This document shows positions 1 to 49,604 of a stretch of DNA of 49,604 nucleotides, piece after piece. Numbering within the stretch: the first letter of the stretch is position 1; each line of letters starts with the position of its first letter. Under the pieces are notes generated by a model that did not search any database, had not been told where the DNA came from, and was given only the letters and a program-made list of their open reading frames with translations. A program made the translations under genes and the position numbers. Source of the stretch: Caldifarciminota bacterium SM23_42 (lineage in GTDB: Bacteria > Hydrothermota > Tepidihabitantia > SM23-42); contig LJUJ01000019.1 of NCBI GenBank assembly GCA_001303785.1, positions 1-49,604 on the forward strand, written 5' to 3'.

Positions 1-132
1 GAGCCTGGTTATTACACGGTCAATTGGGACGGTCGAGATGATGTTGGTCGTCAGGTCCCGGCGGGTGTTTACTTTGTGAAGTTTGCCGCGGATAACTATC
101 AGTCTATGCAGAAGACGGTTCTACTTAAATAA
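1..132 (+). CDS. C-terminal end of a secreted protein (FlgD/sorting-like domain), partial
   Basis: The window opens inside a reading frame in phase with base 1 that ends at TAA 130-132. The 43 visible residues contain NWDGRDDVGRQVPAGVYFV and end KTVLLK. This is the beta-sandwich FlgD-Ig/type-A sorting-like tail seen on exported proteins of FCB-type bacteria. The two secreted proteins at the right end of the window finish the same way (SGIYFLKL...LLLIR). The body of the protein lies outside the window, so its function is unknown. Confidence 0.75.
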   Translation, partial: EPGYYTVNWDGRDDVGRQVPAGVYFVKFAADNYQSMQKTVLLK

Positions 133-712
133 TAGTTGAAGGGTTGGGGGTGGGATGCTGGAATCAAACATCTCAAACCCTGACCCTCAAACAATCTGTA
201 TCTAACTTCCTGACCTTTACCATTTTCACCCACATTTTTTTAAGATTACCTTTATCTTATGCAATACAGACGCACTATGTCGTTTGAGCGATTCCATGTT
301 CGAGAAGTATTTGTAATAAAAGGTGCGGGATACTGAAATCGGCGGTACAAAATTTTCGGAAAATCCGCACCCTTCGCTAGAGCCCGGGATGCAGAAATTT
401 ACGGTCGCATCACAACATGCGATGAATGCACCCCTCGCTGGCGCTCGGGATGCTCACTTTGGCAACTTCCGCAAATTGTCCTACAGTATGGGAGACTGAA
501 TTTGCGAGAATCCCACTCTGAAAGAGTGGGGCGAATAATAAGTTTACGGAAAATTCGCTCCCCGCACCTTTTTTCAAACTGCCTCAATCTTGTCAAATAC
601 ATGCTCACTGTGCAGCTTCGGTGATTTTATGCCCTGGGAGTATACATTCACAAAGGTGCGGGATGCTGAAATTTACGGTCGCATCAAAAGACAGATGCGA
701 GTAAATTTCGCA
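133..712. repeat. Intergenic cluster of REP-like hairpin units
   Basis: I see no gene in this stretch. The phrase GGGATRCTGAAAT or a close variant recurs near 327, 388, 449, 490 and 660, usually followed by an inverted repeat. The best unit is the 668-709 hairpin, listed separately. A second copy starts at 393 and keeps the arms TCGCAT/ATGCGA, but its outer stem has decayed. A short open frame across 590-838 is a by-product of these repeats and the tRNA. Confidence 0.6.
668..709 (+). repeat. REP-like stem-loop, copy 1
   Basis: The outer arms GAAATTTAC (668-676) and GTAAATTTC (701-709) and the inner arms TCGCATC (679-685) and GATGCGA (694-700) pair perfectly. They enclose the 8-nt loop AAAAGACA, with a 2-nt bulge on the 5' side. 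A diverged copy sits on the opposite strand at 33479-33520. It keeps the loop and changes both stems in a compensatory way. Confidence 0.75.
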
Positions 713-795
713 TGGGCAGGGAAGGATTCGAACCTCCGAAGGCCTTCGCCAGCAGATTTACAGTCTGCCCCCGTTGTCCACTTGGGTACCTGCCC
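713..795 (-). tRNA. tRNA-Tyr (GTA)
   Basis: This is an 83-nt class II tRNA with a long variable arm and a GTA anticodon in a CTGTAAA loop. The acceptor stem GGGCAGG/CCTGCCC has discriminator A at 713. The T arm is GGTTCGAATCC. CCA is not encoded. It lies 55 nt downstream of tRNA-Thr on the same strand and is probably co-transcribed with it. Confidence 0.93.
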
Positions 796-850
796 TAACA
801 AATCGTTGGCGGCTATTCTTTATGACCAATACGGCTAACTTTTCCACAAA

Positions 851-922
851 AGCCGGGAAAGGGATTCGAACCCCCGACCTGAGGTTTACAAAACCCCTGC
901 TCTACCACTGAGCTATCCCGGC
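851..922 (-). tRNA. tRNA-Thr (TGT)
   Basis: This is a 72-nt tRNA with acceptor GCCGGGA/TCCCGGC, discriminator T, anticodon stem GGGGT/ACCTC and loop TTTGTAA, giving anticodon TGT. CCA is not encoded. It is the first gene of a Thr-Tyr tRNA pair. Many bacteria place such a pair upstream of tuf, but no tuf follows here. Confidence 0.93.
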
Positions 923-946
923 ACTACGTATTCTAGCACGCCTCTA

Positions 947-974
947 ATAATATAAAAAAACACACGAAAGTCAA
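947..974 (-). promoter_or_regulatory. Sigma70-type promoter of tRNA-Thr/tRNA-Tyr
   Basis: Read on the minus strand, TTGACT (974-969) is followed after 16 bp by TATTAT (952-947). Transcription would start about 17 nt upstream of the mature tRNA-Thr 5' end. Confidence 0.6.
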
Positions 975-1065
975 GAATTCGCACCGGTCAACATTCAGCG
1001 CAACCAATCTTTGATACATCACGAATCTAATAATTCTCGGAAATGTCCATGCTTCGAAGGAATTT

Positions 1066-2280
1066 CTACAATGTGTGTATAAGCCCAGCTAGTCTTCTCG
1101 TTAGGTTCTCACGTGTGTATTCTTTGTATGGTGTTACTCCCCTAACGGTTTTACCGCTCTTATAATTTCGATACAGCTTTTTGAACTGCCTGCTCATACC
1201 CTCAATATCATCGTAATCATAGATCCACCCTGGATAGCCCTTTTTGAAAGCATTTTCAAAAAGATGAAGCCCCTTTGATTTACCGCACACCACAATTGGC
1301 AGTCCGGAAGCGAGATACTCATTCTGCCGACTCGGGAAGAAATACTCACTGCCGGTCGTAACAAGCACCGCGACATGGGATGCACAGAATTCTCTGATTG
1401 CCTCTTTATAAGGTAAATGCCCTGTGACTAGGGTAAAACTGCGTTCACTAATACTACGCAGGTATTCTTCCTCAATGTGACCAATGAATTTAACCATAAT
1501 GTCGGTTGTCGCGATCCCCTGCTCGGTACGTGATTTCTCAACTGCTCGCATCAAGTTAGTCGGATCCCGCTCCCGCCTGATTGTACCTATGTATGCGATT
1601 GTGAACTTCGCAGGCATTTCGAGTTGAACAAAATCATCAGGGTCATAACCGTTGGGAATGACATGTATTCTATTTGAAATCTCAGGATATCGGTCTGTTA
1701 GCGAATGCTTGATGTTATTGTCGACAACAGTTATCAAATCAGCATGCTCAACAACTTTTTCCTCCCAATAACGTACATTTCTTTTCTGTAACGCGCCCTT
1801 ATAGGGCATGAATGGGAATTCCAACCAGGCATCGCGGAAATCCAAAATCAAAGGTTTACTAGTACTTTTGGCCAGATAGTAACCAGTGATAAATGCACTG
1901 AATGGCGGGGCAGTAACAAAGACAAAATCAAAACTTACATTCCTACCCGTCGAATAGGCAAATGGAACCCATGGTATTTTATTATCCGGGAAATTGATCG
2001 TTTGTTTTATTGGACCATGCCACCTTTTGGCAGCATACTGTTTCATGCCTATCCGATAGAGGACACGGGCTGGGTCTAACGATTCAGTTCTAATGACTTC
2101 AACATCATCTAATTCGTTCACCAACTCTTTGTCATAACTATGATAGGAAATGTCTCTGCGCGTTAGGATTATCGGCTCGATATCGAACCGCGGCAAGTAT
2201 TTCGTGAACTTCACTGGCCTTAAAGAACCGGGCCCGCCCAGCGGTGGCCAATAATAAGTAATGAGTAGTAACTTCTTAAT
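1066..2280 (-). CDS. Glycosyltransferase, GT4-like, with a probable ATT start
   Basis: This is a group-1 (GT-B) glycosyltransferase that would transfer a sugar from a nucleotide donor to a surface glycan. Visible marks are a FVTAPPFSAF...LILDFRDAW block in the N-terminal domain, HVIPNGYDPDDF at the domain linker, and the donor-side stretch FFPSRQNEYLASGLPIV. The first conventional start is GTG at 2214, but the frame stays open upstream and encodes KKLLLITYYWPPLGGPGS. That is the standard first beta strand and glycine-rich loop of the family. An ATT at 2280 has GAGG (2290-2287) six bases upstream, so I place the start there; the downstream GTG would delete the loop. It is last in the operon with the TPR and nucleotidyltransferase genes, and its acceptor is unknown. 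Confidence 0.8.
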   Translation of the reverse strand: MKKLLLITYYWPPLGGPGSLRPVKFTKYLPRFDIEPIILTRRDISYHSYDKELVNELDDVEVIRTESLDPARVLYRIGMKQYAAKRWHGPIKQTINFPDNKIPWVPFAYSTGRNVSFDFVFVTAPPFSAFITGYYLAKSTSKPLILDFRDAWLEFPFMPYKGALQKRNVRYWEEKVVEHADLITVVDNNIKHSLTDRYPEISNRIHVIPNGYDPDDFVQLEMPAKFTIAYIGTIRRERDPTNLMRAVEKSRTEQGIATTDIMVKFIGHIEEEYLRSISERSFTLVTGHLPYKEAIREFCASHVAVLVTTGSEYFFPSRQNEYLASGLPIVVCGKSKGLHLFENAFKKGYPGWIYDYDDIEGMSRQFKKLYRNYKSGKTVRGVTPYKEYTRENLTRRLAGLIHTL

Positions 2281-2333
2281 AATGTACCTCGTAAAATATT
2301 AAGTTCTCAACTTGAGAGAGTGCGGTCTGTGCG

Positions 2334-3314
2334 TTATAGAATACGATTGAGCAAGACATAAGCCTCGCGACAGTACCCCTTGATTTGCGGATACTCATCC
2401 GAGTGTTCTTTATATTCTATCACTCCCTTCAGATATTCCCTTGCCCTGTCTTTCTCACCGAGTTCGGCAAAACATTTTCCCACGTAGAGCCGGCACTGTG
2501 CCAGATTCGCATAATTTTTCTTGTTGTGACTATTATAGCGGTTGAAGAGCTCTTGAAACAGATCTGCAGCCAGTCGATAATTCTTTCTTTTGAATTCCAT
2601 TTCTGTCTTGTTCCACAAAAAAGTCCTCGATGTCGGATACTCGGCCAAGAGGCTATCAATCATCGACTCTGCCTTCTCATATTCGCCCTCCTCACTATAA
2701 ATAAATGCCAGCGAATTTCTCGCTGTCGGCCCCGAATAAAGACTCTTCTCTGCCGCAATATGCAATTTCGCTATTGCGCCATCAACATCTCCTCCCCCCA
2801 GGTTTAGAAACGGTAGATAGCGCGAGGCTCTCGCCCAGAAGTATTCATATGTGCCAACCGCGAGATAAGCCTCATAAAATGTTGAATCTTCTTTCATCAA
2901 ACCCTGCATCATTCGACCGCCCTTAACACCTAATTTGAATGTCTCAAAATAGTTCTTGCGAAATCCTTCATAAACAGCCCGATAGGCATAGGTATTTGCC
3001 AAATAGAATTTTGCCCACAGATTGTTCTCATCGGCAAGTATTTTCTCGGCATTTAATACAGTCTGTCGCATAAGATGCAAATACTCTTCTTCGGCACTAA
3101 ACTGACATTCGTCCATCATCTTTAATTGCAGAAGCGCACCGCTTAAAAAATAACCTGCCGGATTTTCAGGATATAATCGTTCTATTTCAGCGAAATAGTA
3201 CTTCGCACTATCGAACTGCTCAACGTAGGCATACTCAAGACCCGACTTTATCAGTTGCTCCACCTCAGGTGGGTTCAGGTCTACTGTGGTACACAAAAAA
3301 AGCGCTAGAATCAT
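2334..3314 (-). CDS. Tetratricopeptide-repeat protein, exported
   Basis: This 326-residue protein begins with a short hydrophobic segment (MILALFLCTTV), which suggests export or membrane anchoring. TPR-like helical pairs follow, for example YAYVEQFDSAKYYFAEIERLYPENP near the N-terminus and EEGEYEKAESMIDSLLAEYPTS and RKNYRLAADLFQELFNRY near the C-terminus. The start overlaps the stop of the upstream nucleotidyltransferase by 4 nt, which indicates translational coupling, and a glycosyltransferase follows. TPR proteins act as scaffolds, and the partner cannot be read from sequence. A role in surface polysaccharide assembly is inferred from the neighbours only. Confidence 0.8.
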   Translation of the reverse strand: MILALFLCTTVDLNPPEVEQLIKSGLEYAYVEQFDSAKYYFAEIERLYPENPAGYFLSGALLQLKMMDECQFSAEEEYLHLMRQTVLNAEKILADENNLWAKFYLANTYAYRAVYEGFRKNYFETFKLGVKGGRMMQGLMKEDSTFYEAYLAVGTYEYFWARASRYLPFLNLGGGDVDGAIAKLHIAAEKSLYSGPTARNSLAFIYSEEGEYEKAESMIDSLLAEYPTSRTFLWNKTEMEFKRKNYRLAADLFQELFNRYNSHNKKNYANLAQCRLYVGKCFAELGEKDRAREYLKGVIEYKEHSDEYPQIKGYCREAYVLLNRIL

Positions 3315-4279
3315 GGAAACTCAACAACCGAAGAATCACTTACGCTCAATCTCTTATAGCCACTCTTCACCGATGCCTTCACCCCGATAATCGATTCCAC
3401 GAGAAGCGCATTTTCCACTTTCGCGCCGTTGTTGATGATTGAATCTTTCACGATGGAACTATTTATCACAACGTCTTCACCAATCGAAACGTTAGGACCT
3501 ATGACCGCTTCTGTAATACGAGCAGAATCAGCAATGTAGACCGGCGGTATGATAATGCTGTTTCCTCTTTTCGTATAGTGCTGTGTTTTTTTCAATAAAT
3601 GTCGGTTCGTGTCGAGTAACGACGCTGCAGTACCGCAATCGTACCACTGTTCTATTTTGGCTATCCTAAATTTCTCGCCGGTATCCAACAAGTGCCTCAA
3701 CGCATCGGTGAGTTGATATTCATTCTTAGTCCTGATGTCTTTCTGCATGATGTAGTTTATGGCCTCTGAGATTTTTTCAACACTCTGGAAGTAATATAAA
3801 CCAACGATCGCCAGATTAGATCGTGGTTGCTTTGGCTTCTCCTCAACATAAACGACATCGTCGCCTTTCGCTTCAACAATGCCGAAACGCTGTGGATCTG
3901 CAACCTCTTTCACAGCCAGGACATTCGCATCACTGCTGCAGAAACTTCGATAGTCGACATCGATAATCGCATCACCTAACAGGACCATGGTCGCGCCTGT
4001 CAACCCTTGCGCACCCAGATGTATGGCATGTCCTAGTCCGAGCCTCTCTTCCTGAATCACATATTTGAACTTGTAGGGGTATTTCTTACAGAAATCAATT
4101 ACCGAATCGCCTTTTTCGCCGAGCACGACTGACAGTGTCGAGATATCCAAGCCTTCGAGGTGGTCTAGAATATGACCGAGTATAGGCTTGCCCGCAACAC
4201 AAAGCAAACTCTTGGGGACTGCATGAGTATGGGGTCTCAGACGCGTGCCTTCACCGGCAACAGGGATTATGATATTCAC
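3311..4279 (-). CDS. Sugar-phosphate nucleotidyltransferase (RmlA/GlmU-like)
   Basis: The enzyme would couple a sugar 1-phosphate to an NTP to make a nucleotide sugar for glycan synthesis. The signature GEGTRLRPHTHAVPKSLL sits at residues 9-26 and the metal-binding GDAIIDVD follows near residue 97. Repeats such as ADSARITEAVIGPNVSIG at the C-terminus are left-handed beta-helix hexapeptides. The 322-residue length fits glucose-1-phosphate thymidylyl- or mannose-1-phosphate guanylyltransferase-like proteins, and the exact substrate cannot be assigned. The start codon is GTG with no Shine-Dalgarno sequence. A promoter ends only 6 nt upstream, so the message appears leaderless. It is the first gene of a three-gene operon. 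Confidence 0.85.
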   Translation of the reverse strand: MNIIIPVAGEGTRLRPHTHAVPKSLLCVAGKPILGHILDHLEGLDISTLSVVLGEKGDSVIDFCKKYPYKFKYVIQEERLGLGHAIHLGAQGLTGATMVLLGDAIIDVDYRSFCSSDANVLAVKEVADPQRFGIVEAKGDDVVYVEEKPKQPRSNLAIVGLYYFQSVEKISEAINYIMQKDIRTKNEYQLTDALRHLLDTGEKFRIAKIEQWYDCGTAASLLDTNRHLLKKTQHYTKRGNSIIIPPVYIADSARITEAVIGPNVSIGEDVVINSSIVKDSIINNGAKVENALLVESIIGVKASVKSGYKRLSVSDSSVVEFP

Positions 4280-4284
4280 CGATT

Positions 4285-4313
4285 ATGATAGCACAAAAAT
4301 ACATATATGTCAA
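4285..4313 (-). promoter_or_regulatory. Promoter of the nucleotidyltransferase operon, leaderless
   Basis: On the minus strand TTGACA (4313-4308) is followed by a 17-bp spacer and TATCAT (4290-4285). The predicted transcription start, 6-7 nt downstream, falls on the GTG start at 4279. No ribosome-binding site lies between. Confidence 0.7.
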
Positions 4314-4333
4314 CAATCTGTGCATGAACGCGT

Positions 4334-4363
4334 TGTAGCAGTATTTTATTTGTCGATGCTACA
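4334..4363 (-). terminator. Hairpin between the Eis-type gene and the next promoter
   Basis: The 7-bp arms TGTAGCA and TGCTACA enclose 16 nt, just downstream of the acetyltransferase stop. There is no clear U-run, so termination is only inferred. A similar hairpin lies at 18320-18347 in the same type of position. Confidence 0.35.
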
Positions 4364-4391
4364 TTGAATGTCTTCTAAAATGCTGGCTCGA

Positions 4392-5678
4392 TTAAAATAT
4401 GGTGTGGCATATCGGCTTCTTGTCCACTGCAAAAATATTATGCACCACATCAAGGTAGCGCTCACTCGATATATCCGAGAGTCCATACTCAAAGAGGCTC
4501 TTGTAATTTACAGCACCCAGAATGAGCGAAGAAAAATCTGAAATGTCGATGTACACCTCAACATCAAAATCGCCACGATTTTTCACCGATGATCTACCGT
4601 CTTTGAAGTGGACTATTACCGACCCTTCGTTCTCCTTAAGGAAACTATCCTTTACGTTGAGTCTCAACCGGCAATTTTGATGACCAAATATGTGGTTCTT
4701 AAGCAATTTGAACATGCCTCTGACATCAATTACCCTATACATTATACCGACCCCTTGAGTATTAGTTTGGTGGGCTAGGATCGGGATGAGGTTTTCTGAG
4801 CCATCACGTGGATCAAGGGGCAAGAAGTGGACATTCTCATCTTGGGTCGGCCAAATAATCCGGTCTATCTGATCCAGTTGGGTATACATAAATGTAAGCA
4901 GTTCCATTAATACATCACGGTTTTCATAAATTAATTCTTTGATTTCTATATTGTTGCGCAGAAAGTTTTCATCTTTTGCCTTCTTGAAAACGAAGCAAAG
5001 ATATCCTGAAACTCTTTTATTCTTCTTGTATACTACGGTCTTTGCCTCGGGATGTAAGAAGAAGTAATCCAATTCGTGTTCCTTTATATCAAACATGCCA
5101 TGGTGCATCAGGAAGTAACGATGACAGCATTCTTTAAATGCTTTTCGGTCTCGCTTGAGGAGGAAGCGGACGTGCTGCTTCGAATTGCCGCGTGGCAAAT
5201 CGCTGGGTCTTATCCGGTATTCGTTAAGCTTTGTCCCGTAACCGAAACCCATCTTTCGGTAGAAATCTGGCCTGAAAGGATATAAGGCCACCAGCGGCGT
5301 CTTCTTCTTGTGCAGTGCGATAAAGGCGGATATTAAATCTTTACACACTTTTTCCTTCTTATGCAGCAGATCAACCGCAACCAGGCCAACACCACCGACA
5401 AGTATTCTTAAGGAGAAGAGATTCATCGTAAAATCGTAGGTCCGCATGCCTCCTAGGAGCTTTCCATCCCGGTATAGCCCATAATGACATATTGTTTGAT
5501 CTCGCAGCAACTTCCTAAAACGCCTTCGCGTCTTCCTCTTTTCTTCGGGACTGACGATCTTAAACCCAGGATAGGCGTTCGCGACAATATCGATGAATGA
5601 ATCAACATCTTTGATGGGTATTTTCTTGATTCTGCCTGCCTTATTCATCTTTTTGAATTCACGCCTCCTAGAAATCAC
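4392..5678 (-). CDS. Eis-type GNAT N-acetyltransferase
   Basis: This 428-residue protein has an N-terminal GNAT fold (KDVDSFIDIVANAYPGF, then LLGGMRTYDF and GVGLVAVDLLHKKEKVCKDLISAFI, the acetyl-CoA-binding region). A long middle segment and a C-terminal SCP2-like region follow, as in the Eis/DUF4111-type acetyltransferases. Known Eis enzymes use their terminal phenylalanine carboxylate as a catalytic base. This protein also ends in Phe (ICHTIF), which supports an active enzyme. Substrates are amines and cannot be predicted. The GTG start overlaps the fabD stop, and an internal ATG at 5648 is an alternative. It is last in the gltX-JAMM-acpS-fabD operon. Confidence 0.75.
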   Translation of the reverse strand: MISRRREFKKMNKAGRIKKIPIKDVDSFIDIVANAYPGFKIVSPEEKRKTRRRFRKLLRDQTICHYGLYRDGKLLGGMRTYDFTMNLFSLRILVGGVGLVAVDLLHKKEKVCKDLISAFIALHKKKTPLVALYPFRPDFYRKMGFGYGTKLNEYRIRPSDLPRGNSKQHVRFLLKRDRKAFKECCHRYFLMHHGMFDIKEHELDYFFLHPEAKTVVYKKNKRVSGYLCFVFKKAKDENFLRNNIEIKELIYENRDVLMELLTFMYTQLDQIDRIIWPTQDENVHFLPLDPRDGSENLIPILAHQTNTQGVGIMYRVIDVRGMFKLLKNHIFGHQNCRLRLNVKDSFLKENEGSVIVHFKDGRSSVKNRGDFDVEVYIDISDFSSLILGAVNYKSLFEYGLSDISSERYLDVVHNIFAVDKKPICHTIF

Positions 5679-6604
5679 AACACCTCGATGAGTTTATCTA
5701 GATCGGTATACAGTGCGGTCGAATCTACCCTTACCGCTGGGTCTATCTTCGCTGCTAAGTTTTTCAGTATCTTGCTTGGTCCAATTTCCAGAAATGTCGA
5801 ATAGCCCTTGTCTCTCACATTTTCCATTGCTTTAACCCAATTGACTTGCGACAACATCTGATTCTTTAGCGAATCTTTGATTGCCGCAGGACTTTCCAAC
5901 ATCGCTTGTTCTACAACGGAATAGAATCGCCTCTTAGGTTTCTTGAATTCAATGCCGTCCAGGAATTTGGCGAAATCATCTGCGGCGTTTTTAAGATACG
6001 GGCTGTGCCATGCACCACCTATCTGAAGGGGAATGCCACGTCCCTTTTTTTCGGCAACGAATTGTGCCACTCGCTTGACGTTTTCTTTCGATCCTGAAAC
6101 GACGATTTGATCGGGTGCATTGATATTTGCAACAACCACTGAGTCGGAAGTATCCTCTGTAACTTCCTCACATATTTTTTCCAGCTGAGGCCGCTCGATA
6201 TTCAGAACCGCCATCATGGTTCCTTGCCCACCGCCCGCTTCCATAACCTCACCGCGTTTTTGAATCATCTTGATACCGTCACTGAACGACACGACCCCAC
6301 AGTAAACCATAGCGGTTACCTCACCCAGGCTATGACCAAAGGAAACGGTCGCCGTGACACCGAGTTCACTCAGTACTTCCGCATAAGCGAGAGAAACTGT
6401 ACTTATTGCTGGCTGGGCAATACTAGTCTGATCAACCGTACCGCCTGCTTTGTTACCCCACAAATATTCAGTCAAGTCATACCCCAATATTTCGCCACTC
6501 ATGTAAACGATCTTTCTGGCTTTGGGATACTTGTTACAGAGATCCTTACCTATTCCTGGTCGAAAAGCACCCTGCCCGTCAAACAAAAAAACAATATCCT
6601 TCAT
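5675..6604 (-). CDS. fabD: Malonyl-CoA:ACP transacylase FabD
   Basis: FabD moves malonate from CoA to acyl carrier protein to feed fatty-acid chain elongation. The oxyanion-hole GQGAF lies at residues 10-14. The nucleophile is Ser92 in GHSLGE, Arg117 lies in QKRGEVM, and the catalytic His is at 200 in AWHSPYL. The length of 309 residues is normal for the family. AGGAGG sits 4 nt before the ATG. It directly follows acpS, so the two genes form a fatty-acid/ACP module. The ketosynthase, reductase and acpP genes are not in this window. Confidence 0.95.
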   Translation of the reverse strand: MKDIVFLFDGQGAFRPGIGKDLCNKYPKARKIVYMSGEILGYDLTEYLWGNKAGGTVDQTSIAQPAISTVSLAYAEVLSELGVTATVSFGHSLGEVTAMVYCGVVSFSDGIKMIQKRGEVMEAGGGQGTMMAVLNIERPQLEKICEEVTEDTSDSVVVANINAPDQIVVSGSKENVKRVAQFVAEKKGRGIPLQIGGAWHSPYLKNAADDFAKFLDGIEFKKPKRRFYSVVEQAMLESPAAIKDSLKNQMLSQVNWVKAMENVRDKGYSTFLEIGPSKILKNLAAKIDPAVRVDSTALYTDLDKLIEVL

Positions 6605-6620
6605 GCACCCTCCTGTTCTG

Positions 6621-6998
6621 TCACTTGGTGATAATGACTAGACCCGTGGCCAAATCATCAGTATGACTTATGCTGACGAAAACATTGCCAACACCCAAAG
6701 ATTCGGCGATTTCTTTTGCCTTGCCCGTCAGCTTTATGTAAGGTGCCCCCGACGGTTCGTTTAACACAATCACATCGCTAAAGGTAACGCCTCGCCGCCA
6801 GCCGCTCTTTATGGCCTTGAAGAATGCTTCTTTCACTGCAAACCTACCCGCCAACTCATGAAAGCGAAATTCGCCTCGTGGATTTGTCTTTATCTCTTCT
6901 TGGGTATAGATGCGCTCCAAGAAATTCTTTCTTTTTCTCACCGCATCCTTAATTCTTCTAACATCCACGAGATCGATACCAACGCCAATTATCGACAT
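6621..6998 (-). CDS. acpS: Holo-ACP synthase AcpS
   Basis: AcpS transfers phosphopantetheine from CoA to a serine of acyl carrier protein. The 125-residue protein has the two family motifs: GVGIDLVDVRRI with the metal-binding Asp9, and GRFAVKEAFFKAI with Glu57. The start is 1 nt downstream of the JAMM gene stop, so expression is probably coupled to it. With fabD downstream, this places ACP activation and malonyl loading in one transcript. Confidence 0.95.
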   Translation of the reverse strand: MSIIGVGIDLVDVRRIKDAVRKRKNFLERIYTQEEIKTNPRGEFRFHELAGRFAVKEAFFKAIKSGWRRGVTFSDVIVLNEPSGAPYIKLTGKAKEIAESLGVGNVFVSISHTDDLATGLVIITK

Positions 6999-6999
6999 A

Positions 7000-7581
7000 C
7001 TACTCTTTCTTTTCCACGATACCCGTCACTGCCGGACACTTAATGTCTACACGCTCGTACTGCCGTCCGACTCCTGCCTGCTCGACATAGTAACCGCCGA
7101 TTTCAATACGATACTCGCCAATAGTGCCGGTCAATATTCCACGTTTGCTTTCATACCAGCGTACAGCTCGTTTTTTCATGTTGACTGCACATATTATATT
7201 CAACTCACCAGGAATTGTGGACATGAGATCCGTATTTGACGGCACAACTGTTGCTGGGCTTTTACCGAACACCGTATGTGAATGAAAATCACCAACAAAT
7301 TCGAGCCCCTGTCCCTGAGACACCTTACTCAGAATTTCATTAATCCTACCCACCCTATCGGTGTCGACTGTCGCGTGGACGTAACCACTCTCCGCGGTTT
7401 GATATGGTATCGCATACTCAACCATGAATTTATTTTCACCTTTAACGCCCACTAGATAACCAATCGTTTCTTTACGAAAAACCTCAACCGATGAAGAAAC
7501 AATGGTCAGGAACGCCGGAAAACTCAAGAATGCAACCACCGGTTGGTCGATTGTCTCTTTGCTTTTTCGTTTATCTTTCAT
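7000..7581 (-). CDS. JAMM/MPN+ family metalloprotease-like protein
   Basis: The protein carries a JAMM zinc-protease constellation: Glu39 (RKETIGYLVG), His100-Ser-His102 (GDFHSHTVFG) and Ser115-x2-Asp118 (PSNTD). In typical JAMM proteins seven residues separate the second His from the Ser, whereas here there are twelve. I start it at the ATG at 7581 because AAGGAG lies 4 nt upstream; an ATG at 7599 lies inside gltX without a site. It overlaps the gltX stop by 11 nt and is followed at once by acpS. Bacterial JAMM proteins cleave sulfur-carrier or ubiquitin-like tails, but no such carrier is nearby, so the substrate is unknown. Confidence 0.8.
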   Translation of the reverse strand: MKDKRKSKETIDQPVVAFLSFPAFLTIVSSSVEVFRKETIGYLVGVKGENKFMVEYAIPYQTAESGYVHATVDTDRVGRINEILSKVSQGQGLEFVGDFHSHTVFGKSPATVVPSNTDLMSTIPGELNIICAVNMKKRAVRWYESKRGILTGTIGEYRIEIGGYYVEQAGVGRQYERVDIKCPAVTGIVEKKE

Positions 7582-9019
7582 GCTGCTCCTTGAATTCATT
7601 TATCTTTCTTCTTATTCTTTTCACACATTTGTCCTTGCCCACTAACTCCATAATCTCAAATAGACCCGGTCCGCCCTGTTTGCCGGTCACAAACAAACGC
7701 AGCGGATGGATGATTACGCGTGCTTTTAGTCTTTTGGCTTCGGCATAGGTCCTCACGCAATTTTCTATCGACTGAGCATTATATTCTTCAGTATCTTCGA
7801 ATTTAGACAAAAACTCTTGTAGAACTTTTATGGTGTCTGCATTAAAATGCTTTTGCAATCCTTCCTTATCATATTCGAAATCATCTACAAATAAATACCT
7901 AGCCACTTCGTTGACATCAGCTAATGTCTTTAGCCTCAGTTTGACAAGTCCACAAACCTTCAGGATCCAGTCTTTTTTTGCGGCAATATCCGTCTCATGT
8001 ATGAGGCCAAACGTCACCAGAAAAGGACTAAGCTGTTCGAGTAATTCTTCATCTGACATTGCGTATATATATTGTCCATTCATCCACTCGAGTTTCTGTT
8101 CATCGAAAACGGCATTCGACGGGTTTATCCGGCTCAGATCAAAGGTTTCCATGATCTCCCGCGTACTCATGACTTCCCGATCATCCCCCGGTGACCAACC
8201 AAGCAATGAAAGGTAATTCAGCATTGCCTCAGGAAGATATCCTTGCTCCTTATAAGTCATCAGTGATAGTGCGCCGTGACGCTTTGACAACTTACTTTTG
8301 TCTTCGCCAAGAATAAGGGGAAGATGCGCATACTCTGGCACGGGTAGTTCTAAAGCCCTGAACAGCAGAAGCTGTTTCGGCGTGTTCGTGATGTGATCAA
8401 CCGCGCGGATCACATGGCTTATCCCCATCTCAAAATCATCGACCACACACGCCAGATTATAGGTCGGGATACCATTGGAACGTAAAATAACCAAATCCTC
8501 GACATCTTTTGCTTCACGTACAATTTCTTTATGTATCAAATCATGGTAAGAGACAGGCGTATCAGGAACTAGAAAGCGGACAACCTTTGGTGTCTTCAGC
8601 CTTTCCCTCTTGGCGCGTTCCTGCGGCGAAATGTTCAGACATCGTCGATCGTACCGCCAATCCTGCTTACGCTCATATGCTGCCTTCTTTTCTCGCGCCA
8701 AGTCCTCAGGATTGCAGTAGCAGTAGTACGCCCGACCATCATTTAACAATTTCTGAACGTACTTCTGATACAAATCTATTCTCTTTGATTGATAGAAAGG
8801 ACCCTCATCCCAATCAATGCCGAGCCATTTCAGGCCATCCAGAATTACCTGAATCATTCCCTCGGAGGAACGCGCTAAATCAGTATCTTCGACCCGGAGA
8901 ATGAACTTTCCCTTGTTATGGCGCGCGAAAAGCCAGTTGTACAGCGCGGTACGTGCACTACCAACGTGGAAAAATCCTGTGGGACTCGGTGCTATCCTAA
9001 CTCTTATTTCACTCTTCAT
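7571..9019 (-). CDS. gltX: Glutamyl-tRNA synthetase GltX
   Basis: This class I aminoacyl-tRNA synthetase charges tRNA-Glu, and possibly tRNA-Gln in the indirect route. The first signature is APSPTGFFHVGSAR (HIGH-type motif at residues 18-21). The second is KLSKRHG near residue 248 (KMSKS-type). A cysteine cluster starting CYCNPEDL near residue 99 and ending RRC is a zinc-site candidate. The 482-residue length is standard. GAGGT lies about 5 nt before the ATG. It heads a five-gene minus-strand operon. A gene for tRNA-Gln(CTG) lies 0.7 kb upstream, but no gatCAB genes are visible. Confidence 0.95.
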   Translation of the reverse strand: MKSEIRVRIAPSPTGFFHVGSARTALYNWLFARHNKGKFILRVEDTDLARSSEGMIQVILDGLKWLGIDWDEGPFYQSKRIDLYQKYVQKLLNDGRAYYCYCNPEDLAREKKAAYERKQDWRYDRRCLNISPQERAKRERLKTPKVVRFLVPDTPVSYHDLIHKEIVREAKDVEDLVILRSNGIPTYNLACVVDDFEMGISHVIRAVDHITNTPKQLLLFRALELPVPEYAHLPLILGEDKSKLSKRHGALSLMTYKEQGYLPEAMLNYLSLLGWSPGDDREVMSTREIMETFDLSRINPSNAVFDEQKLEWMNGQYIYAMSDEELLEQLSPFLVTFGLIHETDIAAKKDWILKVCGLVKLRLKTLADVNEVARYLFVDDFEYDKEGLQKHFNADTIKVLQEFLSKFEDTEEYNAQSIENCVRTYAEAKRLKARVIIHPLRLFVTGKQGGPGLFEIMELVGKDKCVKRIRRKINEFKEQHER

Positions 9020-9030
9020 TTTCTACCTCA

Positions 9031-9044
9031 TACACATACTCTTG
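9031..9044. promoter_or_regulatory. Palindrome upstream of gltX
   Basis: A perfect 12-bp palindrome (CTTGGCGCCAAG) begins about 12 nt upstream of the gltX start. It could be an operator or a leader hairpin. There is no clear -35/-10 pair nearby, so the role is unassigned. Confidence 0.3.
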
Positions 9045-9145
9045 GCGCCAAGGCACGCGCCAGCTAATATATCGCCGTAATCATTCAACGATATCGCTGC
9101 AATCGTATGTTTTCATCACTGTCATCATCTCCGCCGAGGGCGGAA

Positions 9146-9234
9146 CGGAGAGGGGGAGATTCGAACTCCCGTCCCGTCTTTCGACGAGAAACCGCTTAGC
9201 AAGCGGGTGCCTTCGACCGCTCGGCCACCTCTCC
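9146..9234 (-). tRNA. tRNA-Ser (GCT)
   Basis: This is an 89-nt class II tRNA with acceptor GGAGAGG/CCTCTCC, discriminator G, a long variable arm and GCT in the anticodon loop (stem CCGCTT/AAGCGG region). CCA is not encoded. It lies 41 nt downstream of the four-helix-bundle gene, and no good promoter is visible directly in front of it. Confidence 0.93.
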
Positions 9235-9275
9235 ACAATTAGAATACAGGGTACAGGAAATAAGCATTAGAAGCA

Positions 9276-9665
9276 TTAAGTGAAGTATTCTTTGAGTCTC
9301 TTTTTCAGAGTACTCAGCATCTTCATCACTTCAACATTCTTCACTTCGATCTCTTGTGCACGAATGACTATTTCCGGTTTGGCAAACTTCTTACTTCGTT
9401 TAATCACCTGCAGCCAGTTATCCGTTTCTTTAGACTCACGGCAAGCAATTCTTAATATCCGATGATATTCCCTCGCAGTTCCGCTGCTGTGCCCCTCAGC
9501 AATATTAGCACAAACTGAGGTTGAAGACCCTAGTATCTGACTGCCAATTATCGTGCTGGCAGGACCCGTGGGCAGCATATCGACCAATTCGATTACATCA
9601 CAAATAACCTCAAGGGCCTTCTGCCACACCTTCGAGTCTTTATAATCAACAATCTTATTCCTCAT
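9276..9665 (-). CDS. Four-helix-bundle (S23/IVS-type) protein
   Basis: This 129-residue protein belongs to the four-helix-bundle family first noted in 23S rRNA intervening sequences. The N-terminal YKDSKVWQKALEV, the central SSTSVCANIAEGH and AREYHRILRIACRESKE helices are diagnostic. Members are frequent as solitary chromosomal genes in candidate phyla, and their role is unknown. Here it is wedged between tRNA-Gln and tRNA-Ser(GCT) on the same strand. There is no rRNA nearby, so it is not part of an rRNA intervening sequence. Confidence 0.85.
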   Translation of the reverse strand: MRNKIVDYKDSKVWQKALEVICDVIELVDMLPTGPASTIIGSQILGSSTSVCANIAEGHSSGTAREYHRILRIACRESKETDNWLQVIKRSKKFAKPEIVIRAQEIEVKNVEVMKMLSTLKKRLKEYFT

Positions 9666-9729
9666 TCCTTTGTAACCTTCTTAGTTATTAGTGTCTCCTG
9701 TTGTCCCTCCTGTTTCCTATTTCCTAAAT

Positions 9730-9800
9730 CTGGGGGACAGGGAGTCGAACCCCGATTAGTTGATCCAGAGTCAACCGTCCTACCATTGAACGATCCCCCA
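9730..9800 (-). tRNA. tRNA-Gln (CTG)
   Basis: This is a 71-nt tRNA with acceptor TGGGGGA/TCCCCCA, discriminator G, anticodon stem GTTGA/TCAAC and loop CTCTGGA, giving CTG. CCA is not encoded. The U1-A72 acceptor end is typical of tRNA-Gln. It has its own promoter at 9858-9885. Confidence 0.92.
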
Positions 9801-9857
9801 TTTCGAGTGGAGCTCAGAAAAATCTCAAACGCCAAATCACAAATACCAAACTCACTC

Positions 9858-9885
9858 ATTATACTTAGCTTAGCAGCATCGTCAA
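9858..9885 (-). promoter_or_regulatory. Promoter of tRNA-Gln
   Basis: On the minus strand TTGACG (9885-9880), a 16-bp spacer and TATAAT (9863-9858). It lies back-to-back with the tRNA-Ser(TGA) promoter, with only 10 bp between the two -35 boxes. Confidence 0.75.
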
Positions 9886-9895
9886 GGAGATTGCG

Positions 9896-9923
9896 TTGAC
9901 ACGTAGACGAAAATCAATATAAT
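9896..9923 (+). promoter_or_regulatory. Promoter of tRNA-Ser(TGA)
   Basis: TTGACA (9896-9901), a 16-bp spacer and TATAAT (9918-9923): both hexamers match the consensus. The mature tRNA begins 10 nt after the -10 box, so the 5' leader is only a few nucleotides. Confidence 0.85.
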
Positions 9924-9932
9924 AAAGCAAGT

Positions 9933-10016
9933 GGAGAGCTAGTCCTAACTGGTAAGGCAGCGGACTTGAAATCCGCCGGGAGCAATCCCATGGGGGTTCG
10001 AATCCCTCGCTCTCCG
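9933..10016 (+). tRNA. tRNA-Ser (TGA)
   Basis: This is an 84-nt class II tRNA with acceptor GGAGAGC/GCTCTCC, discriminator G, anticodon stem CGGA/TCCG and loop CTTGAAA, giving TGA, plus a long variable arm. The T arm is GGGTTCGAATCCC-like. CCA is not encoded. Confidence 0.94.
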
Positions 10017-10034
10017 CTCCTACTCCACCCATAA

Positions 10035-10150
10035 AATCCTAAATTCGAAGCACTAAATTCGAAACAAATCAAAATTACCGAAATTCAGATGTTCTAAACA
10101 AGCCAGTTTAGTGCTTTGGTATTTGAATTCGTTTCGAAAGTCGGATTTAG
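10035..10150. repeat. Nested inverted repeat element with TTCGAA-rich arms
   Basis: The arms GCACTAAA (10050-10057) and TTTAGTGC (10107-10114) are exact complements. Outside them AAATCC...TTCGAA (from 10035) faces TTCGAA...GGATTT (from 10133). The whole 116-bp block looks like a foldback or MITE-like spacer between two tRNA genes. No coding capacity is seen. Confidence 0.5.
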
Positions 10151-10206
10151 ATATTCGGATTTGAATGATAATTCAGGCCTTTAGGAGTTTGCTGTCCTTA
10201 GAGGGA

Positions 10207-10288
10207 TGCCGGAGGGGGGATTTGAACCCCCATGCCCGAAGGCCTACGCCCCTCAAACGTATGTGTCTGCCAATTCCACCACCCCGGC
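10207..10288 (-). tRNA. tRNA-Leu (GAG)
   Basis: This is an 82-nt class II tRNA with acceptor GCCGGGG/CTCCGGC, discriminator A, anticodon stem TACGT/GCGTA and loop TTGAGGG, giving GAG. It has a long variable arm. CCA is not encoded. Confidence 0.92.
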
Positions 10289-10312
10289 AATGCAGTGCAT
10301 AAACCAAGAAAT

Positions 10313-10340
10313 ATCATACATATTAAACGTGCCTTGTCAA
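10313..10340 (-). promoter_or_regulatory. Promoter of tRNA-Leu
   Basis: On the minus strand TTGACA (10340-10335), a 16-bp spacer and TATGAT (10318-10313), about 25 nt upstream of the tRNA 5' end. Confidence 0.7.
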
Positions 10341-10370
10341 TAAATACCGTGTGTAATGTTAAAGAGATAC

Positions 10371-10398
10371 TTGAATTCACAATCATTTGGTTTATAAT
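10371..10398 (+). promoter_or_regulatory. Promoter of the DUF512-der operon, leaderless
   Basis: TTGAAT (10371-10376), a 16-bp spacer and TATAAT (10393-10398). The ATG of the first gene begins at 10404, 6 nt after the -10 box, so the transcript should start at or next to the start codon. No Shine-Dalgarno sequence is present. Confidence 0.75.
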
Positions 10399-10403
10399 AT
10401 CGC

Positions 10404-11621
10404 ATGGTTCGAGTAATTGCCAGCAAGGATAAGAGAATACCCGTAGGTGCCAAGCTCAGCGCAATAAATAATCAGAAGATCGATGACTTGCTCGAATTTG
10501 AATTCTACAACGACGATTCGAAAACCCGACAACTCGTAGTCGAGCTGAATGGTTCGTCAAAGCGAGTTGTCTTTAAACCACGCGCGAGAATTGCAGTCAC
10601 CCTTGAATCACCGCGCTATCGTCAGTGCACAAACGGCTGCGATTTCTGCTTCATCAATGGTCTACCCAGAAATTTGAGAAAGGAACTCTACTTCCGTGAT
10701 GATGATTACCGGTTGTCTTTTCTTTTCGGTAATTTCCTGAGTCTGACTAATCTCGACAAACAAGACATATCCAGGATCGGGAGATTAAGACTCTCCCCGC
10801 TATATATCTCGGTACACACCACGAATTCCAGACTACGTGTTAAGCTCTTCAAGAATGAAAAAGCAGGATTGATTCTTCAAACCTTACGGGCACTAGCCGA
10901 CAATGATATCAAAATGCATTGTCAGATTGTCGTAATCCCCGGTGTGAATAGCGGACGACATCTCGTCACGACAATAAAAGATCTTGGCAGACTGTATCCG
11001 GCCGTTGATTCAATCGGAATCGTGCCAGTTGGCAAAACGAAATACGTTGAAGCAATACCTTCTGTATCGAAAAGACTTGCGCAGTCAGTGATCGATACTG
11101 GCCGACGCTTCCATGAGCGTTTTCGGAAAAGGCACAACCGGGGATTCGTGTACCTCGCCGACGAATTATATATCAAAACAGGAAATCCGATACCACCCAA
11201 GGAATACTACGATGATTTTCCGCAATACGAAAACGGCATCGGTATGGTTCGCTCACTTCTCGACGAGATCAATGTGATCGGCAAAGTCAAAAGCTCGAAA
11301 GGCAGATTTCTTATTCTAACTGGCTATTTAGCTTATCCTTTCCTGCAGATTCTTAAGAGGCGCCTCGAGCCGAATGTTTCTGTTGACATCAAGGCTGTAG
11401 CAAATGAGTTCTTCGGCAAGACAGTAACTGTTTCCGGACTAATCAGTGGCCAGGACATAAATCGAACGATCAAACAATGGAGCAACAAATACGACCGTAT
11501 TATTCTACCGCCGAATTGCGTGAATGACGCCAGACAATTCCTTGATAATGTGAGAGTCACGGACAAACACGTATTGATCGCACCAAAGACTGTAAAGGAG
11601 TTAATACGATGCCTACGGTAG
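10404..11621 (+). CDS. DUF512 family radical-SAM-like Fe-S protein
   Basis: This 405-residue protein has an N-terminal PDZ-like segment (GAKLSAINNQKIDDLLEFEFY). A cysteine motif CTNGCDFCFINGLP follows near residue 74. It has the spacing of a radical-SAM-like [4Fe-4S] site and is followed by LYFRDDDYRLSFLFGN. The C-terminal part matches the DUF512 pattern. The family is conserved but has no firmly known reaction. It overlaps der by 13 nt, and this DUF512-der-plsY-gpsA order is also seen in other bacteria. A functional link to ribosome or membrane biogenesis is therefore plausible but not shown. Its start looks leaderless. Confidence 0.85.
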   Translation: MVRVIASKDKRIPVGAKLSAINNQKIDDLLEFEFYNDDSKTRQLVVELNGSSKRVVFKPRARIAVTLESPRYRQCTNGCDFCFINGLPRNLRKELYFRDDDYRLSFLFGNFLSLTNLDKQDISRIGRLRLSPLYISVHTTNSRLRVKLFKNEKAGLILQTLRALADNDIKMHCQIVVIPGVNSGRHLVTTIKDLGRLYPAVDSIGIVPVGKTKYVEAIPSVSKRLAQSVIDTGRRFHERFRKRHNRGFVYLADELYIKTGNPIPPKEYYDDFPQYENGIGMVRSLLDEINVIGKVKSSKGRFLILTGYLAYPFLQILKRRLEPNVSVDIKAVANEFFGKTVTVSGLISGQDINRTIKQWSNKYDRIILPPNCVNDARQFLDNVRVTDKHVLIAPKTVKELIRCLR

Positions 11622-12892
11622 CAATTGTGGGACGCAAGAACGTAGGTAAATCTACCATATTCAATCGTCTAACTGGCATGAAACTGAGTATCGTCTACAA
11701 AGAACCCGGCGTCACACGCGATCGCGTTTACAACGAGGTCCAATGGTGTGGTAGGTCCTTTGGTCTCATTGATACAGGTGGTTTCTTCCCCGACGAGGAA
11801 TTTCCCCTGGCACAGAGCATCAAGAGACAGATAGAAACTGCGCTGCAGGAAGCGGACCTCATCTTTTTCGTTGTGGATGGACGCACAGGGCTTAAACCTA
11901 CCGATGAGGCAATCAGCAGGGAACTTCGAAAAACAAACAAGAAAATTTTCTTGCTGGTAAACAAAATCGACAACAAAAGTGCAGCACTCAATGCTCCAGA
12001 GTTCCACAAACTTGGTCATGAAAAAGTATTTCAAGTGTCGGCCGAATCAGGTATTGGGTTTGGTGACGTCTTGGACGCCACCTTAGAAACACTACCGGTT
12101 GCAAAAGCGACCAAGGATTCAGCTTTTATCAAACTGCTCATCCTTGGTCGTCCAAATTCAGGTAAATCTACTCTCTTAAATGCAATCATTAAGGAAGAGA
12201 GAGCGATTGTCGACGCACGGCCAGGTACAACAAGAGATTTAGTAAACGCAAGATTCAAATACAGCGGAAAATCAATAGAAGTGATCGATACGGCCGGTAT
12301 GAGGAAGCGATCGCGCATCAAGAAACCCATCGAATTCTATTCAGTAATGAGGGCGATTAGGACGATAGACAGATGTGATATTGTTATTCTCATTTTTGAC
12401 ACAACAACCGGCATCGTAGAACAAGATCAACGTATCGCGTCACTTGTTTTGTCAAAGGCAAAGGGCCTGATCGTAGCTCCCAACAAAATTGACTTGATCG
12501 AACAGAAGGAAAGACAGAGAATTGTGAATTCGACCCTGCAATCCTTGCGTTTTCTTGACTTCGTTCCGATCATTCCAATATCAGCAAAGACATACATTAA
12601 TATCGAAAGGATAATGCAGAAAGTTATAGAAATTTATCGAGAAAGTGCTAAAATGGTAGATAAGCGCGTGCTAAGCGATATGGCCAAATCACTGAAATCT
12701 CCGCCTAATGGCGAAATCATCGACCTGAAACAAATAGGGCACCGACCACCTGTTTTCAGGGCAACCCTTTCTATATCTGTCAAAGAAAGCTATATGAAGT
12801 ATTTGCGTAACTCGATTAGAAACTATTTTGGATTTTCTGGTATACCGATTCTCATCAAGACACGCATATTGCGAAGGTACGTTACCAGGTGA
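11609..12892 (+). CDS. der: Ribosome-assembly GTPase Der (EngA)
   Basis: Der is a tandem two-GTPase protein needed for 50S subunit maturation. The first G domain has GRKNVGKST (residues 8-16), DTGGF and NKID. The second has GRPNSGKST near residue 185, DTAGM and NKID. A C-terminal KH-like domain follows and ends near ILIKTRILRRYVTR. The length of 427 residues is standard for the family. It overlaps the upstream DUF512 gene by 13 nt, and plsY begins 7 nt after its stop. Confidence 0.96.
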   Translation: MPTVAIVGRKNVGKSTIFNRLTGMKLSIVYKEPGVTRDRVYNEVQWCGRSFGLIDTGGFFPDEEFPLAQSIKRQIETALQEADLIFFVVDGRTGLKPTDEAISRELRKTNKKIFLLVNKIDNKSAALNAPEFHKLGHEKVFQVSAESGIGFGDVLDATLETLPVAKATKDSAFIKLLILGRPNSGKSTLLNAIIKEERAIVDARPGTTRDLVNARFKYSGKSIEVIDTAGMRKRSRIKKPIEFYSVMRAIRTIDRCDIVILIFDTTTGIVEQDQRIASLVLSKAKGLIVAPNKIDLIEQKERQRIVNSTLQSLRFLDFVPIIPISAKTYINIERIMQKVIEIYRESAKMVDKRVLSDMAKSLKSPPNGEIIDLKQIGHRPPVFRATLSISVKESYMKYLRNSIRNYFGFSGIPILIKTRILRRYVTR

Positions 12893-12899
12893 AGGACAA

Positions 12900-13487
12900 A
12901 TGGCGCATATTATTTCTTTCATAATTGGCTTTGTTTTTGGAATGATCCCTTTTTCTTACATGCTTGGTTTAATACGCGGGGTCGACCTAAGAAAAGTTGG
13001 CAGCGGTAACATCGGTGCAACTAACCTCGGTCGCGCTCTAGGTTTTCCATTCTTCGCCGGCGGCTTTCTGCTCGATGCTCTAAAAGGACTAATTCCAGTA
13101 CTACTCACCAACTCCCTTTACGGTATTGGCACATTTGCTGGTGCCGGTGCAATACTGGGGCACATCTTCAATCCCATCTTCAGGTTTCGTGGTGGCAAGG
13201 GCGTTGCCACGGCGATCGGTGTTGCCGTCGCGCTCATGATAAAATCCTTCGCTCTTGCTCTTGGAATTTGGATTCTTGTCTACCTATCAACTTATCTTGT
13301 GTCGCTTGCTTCCATATGTTTTGCAGTGGCGTTACCCTTACTCGCGATCATCCTACAAGAGGGGGTTCCTGGTGATAGAATACTTTTCATCATAATTGCG
13401 GTCATCGTCATATTTTCACACCGTTCAAATATAACAAGATTGCTCAATAACAAGGAACCAAAGACAATTCTCTGGAGACCCAGATGA
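12900..13487 (+). CDS. plsY: Acyl-phosphate:glycerol-3-phosphate acyltransferase PlsY
   Basis: PlsY acylates glycerol 3-phosphate with acyl-phosphate at the inner membrane, the first step of phospholipid synthesis. The 195-residue protein has several hydrophobic segments and the family motifs VGSGNIGATNLGRALG and FRGGKGVATAIG. I start it at the ATG at 12900 because AAGGA precedes it and this gives the usual N-terminus. An in-frame start at 12828 would run back through the end of der. Its stop overlaps the gpsA start by 4 nt, which fits substrate supply by GpsA. Confidence 0.95.
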   Translation: MAHIISFIIGFVFGMIPFSYMLGLIRGVDLRKVGSGNIGATNLGRALGFPFFAGGFLLDALKGLIPVLLTNSLYGIGTFAGAGAILGHIFNPIFRFRGGKGVATAIGVAVALMIKSFALALGIWILVYLSTYLVSLASICFAVALPLLAIILQEGVPGDRILFIIIAVIVIFSHRSNITRLLNNKEPKTILWRPR

Positions 13488-14473
13488 AAATAGGCATCCT
13501 GGGGTGTGGCAATTGGGGGTCAGTATTTGGGATTATGCAGCACCGTAACGGCCACCAGGTGAAAATCTGGGAATACGATCAAGAGCGTGCCCAATGTGTA
13601 AAGGATACGAGGAACAATGAACCATTCCTGATTGGCCACGAGCTACCGGCTGAAATTCAAATCGACTGGAATATCGAAAACACTCTATGTGATGTCGATC
13701 TGCTAGTCTTCGCTGTTCCTTCACAAGTGTTGAGTGGTGTCATCGAAACGCTGAAAAAGAAGAAGTTAAGCAGCAAGTACTACCTAAGTCTAACCAAGGG
13801 CATAGAAATCAAAACACTACGCCGCCCATCCGAGATCATCGGTGAATTGCGCGATGCAGAGAATCGAGTATTTGTGCTGTCCGGTCCTTGCATTGCCAAC
13901 GAGATCATCAGGAATGAACCAACCGCGGTTGTCCTCGTTGGTCAGGATCAAACCGGCACTAAAGAACTACAACATCAACTCTCGACTGAAACCTTTCGAG
14001 TGTATCAGGGCGACGATATCATGGGTGTCGAGCTGGGGGCAGCAATCAAGAACGTCATCGCCATTGGTTGTGGTATCAGCGATGGCCTCGGTTTCGGGAA
14101 TAATGCCAAGGGCGCCCTCATTACCAGGGGAATTGTTGAAATGCAGCGATTGGGCGTCAAGCTGGGAGCCCAGGCAAGAACTTTTCGGGGACTATCGGGT
14201 TTTGGCGACCTGGTAACAACTTCGTTCAGCGAGGAATCAAGAAATCACAAACTGGGAAAGAAAATAGGTGCCGGTACGAATCTAGAACAAGCCAGTCGGG
14301 AAATGGTCATGGTTGCCGAGGGTGCACCCACGGCCAAGGCAGTCAAGATATTAGCCGATCGCCACAGAATCGAAATGCCTATATGCAACGCAGTGTACGA
14401 CATCATCTATGAAGGAGAAACACCAATAAAAGCAATTCGCAACTTAATGAGCAGACCATTAAGGTATGAATAA
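13484..14473 (+). CDS. gpsA: Glycerol-3-phosphate dehydrogenase [NAD(P)+] GpsA
   Basis: GpsA reduces dihydroxyacetone phosphate to glycerol 3-phosphate, the substrate of PlsY encoded directly upstream. The N-terminal Rossmann motif is GILGCGNWGSVFG (residues 3-15). The C-terminal domain has the catalytic-lysine region LGAAIKNVIAIGCG and the substrate region GLSGFGDLVTT. The length of 329 residues is typical. It is translationally coupled to plsY. Confidence 0.96.
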   Translation: MKIGILGCGNWGSVFGIMQHRNGHQVKIWEYDQERAQCVKDTRNNEPFLIGHELPAEIQIDWNIENTLCDVDLLVFAVPSQVLSGVIETLKKKKLSSKYYLSLTKGIEIKTLRRPSEIIGELRDAENRVFVLSGPCIANEIIRNEPTAVVLVGQDQTGTKELQHQLSTETFRVYQGDDIMGVELGAAIKNVIAIGCGISDGLGFGNNAKGALITRGIVEMQRLGVKLGAQARTFRGLSGFGDLVTTSFSEESRNHKLGKKIGAGTNLEQASREMVMVAEGAPTAKAVKILADRHRIEMPICNAVYDIIYEGETPIKAIRNLMSRPLRYE

Positions 14474-14498
14474 CCAACACGTTTGTTAGGGAGGGAAC

Positions 14499-14831
14499 AT
14501 GGTTGAAAAGGAATTCTTTTCAATAAAAGAAGTGGCTGACATGTTGGAATTAAAACCTTACATATTACGTTATTGGGAAAAGGAATTTTCAATACTGCGA
14601 CCTAAGCGAAATAGAGTCGGACGTCGATACTACACAAAGAAAGATATCGACATCGTGCGTATGATCAAGAACATACTGTACGAACAGGGTTACACAATCG
14701 CCGGTGGGAAAAAGAGAATCATACAGATAATTGAGGGGCCTGAGCAGTTGTCTCTTCCTTTAAAGAACAGAAACAAATTTCTGCGAGAGTTAAAGGAAGA
14801 GTTGAAAAAGATATCACATATATTGAGATAG
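14499..14831 (+). CDS. MerR-family transcriptional regulator
   Basis: This 110-residue protein has an N-terminal MerR winged helix-turn-helix (FFSIKEVADMLELKPYILRYWEKEFSIL), the wing RVGRRYYTKKDIDIVRMI and a short helical tail. There is no cysteine-rich effector domain, so no metal or drug ligand can be named. GGGAGGG sits 7-8 nt before the ATG. It lies 25 nt after gpsA and is probably the last gene of the der operon. Small MerR proteins of this type are common beside housekeeping genes in FCB-type bacteria. Confidence 0.88.
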   Translation: MVEKEFFSIKEVADMLELKPYILRYWEKEFSILRPKRNRVGRRYYTKKDIDIVRMIKNILYEQGYTIAGGKKRIIQIIEGPEQLSLPLKNRNKFLRELKEELKKISHILR

Positions 14832-14847
14832 TAATAATCTGTCGGGT

Positions 14848-14881
14848 ATTCAATCACTAGACACAACACTAGCTTTTGAAT
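14848..14881. terminator. Hairpin between convergent genes
   Basis: ATTCAA and TTGAAT form an outer stem, CTAG and CTAG an inner one, with 3-nt internal loops and an 8-nt apical loop. It sits exactly between the convergent MerR and TPR genes and is symmetric, so it could end transcription from both sides. The U-runs are weak. Confidence 0.45.
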
Positions 14882-14889
14882 GTCTTAAT

Positions 14890-16959
14890 TCACTCTTCTG
14901 TAAGTGCTGACAATTTCTGCATTGCTCTATTTTTCAAAACATGAGACTCGGCAATCAAATTTGCCTGTAAATAGTATTCTCTGCCGCTGGGGCTGTCTCC
15001 AATCGCCACGGATGCATCACCGGCGAGTATCAAGGCTAATGCTGCATCTTCTCTATTTTGTTTGAACACCTCACAGGCTTTCAGGTAATTCTCCCTAGCC
15101 GACAAGAATTCTTCCGTCTCAAAATACAAATCGCCGATCTCCATATAGACATCTGCTCTGTCGCTGACCTTCTCAACCAAGTCTAGAAGAATGCTTGTTG
15201 CCGTGTTATAGTCGCCTTGACTCCTCAAAGCTCTAGACTTTAGTAGATACGCGTCGGCCAGATAGGTGGATTTTGGATATTCGAATATCAGCCGTTCAAC
15301 CATTGCCACTGATTCCTTGTTCTGCTCCAAATCAGCGTAGATACTCGCGATTTTAATTATCGCATTTTCACGATACCTATTCGAGTCTAAAAGAAGATTG
15401 TAGTAGTACAATGCTGAATCATACCTCAATTCTTCAAACCATAGTGCCCCAAGTTCATTAGCAGCATAAAGGCGATACTCACCTGTTTCTTCATTCATCA
15501 ACAATGATCGCAAGGAATTCAACACCTCATGCCTGCTGTTGATGGCCTGACTGACCTGGACTCTGAGAATTAATGCCTCGACCATTATCGTCGTGCTCGG
15601 TCTATCCTCGATAATTCTATCCAGCTCACTCATACTCTGGTAATATCTGTTCATGTCATAGAGAATCTTAGCAATTCTCAAACTTGTCTTGGAAATCAAC
15701 CTTGAATCTGGGTTTTCCCTAACATATCTCCTCAGAGCATCAACCAGCGACGGATATTCTTTCAAGTGATATTTTGTCTCGTATATTCGCAAAGCGACTT
15801 CATCCGAGATTTCCGGGGAAGGATAAAACTGAGCTACACTATAATAGACACTCAGAGCGTTGCTATATTCACCCATGTTGAAATAGGAATTTCCAATTCC
15901 CTGCAGAGCCGATGCTACATATGATGATTTCGGGAAAAAATCTACGAGTTGTCGCCAGAAATCAAGGGCGTTATGATATTCTTTACGCTTGTAGTTGATC
16001 GAAGCCAGAATATACAACGCTCGATCCGCATATGATGACTTAGGAAACAACTCCCGGTGCCGCAACAAGCACACCTCTGATTTCGCCCATAGACCCAGAA
16101 AATACTCTGTCCTCCCCTTAAAGAAGAGGAATTCATCCACTGAATCGGGTAGATCCCTTAAGTAGATCCTTGCCGAATCGAATTTTGCCTCGTCACTCAA
16201 TAACTTACCCATTAGAAATCTTGCGTTGTCGTCGGGAACGAGTGATAGATATTCTCGTAAATATTGCTTTGCTTTGTGCTGGTTTTTCAAGAGGATAAGT
16301 TCTTTACTCGCCTCGAATAACCCCCAAAGCATTAGTGTATCGTCAGGACTATGACTTATGATCGTATCCAACAGGGCGAGGCTTTTCTCATGCTCTCCCA
16401 ATTTTGCATAAGCCAGAGCAAGCCCCATTTCTCGATAGCCAAAAAACCCATCTACCTGCTGATACAACTCAATCGCTTCCTCATATTGCGTTTCGGCATA
16501 CCTCCGCTGTGCTTCATCCAATTTTTCGTAACCTGAAACGAAATTGGCCAATCTCTGTTTACCGTCGATATCTGGTACGTATTGTAAAAAATCCAATGCA
16601 TCACCAATATTGTTTTGCCTCAGATAAATCAAGCTTAGGTAGTAACACGACTGCCAAACATCACTCCTTATCTGGTAGAATGATTCAAAGTGGTGAACCG
16701 CCCGTCCAAAATCGTCCAACCGGTAGTGGGCAACACCGAGATAAAAATGTGCCGTAGGGATTACTTGTTTCACCCGCTCGAATAGCGTAATGCTCCCCTC
16801 CAAATCACCTCTTGCAAGCCGAGATATTCCAGCCCGATAACAGTTATCATAGCTCGGATCCGTAGCGACCGTGATTTCGTGAAACCTGTCGATGTCTTCT
16901 GTCTTTTCGGTTACCGGATGAGTGATTAATGCAATGAGAATTATCAATAGGTCACTCAA
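14890..16959 (-). CDS. Large tetratricopeptide-repeat protein, exported
   Basis: This 689-residue protein begins with a hydrophobic segment (LLIILIALITHPV) consistent with an uncleaved or short signal. It continues as an almost unbroken array of TPR-like helical pairs, for example FGRAVHHFESFYQ, YHNALDFWRQLVDFFPKSSY and YNTATSILLDLVEKVSD. The many YxxALxxYxxLxxxFPxSxY blocks resemble YbgF/CpoB- and BamD-type periplasmic TPR proteins that work at the outer membrane. The exact role is unknown. Its start overlaps the stop of the small lipoprotein gene by 8 nt, so the pair may act together. Confidence 0.85.
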   Translation of the reverse strand: MSDLLIILIALITHPVTEKTEDIDRFHEITVATDPSYDNCYRAGISRLARGDLEGSITLFERVKQVIPTAHFYLGVAHYRLDDFGRAVHHFESFYQIRSDVWQSCYYLSLIYLRQNNIGDALDFLQYVPDIDGKQRLANFVSGYEKLDEAQRRYAETQYEEAIELYQQVDGFFGYREMGLALAYAKLGEHEKSLALLDTIISHSPDDTLMLWGLFEASKELILLKNQHKAKQYLREYLSLVPDDNARFLMGKLLSDEAKFDSARIYLRDLPDSVDEFLFFKGRTEYFLGLWAKSEVCLLRHRELFPKSSYADRALYILASINYKRKEYHNALDFWRQLVDFFPKSSYVASALQGIGNSYFNMGEYSNALSVYYSVAQFYPSPEISDEVALRIYETKYHLKEYPSLVDALRRYVRENPDSRLISKTSLRIAKILYDMNRYYQSMSELDRIIEDRPSTTIMVEALILRVQVSQAINSRHEVLNSLRSLLMNEETGEYRLYAANELGALWFEELRYDSALYYYNLLLDSNRYRENAIIKIASIYADLEQNKESVAMVERLIFEYPKSTYLADAYLLKSRALRSQGDYNTATSILLDLVEKVSDRADVYMEIGDLYFETEEFLSARENYLKACEVFKQNREDAALALILAGDASVAIGDSPSGREYYLQANLIAESHVLKNRAMQKLSALTEE

Positions 16960-17383
16960 GAGGAACCTCGGAAGTATACACCATCAGGAGTTTTTGTGAC
17001 TCAAGATCGAATAGGAACTGTATCTGATATCCGGCATACACCGGGTGTTCAATGATTCTGGCGAAGTATCGTAGCACCATAAGATTCTTTCTCTCATCGA
17101 GAGCAGCGAATTTAAACCGATATGCATTATAGGGGATTGTGTAGAATCTCTCACTTATTAAATCCAGCACATTAGAATTCCTCTCTATTTCCCTGCGCAG
17201 AGCATCGACGAACCCCTTATGCTCCTTGCCCTCCCCCAAGAATCTCAACTGACCACGGTAAGTATCCTTGCAAACAATACTGAAATCACCGCGCCGTATG
17301 TTACTTAACGCATCGTGCTTCCTGCACGACAAGAAGGGGAAAATGACTAAAACAACTAACGAAATAGCAAAGAGTCTTTGCAT
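16952..17383 (-). CDS. Small lipoprotein of unknown function
   Basis: This is a 143-residue protein. Residues 1-20 form a lipoprotein signal with the lipobox FLSC, followed by RKHDALSN. The mature part has charged and hydrophobic alternation but no motif I recognise. GGAGGAG lies 5 nt before the ATG, right at the xerC/D stop. It is coupled to the downstream TPR gene by an 8-nt overlap. I expect it to be anchored in the outer membrane, or the inner membrane facing the periplasm. Confidence 0.75.
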   Translation of the reverse strand: MQRLFAISLVVLVIFPFLSCRKHDALSNIRRGDFSIVCKDTYRGQLRFLGEGKEHKGFVDALRREIERNSNVLDLISERFYTIPYNAYRFKFAALDERKNLMVLRYFARIIEHPVYAGYQIQFLFDLESQKLLMVYTSEVPLE

Positions 17384-17385
17384 GA

Positions 17386-18267
17386 TTACTCCTCCGCTCT
17401 GGGATGTGCTTTTTTGTAAATTTCCTTTAAACGCTTGGTTGTGAGATGCGTATATATCTGTACCGTAGAGAGGGAAGAATGTCCTAAGAGCTCCTGTACT
17501 GCTCTCAAATCCGCTCCTCGCTCAAGCAAATGCGTAGCAAAACTATGTCTGAGAATATGGGGATTGGTACCCGAAGCCCGGGCAACACTAATCAAATGCT
17601 TGCGTACAATACGCTGCAAAGATCTGGAGGTAAGGCGGCCGCCACGATAATTGAGAAAAAGAGCAGTAAGTGTCCTCTGATCTCCCTGCCGTGACTTACG
17701 TGAACGAAGGTATCTGAGAATCGCCTCCCCGGCTCTTCTGCCGAGAGGAAGAATCCTCTCTTTCCCACCTTTACCCATGACCCTGACCTCTTCTTTGTGA
17801 AAATCAATATCGCTGACATCTAAACCGGTGAGCTCGCTCGCGCGCAATCCACAGGAATACAGTAGTTCCATGATCGCGCAATCTCTTGGGTCTTTAATTT
17901 TCAAACTTTCCTCAATCTGTTCATATGTGAGAAACCCGGGAAGGTGCTTTTTCTTCTTGGGCGTTTTGATCACATCTGCTGGATTATCAGATATCAATCC
18001 AATCTTCTTCAGTGTTTTGAAAAACGACTTCAGGCTGGAGAGTTTTCTTGCCACCGTTGATGTATCGAGACCATACTTGAGAAGAAACGCAATATAGTAC
18101 GATACAACGTTACCATCTACTTGTGAAATCTCTTTGTCATGTAAAAAATCGAGGAATACCTCGATATCCTTACGGTAAGCTCTTATTGTGTGCTTAGAGT
18201 AGTTCTTCTCCTTCTCGAGGTAGCAGACGAAATCAACTAATTTGCTTGAGAGATATTCTGCATCCAT
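17386..18267 (-). CDS. Tyrosine recombinase XerC/XerD
   Basis: This is a chromosome-dimer-resolution type recombinase. From the chosen start, the six catalytic residues are Arg142 (GLRASEL), Lys166 (GKGGKER), His237 and Arg240 (HILRHSFATH), His263 (LLGHSS) and Tyr272 (QIYTHL). An N-terminal SAM-like core-binding domain is present (EKNYSKHTIRAYRKDIEVF). The 293-residue length fits XerC/D. I use the ATG at 18267 because the upstream ATG at 18282 lies inside the -10 box. Without a second copy in view I cannot choose between XerC and XerD. It is the first gene of a three-gene operon with the lipoprotein and TPR genes. Confidence 0.92.
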   Translation of the reverse strand: MDAEYLSSKLVDFVCYLEKEKNYSKHTIRAYRKDIEVFLDFLHDKEISQVDGNVVSYYIAFLLKYGLDTSTVARKLSSLKSFFKTLKKIGLISDNPADVIKTPKKKKHLPGFLTYEQIEESLKIKDPRDCAIMELLYSCGLRASELTGLDVSDIDFHKEEVRVMGKGGKERILPLGRRAGEAILRYLRSRKSRQGDQRTLTALFLNYRGGRLTSRSLQRIVRKHLISVARASGTNPHILRHSFATHLLERGADLRAVQELLGHSSLSTVQIYTHLTTKRLKEIYKKAHPRAEE

Positions 18268-18280
18268 ACATCGACGAACC

Positions 18281-18308
18281 ATTCTACCATTTATATTGCT
18301 GTTGTCAA
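18281..18308 (-). promoter_or_regulatory. Promoter of the xerC/D operon
   Basis: On the minus strand TTGACA (18308-18303), a 16-bp spacer and TAGAAT (18286-18281). The start codon at 18267 lies 13 nt after the -10 box, leaving a leader of about 6 nt with no Shine-Dalgarno sequence. Confidence 0.7.
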
Positions 18309-18319
18309 GGTTTGAATCG

Positions 18320-18347
18320 AATGTAGACGATAATAGTGTTGCTACAT
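18320..18347 (-). terminator. Hairpin downstream of the isomerase gene
   Basis: The arms ATGTAG and CTACAT enclose about 15 nt, between the isomerase stop and the xerC/D promoter. It resembles the hairpin at 4334-4363 in both arm sequence (TGTAGCA...CTACATT) and position. No strong U-run is present. Confidence 0.35.
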
Positions 18348-18370
18348 GAGTCTATTGTGGGAGGTGTTTA

Positions 18371-19345
18371 TCACTTCATCTTCGAAAGTTCTCTTTTCAA
18401 GCTTTCAATCCTATCTACTCGCATCGGGTTAACGCCGGTCGCTAGTGCCAAATAGTAGCTGACAAAGTCACCCAACATTATTGCCCAGAAGACGCGCTGC
18501 ATCTTGTTTCTGCCCTGCGAATCGATGTCCATCATGCAACGCAATTCATTCTTGACCAACATCTTCAGCAACCGGCGCCGAAGTTTGTTCCTAGGATGCG
18601 CCCCTGGATCATTGAGGAACAGCAGCATGATATCGGCGTTGAATTTCTTCGGTCTGCCAAGACCCACAATCTCGTTGTGATTCATCTCGGGTATAACATT
18701 ACAGTGAACAAGGACCTCCGCATTTTCATTCAGCTGACACCGCCAGCGATTCGCAACAGGTACAAAAGTTGAAGAATCAGCGTACAGAATCAGCAGCTTA
18801 CCGACTAACTTCTTTGCCAGTCTTCTTGCCTTCTTTTCAATACCGTCCCTTTGTTGACACAAGAAAGTGGATAGGTCAACGAGTCCCTTCCTTGGATCAT
18901 CTCCCAACAAGTGTGCATGATACAAGACGATGGGTAAAGGTGCGAAAAGGTATCCCAAGGCGCCACGCGGCGGTAGTCCTTGAGGCACGTGGATCTTATA
19001 TCGTGATTTCTTCGCGTAAAGTTTACCATCCGATGATATAACCACCGTGTCGATTTTGCGCTTGGATAACTGTCGATAGTTGCTCAAGGTTTCTTCCGTA
19101 TTACCCGAATAGCTCACCAGAATGGCTAGTGTATTCTTGTCGACAAATGCAGGAATATCATAGTCTTTGTTGGACACAATCTGAATCCCAGGATACGCTG
19201 CCGAGAGTATTTCGCCACTGATACCGGAACCGCCCATGCCACAGATTAATACTCTTTCGTACCGCTTGCTGAAAGAAAAATCCGGTACGGAACTGACTGC
19301 CTCTACTATTTGGTCAGGTAGTGAATAAATTATCTCACGCATCAT
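18371..19345 (-). CDS. Bifunctional phosphoglucose/phosphomannose isomerase, SIS-domain
   Basis: The enzyme would interconvert glucose 6-phosphate or mannose 6-phosphate with fructose 6-phosphate. The N-terminal SIS domain shows CGMGGSGISGE (residues 35-45), and SYSGNTEETLS lies near residue 90, both sugar-phosphate contacts. The RGALGYLFAPLPIVLY and PEMNHNEIVG stretches are characteristic of the small bifunctional PGI/PMI family, and 324 residues is its usual length. The start overlaps the Enzyme I stop by 4 nt. Placement at the end of a mannose-family PTS operon supports mannose 6-phosphate as the physiological substrate; that part is inference. Confidence 0.88.
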   Translation of the reverse strand: MMREIIYSLPDQIVEAVSSVPDFSFSKRYERVLICGMGGSGISGEILSAAYPGIQIVSNKDYDIPAFVDKNTLAILVSYSGNTEETLSNYRQLSKRKIDTVVISSDGKLYAKKSRYKIHVPQGLPPRGALGYLFAPLPIVLYHAHLLGDDPRKGLVDLSTFLCQQRDGIEKKARRLAKKLVGKLLILYADSSTFVPVANRWRCQLNENAEVLVHCNVIPEMNHNEIVGLGRPKKFNADIMLLFLNDPGAHPRNKLRRRLLKMLVKNELRCMMDIDSQGRNKMQRVFWAIMLGDFVSYYLALATGVNPMRVDRIESLKRELSKMK

Positions 19346-21090
19346 TTTATCCCTTCAATACCTGGGAATTTTTTTCGAATCGCTCGCCGCAAGAACTTCT
19401 TAACCTCAACTGCCCCGCGAAACTTCAGTGCTTTCGCAGCAATCTCTTCGCATTCCTGCACCGTGAGTGCCCGTAAGACCATCTTCGCCTTTGGTATCGC
19501 AACCGGGCTCATCGACAACTCATCGATGCCGAATCCTATGAGGAGCGGAATAGCCAAGGGATCGGCTGCGAGCTCACCACACAAGCCCACCCATATGTGT
19601 GCTTTGTGACCGGCGTCAATTACTTGTTTGATCAACCGCAATACCGCAGGGTGGAAATGGTCAAACAAATGGCTAACGCGCTCGTTGCCGCGATCCACAG
19701 CCAAAACATATTGAGTTAGATCATTAGACCCGATACTGAAGAAATCGACATGTGCGGCGAAATGCGAACTCATTAGCGCCGCGGACGGAGTTTCCACCAT
19801 GATACCCACCTGTATGTGATCATCAAAGTCGACCTTCTCTTTTTTCAATTCTTTCTTCACTTCATTGAAGATTATCTTGGCCTTCTTGATTTCCTCAAAC
19901 GTCGAGATCATAGGGTACATAATCCTTATGTTTCTGTTCACCGACGCCCGCAGAATGGCCCGTAACTGTATTTTGAAAAAATCCAAATCGTCAAGGCTGA
20001 CCCGCATTGCCCGCCAACCGAGAAACGGATTCGCCTCGTGATAATCAGAAAATATCTTATCGCCGCCGAGATCGTAAGTCCTGATGATTACTGGATCCGG
20101 TTCCATCTTCTTCGCCAACTCATTGTACACACGGAATTGCTCTTCTTCAGATGGATTACCTCGACGTGTCAGATAGAGAAATTCGGTACGAAACAATCCG
20201 ATGCCCATGGCCCCGTATTTCTTAGCATGCGTATATTCGACAAAAAACTCGATATTTGCCGATATATCGAGCTGACGTCCATCACGCGTTTTTGCCGGCA
20301 ATTCACAAAAAGGCGAAAGCATCTTCTGATACTCGACTTCTTTTCGTATTTCACCCTTATAAAACTGATTTCGGCCGGGCGTCGGGTTCTTGATGAGAAT
20401 ACCACGGTTACCGTCAAGAATCACCCTCTCGCCGTTTTCTATTCTTGCAAGCAAACCTTCCACACCGACAACCGCCGGTATTTCCAAGGCTCGCGCCGTG
20501 ATTGCGGTATGGGAAGTCCGACCGCCTACTTCAATCGCAATTCCCAAAACATTATCAGGATTTATCAAGGCGGCTACCGAAGGTGATATATCGTGAGCGA
20601 CGAGAACCGAACCCTTCGGCACGTCAATCACGGAGGCGTGAGTCATATCCAAGAGGTTCCTCAATACCCTCGTACCAACATCCCAGATATCGGCGACACG
20701 TTCTCTTAGATACTGATCCTTGCTGGCCCCAAGTTTCCTAGCATATTCGTCGAGAACTCGATGATAGACATACTCGGCATTCATCTCCTCGGACTTGATT
20801 CTTTTCTTCACTGTTTCGATTATTTCACGGTCTCTGAGCATCAAAATCTGAGCATCAAGAAATTGTGCGAAATCGGCACCTATTTCTTTGTTGATACGTT
20901 CCTTTATATTTGTCAATTCCTGTTTGGTTTTTTCCAACGCATCCAGGAACCGTTCGATTTCCCCTTTTAGATACATCGAGGGAACTGGTGTCTGCACAAC
21001 CTTGATTTCCTTTGTTTCATATACGAAAACAGTGCCCTGAGAAATACCCTTTGACACTGCAATCCCTTTTAGTATTCTCTCCTTTGCCAT
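19342..21090 (-). CDS. ptsI: PTS Enzyme I (PEP-protein phosphotransferase)
   Basis: Enzyme I takes phosphate from PEP and passes it to HPr. The phosphorylated His194 lies in GGRTSHTAITAR. The C-terminal PEP-binding barrel has GLFRTEFLYL, the YPMIS block and the active-site Cys in WVGLCGELAADP near residue 507, followed by GIDELSMSP. At 582 residues it is full length. Its ATG overlaps the last base of the HPr stop codon, so the two are coupled. All catalytic residues needed for phosphotransfer are present. Confidence 0.96.
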   Translation of the reverse strand: MAKERILKGIAVSKGISQGTVFVYETKEIKVVQTPVPSMYLKGEIERFLDALEKTKQELTNIKERINKEIGADFAQFLDAQILMLRDREIIETVKKRIKSEEMNAEYVYHRVLDEYARKLGASKDQYLRERVADIWDVGTRVLRNLLDMTHASVIDVPKGSVLVAHDISPSVAALINPDNVLGIAIEVGGRTSHTAITARALEIPAVVGVEGLLARIENGERVILDGNRGILIKNPTPGRNQFYKGEIRKEVEYQKMLSPFCELPAKTRDGRQLDISANIEFFVEYTHAKKYGAMGIGLFRTEFLYLTRRGNPSEEEQFRVYNELAKKMEPDPVIIRTYDLGGDKIFSDYHEANPFLGWRAMRVSLDDLDFFKIQLRAILRASVNRNIRIMYPMISTFEEIKKAKIIFNEVKKELKKEKVDFDDHIQVGIMVETPSAALMSSHFAAHVDFFSIGSNDLTQYVLAVDRGNERVSHLFDHFHPAVLRLIKQVIDAGHKAHIWVGLCGELAADPLAIPLLIGFGIDELSMSPVAIPKAKMVLRALTVQECEEIAAKALKFRGAVEVKKFLRRAIRKKFPGIEGIK

Positions 21091-21347
21091 TAGTCCTGTC
21101 CTTCCAATATTTTCCTTAAAGCGTTCATAGCCTTTTCTTCATCGTCACCACTAGTGGTCAGTACAACCTTGCTGCCTTTTTCACAAGCAAGAGTCAGGAT
21201 ACCCATGATGCTCTTGCCGCTGACTTCCACATCATCTTTCGCTATCGTAACATCGCTCTTGAACTTCTCGGCGAGTCTCACAAAACGAGATGCTGGCAAA
21301 GCATGCAAACCGTTTTCGTTGAGTATCGTTATTTTCTCTCTAATCAT
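21090..21347 (-). CDS. ptsH: HPr phosphocarrier protein
   Basis: This 85-residue protein carries the catalytic His15 in NENGLHALPASRF and Ser46 in SGKSIMGILTL. Ser46 is the regulatory site used by HPr kinase where that enzyme exists. It passes phosphate from Enzyme I to an EIIA. It sits between the IID gene (3-nt gap) and ptsI (1-nt overlap). No HPr kinase is in the window. Confidence 0.96.
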   Translation of the reverse strand: MIREKITILNENGLHALPASRFVRLAEKFKSDVTIAKDDVEVSGKSIMGILTLACEKGSKVVLTTSGDDEEKAMNALRKILEGQD

Positions 21348-21350
21348 ACT

Positions 21351-22043
21351 CTAAACCATCCCGATTATCAAGACCAAAAGCAAAACCGATATTATGATCA
21401 AAACTGCGGAATACCTTCTTACGAGCATTATCATAAATAGTGCCGTCAGCGGAATCACCAAAAGGTAGCTAACGCCAAACGCGGCCAGTGAAAACAATAG
21501 TCCACTGAGTACTGCACCAGCCGCTTCAAAGATCTCTCTCACCATCTTGAACCGTCTATCTTTCAGAAGATAAATAACATCCCAGCCCAAGTTATAACCA
21601 TCGTTGATTCCCTTGATACGATGGAACAGATGAAAAATATTGTAGATGACAAGGAAGGTAATCGGCCCGACAATGCCAAAGTGTATACCTAAAATGACTG
21701 CCAATAAGAGTAAAGCAGGACGAAGGGTACGCCAGAAAAGCAAATCGCCCGCGGACGCAAAACTGGTTTGCGCAACGGCAAGAAATTTCCCTATCTCCTC
21801 AGCCGAGGCTCGTCCTTCATCGTATGCTCTGACAGTTGCGCCCACAATGTAAGAAACCATGTAGGGATGAGTATTGAATAATCCCCTCTGGGTCTTCAAT
21901 ATTTCTGATTTTTTATCTTCACCCACACCGGCGACGAGGTCAGAAAGAAACCCCATGCTTTGCATGGACGGGAACGACCACGAGGTTTGAATGAACAAAC
22001 TATGCCAGAATATCTTTAGAAGACGACCAAAGCTAAGCCGCAT
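21351..22043 (-). CDS. PTS mannose/fructose/sorbose-family IID subunit
   Basis: IID is the second membrane subunit of the mannose-type permease. The family block GLFNTHPYMVSYIVGATVRAYDEG is clear and is followed by several C-terminal hydrophobic segments. The 230-residue length is somewhat shorter than the 270-290 of well-studied IIDs. The N-terminal QTSWSFPSMQSMGFLSDL is family-typical. The start overlaps IIC by 28 nt. Confidence 0.92.
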   Translation of the reverse strand: MRLSFGRLLKIFWHSLFIQTSWSFPSMQSMGFLSDLVAGVGEDKKSEILKTQRGLFNTHPYMVSYIVGATVRAYDEGRASAEEIGKFLAVAQTSFASAGDLLFWRTLRPALLLLAVILGIHFGIVGPITFLVIYNIFHLFHRIKGINDGYNLGWDVIYLLKDRRFKMVREIFEAAGAVLSGLLFSLAAFGVSYLLVIPLTALFMIMLVRRYSAVLIIISVLLLVLIIGMV

Positions 22044-22660
22044 ATACCTCCAATGAGCAAATAGACCACCGTTTTTATCTTCACAAAAAGATAAAAGCTA
22101 TTCGCCAATCCTATACTGATACCGATAATCATCAGGGTTTCTTTTGTTATCTGGGGGAATACGTCCGGCACCCCGATCAATTGAGAAAAAACAAACAACG
22201 GTAGGAAAAGACACAGTCCCCTGATGAACGCGGTCAACAGACCCATCGTGTGGCATATATACAGACACTCCTCGTGATGTACGAAGCGATGATACAGTTT
22301 TTCATTGAATTTACGGACGTAAATCTCCAAAATACCACCGATGATACTGCCAACCAAACCGAGCACCACAGCTAAGAACAGCGAGTGTCCAAACGAGTTG
22401 AAATTCCTTAACAAAAAATAACTACCGACCGTGATGATGCCAGCTGATTGGCCATCAGGCGGAATATCACGGCCGATGGGCAAGCCACCCAAGAACACTA
22501 GCTGAACCATCGCACCCAGGAAAATACCGAACCAGACATCTCCAAAGATTGCCCCGATGATGGTACCGGTGATAATCGGCTGTGAAATACCAAATTCCCC
22601 TAATGCGTACTTGTCCAGAATTATCGCCGCACCCAACAAACTCAAGATTATCGCATTCAT
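22016..22660 (-). CDS. PTS mannose/fructose/sorbose-family IIC subunit
   Basis: IIC is the main transmembrane channel of the permease. The 214-residue protein is almost entirely hydrophobic segments and has the family stretch GAMVQLVFLGGLPIGRDIPPDGQSAGII. It is shorter than the about 260 residues of E. coli ManY. It follows IIB by 40 nt and overlaps IID. Confidence 0.9.
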   Translation of the reverse strand: MNAIILSLLGAAIILDKYALGEFGISQPIITGTIIGAIFGDVWFGIFLGAMVQLVFLGGLPIGRDIPPDGQSAGIITVGSYFLLRNFNSFGHSLFLAVVLGLVGSIIGGILEIYVRKFNEKLYHRFVHHEECLYICHTMGLLTAFIRGLCLFLPLFVFSQLIGVPDVFPQITKETLMIIGISIGLANSFYLFVKIKTVVYLLIGGICGLALVVF

Positions 22661-22700
22661 GGCGTGATATGTTGTTCCACCTCTCCCCTAAGACCTATTA

Positions 22701-23174
22701 TCACTTTATTCCTGCCAATTTCTTGACCACATCCACCGCCACCGAGTTCGGCAGCTGTTTGCCAGTGATCTTAATCCCAAGACTGTGTAAATGAACGACC
22801 GATTTGATATCCGATGTCGAAAGATATATGTAAGGGGCAACCTCTCTTGTTCCTTCACGATAACCTAACCCGCCTACGTTAATCTCCGGGACAAGTAACC
22901 CCTTCTTGATCAATTCAGAAGCCTCACTTACTGATTCAACGAGGATCATTATCCTCTGCTTATTCTCCGCGGGTATATGTTTGACGCATTCGTTAAGTGT
23001 ATAACAAGAGAACTCAATCCCGTCGGGAATTGCGAGACGGTAAGCGCTGCAAGTCCATTCATCGCGACTTATTCTATCCGACGCCAGAACAATGCAATGA
23101 ATACCCAAAGGCCTGACCCAACCGGCAATAACCTGGCCGTGTATCAAACGATCATCAACTCTCAAGATCAACAT
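22701..23174 (-). CDS. PTS mannose/fructose/sorbose-family IIB subunit
   Basis: IIB receives phosphate on His12, within RVDDRLIHGQVIAGW, and passes it to the incoming sugar. The 157-residue length is that of a free-standing IIB domain; the IIA domain that is fused or adjacent in ManX-type systems is absent. The ATG is directly adjacent to the TGA of the receptor gene, so the receptor and permease are co-translated. Confidence 0.92.
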   Translation of the reverse strand: MLILRVDDRLIHGQVIAGWVRPLGIHCIVLASDRISRDEWTCSAYRLAIPDGIEFSCYTLNECVKHIPAENKQRIMILVESVSEASELIKKGLLVPEINVGGLGYREGTREVAPYIYLSTSDIKSVVHLHSLGIKITGKQLPNSVAVDVVKKLAGIK

Positions 23175-24908
23175 TCAGTCCCAAAACTCCCACTTGATCG
23201 AAAAATCAAAGTTCCTCGACGCCATCGGATAATGAGGCACATAAGCATATTTCTTGTCAAATACATTATCTAGCCGCGCAATACAAGAAAGGCTCATGAA
23301 TTTGACTAATCCTGCGAGCGAGACGACGCTAAATCCTGAAACCTCCTCACCTGATTTATCTAACTGCCTCCCATACAACTCACCACGGACCGTAATGCCA
23401 AAACTGAACCGGCTGGTTTCTCTTATGATAGACAAACGAGCACCTCCGTGATATTGTGGTGTGTAGATTATCGAATCACCACTCAGTAGAAAATTGCCAT
23501 TACCACCGATCACGATCTTGGTTGTAACACTGGTATCTGGATGATGTAAAAACAACGGAATATTGAAATATCCTTCACATCCATTGATGCGCCAGGAATC
23601 AAGATTCACATATACATACTGATTCGTGCTCTCCATGGCGACCGTAATGAAATCATCAAATTCAAATCTGTAAAAAGCAACCGAGAAAAAACTACTACGC
23701 ACACCAATTTCCTCTGCCCAGCAATACTCCGGAACAAGGTCACTGTTCCCGCCGATGCAAGCATAGGGATTGAGTGTATCGAACACAGCATTTGATTCTA
23801 GATCCGAAGGCACTCGTGCGTCTTTGGATAGCGCACCATAGATTCTTACGGGCTCTACGATATCATAGCCAACTTCCAGTCTCGGGAAATAGAAAGTTTC
23901 ATGGTCACCGGCGATCCCAACATAACCCGACGCCAGCAATGCAAAGCGATGGATAGATTTATTCAATCTAACCCACAGATCAAGCGGATAGTCTTTGTAT
24001 GACGTCACATCTCCATCAACGGAGGTGAAATAACCAGCCACACCATAATCTAACGTAGCACCGAGCAGGTCATGATGATACTCAACATCGCATCCCAACC
24101 GTTTGATCTCACTTACGACGGATCTATCATTAAGGCTATCGATGTAGTACATATTTTTCACATTATAGAATATGTTCACGGTCGAATTCCCCTGAGCGAA
24201 CATGCCGTTGATATCAAGAAACTCGTCTTCATGACGACCTTGAACTGCTGTCAGCGTGGAGCCCGGGAAACCGTAATCGTTCTCGTAATAGAAAATATCT
24301 AACCGCAGAGGCAAGAACCGATTGTAATAAATATGTGAATATAATGACAATTGCTGACCATCTGCATTCTCCCGATAACCACCAGTCTTGTAGTAGGAGC
24401 CGCTCAAATAAAGCCCCAACTCATCGGTGATAGCTCTGGTCAAGTCCATTTCGTAAATATTGCTCTGAAAACTACCAAACATGAAGCGGGCATAAGAATA
24501 TGGTTTGTCGTATCGGTTCAACTTAGACTCGAAATTGTAACAACTCAACCCGGCCCCCGTGAGACTGTGCCCATACGATAGTCGGTCAAAAAAGTGAAGC
24601 GGTAGTTGAGCAAGGTTGAAGTAACCAGTTGGATCGGTAAGTTGTCGACGCCCGTTCAAATACACGTACGTGTACGACGGCTTCCGCCCCCTGGTCGCTA
24701 CCGTGCTGATTCCCTCACCGCACGAATATCGCGCAATCGGGAAGCGACTAAGCATATCGGTAATGGACTGTTCATAATACGCTGGGACCGTTTCTCCGAT
24801 TATGTACACTCCATCGTAAAAACTGACAATTTCCGGAACTTCGTATGTTTTCAGAGTATCAACGTCTGTCGAATCGGCTTCAGCCAGTAGAATTAGCATC
24901 AAAAACAC
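23175..24908 (-). CDS. TonB-dependent-receptor-like outer-membrane protein
   Basis: A short hydrophobic leader (FLMLILLAEA) is followed by a plug-like domain: YYEQSITDMLSRFP, ISTVATRGRKPSYTYVYLNGRR and LPLHFFDRLSY fit the receptor plug pattern. A beta-barrel rich in aromatic-alternating strands runs to the C-terminus, which ends KWEFWD. At about 577 residues it is a small receptor. The upstream GTG at 24914 lies at the edge of the -10 box, so I use the GTG at 24908, where transcription should begin. It heads a PTS operon, which suggests that it captures the sugar or oligosaccharide taken up by the PTS. No exbB, exbD or tonB gene is visible. Confidence 0.75.
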   Translation of the reverse strand: MFLMLILLAEADSTDVDTLKTYEVPEIVSFYDGVYIIGETVPAYYEQSITDMLSRFPIARYSCGEGISTVATRGRKPSYTYVYLNGRRQLTDPTGYFNLAQLPLHFFDRLSYGHSLTGAGLSCYNFESKLNRYDKPYSYARFMFGSFQSNIYEMDLTRAITDELGLYLSGSYYKTGGYRENADGQQLSLYSHIYYNRFLPLRLDIFYYENDYGFPGSTLTAVQGRHEDEFLDINGMFAQGNSTVNIFYNVKNMYYIDSLNDRSVVSEIKRLGCDVEYHHDLLGATLDYGVAGYFTSVDGDVTSYKDYPLDLWVRLNKSIHRFALLASGYVGIAGDHETFYFPRLEVGYDIVEPVRIYGALSKDARVPSDLESNAVFDTLNPYACIGGNSDLVPEYCWAEEIGVRSSFFSVAFYRFEFDDFITVAMESTNQYVYVNLDSWRINGCEGYFNIPLFLHHPDTSVTTKIVIGGNGNFLLSGDSIIYTPQYHGGARLSIIRETSRFSFGITVRGELYGRQLDKSGEEVSGFSVVSLAGLVKFMSLSCIARLDNVFDKKYAYVPHYPMASRNFDFSIKWEFWD

Positions 24909-24914
24909 TGCCAC

Positions 24915-24942
24915 ATTATATTGTAAAAAAATGGCCTGTCAA
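24915..24942 (-). promoter_or_regulatory. Promoter of the receptor-PTS operon, leaderless
   Basis: On the minus strand TTGACA (24942-24937), a 16-bp spacer and TATAAT (24920-24915), both perfect. The predicted start of transcription coincides with GTG 24908. Confidence 0.8.
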
Positions 24943-25022
24943 TGTCAATCTTACACTAATCTTTGGATGCGACAGCAGGATTGGACGCTTTTAATAGTGG
25001 GAGAACACAGAACACCATACTC

Positions 25023-25050
25023 TTGAAAATTCGGTTATTCTGGATATAAT
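25023..25050 (+). promoter_or_regulatory. Promoter of the ornithine aminotransferase gene
   Basis: TTGAAA (25023-25028), a 16-bp spacer and TATAAT (25045-25050). A GGAGG site follows before the ATG at 25072, so this message has a short conventional leader. Confidence 0.8.
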
Positions 25051-25071
25051 ATCAACCGACACGGAGGTTAC

Positions 25072-26265
25072 ATGAAATCAAATAAAGACTATATTGAATT
25101 CACCGAAAAATTTAGTGCAAACAATTATCACCCCTTACCTGTAGTCCTCACCCGTGGTCGAGGCATCTGGGTATGGGACGTCGAGGGCAAAAAATATCTC
25201 GATATGCTCAGTGGCTATTCAGCGCTTAATCAAGGACACTGTCATCCAAGAATCGCGGGTGCCTTGAAGAAACAAGCCGACGAACTGAGTCTCACCTCCA
25301 GGGCTTTTCACAATGACAAGATGGGCGACTTCCTTGAAAAAATCTGTACGCTAGCCGGTTATGAAAAAGCCTTGCCCATGAACTCCGGCGCCGAAGCCGT
25401 AGAGACGGCAATAAAGGTCGCGCGAAAGTGGGGATATTACAAGAAAAAAGTGAAGGATGACTGTGCCGAAATAATCATCTGTGAAAACAACTTCCATGGG
25501 CGTACCACGACCATCGTCGGCTTCTCATCAGAAGTACAGTACCGCGACGGCTTTGGACCTTTTGCGCCTGGCTTCAAGATGATCCCCTACGATGACCTAT
25601 CGGCACTCGACAATGCGATTAGTGAAAGTACTGTTGGATTCTTGATCGAACCCATCCAGGGGGAAGGTGGTGTCAACGTTCCCGCGGATGGTTATTTGAG
25701 GAAATGCCAAGAGATATGCAGAAAGAATAACGTACTGCTCATCGATGATGAAATACAGACTGGATTGGGGAGGACCGGTAGACTGTTCGCATATGAATAT
25801 GAGAACGCAAGACCTGATATCCTGGTTATAGGCAAAGCTCTGAGCGGTGGGTTCTATCCGGTCTCAGCAATTGCCTGTGACAACAGTATTATGGAAGTCA
25901 TAAAACCGGGTGACCACGGTTCTACATTTGGAGGCAACCCTCTTGCATCAGCCATCGGGATTGCCGCACTCGACGTTATTATCGAAGAAAAACTTGCCCA
26001 ACGTGCATACGAACTGGGCAACTGGTTCACGGACGAATTGCGGAAAATCCAAAACCCAAAATTCAAGGAAGTAAGAGGGAAGGGATTGCTGATCGGTATC
26101 GAGTTGACCGAAAAGGCAAGACCATATTGCGAGAAACTCATGGATCTGGGCATTCTTGCCAAGGAAACGCATGATATGGTCGTTCGTTTCGCACCGCCGT
26201 TGATCATCAAAAAGGAAGAACTGGAGTGGGCGTTAGACAAGATTAAACAAGTTTTCAATACGTAA
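25072..26265 (+). CDS. rocD: Ornithine aminotransferase (class III PLP aminotransferase)
   Basis: The enzyme would convert ornithine and 2-oxoglutarate to glutamate semialdehyde and glutamate. Family marks are YHPLPVVLTRGRGIWVWDVEGKKYLDMLSGYSALNQGHCHPRI at the N-terminus (described here in two halves: YHPLPVVL and SGYSALNQGHCHPRI), the NSGAEAVETAIK loop, and DDEIQTGLGRTG. The PLP lysine is in VIGKALSGGFYPVSA. The 397-residue length matches ornithine aminotransferases. Acetylornithine aminotransferases share much of this, but the SGYSALNQGH block favours RocD. It has its own promoter and GGAGG site and is divergent from the receptor-PTS operon. Confidence 0.87.
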   Translation: MKSNKDYIEFTEKFSANNYHPLPVVLTRGRGIWVWDVEGKKYLDMLSGYSALNQGHCHPRIAGALKKQADELSLTSRAFHNDKMGDFLEKICTLAGYEKALPMNSGAEAVETAIKVARKWGYYKKKVKDDCAEIIICENNFHGRTTTIVGFSSEVQYRDGFGPFAPGFKMIPYDDLSALDNAISESTVGFLIEPIQGEGGVNVPADGYLRKCQEICRKNNVLLIDDEIQTGLGRTGRLFAYEYENARPDILVIGKALSGGFYPVSAIACDNSIMEVIKPGDHGSTFGGNPLASAIGIAALDVIIEEKLAQRAYELGNWFTDELRKIQNPKFKEVRGKGLLIGIELTEKARPYCEKLMDLGILAKETHDMVVRFAPPLIIKKEELEWALDKIKQVFNT

Positions 26266-26321
26266 ATCTAAAAGCCTAACGTATTGTTGCTTGACGTTTG
26301 CCGTACAATGGAGGAGGAGAC

Positions 26322-27059
26322 GTGAAGAACTCCAGAAGATATCCGCTCGGCAGCTACTTGCTACTATTATCTATCTTAGCCGGAAGTTGCGCACCCATAG
26401 TGTACTCCCCGCATGCGCAAAATGAAATGACCGCTCCCTACAATCGAATCGGCGAAGTACATGAAATAGAAGCAGCACCCGCTCTGAATCTGTGGAGCGT
26501 CGATGAGCACGAGGATACGGTTTACATCAAGACGTATCCGACCACTAGCTTCAGTTTCTTTCATAACGCCTATTATGCACAGGGAGCGATAGGCGGCATC
26601 GGCGGTATTGAATTAGTCTCTTTCCCTACAACGTGGCTCGTTTCCGGAGCAGACGGTTTTGTGTTTCTCTTTAAGCCCTATCTTGGGCTTCAATACAACA
26701 ACACCCATTTCACACTGCGATTGAACCTCTCGCCCTTCAGTGTCGCCGCTGGAGTAGCCGGTGGCGAGTGGGCTGCCGGAGGCGATCTAAACAAACTCAC
26801 CTTCTATCAGTTTAGCATGTTGTTACACAACGAAGGCCGATCAAAACATATTTACTGACTCGGCGCTCGTAACTCTCCCGCCGCCCTTGGTGCTCTTGCC
26901 GGTTATGAATATTCCTTAACGGAGAAACATATTATTCGGGCGGAATGCAGTGTGCTTGTCAAACCACCTTTTTCACTATTACTCACCAGCCAAGAATTGG
27001 AATCTATAAAAGGTTATGTTTTCTATATGACGGCAGGTATTTTTGTGCGGCTGAAGTAA
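26322..27059 (+). pseudogene. Lipoprotein/beta-barrel-like gene interrupted by an in-frame TGA
   Basis: I start it at GTG 26322 because GAGGAGGA lies 5 nt upstream. The signal ends in the lipobox LAGSC. The frame meets TGA at 26856-26858 after 178 residues, then stays open for 66 more sense codons, without any frame change, to TAA 27057-27059. The downstream part (LGARNSPAALGALAGYEYSL) continues the style of the upstream part, with glycine-rich amphipathic strands as in small beta-barrels. The simplest reading is a TGG-to-TGA change in this strain or a sequencing error. The function is unknown. Confidence 0.65.
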
Positions 27060-27075
27060 TTCTAAAGTAGAGTAG

Positions 27076-27879
27076 TTATTCTACATAATATACCCCATCA
27101 TAAATGTAGCTAGCCGGACCCTCTAAGTACAACTTGTCCTTGATTGTAACAACCAAATCGCCGCCCCTGGTCTTACAGGTCACGGGAGACTGTGCCATGA
27201 AGAGCTTTGTCGCTATGTAAGCCGAGGCCAGAGCGCCGCTGCCGCACGACAGGGTTTCATCTTCTACACCGCGCTCATAGGTTCTCGCTTGAATACCATC
27301 CTTCTCGACCTTTACAAAGTCCACATTTGTACCCTCGGGTTTGAATGTCTTATGATTGCGAATAGCCTGGCCAAGTGCTTTCACATCAACTTTTCGATAA
27401 TCATCGACGAAGATTATGCAATGCGGAACACCGATACGCAAGAAGTTGGCATTATATTTCTTACGGTTTACCGTGAAACTGAAGTTCAATCTCACATCCA
27501 CCGGCGGCGCAACCTCAATACTGACATCACCGTTCTTGTAATAGAATCCAATAGGACCTGAGGCCGAGGCGAACTTGCCTTTATCCTTTACGAGACCAAG
27601 CCGGTAGGCGTAACTAGCAACACATCGGGCACCATTCAGGCATGCTACCGCTTCACTTCCATCACGATTGAAGTAGCGCATTTCAAATGGATATTCAGCA
27701 GATTGTTCTAGCAGTATCACGCCATCCGAGCCTGCACCCAATTGGAAATTGGCGATATTTTTCGCAAAATCACTAATCGTTTGATCCAGGACATTCACCG
27801 TGAGGTAGCCATTACGATTGTCTATTATCAGAAAATTGTTGCCTGTTCCTTCCATTTTGGTAAAGAATATTGGTTTCAT
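27076..27879 (-). CDS. dapF: Diaminopimelate epimerase DapF
   Basis: DapF converts LL- to meso-diaminopimelate for lysine and peptidoglycan synthesis. The two catalytic cysteines are Cys80 (EAVACLNGARC) and Cys212 (DETLSCGSG). The N-terminal FTKMEGTGNNFLIID is the family start. The first cysteine motif normally reads CGNG, whereas this protein has CLNG. The length of 267 residues is normal. It is last in the crp-to-dapF operon, overlapping pgsA by 4 nt. Confidence 0.94.
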   Translation of the reverse strand: MKPIFFTKMEGTGNNFLIIDNRNGYLTVNVLDQTISDFAKNIANFQLGAGSDGVILLEQSAEYPFEMRYFNRDGSEAVACLNGARCVASYAYRLGLVKDKGKFASASGPIGFYYKNGDVSIEVAPPVDVRLNFSFTVNRKKYNANFLRIGVPHCIIFVDDYRKVDVKALGQAIRNHKTFKPEGTNVDFVKVEKDGIQARTYERGVEDETLSCGSGALASAYIATKLFMAQSPVTCKTRGGDLVVTIKDKLYLEGPASYIYDGVYYVE

Positions 27880-28406
27880 TCTACTCCTTTCATTATTCTT
27901 AAATAGTTCCTTGAATAAGTTATGAATGCTACTGTCATAACTACAATACTCGTATACATCAAAATAGTTCCGATCAATGTTAAATTAATCGTGAACGCAA
28001 GAATCATTGCTCCAAAAATAAACCCTGTAATTTTACCGAATACATTCGACACTTGGACAATAGATTTGTTTTTTAAAAGAACGTAACTACCGAGCAATAT
28101 GAGAAAATCGCGCGATACGATTAGAACGACTACCCATAAAGGTACTATTCTTATATACAAAAGAGTGATGAGAATAACGGCCAGAAAAATCTTATCGCAT
28201 AGCGGATCAAGAAACTTGCCGAGTCTCGATTCTTGATGCAACCTTCTCGCCAAATATCCGTCCAAACCGTCGGATAATAGGGATATCAGCATTATGGCAA
28301 ACGCGATAACACGCTGGTCGGTGAGCAAAAAGTGGACAATAAAGGGCAAGAGTGCGAGACGCGAAATCGTAATGATATTTGATACTGTCATGCGATGTTC
28401 TTTCAT
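27876..28406 (-). CDS. pgsA: CDP-alcohol phosphatidyltransferase, PgsA type
   Basis: The enzyme makes phosphatidylglycerol phosphate from CDP-diacylglycerol and glycerol 3-phosphate. The CDP-alcohol motif runs from Asp46 to Asp71: SDGLDGYLARR, then GKFLDPLCDK. It has several transmembrane segments and 176 residues. An internal ATG five codons downstream is an alternative start. It lies between recN (10-nt gap) and dapF (4-nt overlap). Confidence 0.9.
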   Translation of the reverse strand: MKEHRMTVSNIITISRLALLPFIVHFLLTDQRVIAFAIMLISLLSDGLDGYLARRLHQESRLGKFLDPLCDKIFLAVILITLLYIRIVPLWVVVLIVSRDFLILLGSYVLLKNKSIVQVSNVFGKITGFIFGAMILAFTINLTLIGTILMYTSIVVMTVAFITYSRNYLRIMKGVE

Positions 28407-28416
28407 AGGACTATGA

Positions 28417-30075
28417 TCATTTAGCTTTTCTCTTTTGCATCATTTCCTTGGCGTGCTCTACGGTTTTGGAAGTAATCTTTCTGCCACCCAGCATGCGCGC
28501 AATTTCCAATTTTCGTTTGTGTTCGTCTAATTTCATAACCTGTGTGAAGGTTTCCTCTCCCCTTATTTCTTTTTTAACAAGCAGGTGATTATCTGCGGAA
28601 ACCGGAATCTGTGGTAGATGTGTAATGCAAATAATCTGATGACTATTGCTCACTCTCGATAACAGGTCACCAACTGATTCGGCAATTCTCCCGCCGATAC
28701 CAATATCCACCTCATCGAATATTACCGTCGGGATTTTATCAACGTCAGACAGTATTGTCTTCAGACATAGAGTTATTCGTGATATTTCTCCGCCCGACGC
28801 AACCTTTCGTAAGGGCTTCAACACCTCACCTGGATTTGTAGAAATATAGAATTCAACATCATCCTTGCCCGTGGCACCAATGTCAGTTTCACTGAACCTA
28901 ATTTCAAAATCCGCCCTTTGCATACCCAATTGATGTAATAGCTTAAGTATTTTTCTCCTCAGGTCAACAGCAGCTTTATGTCTCTGTGATGATAATTCGC
29001 CAGCCTGATCCATAACATTTTTTTCTGTTTCAACAATTTTGTCCTTTGTTTTTTCGATCTCCTCGTCTCGAGTCTCAATCATTGTCAGTTCATCTTTCAT
29101 CCTCTTCAAGTAGCCATTTATTTCCTGGACTGATTTTCCGTATTTTTTCTTCATCTTATTTATTGTCTCCAATCTACCCAAAACAAAATCCAGCCGCTCC
29201 TGGGAAAATTCGATCTTATCCTTGTAACTACTCATTGCGCGATACATGTCATCCACGGTCGAGACTATTTCATCCATCCTATCGTTACTCTCAGCCAGTT
29301 GCGCATCCAATGCCGCCAGTTCATCAAAAGCCTTCTTGATACTCGACAACTTCTCAATCACCGAACCGTCTTCTTCGTACAGCCCGTTTACCAATTCGTC
29401 GGCTAGCAACGACCGCTTCTCGCTGGTGACGAGCAAGTTCTTCTCAGAAAGCATCTTTTCTTCCTCTTCGGGCTGTAGGTTTTCCTTCTCAATCTCTTCG
29501 ATTTGAAATTGCAGGTAATCGATCCTCTCATCCCTGGCTTCCATTTGCTCCAGTAGCATCTTCAATTTGCTTTGCAGATTTCTGTATTCGTTGTAACCAT
29601 TCTGATAAGCTATTTTCATTTCATCTAACCCGCCATATGCATCCAACAGCGATAGATGATTCTTCTTTTCGAATAGCGACTGATTCTCGTACTGCCCAAT
29701 AAGATCGACCATATCCTGGGCAATCTCACGCAGGAAATTGAGACTCACGATTCGGTCATTGATATAGGAGTTCTGGCGTTTGCCTCTTTCAATATTCCTC
29801 CGGACAATCATTTCGCTTTCCAAATCGATTCCCGATTCCGTGAGGCGCTTCCTGATTGAAGGTTTAACATCAAATACGCCAGTTATTTCGGCAGATGTCT
29901 TACCGGTACGAATTGCGTCATCATCCATCTTTGCACCACAGAGCGAGGCGATGGCACTGACAATCATCGATTTCCCGGCCCCGGTCTCGCCAGTGACTAC
30001 AGTAAGACCATCTTCTAATTCGAGTGTGACGTCTTCCATGAGGGCAAAATTCTTCACCCTCAAAAGCTTAAGCAT
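28417..30075 (-). CDS. recN: DNA repair protein RecN
   Basis: RecN is an SMC-like ATPase that acts at double-strand breaks. Walker A is GETGAGKS (near residues 29-36) and Walker B is PTVIFDEVDIGIGG near residue 455. Long coiled-coil arms rich in Glu, Lys and Leu lie between them. The chosen ATG at 30075 has GGAG 5 nt upstream; a GTG four codons earlier is weaker. It overlaps nadK by 8 nt. At 552 residues it is full length. Confidence 0.95.
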   Translation of the reverse strand: MLKLLRVKNFALMEDVTLELEDGLTVVTGETGAGKSMIVSAIASLCGAKMDDDAIRTGKTSAEITGVFDVKPSIRKRLTESGIDLESEMIVRRNIERGKRQNSYINDRIVSLNFLREIAQDMVDLIGQYENQSLFEKKNHLSLLDAYGGLDEMKIAYQNGYNEYRNLQSKLKMLLEQMEARDERIDYLQFQIEEIEKENLQPEEEEKMLSEKNLLVTSEKRSLLADELVNGLYEEDGSVIEKLSSIKKAFDELAALDAQLAESNDRMDEIVSTVDDMYRAMSSYKDKIEFSQERLDFVLGRLETINKMKKKYGKSVQEINGYLKRMKDELTMIETRDEEIEKTKDKIVETEKNVMDQAGELSSQRHKAAVDLRRKILKLLHQLGMQRADFEIRFSETDIGATGKDDVEFYISTNPGEVLKPLRKVASGGEISRITLCLKTILSDVDKIPTVIFDEVDIGIGGRIAESVGDLLSRVSNSHQIICITHLPQIPVSADNHLLVKKEIRGEETFTQVMKLDEHKRKLEIARMLGGRKITSKTVEHAKEMMQKRKAK

Positions 30076-30850
30076 CCTCTCTCCCACCCCATTGCATCTT
30101 TTCCCTGAGCGTTGTGAAGAACGTGGTATGCAACGGCTTAATCAGCTTTACCTGATAGTCTGCCTTGGAGAACGTAATAGCATGTTTCTTTCTTATCAAT
30201 TTACACCTCTGTCCATCGGCGACTAATACCGCACTTCCTTTCTTGCCGATCTGAATTTCAATCTTACTCGTCGGCGGTAACACAATTGGACGCACCGACA
30301 GCGTATGTGGTGCAATCGGCGTTACTATTATCGCTTCCGTATCGGGCAACAGAATTGGACCACCCGTCGCAAGTGAATAGGCGGTAGAGCCTGTCGGAGT
30401 AGCAACGATGATTCCGTCGGCAATAAATCTACAAACATATTCGTTGTTGACCACCGCCGAGAATTCTACGACGCGCCCCGGTATCCGTGTGCTAATGGTA
30501 AAATCATTCAAAGCATAGAACTTCTTACGGTCGAATGCTGCCGTCAGCACCATGCGTTTCTCAATCTTGAACTTTTTCTCGACTATTTCATCCAGAGTCC
30601 CCGCTAATTCGTCAAAAGTCACATTCGTCAGAAAACCAAGTCCACCGATGTTCACGCCGAGAATAGGTATACCCTTCTTCCCGTATGAGTTCGCGACAGA
30701 CAGCAATGTACCATCGCCACCCAGCGCGACGACAAAATCGGGCGCATTCGAAATCGCAAATCCCTTTTCGCGTAACGTCTGCTCTGCGAGTTCCAGATTC
30801 CGCTCGGCTTGGGGTTTCTTTGTATTAACGATGATTTTAGCTTTTTTCAT
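30068..30850 (-). CDS. nadK: NAD kinase NadK
   Basis: NadK phosphorylates NAD to NADP. The glycine motif GGDGTLL lies at residues 44-50, NDFTIS near residue 145, and the substrate block GSTAYSLATGGPIL near residue 175. I start it at the ATG at 30850, which has GGAG 6 nt upstream and gives a standard N-terminus. A start at 30916 would lie deep inside prmC. The 260-residue length fits the short bacterial form. It precedes recN, an order common in Firmicutes. Confidence 0.93.
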   Translation of the reverse strand: MKKAKIIVNTKKPQAERNLELAEQTLREKGFAISNAPDFVVALGGDGTLLSVANSYGKKGIPILGVNIGGLGFLTNVTFDELAGTLDEIVEKKFKIEKRMVLTAAFDRKKFYALNDFTISTRIPGRVVEFSAVVNNEYVCRFIADGIIVATPTGSTAYSLATGGPILLPDTEAIIVTPIAPHTLSVRPIVLPPTSKIEIQIGKKGSAVLVADGQRCKLIRKKHAITFSKADYQVKLIKPLHTTFFTTLREKMQWGGREDA

Positions 30851-31688
30851 TACCAACTCCAATGAATAGAAACCGATATTTATTGAACAAATCTCTTTTG
30901 AACACAAAAGATCCAATATGACGATCAGCCATAAATGTCTTTAGTTTCTTCACCGAATCCTCATCAATCTCCAGTGCCATAACGCCAGCGCCGGTCAGAT
31001 AATCCATTCCCTTCTTTACCAGCTTCTCGATAAACTGAACACCGTGTTCGCCACCATCGATAGCCTTAAGCGGCTCAAATTCTCTAACACTTTTAGGTAA
31101 AAGCTTCATACGACTACGCGGCACGTAGGGCGGATTCGAGACGATGAGATCGAATTTTCCCGTAATCCCTTCTAACATATCACAGCGCAACAGATGGATC
31201 CGAGATTCGAAATCAAACGATTTTATATTCTGAACAGCATTAGCAATAGCCGGTTCAGATATGTCGGTGGCTATGATGTCGGCATCGGGGTAGAGTTGAG
31301 CAAGAGCAATGCTGATTGCCCCACAACCAGTTCCGATTTCCAGCACTCTTTCAGGACTTCGCGGTAAAATTTTCGGCAAGAGCTCAACGAAACTCTCTGT
31401 CTCTATTCTTGGAATGAAAACACCCGGCTGCACACTCAACGTGTAATCGCGGAACTGTACCCGTTTAGTTACATATTCGATCGGAATACCATTCTTCAGC
31501 TGTTGTATTCGCGACCAAAGTATGAATCCATCCTCCTCATTGACCGTATCTTTCAAATAGATCTCCAAACGCGGCCGGTTCATAAGGGTTGCGATAACGA
31601 GCTCGGCCTCGCTGCGACCGATGCCCAATTCCTTACTTGCTGCCCTGATCAGTTCTCTCGTGCTGCTCAAGTTTTGCAATGACATCAT
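30837..31688 (-). CDS. prmC: Release-factor glutamine methyltransferase PrmC
   Basis: PrmC methylates the GGQ glutamine of release factors. It has the SAM motif [16 protein letters not shown] near residue 115 and the catalytic NPPY ([11 protein letters not shown]) near residue 185. The gene overlaps the end of prfA, its substrate's gene, as in many bacteria. The ATG at 31688 gives a 56-nt overlap, and a TTG at 31670 would give a more usual N-terminus. Confidence 0.93.
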
Positions 31689-32700
31689 CTAAGTCACCAT
31701 CCAAAACATTTTCCAGATTGTACAATGTTAGTCCAATCCGGTGATCCGTGATACGATTTTGAGGAAAATTATAGGTCCGGATCTTTTCACTCCGGTCACC
31801 AGTTCCTACCTGCTGCTGACGCTGCTGGTGTATCTCAGCATCCCTCCTCTGGCGCTCAGCCTCTGCTAACCGGGCCCTCAGGATTTTCATGGCCTTTTCC
31901 CGATTTTTATGTTGGGAACGCTCGTCCTGACAAACCACAACCATGCCAGTCGGCAAGTGAGTCAGCCGCACTGCCGACGAAACCTTGTTGACGTTCTGCC
32001 CACCATGGCCGCCTGCCCGGAAAGTATCAACACGTAGGTCGTTTGGGTCAATGGCAAGCTGGGTTTCTTCAATCTCTGGAAGCACAGCAACGGTCGCGGT
32101 TGAAGTATGAATCCTGCCTCCGGCTTCTGTCTTGGGTATGCGTTGTACTCGGTGCACGCCTTTCTCAAATCGCAAGAGCCGGTAAGCATTTTCCCCCGAT
32201 ACAAGAAAGATTACTTCCTTGAAACCACCGATCTCACTCGGATGCGAAGAAAGTAGTTCAGATTTAAAACCATGGTTCTCAACAAATTTCTGGTACATTC
32301 TGAACAAATCGGCACCGAAAAGTGAAGCCTCATCGCCGCCTGCGCCAGCTCTTATTTCTACGATGCAGTTTTTCTGAAACTCCTCGTAGTTCGGATTGGA
32401 CATATCTTCAATTTCATTCTTGATTCTCTCGAGCCTCCCTTCCAGGACCTCACGTTCATGTTCTGCAACAGTCCTCAGCTCTTGATCATCGCTGGCAAGC
32501 ACTTCGTCGACACCATCAATCTCTCTCAATATCTTATCATACTCCTCATACTTCTGTACAATTTGCTCAAGCTTCTTGTATTCGCGGGACAAGTTTGCGT
32601 AATTCTTGGGGTCTTTCAACACCTCTGCCGACGCAAGCATTCTCCGCAATTCTTCAAGTCTCAATTCTTTTGCTCTTCTTTCTTCGGTCTGTATAGCCAT
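31633..32700 (-). CDS. prfA: Peptide chain release factor 1
   Basis: RF1 ends translation at UAA and UAG. The GGQ motif is at residues 233-235 (GHGGQNVNK), and the RF1-type stop-recognition tripeptide is PKT at residues 189-191 ([14 protein letters not shown]), not the SPF of RF2. A coiled N-terminal domain is present. The 355-residue length is standard. No Shine-Dalgarno sequence precedes the ATG, which follows the crp-like stop by 26 nt. Confidence 0.96.
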
Positions 32701-32726
32701 GTTATGTGGTTAAGGGCTAAATTGTG

Positions 32727-33359
32727 TTATATCTTTTCAAACTTCTCTTTCAACGCAATGTATCTGAGATAGTCGTCCAAATCGGTAATGCCTCTTATTA
32801 CTAGACTATTTTCATTCAGTGTAACAAGATTAACCTGAACAAGCTTGTTCACATAATCTTTCACTTTGACCTCGCTAATGCCGGTTATATTAGCGAGATA
32901 TTCAAATGAAAACGGTGAAACTTCAATGCCCCCCTCAGTTTCTTTCCCAACCTCCTTGGCCTTGGTTATGATATGTGCAAGAACTCTCCGCTCCTCGCTT
33001 TTTATTGTGAGCAATCTTATCTGTTCATCTGCTGTTCTCAGTCTACGGGTAAGAGTTTCCAGAACATATTCGATGAGCGGATTCGCACGAAGTTTTTCTT
33101 TGAATGACTCTTTATCAATAACCAAAAGCGAAACAGGTGTTACAGCAACTGCTCCTGCTGAGCGTGGTGAACCATCGATAATTGCCATCTCGCCGAAAAA
33201 GTCGCCTTCCTTCAATACTGCCAGAGTCTTTTCCTCATCGCCTTTTCCCTTGGTGATCTTGATTTTTCCTTCGCGGATCAGATACATGATTTCGCCTCGA
33301 TCGCCTTCATTAAATAGAACTTCACCCGGCTGGAGCTGCTTTTCCATGCCTTCCACCAT
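32727..33359 (-). CDS. Crp/Fnr-type cyclic-nucleotide-binding regulator
   Basis: An N-terminal cyclic-nucleotide-binding beta-roll is clear: LQPGEVLFNEGDRGEIMYLIREGKIKI, then GDFFGEMAIIDGSPRSAG with the phosphate-binding FGEMA...PRSA block. A linker helix and a C-terminal winged helix (YLANITGISEVKVKDYVNKL) follow. The 210-residue length fits the Crp family. Which nucleotide it senses, if any, is not readable. It heads the prfA-prmC-nadK-recN-pgsA-dapF operon and has AAGGAGG before its ATG. Confidence 0.88.
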   Translation of the reverse strand: MVEGMEKQLQPGEVLFNEGDRGEIMYLIREGKIKITKGKGDEEKTLAVLKEGDFFGEMAIIDGSPRSAGAVAVTPVSLLVIDKESFKEKLRANPLIEYVLETLTRRLRTADEQIRLLTIKSEERRVLAHIITKAKEVGKETEGGIEVSPFSFEYLANITGISEVKVKDYVNKLVQVNLVTLNENSLVIRGITDLDDYLRYIALKEKFEKI

Positions 33360-33377
33360 TTTTCCTCCTTACTCAAT

Positions 33378-33405
33378 ATTTTATCGAAAAACCCCAAAAA
33401 GTCAA
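33378..33405 (-). promoter_or_regulatory. Promoter of the crp-prfA-...-dapF operon
   Basis: On the minus strand TTGACT (33405-33400), a 16-bp spacer and TAAAAT (33383-33378). The leader to ATG 33359 is about 13 nt and contains AAGGAGG. Confidence 0.7.
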
Positions 33406-33930
33406 TGCCATTTTCACCCAAATCTCAGATTTGGTTGTGAAAATGAGCATCCCGAGCGCCAGTTCGGCGAGTCAATGCGAATTTTACTCGCACCTGTCTT
33501 TTGGTGCGACATTAAAATTCAGCATCCCGCATTTTCGATAGAAAGTGCGGGATTTCACTACATAAGTTGCCACGCCCCGCTGCGCGGGGCTCGCAGTGAT
33601 GGAGCGGGGGACTGCGAAATTCAGTGTCCCAAGTTTCCCAGCGGTTCGGGGACGAGGGGAGCCCTTAGGCTCGCCCTCTGCAAAGCTCACCAGGATATCA
33701 TAAAATCAGTAAGCAGGTTATCAGACTATCAGAACATCAGGCAGTAGACATCAGATTACCATGATACGTTATAGTCATTATGTCAATATGCCATTGTGTC
33801 GAGCGTCGTGAGGGCATAAATCGTCTTTTTCCAGTCTGATATCCTGGTATATTGACATCCTGCTTGCTGGTAGCCTGATCTTCTGATATGCTTCTTGTGA
33901 ATAAAGCGTTCAGCGTGGCTTCAAATATAC
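33406..33930. repeat. Repeat-rich intergenic region
   Basis: I see no gene here. From left to right there is a foldback around CCAAATCTCAGATTTGG (33419-33435), the REP-like stem-loop at 33479-33520, a GC-rich hairpin CCCCG/CGGGG near 33575, and another GGGATTTCAC-type unit. A tract rich in ATCAG and CTGAT words follows, bracketed by an 11-bp perfect inverted repeat (33690-33700 and 33837-33847). Confidence 0.55.
33479..33520 (-). repeat. REP-like stem-loop, copy 2
   Basis: On the minus strand this has the same layout as 668-709: the motif GCGGGATGCTGAA, outer stem GAATTTTA/TAAAATTC, a 2-nt bulge, inner stem TCGCACC/GGTGCGA and the identical loop AAAAGACA. The stem positions that differ between the copies change on both arms. 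Confidence 0.75.
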
Positions 33931-33958
33931 TTGACAGCTCGTTGTTTCTACGTATAAT
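33931..33958 (+). promoter_or_regulatory. Promoter of the TetR-RND operon
   Basis: TTGACA (33931-33936), a 16-bp spacer and TATAAT (33953-33958), both perfect. The -10 box is the left end of the operator palindrome, so a bound repressor would exclude RNA polymerase. Confidence 0.88.
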
Positions 33959-33980
33959 GACTGACTAGTCAGTCATTATA
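33953..33980. promoter_or_regulatory. TetR-type operator, perfect 28-bp palindrome
   Basis: All 28 bases from 33953 to 33980 form a perfect palindrome centred on TGACTAGTCA. It covers the -10 box and the predicted transcription start, 30 bp before the TetR gene. Autoregulation by that repressor is the natural inference. Confidence 0.85.
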
Positions 33981-34010
33981 AACCACCCCTCCATAATTGT
34001 GGTCTAATGA

Positions 34011-34616
34011 ATGGTTATCGATAATATGAGAAAAAAGGAAACAAAGACAAGAGATAAAATCATTAAAAATGCCCTCAAGATTTTTGCCAGAAAGGGCTAT
34101 TTCAGAACCACGGTCGATGATATTGCCCAGGCCACGGGTCTGGCCAAGGGTACTGTTTACCTCTACTTCAAGGACAAACAGGACCTTTATGTTGCGACCA
34201 TTGATGAGCATTTCACTCGTGCTCTCGACACTCTTGCTGGAATCAATGCCAAGAGCATCACACCAAGGGAAAAGATGCAGGAAATCGCTATCAGCGTCAT
34301 CAACTATATCAGGCATTTGAAAACCAGTTATATGTTATTCACATTTGAGAACATCAATTTGAAAGGCAAAACACTCAAAAATATCCACTCAATAATCGAA
34401 CCCAAGATTCAGGAAATGATTGACCTGATCAGCGACATCATAGAAGACGGCGTTGCGAACAAGCAGTTTCGCAAAGTCGACCCTAGAATTACAGCATTTT
34501 ATTTTCTCAGTATGATACGAGCGATTTTTCTAAGCAATTTATATGTATCAGAAGCATCCTTTCAGACAGACACTGTACTTAAGCTCTTTTTTGAAGGTTT
34601 AAACAAAAGGAGGTAG
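34011..34616 (+). CDS. TetR/AcrR-family repressor of the efflux operon
   Basis: The N-terminal helix-turn-helix is typical: ALKIFARKGYFRTTVDDIAQATGLAKGTVYLYFKDKQDLY. A helical ligand-binding domain fills the rest of the 201 residues. An ATG five codons downstream is an alternative start, and neither start has a strong ribosome-binding site. It is the first gene before the beta-barrel, TolC, adaptor and RND genes. It most likely represses them and itself through the palindrome at 33953-33980. The inducer is unknown. Confidence 0.92.
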   Translation: MVIDNMRKKETKTRDKIIKNALKIFARKGYFRTTVDDIAQATGLAKGTVYLYFKDKQDLYVATIDEHFTRALDTLAGINAKSITPREKMQEIAISVINYIRHLKTSYMLFTFENINLKGKTLKNIHSIIEPKIQEMIDLISDIIEDGVANKQFRKVDPRITAFYFLSMIRAIFLSNLYVSEASFQTDTVLKLFFEGLNKRR

Positions 34617-34621
34617 TCAGC

Positions 34622-35141
34622 ATGTTACTATCTGGGATACTCATCATCGCTTCTCTGTTTCAGGCTAGTGAAAACGTTGAATTCTCACTTGGCCTCAACT
34701 ATTCTTCATACCTTCTGTTTCAAGATACTTTAGAGGCGAAAGGGAAATGGAATATTGGTGGCGAGATAGGTGTGGATAATGTTATACCAAATATCGGCTT
34801 GAAATACTCCACTGAGTCTTTGCACCAGTTTCAACATCTTGCCATTTCTCAAGGTGCCGTGGCTCCGGGTATCTGTAGAGACTGGTTTGGGCATCTACTA
34901 CTGGCGTGGGCTATATGATAGCGAGGTAATTGAGCTGCCCAACGGTGAAAAAGCTGAGGAATGGGATATTGGTTTTGTTGGCGGTTTCACCCTTCAAGTC
35001 AGACCCGTCAAATACCTGGGCATTGAATACGTGATGCGTTACAATTATATGGCTAGTGCGGAGATTTATAAATATGGTTTCTATGATAAGGATGATAAGA
35101 TATGGGAAAATGGCGTTGGTGTGAAGTTCATTATCCCCTAG
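34622..35141 (+). pseudogene. Outer-membrane beta-barrel protein with a frameshift
   Basis: The first frame starts at ATG 34622 with a signal-like MLLSGILIIASLFQAS and continues as amphipathic strands (NVEFSLGLNYSSYLLF, NIGGEIGVDNVIPNIGLKYS). It loses this character after about 34830 and stops near 34918. A second frame, open from before 34839 to TAG/TAA at 35141, carries on with beta strands (WLRVSVETGLGIYYWRG, VGGFTLQVRPVKYLGIEYVMRYNY) and ends GVKFIIP. Together they make one barrel of about 172 residues broken between roughly 34790 and 34840. Loss of function or a sequencing indel are both possible. Confidence 0.75.
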
Positions 35142-35203
35142 CTAACCTTGATGCTTACAGTATTACTAAACCTTTGGAAGTCTCATCAATTTAGGAGGTA
35201 ACG

Positions 35204-36475
35204 ATGGCATTAATCATGGCCTTAGTTCTCAGTATATCAGCGGGCGACACACTATATTTTACCGTGGACGAGGCAATCGACTATGCTTTGCAGAACAACC
35301 CTGAGATCGAGCAATTATCGATCGAACTTCAAAAATCAGAGGAACAAGTTGGCCAGACAATCTCAGCCTTCTACCCCAGCATTTCTGCGAATGGTTACTA
35401 CGCCTACGTCACTGATGTGGCGGTAATTGAGTTTGATAGCATCCCCATACCATTTGGCGCCCATGAAAACTACAATGTACAACTATCACTGCAGCAGGTT
35501 ATCTTTGCCTGGGGAAAATTGTACAACGCTTATAAGATATCAGATCTCGCCAGCGACATCGCCGAATTGAATCTATTGAGGAAGCGACAGGAAGTACGTT
35601 ATTCGGTGGCTGACGCTTTCTACACATTGTTGGTGCTCGAAGAATATCTCAATCAAGCACGGGAGAACCTCGCGCAACTCCAGCGGTACACGGCTGTCGT
35701 CGAGACCCGATACAAGGCAGGACTGGTCTCTCAATTTGATCTGCTACGTGCCCGGGTGCAAGCGGAAAATCTAAAACCAACAGTCATCAACACAGAAAAT
35801 ACGCTCAACCTAGCGCGCGAAGGTTTCAGACTACTGTTGGGGATGGACTTGCAGACAGAGTACGTATTATCCGGTGAACTGAGAGCGGTCGAAGAGGAGT
35901 TCTCCCTCGACCAACTAACTACCAGCGCCCTTCAGAATCGCGCTGAAATCAAGAATCTGAAGAAGGCAGAAAGAATTGCCCAACTGAATCAAGCTATTGC
36001 GCGCCGTGCGAATCTGCCGAGCCTCGTTGGCGGAGCGTCATACGAGCGTAGAAAGCCCTTCAGCTTCACCGGTGACGAGTGGGGCTCAACCATGACCTTT
36101 AATCTGGGCTTCGAGTGGCCGATTTTCAGCGGCTTCGGTAATCTACACAAAAGCCGAGAAGCTTCTCTTATGATCAAGGAAGCACGTCTGGCCCTCGAGA
36201 ATTTGGAAAGAGCTATTGTGGTCGAGGTTAAGCAAGCTTATTTAAGCTTCCTGGCGGCGAAAGAAGCAATTGGCGCTGCCGAGGACAATGTCGAACAAGC
36301 CGAGAAGTCAGTAGAAATCATTGCAACGAGATACAAGAACGGGTTAGCAACAAATCTTGAGGTCCTGGATGCCCAGCTTGCCATGATGCAAGCACAGGTG
36401 AACTATCTTCAGGAGGTCAAGAATTACAACACATCATTGGCCGAAATTTATAAGGCAATTGGTAAGGAGGAATAA
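35204..36475 (+). CDS. TolC-family outer-membrane efflux protein
   Basis: This 423-residue protein starts with a signal peptide (MALIMALVLSISAG) and shows the two-fold TolC pattern. That is TVDEAIDYALQNNPEIEQL near the N-terminus, long helices with QARENLAQLQRYTAVVETRYKAGLVSQFDLLRAR, and the second repeat ENVEQAEKSVEIIATRYKNGLATNLEVLDAQ (given here as EQAEKSVEIIATRYKNG). It forms the outer-membrane channel for the RND pump encoded downstream. GGAGG lies 7 nt before the ATG. Its stop abuts the adaptor start. Confidence 0.92.
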   Translation: MALIMALVLSISAGDTLYFTVDEAIDYALQNNPEIEQLSIELQKSEEQVGQTISAFYPSISANGYYAYVTDVAVIEFDSIPIPFGAHENYNVQLSLQQVIFAWGKLYNAYKISDLASDIAELNLLRKRQEVRYSVADAFYTLLVLEEYLNQARENLAQLQRYTAVVETRYKAGLVSQFDLLRARVQAENLKPTVINTENTLNLAREGFRLLLGMDLQTEYVLSGELRAVEEEFSLDQLTTSALQNRAEIKNLKKAERIAQLNQAIARRANLPSLVGGASYERRKPFSFTGDEWGSTMTFNLGFEWPIFSGFGNLHKSREASLMIKEARLALENLERAIVVEVKQAYLSFLAAKEAIGAAEDNVEQAEKSVEIIATRYKNGLATNLEVLDAQLAMMQAQVNYLQEVKNYNTSLAEIYKAIGKEE

Positions 36476-37357
36476 ATGCGCAAGTGGTTGATTATCATAA
36501 TTGTCATTGTGGTTCTGACCGCTGCAATCATGTTACGCGTGGGCGCAAGTCAGCGTAAAGGACAGAAAGAAGAAGTTACACAAGTTATCCCCGTCGAGAT
36601 AGTAACTGCGACCAAAGGAGATGTAGTAAGTACTTGTGAGGTGTTGGGAACGATTGTCGCAGACAAGACGGCTCAGGTGTTTCCGGAAGCGATGGGTCGC
36701 GTCATGCGCCTGCTGGTCAAGGAAGGCGCGTATGTGAAGAAAGATGCCAACATAATGGCAACGCGTAACGAAACGGTCGGTTTCGAATATGAAGAAGGTT
36801 TCATAAAATCCCCGATCAGTGGTTACGTTGGTGAATTAATGGTTGACGTCGGATCCATGGTCTCACCTCAAGCTCCTGTTGCGCTAATCGTTGACTATTA
36901 TCGTGTGAAAATCGAATTCCACGTCGCCGAGGTCAATGTCGGATGTGTACAGATGAATCAAAAGGTGAATATTGTCGTTGACGGAATCGGCGAGAATTTC
37001 ACAGCACGTGTTTCGGAAATCAGCCCGGTAATCGATGCGATGACACGTACGGCAGCGGTCAAGGCAGTTACTTCAAACCCTAAGAAATTATTACAACCTG
37101 GAATGACGGCGCGAGTACAAGTAAATCTCGGCGAAAAGAGTGGTGCACTTCGTATTCCAAAAGACGCCTTGCTGGACAGCTATCTATTCGTGGTCACAGA
37201 TAGCACTGCGAAACGTCGTGATGTAGAGGTGGGATTAATTGGTGACGCTTACGTAGAAATACTCGAAGGCTTAACGGATGGAGAGAAAGTGATCGTAGTT
37301 GGTCAACAAAGACTTGCTGGCGGTGAAAAAGTCAATCCCATAGCCAGGGGTGAGTAA
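36476..37357 (+). CDS. RND efflux periplasmic adaptor (membrane fusion protein)
   Basis: An N-terminal membrane anchor (WLIIIIVIVVLTAAIMLRV) is followed by a barrel-sandwich/lipoyl domain (GRVMRLLVKEGAYVKKDANIM, then IKSPISGYVGELMVDVGSMV). Beta-barrel and membrane-proximal domains complete it (NPKKLLQPGMTARVQV, LTDGEKVIVVGQQRL). At 293 residues it is short, with a reduced coiled-coil hairpin. It starts directly at the TolC stop, and its own stop shares a base with the RND start. Confidence 0.92.
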   Translation: MRKWLIIIIVIVVLTAAIMLRVGASQRKGQKEEVTQVIPVEIVTATKGDVVSTCEVLGTIVADKTAQVFPEAMGRVMRLLVKEGAYVKKDANIMATRNETVGFEYEEGFIKSPISGYVGELMVDVGSMVSPQAPVALIVDYYRVKIEFHVAEVNVGCVQMNQKVNIVVDGIGENFTARVSEISPVIDAMTRTAAVKAVTSNPKKLLQPGMTARVQVNLGEKSGALRIPKDALLDSYLFVVTDSTAKRRDVEVGLIGDAYVEILEGLTDGEKVIVVGQQRLAGGEKVNPIARGE

Positions 37358-40300
37358 TGAAGATAACTGAAGTTTCAATCAGAAGACCGCTTTCGGTCGC
37401 CATGGTGTTCCTGGGTATAATCCTCTTTGGTTTCATCTCGGTTACGAACTTGCCTGTTGCACTTTACCCCGACGTTTCCTTTCCTATGATGATCGTTCTA
37501 ACGGGTTATTCCGGGGCTGGCCCCGAGGAAATCGAGACGAACATAACCGATCCTCTTGAGCAAACCTTAGGTACAGTAAACAACCTGGAAAAGATAACCT
37601 CAACCACATCGGAAAACATCTCGACCATCATATTGCAGTTCGATTGGGGAACAGACCTCGATGCAGCATCTAATGACGTCCGTGACCGCCTCGGAATCTT
37701 GATCCCCTACTTACCGGATGATGCAGACTATCCGATGATTTTCAAGTTTGACATATCGCAGCAACCGGTCGTGATGTACACGATAGGTGGTGATATCGAT
37801 CCGCTGGAACTTGATGAAATTGCCGATGACGTTGCTGACAGAATCCAACGTGTCGGTGGTGTTGCTGCATCATATGCATTGAGTGGCACGTTCCGCGAAA
37901 TACAAATAATCCTGAACCCCTTAAGACTGAAGGGTACAGGTCTTACACCCGACCAAATCATCGGTGCTTTACAGGCGCAGAACGTAAATTATCCTCTGGG
38001 CAACATAGTCACCGGCACGAAAACCTACATTCTTCGAACCATTGGACAATATGAGGACCTCGACGAAATACGCAATACTGTTGTTGGTAGCAGTAATGGA
38101 GTCCCGATATACCTTTCTCAAGTTGCTGACGTCAAATTCCAGGCATCCGAACAAACGTCGATCTCACGAACGAATGGAGTTCCATCGATATGGGGCATGG
38201 CGCAGAAACGGACAGATGCCAACGCGGCAAATGTTGGAAATAGCGTAGCTACCGAACTTGAAGAAATAAGGAAAGACCTCCCCCCAGGTGTACAAATAGA
38301 CGTAATATTCAACCAAGCCGACTTCATCATACGCTCCGTACGCAGTACTGCTCAAACCCTAATCATGGGGGCGATTCTTGCAGTCATCGTCCTCTTTCTG
38401 TTCCTGGGTAGCTTCCGGTCCACCATATACATGGCCGTCGCGATACCAGTCGCCGTCTTCTTTGCACTTTTCTTCATGTATTTCTTTAACATGAGTCTCA
38501 ACATCATTTCGCTCGGCGGTCTCACTGTTGCGATCGGTATGGTGCTCGATTCCGCGATTGTCGTATTTGAATCAATATTCAGAAAGAAGGAACAAGGCAT
38601 AGAGCCAGTGCAGGCTGCCTGCCAAGGTACAGCAGAAGTGGGACCAGCAATCACTGCCTCGACACTGACCACCGTTGCCGTCTTCTTGCCCCTCCTTCTG
38701 GTTAGCGGCTTCGCCTCGATATTTTTCAGACCACTCGCCCTAACCGTGACCTTCGCCCTTATCTCATCTCTCGTTGTAGCACTAACTATTATCCCTATGC
38801 TAACCGTGCGTTTCGGGGCAGTTAAGCGACGCGATGACCGAAGGGGTTTCAGCAAGAACCTGGGTGCTTTTTATGAAAGAGTTGAGGGAACATACACCCG
38901 GCTCATTCGCTGGGCACTGGGTCACAGGAAAACGGTCATTATCGGAACCGTCGCTGTGTTTTTCGCAAGTCTCATTCTCATCCCCTTCATCGGCACTGAA
39001 TTGAGCCCTGACATCGACCAGGGCGAGATTATTGTTAATGCCGAAATGCCGGTCGGCACCAATCTCTGGGTGACTGATTCGGTAGTGAAGAAACTGGAAC
39101 AAATAATCGTCGAGGAAGTTCCTGAGATAGAAATACTCTCTACTTCAATCGGCGCCGGTGAGGGTGGCTTTACCAGCCTTTTCGCGGCCACCTCGGGTCC
39201 ACATGCAGCGCAACTATGGCTCGAATTGGTCAATCGCGAGGAAAGAAGCCGGTCGGTGAAAAAGATTCAGGAAGACCTGCGACCAAAAGTGATGAACATC
39301 ATTCCAGGACTCAAGGTAACATTCGGCGGAAACGAATTTGAAATGTTTGGTGGTGGTTCGGCGATCGAGGTAAAGATCATCGGTTACGACCGTGAGAAAG
39401 CCCGCGAAATCTCTGAAGAGCTCGTGGAAAAAATGCAGGGTGTCAAGGGACTCGTCGACCTTGAATCCAGTCTAAGCGAAGGTAAACCTGAGCTTCGTCT
39501 AATTATCGATCGGCGGAAAGCAGCGAACTTTGGTTTAACGCCGTATGATATCGGAAACGTGCTTCGTTCACGCGTCGAAGGCATCATTGCCAGTCAGTAT
39601 CGCAAAGAAGGTGACGAATACAACATCAGAATCATGCTCGACGAAGAGTATCGAGATGAGTTGAAGAAAATAACAGCGATGACGATCACCACTCCCGTTG
39701 GCGATGTACCAATCCAGAATTTCGTCAAAGACACAATCGCCGTGGGCCCCGTAGAGATTGAACACGAAGATACCAAACGTCTGGTAACGATCACTGCCGA
39801 TGTTGAAGGCCGGGACGCGGGAAGCGCCGGTGCTGATGTGCAAGGAATTATCAGCGCGACGCAAATACCAGCTGATTTCACGCTTGAAATGGGCGGTGGG
39901 TTTGAGCAACAGGTGGAAACCTTCCGCGATCTATTTTTCGTCATCATTCTGGCCATTATTCTCGTGTACATGATCATGGTCGGACAATTCGAATCTTTCA
40001 GGGAACCGTTCATCATCATGTTCACGATTCCATTGGCAATCATCGGTGTCTTGTGGATGCTGTTCTTCACCGGCACAACCATCAACATGCAGAGCCTGTT
40101 GGGCGTGCTGCTTCTCGGCGGTATTGTAGTGAACAACGCGATCGTCTATATCACGTACACGAATCAGCTGCGCCGTCAGCAGAATATGGCCTGTATTGAC
40201 GCAGTTATCGAAGCGGGCAGAGTTCGCCTCCGGCCGATATTGATGACCGCGTTTACGACGAGTTTCGGGCTCGTTCCGATGGCATTGGGCATCGGCGCCG

Positions 40301-40452
40301 GTAATGAGCTCCGTGCACCAATGGCACGTAGCGTAATCGGCGGACTGATGCTTTCGACATTCTTGACCCTAGTCTTCATTCCAGTTCTGTATACAATCTT
40401 CGAACGCAGAAAGAACAAGTCCGGCGGCAAAGCCAAGAAGGAATCCAAATAA
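37357..40452 (+). CDS. RND-family efflux transporter (AcrB/HAE1 type)
   Basis: This 1031-residue inner-membrane pump has the RND start ITEVSIRRPLSVAMVFLGIILFG, two large periplasmic loops and twelve expected TM helices. In TM4 the usual Asp-Asp pair is Asp-Ser (GMVLDSAIVVFES), and in TM10 the usual Lys is Asn (GGIVVNNAIVY). The proton relay therefore differs from E. coli AcrB, as in many HAE1 pumps of FCB-type bacteria. Together with TolC and the adaptor it forms a complete tripartite exporter under TetR control. The substrate cannot be predicted. Confidence 0.95.
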   Translation: MKITEVSIRRPLSVAMVFLGIILFGFISVTNLPVALYPDVSFPMMIVLTGYSGAGPEEIETNITDPLEQTLGTVNNLEKITSTTSENISTIILQFDWGTDLDAASNDVRDRLGILIPYLPDDADYPMIFKFDISQQPVVMYTIGGDIDPLELDEIADDVADRIQRVGGVAASYALSGTFREIQIILNPLRLKGTGLTPDQIIGALQAQNVNYPLGNIVTGTKTYILRTIGQYEDLDEIRNTVVGSSNGVPIYLSQVADVKFQASEQTSISRTNGVPSIWGMAQKRTDANAANVGNSVATELEEIRKDLPPGVQIDVIFNQADFIIRSVRSTAQTLIMGAILAVIVLFLFLGSFRSTIYMAVAIPVAVFFALFFMYFFNMSLNIISLGGLTVAIGMVLDSAIVVFESIFRKKEQGIEPVQAACQGTAEVGPAITASTLTTVAVFLPLLLVSGFASIFFRPLALTVTFALISSLVVALTIIPMLTVRFGAVKRRDDRRGFSKNLGAFYERVEGTYTRLIRWALGHRKTVIIGTVAVFFASLILIPFIGTELSPDIDQGEIIVNAEMPVGTNLWVTDSVVKKLEQIIVEEVPEIEILSTSIGAGEGGFTSLFAATSGPHAAQLWLELVNREERSRSVKKIQEDLRPKVMNIIPGLKVTFGGNEFEMFGGGSAIEVKIIGYDREKAREISEELVEKMQGVKGLVDLESSLSEGKPELRLIIDRRKAANFGLTPYDIGNVLRSRVEGIIASQYRKEGDEYNIRIMLDEEYRDELKKITAMTITTPVGDVPIQNFVKDTIAVGPVEIEHEDTKRLVTITADVEGRDAGSAGADVQGIISATQIPADFTLEMGGGFEQQVETFRDLFFVIILAIILVYMIMVGQFESFREPFIIMFTIPLAIIGVLWMLFFTGTTINMQSLLGVLLLGGIVVNNAIVYITYTNQLRRQQNMACIDAVIEAGRVRLRPILMTAFTTSFGLVPMALGIGAGNELRAPMARSVIGGLMLSTFLTLVFIPVLYTIFERRKNKSGGKAKKESK

Positions 40453-40464
40453 AGTGAAATAATC

Positions 40465-40517
40465 CCCGCATCCTACTGCTAAATCCCACCCCAATTTGTG
40501 GGAAGGTAGGATGCGGG
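40465..40517 (+). terminator. Strong hairpin after the RND operon
   Basis: CCCGCATCCTAC (40465-40476) and GTAGGATGCGGG (40506-40517) pair over 12 bp, with an inner CCCAC/GTGGG stem. It begins 13 nt after the transporter stop. There is no T-run directly after it, but it would stabilise or end the transcript. Confidence 0.6.
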
Positions 40518-40626
40518 TTTACCCCGTGGAATACCACCAACCGTAGGCTATATCACATCATTGATGTGGCCCCGGACTTCAATATTCCTTTCGAAGCTGT
40601 TGCAATGTGTTATTCCACGGGGTAAA
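40518..40626. repeat. 109-bp element with perfect 16-bp terminal inverted repeats
   Basis: Positions 40518-40533 (reading TTTACCCCGTGGAATA) are an exact inverted copy of 40611-40626. The 77-bp core contains CATCA/TGATG and has no reading frame of note. The size and ends suggest a MITE-like or foldback element placed directly after the terminator hairpin. Confidence 0.5.
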
Positions 40627-41225
40627 TCCCTCGCCTGCTCAGGCGGGTCGAAAGGCATACTCACCGAGAAGACGCCGCACAGTCATTTTATGAATACAAG
40701 TCATACCGCCAATTCACTCACGATGCCATAATTTCAGTAAACTTTATGGTTCGAGCCTATCGATTCCGTTTTTGCTCAAATCTCTGATTTGATTGCAGAA
40801 AACGAGAATTCCGCATCCGCGGGAGAACAATTATACCTCACCGAGGTATTTCGGTATTACGCCAATTAGCTAAATACCGAAATATGAAACCGCGCAATAA
40901 TCTAAGTGTTGTAATATCACTGTAACGTTTTCTGTCTACGCCAAATTTCTTCAAATTTTGATTTGAGGAGAAATTTGAGCGTCCCGGTTTCTTGATTTAG
41001 GGCAATCTGTGATTTAGCAACAAGAATCAGTGTCCCGCTGTCCGGAGGGTCCGGAGGTTTCGAGTACAACGAGAAAAAGTCCCGAGCGTAGTCGAGGGAA
41101 TCTCATTGTCGGGTAATCATATCTTTTCATCGCCGCCTGTCCCGTAAGATCTCAAATGCACAGGGTAATCGACGTTGCACTGTACCGTGACCTTGATTTT
41201 GCCCTCATTAAGTGTATAATCGTGC
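40627..41225. repeat. Intergenic foldback elements
   Basis: There is no gene. A foldback around CAAATCTCTGATTTG lies near 40778-40792. A 12-bp perfect inverted repeat (40847-40858 and 40873-40884) has a 14-nt loop. Related GAGNRTCCCG-ended foldbacks lie near 40960-41040. The word GCCAATTAGC plus AATACCGA at 40861-40883 recurs near 41476-41498. Confidence 0.5.
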
Positions 41226-41429
41226 ATACCTAAAAAGCGCAAAACGTATATCTACCAGCAAGACCACGATGACGAAGATAGCGCACTCGAATTTGAACTT
41301 CAATTCCAAAGCACACTCACAACTGCTGAGCGCTTCAAGATGATGTTCATGATGTCAAATTTGGTAAAAGAAATCTTACTCAGAAAAGGCTATATGAAAT
41401 CCGTTGAGATTGTACAGCGGGATTCATAA
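41226..41429 (+). pseudogene. Decayed small protein gene (67 codons) with ATA in place of ATG
   Basis: The frame from ATA 41226 to TAA 41427-41429 encodes PKKRKTYIYQQ, an acidic stretch, then ALEFELQFQSTLTTAERFKM and EILLRKGYMKSVEIVQRDS. The composition and the ELxxQxxLTxxERFxMMF...RxGYxKxVEIVxR pattern resemble small proteins often found beside nucleotidyltransferase genes. No such partner is present here. No ATG, GTG or TTG precedes it in frame after the upstream stop. A TATAAT at 41215-41220 sits just ahead. It is probably a start-codon mutant or a relic. Confidence 0.5.
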
Positions 41430-41640
41430 CGCATCCAATATTCCAGCAAATCACAATTACACATTTAGCTAACTAGCCAATTAGCGCAATACCGAGGTCG
41501 CTGATAGCTGAATTAAGAGAGATAATTTCCGGTTCTAACTTATTATTCGAATAAATCCGCCATTACCTGTGGCGAACGCATCGAGACGTATCATCAGATA
41601 TGACGGCGTGCCCCGTAAGTTGTCAAACATACGGAGTCAT
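41430..41640. other. Intergenic sequence without a recognisable gene
   Basis: This contains one degenerate copy of the GCCAATTAGC...AATACCGA word (41476-41498). I see no coding or structured RNA signal. It separates the decayed small gene from the end of the convergent membrane-protein operon. Confidence 0.4.
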
Positions 41641-41650
41641 CGAAGGGGTG

Positions 41651-41980
41651 TTACCCGGGTAGCTCCTTAAATATCTTCTTCATCCTTTGGCTGTATTCGT
41701 GAAATGCCTTTCTCCCCTCTTTAGTAAGACTGAGTAGTGTGCGGGGTATTTTCTTAACGAACTTCTTGTCAATATTCACATACCCAGCTTTTTCTAATTT
41801 CATCAAATGGGATGAAAGATTACCTTTGGTCAGATTTGTCTGTCTCAAGAGGAACAGAAAATCAGCGCTCTCGACGACGTAAAGGTAAGATAGAATCAAT
41901 AGTCGCGCAGGCTCGTGGACAACCCGGTCAATGTCAACAATCTTCTGGAGTCCGTGCGCCCCTTTCCTGCTAACCGGCAT
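41651..41980 (-). CDS. Winged-helix transcriptional regulator
   Basis: This 109-residue protein has an ArsR/HTH_34-type winged helix: HEPARLLILSYLYVVESADFLFLLRQTNLTKGNLSSHLMKLEKAGYV (recognition helix TKGNLSSHLMKLE), followed by the wing and a C-terminal helix that probably dimerises. GGAGG lies 6 nt before the ATG. It is the last gene of the membrane-paralog operon and overlaps the preceding gene by 11 nt. By analogy with similar regulator/membrane-protein pairs it may repress the operon through the direct repeats at 44906-44936; this is inference. Confidence 0.87.
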   Translation of the reverse strand: MPVSRKGAHGLQKIVDIDRVVHEPARLLILSYLYVVESADFLFLLRQTNLTKGNLSSHLMKLEKAGYVNIDKKFVKKIPRTLLSLTKEGRKAFHEYSQRMKKIFKELPG

Positions 41981-42575
41981 CCGAAGCCTCCTCAGCCTGC
42001 CGTGGATTTCTCTTTAAGAAATCGAGGAATATCTTAAAGCCGATTATCGAAATAACAGCACCAAGAATAACGAAATAATACTCAATGCTGCGCGGCGCCA
42101 CCGACATGACAACCAATCCACCCAGCCCAATAACCACTCCGTACACAAGCCAGCGATATACTTTGTGCTCATGTGCAAGCAATCCAAATATGACAGGGAT
42201 AAAGAGAACCGCTGCTATCTTAATGACATTCTGCCAATTTTCCTGAACTGAGAACCCGAGTAATAAGAAAATCAGAGCCGTTACCAAAGTGAGAAGCGCA
42301 ATTCCTATAATGCATACTAATAATATCCTTGTCGCTGTAGCGCCCCGCCTGGCCATGCGCGCATAACCGATACGCGGATATGTCGTCCGCTTTCTGACCG
42401 TTTCAATGAGCACTGGACCGATCACTATCCAGGGTATATTGAGCAAAAGACGGTACTCAATCACAAAGTATGTTAGCAAAAGATGCACCCCCAAGAGAAT
42501 GTCCATTAGTCCATCCTGAAAATTCAAATGCCGGGTCTTACGTTCTATATTTCCGATGTCGACCGATGGGTTCAT
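41970..42575 (-). CDS. Multi-TM membrane protein, paralog D of the cluster
   Basis: The start is the ATG at 42575 because AAAGGAG lies 6 nt upstream. An N-terminal amphipathic segment (IGNIERKTRHLNFQDGLMDILLG) is followed by about six TM helices. Between TM2 and TM3 comes the basic PRIGYARMARRG, and the protein ends with FLKRNPRQAEE. The same layout appears in the three proteins encoded upstream, with low overall identity. There is no catalytic motif I recognise. It is translationally close to the winged-helix gene downstream (11-nt overlap). Confidence 0.75.
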   Translation of the reverse strand: MNPSVDIGNIERKTRHLNFQDGLMDILLGVHLLLTYFVIEYRLLLNIPWIVIGPVLIETVRKRTTYPRIGYARMARRGATATRILLVCIIGIALLTLVTALIFLLLGFSVQENWQNVIKIAAVLFIPVIFGLLAHEHKVYRWLVYGVVIGLGGLVVMSVAPRSIEYYFVILGAVISIIGFKIFLDFLKRNPRQAEEASDAG

Positions 42576-42604
42576 TGATTGCTCCTTTCGCGGCAGGGTA
42601 CATC

Positions 42605-43216
42605 TCATTTGCTACTTGCATCACATGTCTTTCCATCTGGCAAAGGATATCTGTGCAAGAAGCTTCTCAATTGAACAATACCGACAACCAAGAATACTGC
42701 GCCTAATCCGCCCCATTGAAAAGCTGAAACCGTGTTTGGATCGTACCCGGATGATGTAAAGATAAGCCCAATGATTCCACTTACAAATACAAAAAAAGAC
42801 ATAGCATAATCAATTCTAATCTTTGTGCGACAGTGGGCAATTGTGAATAATGCACCAGTGGGAATGATGACAACGATAAGCGGCGTGAATGTCTTAAGTT
42901 CTATAATGCTTACGGCAAAAAAGAGTGATAGAAATATTAGAAGATAAAGACCAGTAAACAGGACTTCTTTTCTATCAGAATTTATTGAGAACTTCGCGTA
43001 ACCTGTGCGGTTATAAATGAATTTTCTTCTTAATATCCCTTTCAAAATGAGACTCAGAATGGCCATAGCCAAAAGCACCGCCAAGAAAATCATATCAATC
43101 AATATCAGAGGGAAAAGAATAAGTACAATGCCAGCAAGAATTTTTTCTAAACCATCCTGAGACATGGCGCGGGATGCTTTCTGTTTGACTCCCTCGATAT
43201 TAATGGATCGGGACAT
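42605..43216 (-). CDS. Multi-TM membrane protein, paralog C of the cluster
   Basis: I start it at ATG 43216, one base after the upstream stop, with GAGG 6 nt ahead. The N-terminal SINIEGVKQKASRAMSQDGLEKILAG is the divergent form of the cluster's DGLxDIxLG segment. After two TM helices comes RKFIYNRTGYAKF, the counterpart of PRIGxVxF in the others, then more TM helices and RSFLHRYPLPDG. It is the most diverged of the four paralogs. Function unknown. Confidence 0.75.
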   Translation of the reverse strand: MSRSINIEGVKQKASRAMSQDGLEKILAGIVLILFPLILIDMIFLAVLLAMAILSLILKGILRRKFIYNRTGYAKFSINSDRKEVLFTGLYLLIFLSLFFAVSIIELKTFTPLIVVIIPTGALFTIAHCRTKIRIDYAMSFFVFVSGIIGLIFTSSGYDPNTVSAFQWGGLGAVFLVVGIVQLRSFLHRYPLPDGKTCDASSK

Positions 43217-43217
43217 C

Positions 43218-43877
43218 CTACACCTCGCTGCCAGATACATCTTCACTCCGGATTGAGTACTTGCGTAGAAAGCGGGCTAGTACAACACCTCCCATAATCA
43301 GGACAATGATCGCCGGTATACCAAACGCGACGAAAGTCAGATCTTTATGTGTTAATGCTGTCAAGACGATATCCAGTGGAACACATATGGCAAACATCAC
43401 GCCGATCAGATAAAGCCTATTAAAACGCAGGAAGTACGCAGCCAAGCTGAACACGATGATCATATTACCTACCCATATGGCTGGTATCAACAAATCCATC
43501 GACATCGACCGAGATACAAGATCTTTAGCACTGAGGACCGCAATAACAAAGGCTATCATGCCAACAAGAACTGATACCGCGAAGACAACTCTGGTTTTCT
43601 TCTTTCTTGCTACCCCTGTGGGACCAAAATTCACATGGCCAATCCGTGGTCTTGTAATAAAGCGCTTCCCCATAACAAGGAATAGAAATGCTGCCCCAAC
43701 TAACAATACATAGATAATCATGGTCGTAACGTGAGATATCCCGATATCGGAGAACAATGCACCGACTCCCATCACCAATAGTAACGACCCCAGGTACATA
43801 TCCCAAAGGCCGTCCTCAAAAAACGACGTCCAGACCTTACGTTCAAGTTGTTTCAGGTCAATGCTTTGTTCTGCCAT
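43218..43877 (-). CDS. Multi-TM membrane protein, paralog B of the cluster
   Basis: AAGGAGG lies 6 nt before the ATG. The N-terminus (MAEQSIDLKQLERKVWTSF, then EDGLWDMYLG) is nearly the same as that of paralog A (44268-44891). After TM2 it has RPRIGHVNFGPTG with a run of lysines, then four more TM helices and a cytoplasmic tail starting RFLRKYSIRSED. Its start overlaps the two-TM gene by 20 nt. The positive-inside rule puts the basic PRIG loop in the cytoplasm. Function unknown. Confidence 0.78.
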   Translation of the reverse strand: MAEQSIDLKQLERKVWTSFFEDGLWDMYLGSLLLVMGVGALFSDIGISHVTTMIIYVLLVGAAFLFLVMGKRFITRPRIGHVNFGPTGVARKKKTRVVFAVSVLVGMIAFVIAVLSAKDLVSRSMSMDLLIPAIWVGNMIIVFSLAAYFLRFNRLYLIGVMFAICVPLDIVLTALTHKDLTFVAFGIPAIIVLIMGGVVLARFLRKYSIRSEDVSGSEV

Positions 43878-44238
43878 TCTTTACCTCCTTGGCTGCAAGA
43901 TACCTACCGTATGACATATATAAAACCGACAATGTAACAAGTAAAAGCGTAAATGTAACTAACATATAAACTGAATCCCCATAGTATACGAAAGCCGACT
44001 TCTCCTCTATCGCATCTTTGCTTCTGGTATTTAAAGGACGCTGTGCTTCGACGACTACTCCCTCAATCATACCTAACCATGCCTCATCCTGATATTCATA
44101 TCTGGGAGCTGTCACATTAATCTCTGGCAACCTGCCAATTGAATCTAATCCTCGCAGATTTACCGATGCTCCTGAATTCACCAGAAACGCCCCCAAGATG
44201 ATAAAGGCAATCGATATTTGTATCTTCTGTATTAACAT
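43858..44238 (-). CDS. Two-TM protein with a duplicated VTAPR-like motif
   Basis: I start it at the ATG at 44238, which has AAGGAG 7 nt upstream. The protein has one N-terminal TM helix (ISIAFIILGAFLV), about 80 extracytoplasmic residues, a second TM helix (VYMLVTFTLLLVTLSVLYM) and a basic tail. The loop holds LPEINVTAPRYEYQDEAW and, about 20 residues later, GVVVEAQRP, which look like two copies of one beta-strand-plus-turn motif. It lies between paralogs A and B and is unrelated to them in sequence, so it is a likely partner. I do not recognise the family. Confidence 0.72.
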   Translation of the reverse strand: MLIQKIQISIAFIILGAFLVNSGASVNLRGLDSIGRLPEINVTAPRYEYQDEAWLGMIEGVVVEAQRPLNTRSKDAIEEKSAFVYYGDSVYMLVTFTLLLVTLSVLYMSYGRYLAAKEVKNGRTKH

Positions 44239-44267
44239 AAAATATCTCCTTTTTTCATTGACCACAA

Positions 44268-44891
44268 CTACGTATTCTTCATCCGCGGGTTCTCACGCAG
44301 CAAACGCAAAAAGAGAATAACACCAGTTAAGATAATAACACTAGAGGTGATACCAAAAGTAACCGGAAAACCGTGGTGAGGTATTCCAGCACTCAAATGT
44401 AACCATTCACCAATCGGTATGCACAAAGCGATAAGCAGCCCGTAGATGTACAACCGTATAACCCCTAAGAAATAGCCGGCAAGCCCAAAGCATATAAGCA
44501 CAACCGCTATGAAGCGAAGATTGTGCACCCATGATTGTGTCATGCTGCCCTTGAAAGACGTGATACCCAAAATGAGGCTGACTGATAATGCGACAAAAAT
44601 TAGAATATTGAACTTTGCCAGCCGCTTTCTGCGTGTCTGTCCAAAACTTACCAGCCCGAGCCGGGGAATCACAACATATCTCCTTAGCAGCACAATTAAG
44701 GCGAAGATTACAGCCCAAAACGGAACAAACGCAGCCGAGCTCCAGAAATCTCCCAAGCCCATTCTATTAAGGAACGGCGCCAGCGCAAACATCAGTATTA
44801 TGCAACCCAGGAATATATCCCATAAGCCATCGGCATAGAAAGAAGTCCAGACCTTGCGTTCGAGCCGTTTCAGGTCGATTTGCTGCTCCAT
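44268..44891 (-). CDS. Multi-TM membrane protein, paralog A of the cluster
   Basis: This is the first gene of the operon. I use the second ATG (44891), which sits 6 nt after GAGGAGG; the first (44897) is too close to that site. The N-terminus reads MEQQIDLKRLERKVWTSF, then YADGLWDIFLG. Two TM helices, the basic IPRLGLVSFGQTRRKR loop, four more TM helices and the tail LRLLRENPRMKN complete the shared layout. No enzymatic motif is visible. Transport, envelope-stress sensing or signalling are all possible. Confidence 0.78.
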   Translation of the reverse strand: MEQQIDLKRLERKVWTSFYADGLWDIFLGCIILMFALAPFLNRMGLGDFWSSAAFVPFWAVIFALIVLLRRYVVIPRLGLVSFGQTRRKRLAKFNILIFVALSVSLILGITSFKGSMTQSWVHNLRFIAVVLICFGLAGYFLGVIRLYIYGLLIALCIPIGEWLHLSAGIPHHGFPVTFGITSSVIILTGVILFLRLLRENPRMKNT

Positions 44892-44905
44892 GATCATCCT
44901 CCTCT

Positions 44906-44936
44906 TTGCATACTAGTCTTCATTGCAAACTAGTCT
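44906..44936. promoter_or_regulatory. Direct-repeat operator candidate at the membrane-protein operon
   Basis: TTGCATACTAGTCT (44906-44919) and TTGCAAACTAGTCT (44923-44936) differ at one position and are spaced 17 bp apart. Each contains the palindrome ACTAGT. They lie at and just downstream of the predicted transcription start, where a bound protein would block elongation or initiation. Confidence 0.65.
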
Positions 44937-44941
44937 GCTAT

Positions 44942-44969
44942 ATTATAATGAAAAAATCGGATTTGTCAA
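44942..44969 (-). promoter_or_regulatory. Promoter of the membrane-paralog operon
   Basis: On the minus strand TTGACA (44969-44964), a 16-bp spacer and TATAAT (44947-44942), both perfect matches to the sigma70 consensus. Confidence 0.85.
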
Positions 44970-45344
44970 GGGGCAACTCGCACGTGCCGCCTGGTTTTCC
45001 TCTCCCCCTATAAGAGGGGATTCACTCTTTGGGATATGCCCTTTCCATCACACGGGTAAGCTGGATAAATCAACGGACATTATTGACAGATATAAGATGA
45101 CCGGTGACAGAAAAGCATGTGGTTCTGTGAATTATTGCACATGTGAGTGCAAGGAATTAACAAGGTCCGTAGACTTTCGTAGAGTCCACGAGACTCCGCT
45201 GAGATACACGCTTCCTTTCATGCCAAGATAGATAATGACGCAGCGGTAGAATTCTGTCTATTACCGTATGTTTCCCGATTCTGTATTAATCTAAAAACAA
45301 TATCAAACGAATCGGGATAAATTGGCCAAAAAGTGGCACACCTG
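44970..45344. other. Intergenic region with short hairpins, no clear gene
   Basis: There is an inverted pair CCCGATTC (45274-45281) and GAATCGGG (45309-45316), and a CCCCCTATAAGAGGGG foldback near 45005. One frame of about 100 codons crosses 44923-45231, but it starts in the operator, lacks a ribosome-binding site and has no protein-like pattern. Confidence 0.4.
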
Positions 45345-45380
45345 TCCCGTTACATTTATGAATAAAATGTAAAGACGGGA
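45345..45380. repeat. Hairpin, TCCCGT...ACGGGA
   Basis: The stems TCCCGT/ACGGGA and TACATTT/AAATGTA are interrupted by a small bulge. It lies downstream of the terminator-like hairpin of the 921-residue protein gene and could act as a second terminator. Confidence 0.4.
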
Positions 45381-45408
45381 GATTTGGCACAAATGTGCCC
45401 TCAGAAAG

Positions 45409-45437
45409 AGGGAAGTGATTTGTGTGGTCACTCCCCT
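45409..45437 (-). terminator. Terminator-like hairpin after the propeller-repeat gene
   Basis: On the minus strand AGGGGAGTGA pairs with TCACTTCCCT over 10 bp (one G-U) around a 9-nt loop, about 20 nt after the stop codon, and is followed by CTTTCT. Confidence 0.6.
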
Positions 45438-45456
45438 TGTGCTGTGTAAATTTATC

Positions 45457-48222
45457 TTATCTAATCAGCAGTAATTTCTCTGTAGCGCTATAATCCCGCG
45501 CCTGGAGTTTTAGGAAGTAGATACCGCTGCTCAGTTTACGATTAGCTTGGTCTGTGCCGTCCCAACTAATCTGCGTACGGAGTACAGCGTTAGCCACAGG
45601 GCTGAAATCTTTCACCAACCTGCCCGTAGCATCATAGATTTTCAATTCGTAATCACTAGCATCTACCCACTGAAATCTGATATCTGTTTTATGCCGGAAT
45701 GGATTCGGGGAAATCTGTAATAGGCGTTGAGCGTAAGGCGTCAAGCATTGGGCGTCTTCTTCCACTCCCACTGAAGGGTAGAATTTCCCCCAAATGCGCG
45801 TCGTGTTATAGATCTTGCCGCCATACTCGCCGGTCCATCCAGAATAGGTAATAAGAAATTGATCCTCTGCACCGTGTGCCAGGGTTGGTGCAATCTGGTC
45901 ACCTGGTCGAAGAGACACGCTGAAGGTATCAATCATTACGCCTGAAGTGTTTAGTTTTGCGCCATAAATATCCCACGAGCCGTTGCGGTCATCTTGCCAG
46001 ACAACAAGGTAGTTTGTGCCATCGAATGCAACTGCTGGATAACTTTGGTCATTTGACGCTGTCGAGATGGGAATTCCGTCTGGATCGAGGACATTTCCGG
46101 ACGGAGCCACCCGGGCACCGTAAATATCAGAATCTGATCCACTGCGACCATCCTGCCATACAACCAGATAGTTTGTGCCGTCAAAGGCTACTGAAGGATA
46201 CCCTTGCTCTTCTTCGGCGGTTGAGATAACGAAGCCAGCGGGATCAAGCACAGTTCCGGCTTGTGTCACCCGGGTCCCGTAAATATCACGATATGAAACA
46301 CCGTAACTACCTCGAAACACGACCAGATAGTTGGTGCCGTCAAAGGCAACTGAGGGATACAAGCTGTAGGGATCCGCTATTAGAAATCCACCTGGGTCCA
46401 TTGACCAACCGCCTTGATGCACACGTGCACCTTCAATCTTGCTCCAAGGTGGAACCTTATGCCATGCAATCAGGTAGTGTAAGCCACTTGAGGCAACCGA
46501 GGGACAATCGCACATCCACCCCTCGTCGATTTCAATCTCTGCTGTGTCAAGGATATTGCCGTTTGGGGCTATTCGCGTACCATGAATGCCCCCTGCATCT
46601 CCACCGCGGTTGTCAGACCATGCAGCAAGATAGCGACTTCCATTGAAGGCAATTGCGGGAAACCGTTGTTTGCTTGGATCAGTTGTGACAGGGATTCCAG
46701 TTGGGTCAAGAATATTTCCAGATTGACCCACGCGGGTGCCATATATATCAGAATGATCATTGCGTGTGTCTTCCCATACTACCAGATAATTCGTGCTATC
46801 AAAACTAACCGCGGGATTTCTTTGTTCATTTATATCAGTTGACATGCTGATGTTGAGGGAGTCAAGGATAGCCCCAGATTGACCTACCCGGGTGCCGTAA
46901 ATATCCTTATTGTCATAATCATTGCGACTATCCTCCCACAAAACCAGGTAGGTTGTAGCGCCAAAGGCTACTGAAGGACAGCGTGGCTCGCCATATCCAA
47001 GCCAGCCGCTTCTTATGACAATGCCAGTGGTATCAAGAACCGTGCCGGATGTATTGACCCGCGCACCCCAGACACTAGCGGGGTAATATATTCCACAGTC
47101 CTGCCACACGACCAGATAATTGGTGCCGTCAAAGGCAACCGAACCAACCCACTGACTTTCTCCAATGGTGCAGATGCCAATGCCTTGAGGGTCAAGAACA
47201 TTGCCGGCTATATCTACCCGCGCGCCATAAACGTCCGAAGTCCAATAAGCACGAGGATGTTTTCTTGACCACACGACCAGATAGTTGGAACCATCAAACG
47301 CAATTGAGGGAGAGTATTCATAATATTGAGGGGGTGGGGATGAGACTACGATTCCCGCTGTATCAAGGACACTCCCTGACTGGTTCACCCGGGCACCACA
47401 AATATAAGAACCATGACTCCAGACTATCAGAAAGTTTATCCCATCAAAGGCAATTGAAGGGCATGCCCGGTAGTATGTAGCGGTTGAAACGGTAATCGCG
47501 GTTGAATCCAGGACACTCCCGGATGCATCCACTCGTGCACCGCATATATCAGGTTCATATGGGTCATTTCGGTTATCCTGCCACACGGCCAGATAGTTGG
47601 TGCCGTCAAAAGCAACTGAAGGTGTTAATTGGTCGTTTGCGGCTGTCGAGATGGCGATCCCAACCGGGTCAAGGACAACACCAGACTGAGCTACTCGGGT
47701 TCCGTAAATATCAGAAGATGAATCAGCACGCCAATCTGTCCATACGACTAGAAAATTGGTGCCATCAAAGGCAACTGCAGGTGTTGATTGTTCATTTACG
47801 GCTTTAGAGATGGCGATCCCGGCTGGGTCAAGGATAGTCCCATCTTGATCTACCCGGGTTCCATATATATCCCATGAGCCGTTGCGATCATCTTTCCATA
47901 CAACCAGGTAGTTTATACCGTCAAAGGCAACCGAAACAGAACATTGGTGATTTATGGATGGACCATAATTGACATTTGTGTCAATCAGAAACTCACTATC
48001 TCTTAGCCATTCATTTACTATTGTATTTTCAAATCGGTTGGATTCATTGGAATGCGGCGTGGTAGTATGATGTGATACCTGTTCGACGATTTGAGTTACA
48101 TCAAAGAACGCTTTCGAATTCTCCAAAGATGAAATTGGTTCCTGGGTAAATACCAATGTAGTGGCGATGAAAAATGACATCACTATTCCCAAAAGGGAAA
48201 TACTATTACTATATTGCCTCAT
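45457..48222 (-). CDS. Secreted 14-repeat protein (probable double beta-propeller) with a sorting-like tail
   Basis: The 921-residue protein begins with a signal-like LLGIVMSFFIATTLVFT. About 50-residue repeats follow, with consensus PSVAFDGTNYLVVWQD...DIYGTRV...G.VLDP.GI.IST. I count thirteen clear units and one degenerate unit (PTLAHGAEDQFLITYSG), fourteen in all, which could form two seven-bladed propellers. The C-terminal 75 residues are a FlgD/type-A sorting-like domain (YDATGRLVKDF, SSGIYFLKLQARDY, KLLLIR). Function unknown; adhesion or cell-surface binding is a guess. GAGGAGG lies 5 nt before the ATG. Confidence 0.85.
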   Translation of the reverse strand: MRQYSNSISLLGIVMSFFIATTLVFTQEPISSLENSKAFFDVTQIVEQVSHHTTTPHSNESNRFENTIVNEWLRDSEFLIDTNVNYGPSINHQCSVSVAFDGINYLVVWKDDRNGSWDIYGTRVDQDGTILDPAGIAISKAVNEQSTPAVAFDGTNFLVVWTDWRADSSSDIYGTRVAQSGVVLDPVGIAISTAANDQLTPSVAFDGTNYLAVWQDNRNDPYEPDICGARVDASGSVLDSTAITVSTATYYRACPSIAFDGINFLIVWSHGSYICGARVNQSGSVLDTAGIVVSSPPPQYYEYSPSIAFDGSNYLVVWSRKHPRAYWTSDVYGARVDIAGNVLDPQGIGICTIGESQWVGSVAFDGTNYLVVWQDCGIYYPASVWGARVNTSGTVLDTTGIVIRSGWLGYGEPRCPSVAFGATTYLVLWEDSRNDYDNKDIYGTRVGQSGAILDSLNISMSTDINEQRNPAVSFDSTNYLVVWEDTRNDHSDIYGTRVGQSGNILDPTGIPVTTDPSKQRFPAIAFNGSRYLAAWSDNRGGDAGGIHGTRIAPNGNILDTAEIEIDEGWMCDCPSVASSGLHYLIAWHKVPPWSKIEGARVHQGGWSMDPGGFLIADPYSLYPSVAFDGTNYLVVFRGSYGVSYRDIYGTRVTQAGTVLDPAGFVISTAEEEQGYPSVAFDGTNYLVVWQDGRSGSDSDIYGARVAPSGNVLDPDGIPISTASNDQSYPAVAFDGTNYLVVWQDDRNGSWDIYGAKLNTSGVMIDTFSVSLRPGDQIAPTLAHGAEDQFLITYSGWTGEYGGKIYNTTRIWGKFYPSVGVEEDAQCLTPYAQRLLQISPNPFRHKTDIRFQWVDASDYELKIYDATGRLVKDFSPVANAVLRTQISWDGTDQANRKLSSGIYFLKLQARDYSATEKLLLIR

Positions 48223-48284
48223 TATTTCCTCCTCACAAAACTACACTGATATCTCAAGAACCACCTAAATTCAGCTACCACTAT

Positions 48285-48312
48285 ATTATAGCCTTGACAT
48301 GACGGGTGTCAA
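48285..48312 (-). promoter_or_regulatory. Promoter of the propeller-repeat gene
   Basis: On the minus strand TTGACA (48312-48307), a 16-bp spacer and TATAAT (48290-48285). The leader is about 55 nt and carries GAGGAGG. It lies downstream of the neighbouring SBBP-repeat gene, so the two are transcribed separately. Confidence 0.8.
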
Positions 48313-48344
48313 GATGAGCCTACCTCGTGCCACATGAAGTTCTC

Positions 48345-49604
48345 TCACCTTATTAGCAATAATTTATTTGTAGTGCTAAAATCACATGCCTGCAATTTTA
48401 AGAAGTAGACACCGCTCGCAAGTTTCTTTTCACTACTCTTGGGATTCCATGTAAAACTATGAATACCAGCAGAAAGATGTTCATTGATTATAATCTCAAT
48501 CAGACGGCCAGTAATATCAAAAACGCTCACCTGGACGTTTGTCGCTTCTTGCAGACTGATAGTGAAGCTGAATTTGTCTTGGCTCGGATTTGGGAAAACC
48601 GGGCTGAACATAATTGATGACTGCGGCTTGCTCGAGGTCTCTTCTTGAATACCAACATAGGCACCAAACCGGCATATGAATCCGTCGCCTTCTGCTTGAC
48701 CACCGTAGGTCGTATCATATGCTCCCTGTGTGATCGGGAAATCGTTAGACCGAGTTATGCCCGCTACTATCACCGTTGAATCGGCGACAAAAGCTAAACC
48801 CATGCCCAAGTCATAGGACCAACCTCCAAGGTATGTTGAATAGAGAAGGTCTGCCTGTCCGTTTCCGCCAGGACTTATGCGGCTTAAGAAAGCATCTTCG
48901 TAAGGAAGCACACCACCAAATGTAGTATCAAAAGCTCCGGGGGTTGTCGGAAACCCGGGCCCAACCTGACCGGTTAGAATGACTTTACCGGCATCATCCA
49001 GTATCAAAGCATTAGCGCATTCAAAAAAAGTCGTAGTGATAGAGGGACTTCCGAGGAACGTCGAGTAGAGAAGACTATCTCCTGTAACATTCATCTGAAC
49101 CATAAATGCGTCGCTGTTGCCACTGAGTGCTGTATCGTATGCGCCTGGTGTGATTGGGAAATTGCTTGATTCTGTAATACCGCTCATAGTTGGCGTGCCG
49201 AACTCGTCTATAGCAAAACCATAGGTACCGTCATAGGAAGAGCCTCCAAGAAACGTTGAGTAGACGAGACTACTTCCATCCGCATTAAGCCGGGTCACGA
49301 AGACATCAGTGGCACCATTGAAGCTTGTGTCGTAAGCGCCAGGCGTTGTAGGAAAATCAGACGACCATGTCTCTCCAGATAGAATCACATCACCAGACCC
49401 GTCAAGCATCAAACCCATATCACACACGTTCATGTAGTGGTAAGGGGGCTCACATTGCCATCCTTCGTTGTTGCTGCCCCCGAGATAAGTAGAATAGACG
49501 AGTCCTGTTGCATCGGCATTCAGGCGGGTCACAAAGGCATCTCTGATACCGCCGTTATAAGTTGTGTCGTAGGCGCCAGGAGTAATGGGGAAACCCGAAG
49601 ACCC
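48345..49604 (-). CDS. SBBP-repeat secreted protein, 3' part, truncated by the window edge
   Basis: The frame is open to the last base of the window, so the gene starts outside. It contains SBBP beta-propeller repeats of the form YSTYLGGSNNEG...FPTTPGAYDTSFNGATDVFVTRLNADGSSLVYSTFLGG (about six units visible; given here as YSTYLGG, FPTTPGAYD and DVFVTRLNADG). A C-terminal FlgD/type-A sorting-like domain follows (QVSVFDITGRLIEI, ASGVYFLKLQACDF, KLLLIR). The tail is very similar to that of the adjacent 921-residue protein, so both probably use the same export route. Confidence 0.88.
   Translation of the reverse strand, partial: GSSGFPITPGAYDTTYNGGIRDAFVTRLNADATGLVYSTYLGGSNNEGWQCEPPYHYMNVCDMGLMLDGSGDVILSGETWSSDFPTTPGAYDTSFNGATDVFVTRLNADGSSLVYSTFLGGSSYDGTYGFAIDEFGTPTMSGITESSNFPITPGAYDTALSGNSDAFMVQMNVTGDSLLYSTFLGSPSITTTFFECANALILDDAGKVILTGQVGPGFPTTPGAFDTTFGGVLPYEDAFLSRISPGGNGQADLLYSTYLGGWSYDLGMGLAFVADSTVIVAGITRSNDFPITQGAYDTTYGGQAEGDGFICRFGAYVGIQEETSSKPQSSIMFSPVFPNPSQDKFSFTISLQEATNVQVSVFDITGRLIEIIINEHLSAGIHSFTWNPKSSEKKLASGVYFLKLQACDFSTTNKLLLIR

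Follow-up and report, generated by a model that had tools for sequence, protein, structure and literature searches.

Organization of the operon

The window, i.e., the whole 49,604-nucleotide stretch of DNA analyzed here, is contig 8 of a MAG of candidate division WOR-3 and carries on its minus strand a six-gene operon in the order P1, VT, P2, P3, P4 and WH. Its genes are separated by short gaps or overlap, and a re-check of the open reading frames, their order and their overlaps agrees with the earlier description and coordinates. In the direction of transcription the features are:

44964..44969, minus strand: -35 hexamer TTGACA, a sigma-70 match that is kept in relatives
44942..44947, minus strand: -10 hexamer TATAAT, at a 16-bp spacer from the -35 hexamer
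44912..44934, minus strand: putative operator ACTAGTTTGCAATGAAGACTAGT, an imperfect palindrome with two ACTAGT half-sites, directly downstream of the -10 hexamer
44268..44897, minus strand: P1, 209 aa, one helix and six transmembrane (TM) helices, DGL/PRLG family
43858..44265, minus strand: VT, 135 aa, with a signal anchor and an extracytoplasmic repeat of the VTAPR type, then a TM helix and a basic tail at the C-terminus
43218..43877, minus strand: P2, 219 aa, same family as P1
42605..43246, minus strand: P3, 213 aa, GTG start, P1 family with the same predicted helix order
41970..42608, minus strand: P4, 212 aa, P1 family, overlapping P3 and WH
41651..41980, minus strand: WH, 109 aa, winged-helix regulator (Pfam HTH_34, PF13601) without cysteine, proposed autorepressor

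The promoter matches the sigma-70 consensus at 12 of 12 positions, and the repeat below it is the best operator match of the window, in line with the strong promoter and operator-like repeat described in the earlier note. The nearest named relatives are WOR-3 bacteria. Comparison with near relatives gave dN/dS values of 0.09 for P4, 0.16 for P2, 0.21 for P1, 0.29 for P3, 0.35 for VT and 0.02 for WH, the last with dS near saturation, and these values indicate that purifying selection acts on all six genes.

The regulator and its operator

WH closes the operon, as had been noticed before, and matches Pfam HTH_34 with an E-value of 2e-28 (98.6 bits against a cut-off of 27), far better than PadR (20.3 bits, below the cut-off of 27); the NCBIfam model HTH_metalloreg scores 23.5 bits, below its cut-off of 55. 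It is a bare winged helix-turn-helix (wHTH) protein with no added ligand domain. Neither the window WH contains a cysteine nor is one invariant in the WH alignment, and the Cys/His metal site of an ArsR/SmtB metalloregulator is thus missing. A related winged-helix protein of the HTH_34 family has been solved, PH1061 (PDB 1UB9; phmmer E-value 1.3e-6), which is annotated as a hypothetical protein and for which we know of no partner or DNA site. Searches of the open-access literature for HTH_34 and the operator sequence returned nothing relevant and no mention of PF13601, and the open-access CreD and ArsR literature held no description of a membrane-protein/HTH_34 pair.

The candidate operator is 23 bp long, of the type ACTAGTTTGTAnTACAAACTAGT, and lies just downstream of the -10 box. 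Cleaner palindromes are found in relatives, such as ACTAGTTTGCAATACAAACTAGT (locus L029), ACTTTGTATTACAAAGT (L047, Dehalococcoidia) and GGAGTACTTTGTATAACAAAGTACTCC (Thermomicrobium), and at most loci the operator starts 37–42 bp after TTGAC. In the window, the site at 44912–44934 matches the family operator with 4 mismatches, while the next best site has 7. The motif was first spotted by eye; a position weight matrix was trained on those loci and tested on 42 other promoters, of which 19, including four that form two near-identical pairs, scored at p ≤ 0.02 against dinucleotide shuffles, where about 1 would be expected. The held-out loci in which the motif recurs include Thermomicrobium, Bacteroides, Actinomyces and a haloarchaeon. 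The other 23 regions showed no operator at p ≤ 0.02, partly because the tested membrane gene need not be the first in its operon, and none was found upstream of the Lokiarchaeota genes.

From its position the operator presumably covers the transcription start, which fits a repressor of its own operon. Exact matches to GCANACTAGTCT occur only twice in the 2.5-Mb genome and both are half-sites of this promoter, which makes the local operon the apparent main target of WH and its products the apparent output. Based on these sequence features, WH is most likely an autorepressor, and we hold this part of our interpretation with high confidence.

A membrane gene followed by WH as the conserved unit

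The gene-neighbourhood survey that had been proposed for this operon points to a unit that the earlier note missed, namely a single membrane gene followed directly by WH. Of 301 Chloroflexota genomes searched, 16 have the family, and every one of them shows such a pair; so does an Acidobacteriota locus, and a Lokiarchaeota MAG has two membrane genes and then WH. Taking the 58 WH loci as a descriptive sample, since they are related to each other, an ORF with at least three TM helices lies directly upstream of WH in 51 and directly downstream in 8 (WOR-3 and Chloroflexota), and a profile of the P1–P4 family matched at 36. The small winged-helix protein is therefore not an add-on at the end of the operon; it is the constant partner. 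No WH lies near two distant family members, L037 and L038.

The operons of WOR-3 relatives end with WH, and their membrane genes number between one and at least five. The set varies as well: P3 and WH alone at L036, P2, P3b and WH at L040, at least five membrane genes at L028. Beyond WOR-3, a single membrane gene with WH is the norm. VT has a signal anchor, an extracytoplasmic loop and a second TM helix, which agrees with the two-TM protein reported earlier between the paralogs. Among the WOR-3 relatives it is found in 6 of 6 operons with P1 and in 0 of 4 without it, and by this distribution VT is an optional accessory that goes only with P1-type genes.

HTH_34 homologs with 32–55% identity are also encoded on plasmids of Bacteroidota, Actinomycetota, Alphaproteobacteria, Thermomicrobia and Haloarchaea. 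They follow small hypothetical proteins, mostly with 3–6 TM helices and usually of a second, unrelated type; this second class (e.g., L126, L127 and L132) shows no detectable similarity to the P1–P4 family (hhalign probability under 4%), and a tblastn search of plasmids with one family member gave no match. Some archaeal-labelled contigs, such as L040, have a bacterial-looking promoter and sequence, which may reflect mis-binning. The basis for an occurrence in archaea is therefore the Natronosalvus and Halostagnicola records, with the Lokiarchaeota MAG as a less certain case. With this provision, the pair is an undescribed module found across many bacterial phyla and archaea, and the operon of the window is its enlarged form. 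In several relatives an RND efflux operon adjoins it in convergent orientation, in Thermomicrobium an ABC transporter follows it, and in Bacteroides finegoldii creD, annotated as a cell envelope integrity protein, stands directly after the regulator, a weak pointer to envelope integrity.

The P1–P4 membrane proteins

P1–P4 share an amphipathic N-terminal helix, a DGLxDxxLG motif, a PR(I/L)G loop and a (F)LRxxPR tail, with D23, G24, G31, R79, G81 and G192 as invariant columns. AlphaFold gives P1 (pLDDT 84, pTM 0.77) and the divergent P3 (pLDDT 81, pTM 0.72) the same order of one short helix followed by six TM helices, in agreement with the single layout described earlier for four paralogs of about 205–220 residues. 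The positive-inside rule fits P1, P2 and P4, with 17–19 Lys and Arg residues inside versus 1–3 outside and both termini inside; in P3 the simple topology scan merged TM helices.

Identity to P1 is 34% for P2, 28% for P4 and 22% for P3, and a search of the 2.5-Mb genome with P1 finds only P1, P2 and P4, all of the window operon. In the tree P1 groups with a Chloroflexota protein (support 100/99), its orthologs being found in WOR-3 and in one Anaerolineales genome (L066), and the clade of P2 also contains proteins labelled as archaeal and proteins of Acidobacteriota and Chloroflexota. As both group with proteins of other phyla, the paralogs predate the genus, and the view that they are too diverged for recent duplicates is upheld by a tree that indicates ancient paralogs.

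In an alignment of 62 family members, the information per column is highest in the cytoplasmic segments, about 1.6–2.4 bits (N-terminal helix 1.74, DGLxDxxLG 2.40, PR(I/L)G loop 1.95, second loop 1.63, C-terminal tail 1.84), and lowest in the external loops (0.78–0.90 bits). Within the TM cores no polar residue is strongly conserved. This pattern speaks for a binding surface on the cytoplasmic side rather than for a substrate path or a ligand site outside.

The earlier note could not assign these proteins to a described transporter or sensor, and neither could we. P1–P4 have no Pfam match (nor do 25 family members) and no NCBIfam family match, and Foldseek against solved structures gave nothing at E ≤ 1e-3, so no characterized family covering all four paralogs emerged, nor did these searches suggest a transporter or an enzyme. 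The best structural match by VIA (Z 8.3, rmsd 8.5 over 113 residues) is within noise for helical bundles. A weak Yip1 match (E 0.0075) was dropped as it is below the cut-off and limited to P4, and BacA, Orai and holin matches were dropped as each came from one member below the cut-offs.

A proposed mechanism and its alternatives

A tested precedent is known from Bacillus subtilis, where SdpI responds to its ligand by keeping the autorepressor SdpR sequestered at the membrane and confers immunity as well (PMC1626106). The module resembles this circuit in being a two-gene pair of a polytopic membrane protein and a proposed autorepressor, with a candidate operator in its own promoter. It differs in that the repressor is of the HTH_34 type, the membrane gene comes first and no toxin gene was found beside the module. 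By profile comparison the membrane proteins themselves are unrelated, with an hhalign probability of about 2% against 25 SdpI proteins versus 99.7–99.9% within the family; homology to SdpI (PF13630) was rejected on a probability of 1.7% and no Pfam match in 25 family members.

The mechanism that we prefer, with a probability of roughly 0.5, is an SdpI/SdpR-like circuit that answers membrane perturbation. WH would bind the palindrome downstream of the -10 hexamer and repress its own operon. The six-TM proteins would sit in the inner membrane and present to the cytoplasm a conserved face made of the N-terminal helix, the DGL motif, the PRIG loop and the C-terminal tail, and a membrane perturbation or an amphiphilic toxin or antibiotic may change their state, so that they hold WH at the membrane and repression is lifted. 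The extra membrane protein made after derepression could then protect or remodel the membrane, the same protein being sensor and effector, as in SdpI/SdpR. With its own operon as the main predicted target of WH, the membrane proteins have to be the output; they are also the best sensor candidates, since no other partner is constant and it is their cytoplasmic side that is conserved. Yet a shared docking surface for WH is not obvious, since the second partner class has no detectable similarity to the first. The several diverged paralogs of WOR-3, together with the VTAPR-repeat protein, may feed one repressor, perhaps with a wider range of signals or outputs. Under this reading the module is probably a simple sensor of cell-envelope state.

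Another option is that the sensor is WH itself, responding to a small and probably hydrophobic molecule, and that the membrane proteins serve solely as a regulated output for export or immunity, as in efflux operons controlled by ArsR or MarR. Many wHTH repressors bind ligands directly, and the convergent RND efflux operon would suit this option. However, WH is a bare domain of 109 aa without cysteine or ligand domain, the same regulator is kept with unrelated membrane partners, and the TM cores show none of the conserved polar or charged residues that a transporter would be expected to have, conservation being on the cytoplasmic face, and we regard this option as unlikely. A multi-subunit transporter for a specific substrate, to which six-TM proteins of about 200 aa could contribute permease subunits and which the ABC transporter of Thermomicrobium might recall, seems very improbable, as the six genes of the window operon include no ATPase or binding protein and the paralogs have no similarity to known transporters in Pfam or to solved structures. 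The earlier note had suggested that each paralog probably has its own role, as in a hetero-oligomeric membrane complex. The great age of the paralogs, their orthologous groups across genera and the purifying selection on all of them would fit such a complex with a fixed composition; it is nevertheless rather improbable, because the number of paralogs varies from one to at least five and is usually one outside WOR-3. What stands of the undescribed system proposed in that note is a conserved operon of anciently diverged paralogs with a dedicated regulator, whereas a hetero-oligomer as its essence is not supported.

A second known arrangement that can be compared with the SdpI/SdpR-like circuit preferred here is the HAAS-PadR dyad, a proposed alternative to two-component systems for which a mode of action similar to that of SdpI/SdpR was proposed (PMC11237479). 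There too a membrane protein with a cytoplasmic N-terminal helical part is always beside a stand-alone wHTH protein; in our models, however, one short helix precedes TM1 in place of the three-helix GxP domain, and the regulator is HTH_34 and not PadR. No HAAS, DUF1700, DUF1129 or DUF1048 match was found in P1–P4, and with the single short helix of the model HAAS identity was rejected. In the LltR operon of Listeria monocytogenes, likewise, a wHTH repressor is encoded together with a DUF1700 protein that spans the membrane several times and has no known function (PMC6624303); the repressor is of the PadR type, and no homology of the DUF1700 protein to P1–P4 was found.

We tentatively suggest, at somewhat less than even odds, that HTH_34 with a multi-TM partner forms a third and so far undescribed class of minimal signalling across the membrane, next to SdpI/SdpR and HAAS-PadR, shared by bacteria and archaea, with a near-universal operator ACTAGTTTGTAnTACAAACTAGT / AGTACTTTGTAnTACAAAGTACT and at least two unrelated partner families, in which the diverged sensor-effectors of WOR-3 and an exported VTAPR-repeat protein act on one repressor. 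A common but nameless gene pair, annotated as 'hypothetical protein – transcriptional regulator', would thereby be placed under a single regulatory logic, and its DNA switch would be predictable. A single oligonucleotide now suffices to test HTH_34 proteins across phyla, and Bacteroides, Thermomicrobium or Actinomyces, among other culturable hosts, offer a way to study the membrane families as envelope sensors.

The extracytoplasmic segment of VT belongs to a repeat, [LM]PEVxVTAPRYExEDxAWSG, that is found in 24 of 147 genomes of the WOR-3 phylum, mostly in the family of the window genome, and often adjoins regulators. We take this repeat, as a lead only, to resemble a TonB box followed by the start of a plug domain, and it is possible that VT links the outer membrane or the periplasm to the operon. 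The genome encodes three proteins with a TonB_C domain.

Genomic neighborhood and related observations

The features in the window are:
35204-40452, RND efflux operon, convergent with the operon of P1-P4 (six-TM membrane paralogs), VT and WH (HTH_34 winged-helix regulator)
43858-44265, minus strand, VT, a 135 amino acid protein carrying a VTAPR-type repeat
45457-48222, secreted 921 amino acid protein with VAFDGTNYLVVWxDxR repeats and, at its C-terminal end, a FlgD-like/sorting-type domain

The RND operon encodes outer-membrane factor-like and adaptor-like proteins and a 1031 amino acid pump, and this convergent arrangement or an RND-sized pump gene adjoins the operon again in L028, L030, L031, L033, L034 and L035. 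L040 (LSSI01000054.1), which is labeled Thermoplasmatales archaeon SM1-50, is probably either a WOR-3 contig binned in error or the result of recent transfer; its WH is 83% identical to that of the window and its promoter is of bacterial type (TTGACA/TATAAT) with the WOR-3 operator.

The exported 22-residue repeat [LM]PEVxVTAPRYExEDxAWSG is found in VT, L097-L120 and L202-L213, with up to eight matches per genome within the WOR-3 family of the window. It appears in short signal-anchored proteins whose genes adjoin TetR or ArsM-like ones. In proteins of ~450 amino acids it lies at the N-terminus, and upstream of the genes for these are ECF sigma-like and zinc-finger anti-sigma-like genes. Pfam did not recognize the repeat in VT; the repeat appears to resemble a TonB box and plug start.

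HTH_34 regulators also have a second small multi-TM partner family, or set of families, unrelated to P1-P4 (L126-L133, L156, L158, L169, L170, L195 and L199). Pfam scans of L126-L132 gave no match; several of these second-type partners have a helix at the N-terminus and, in TM1, the motif GxxxxxWG.
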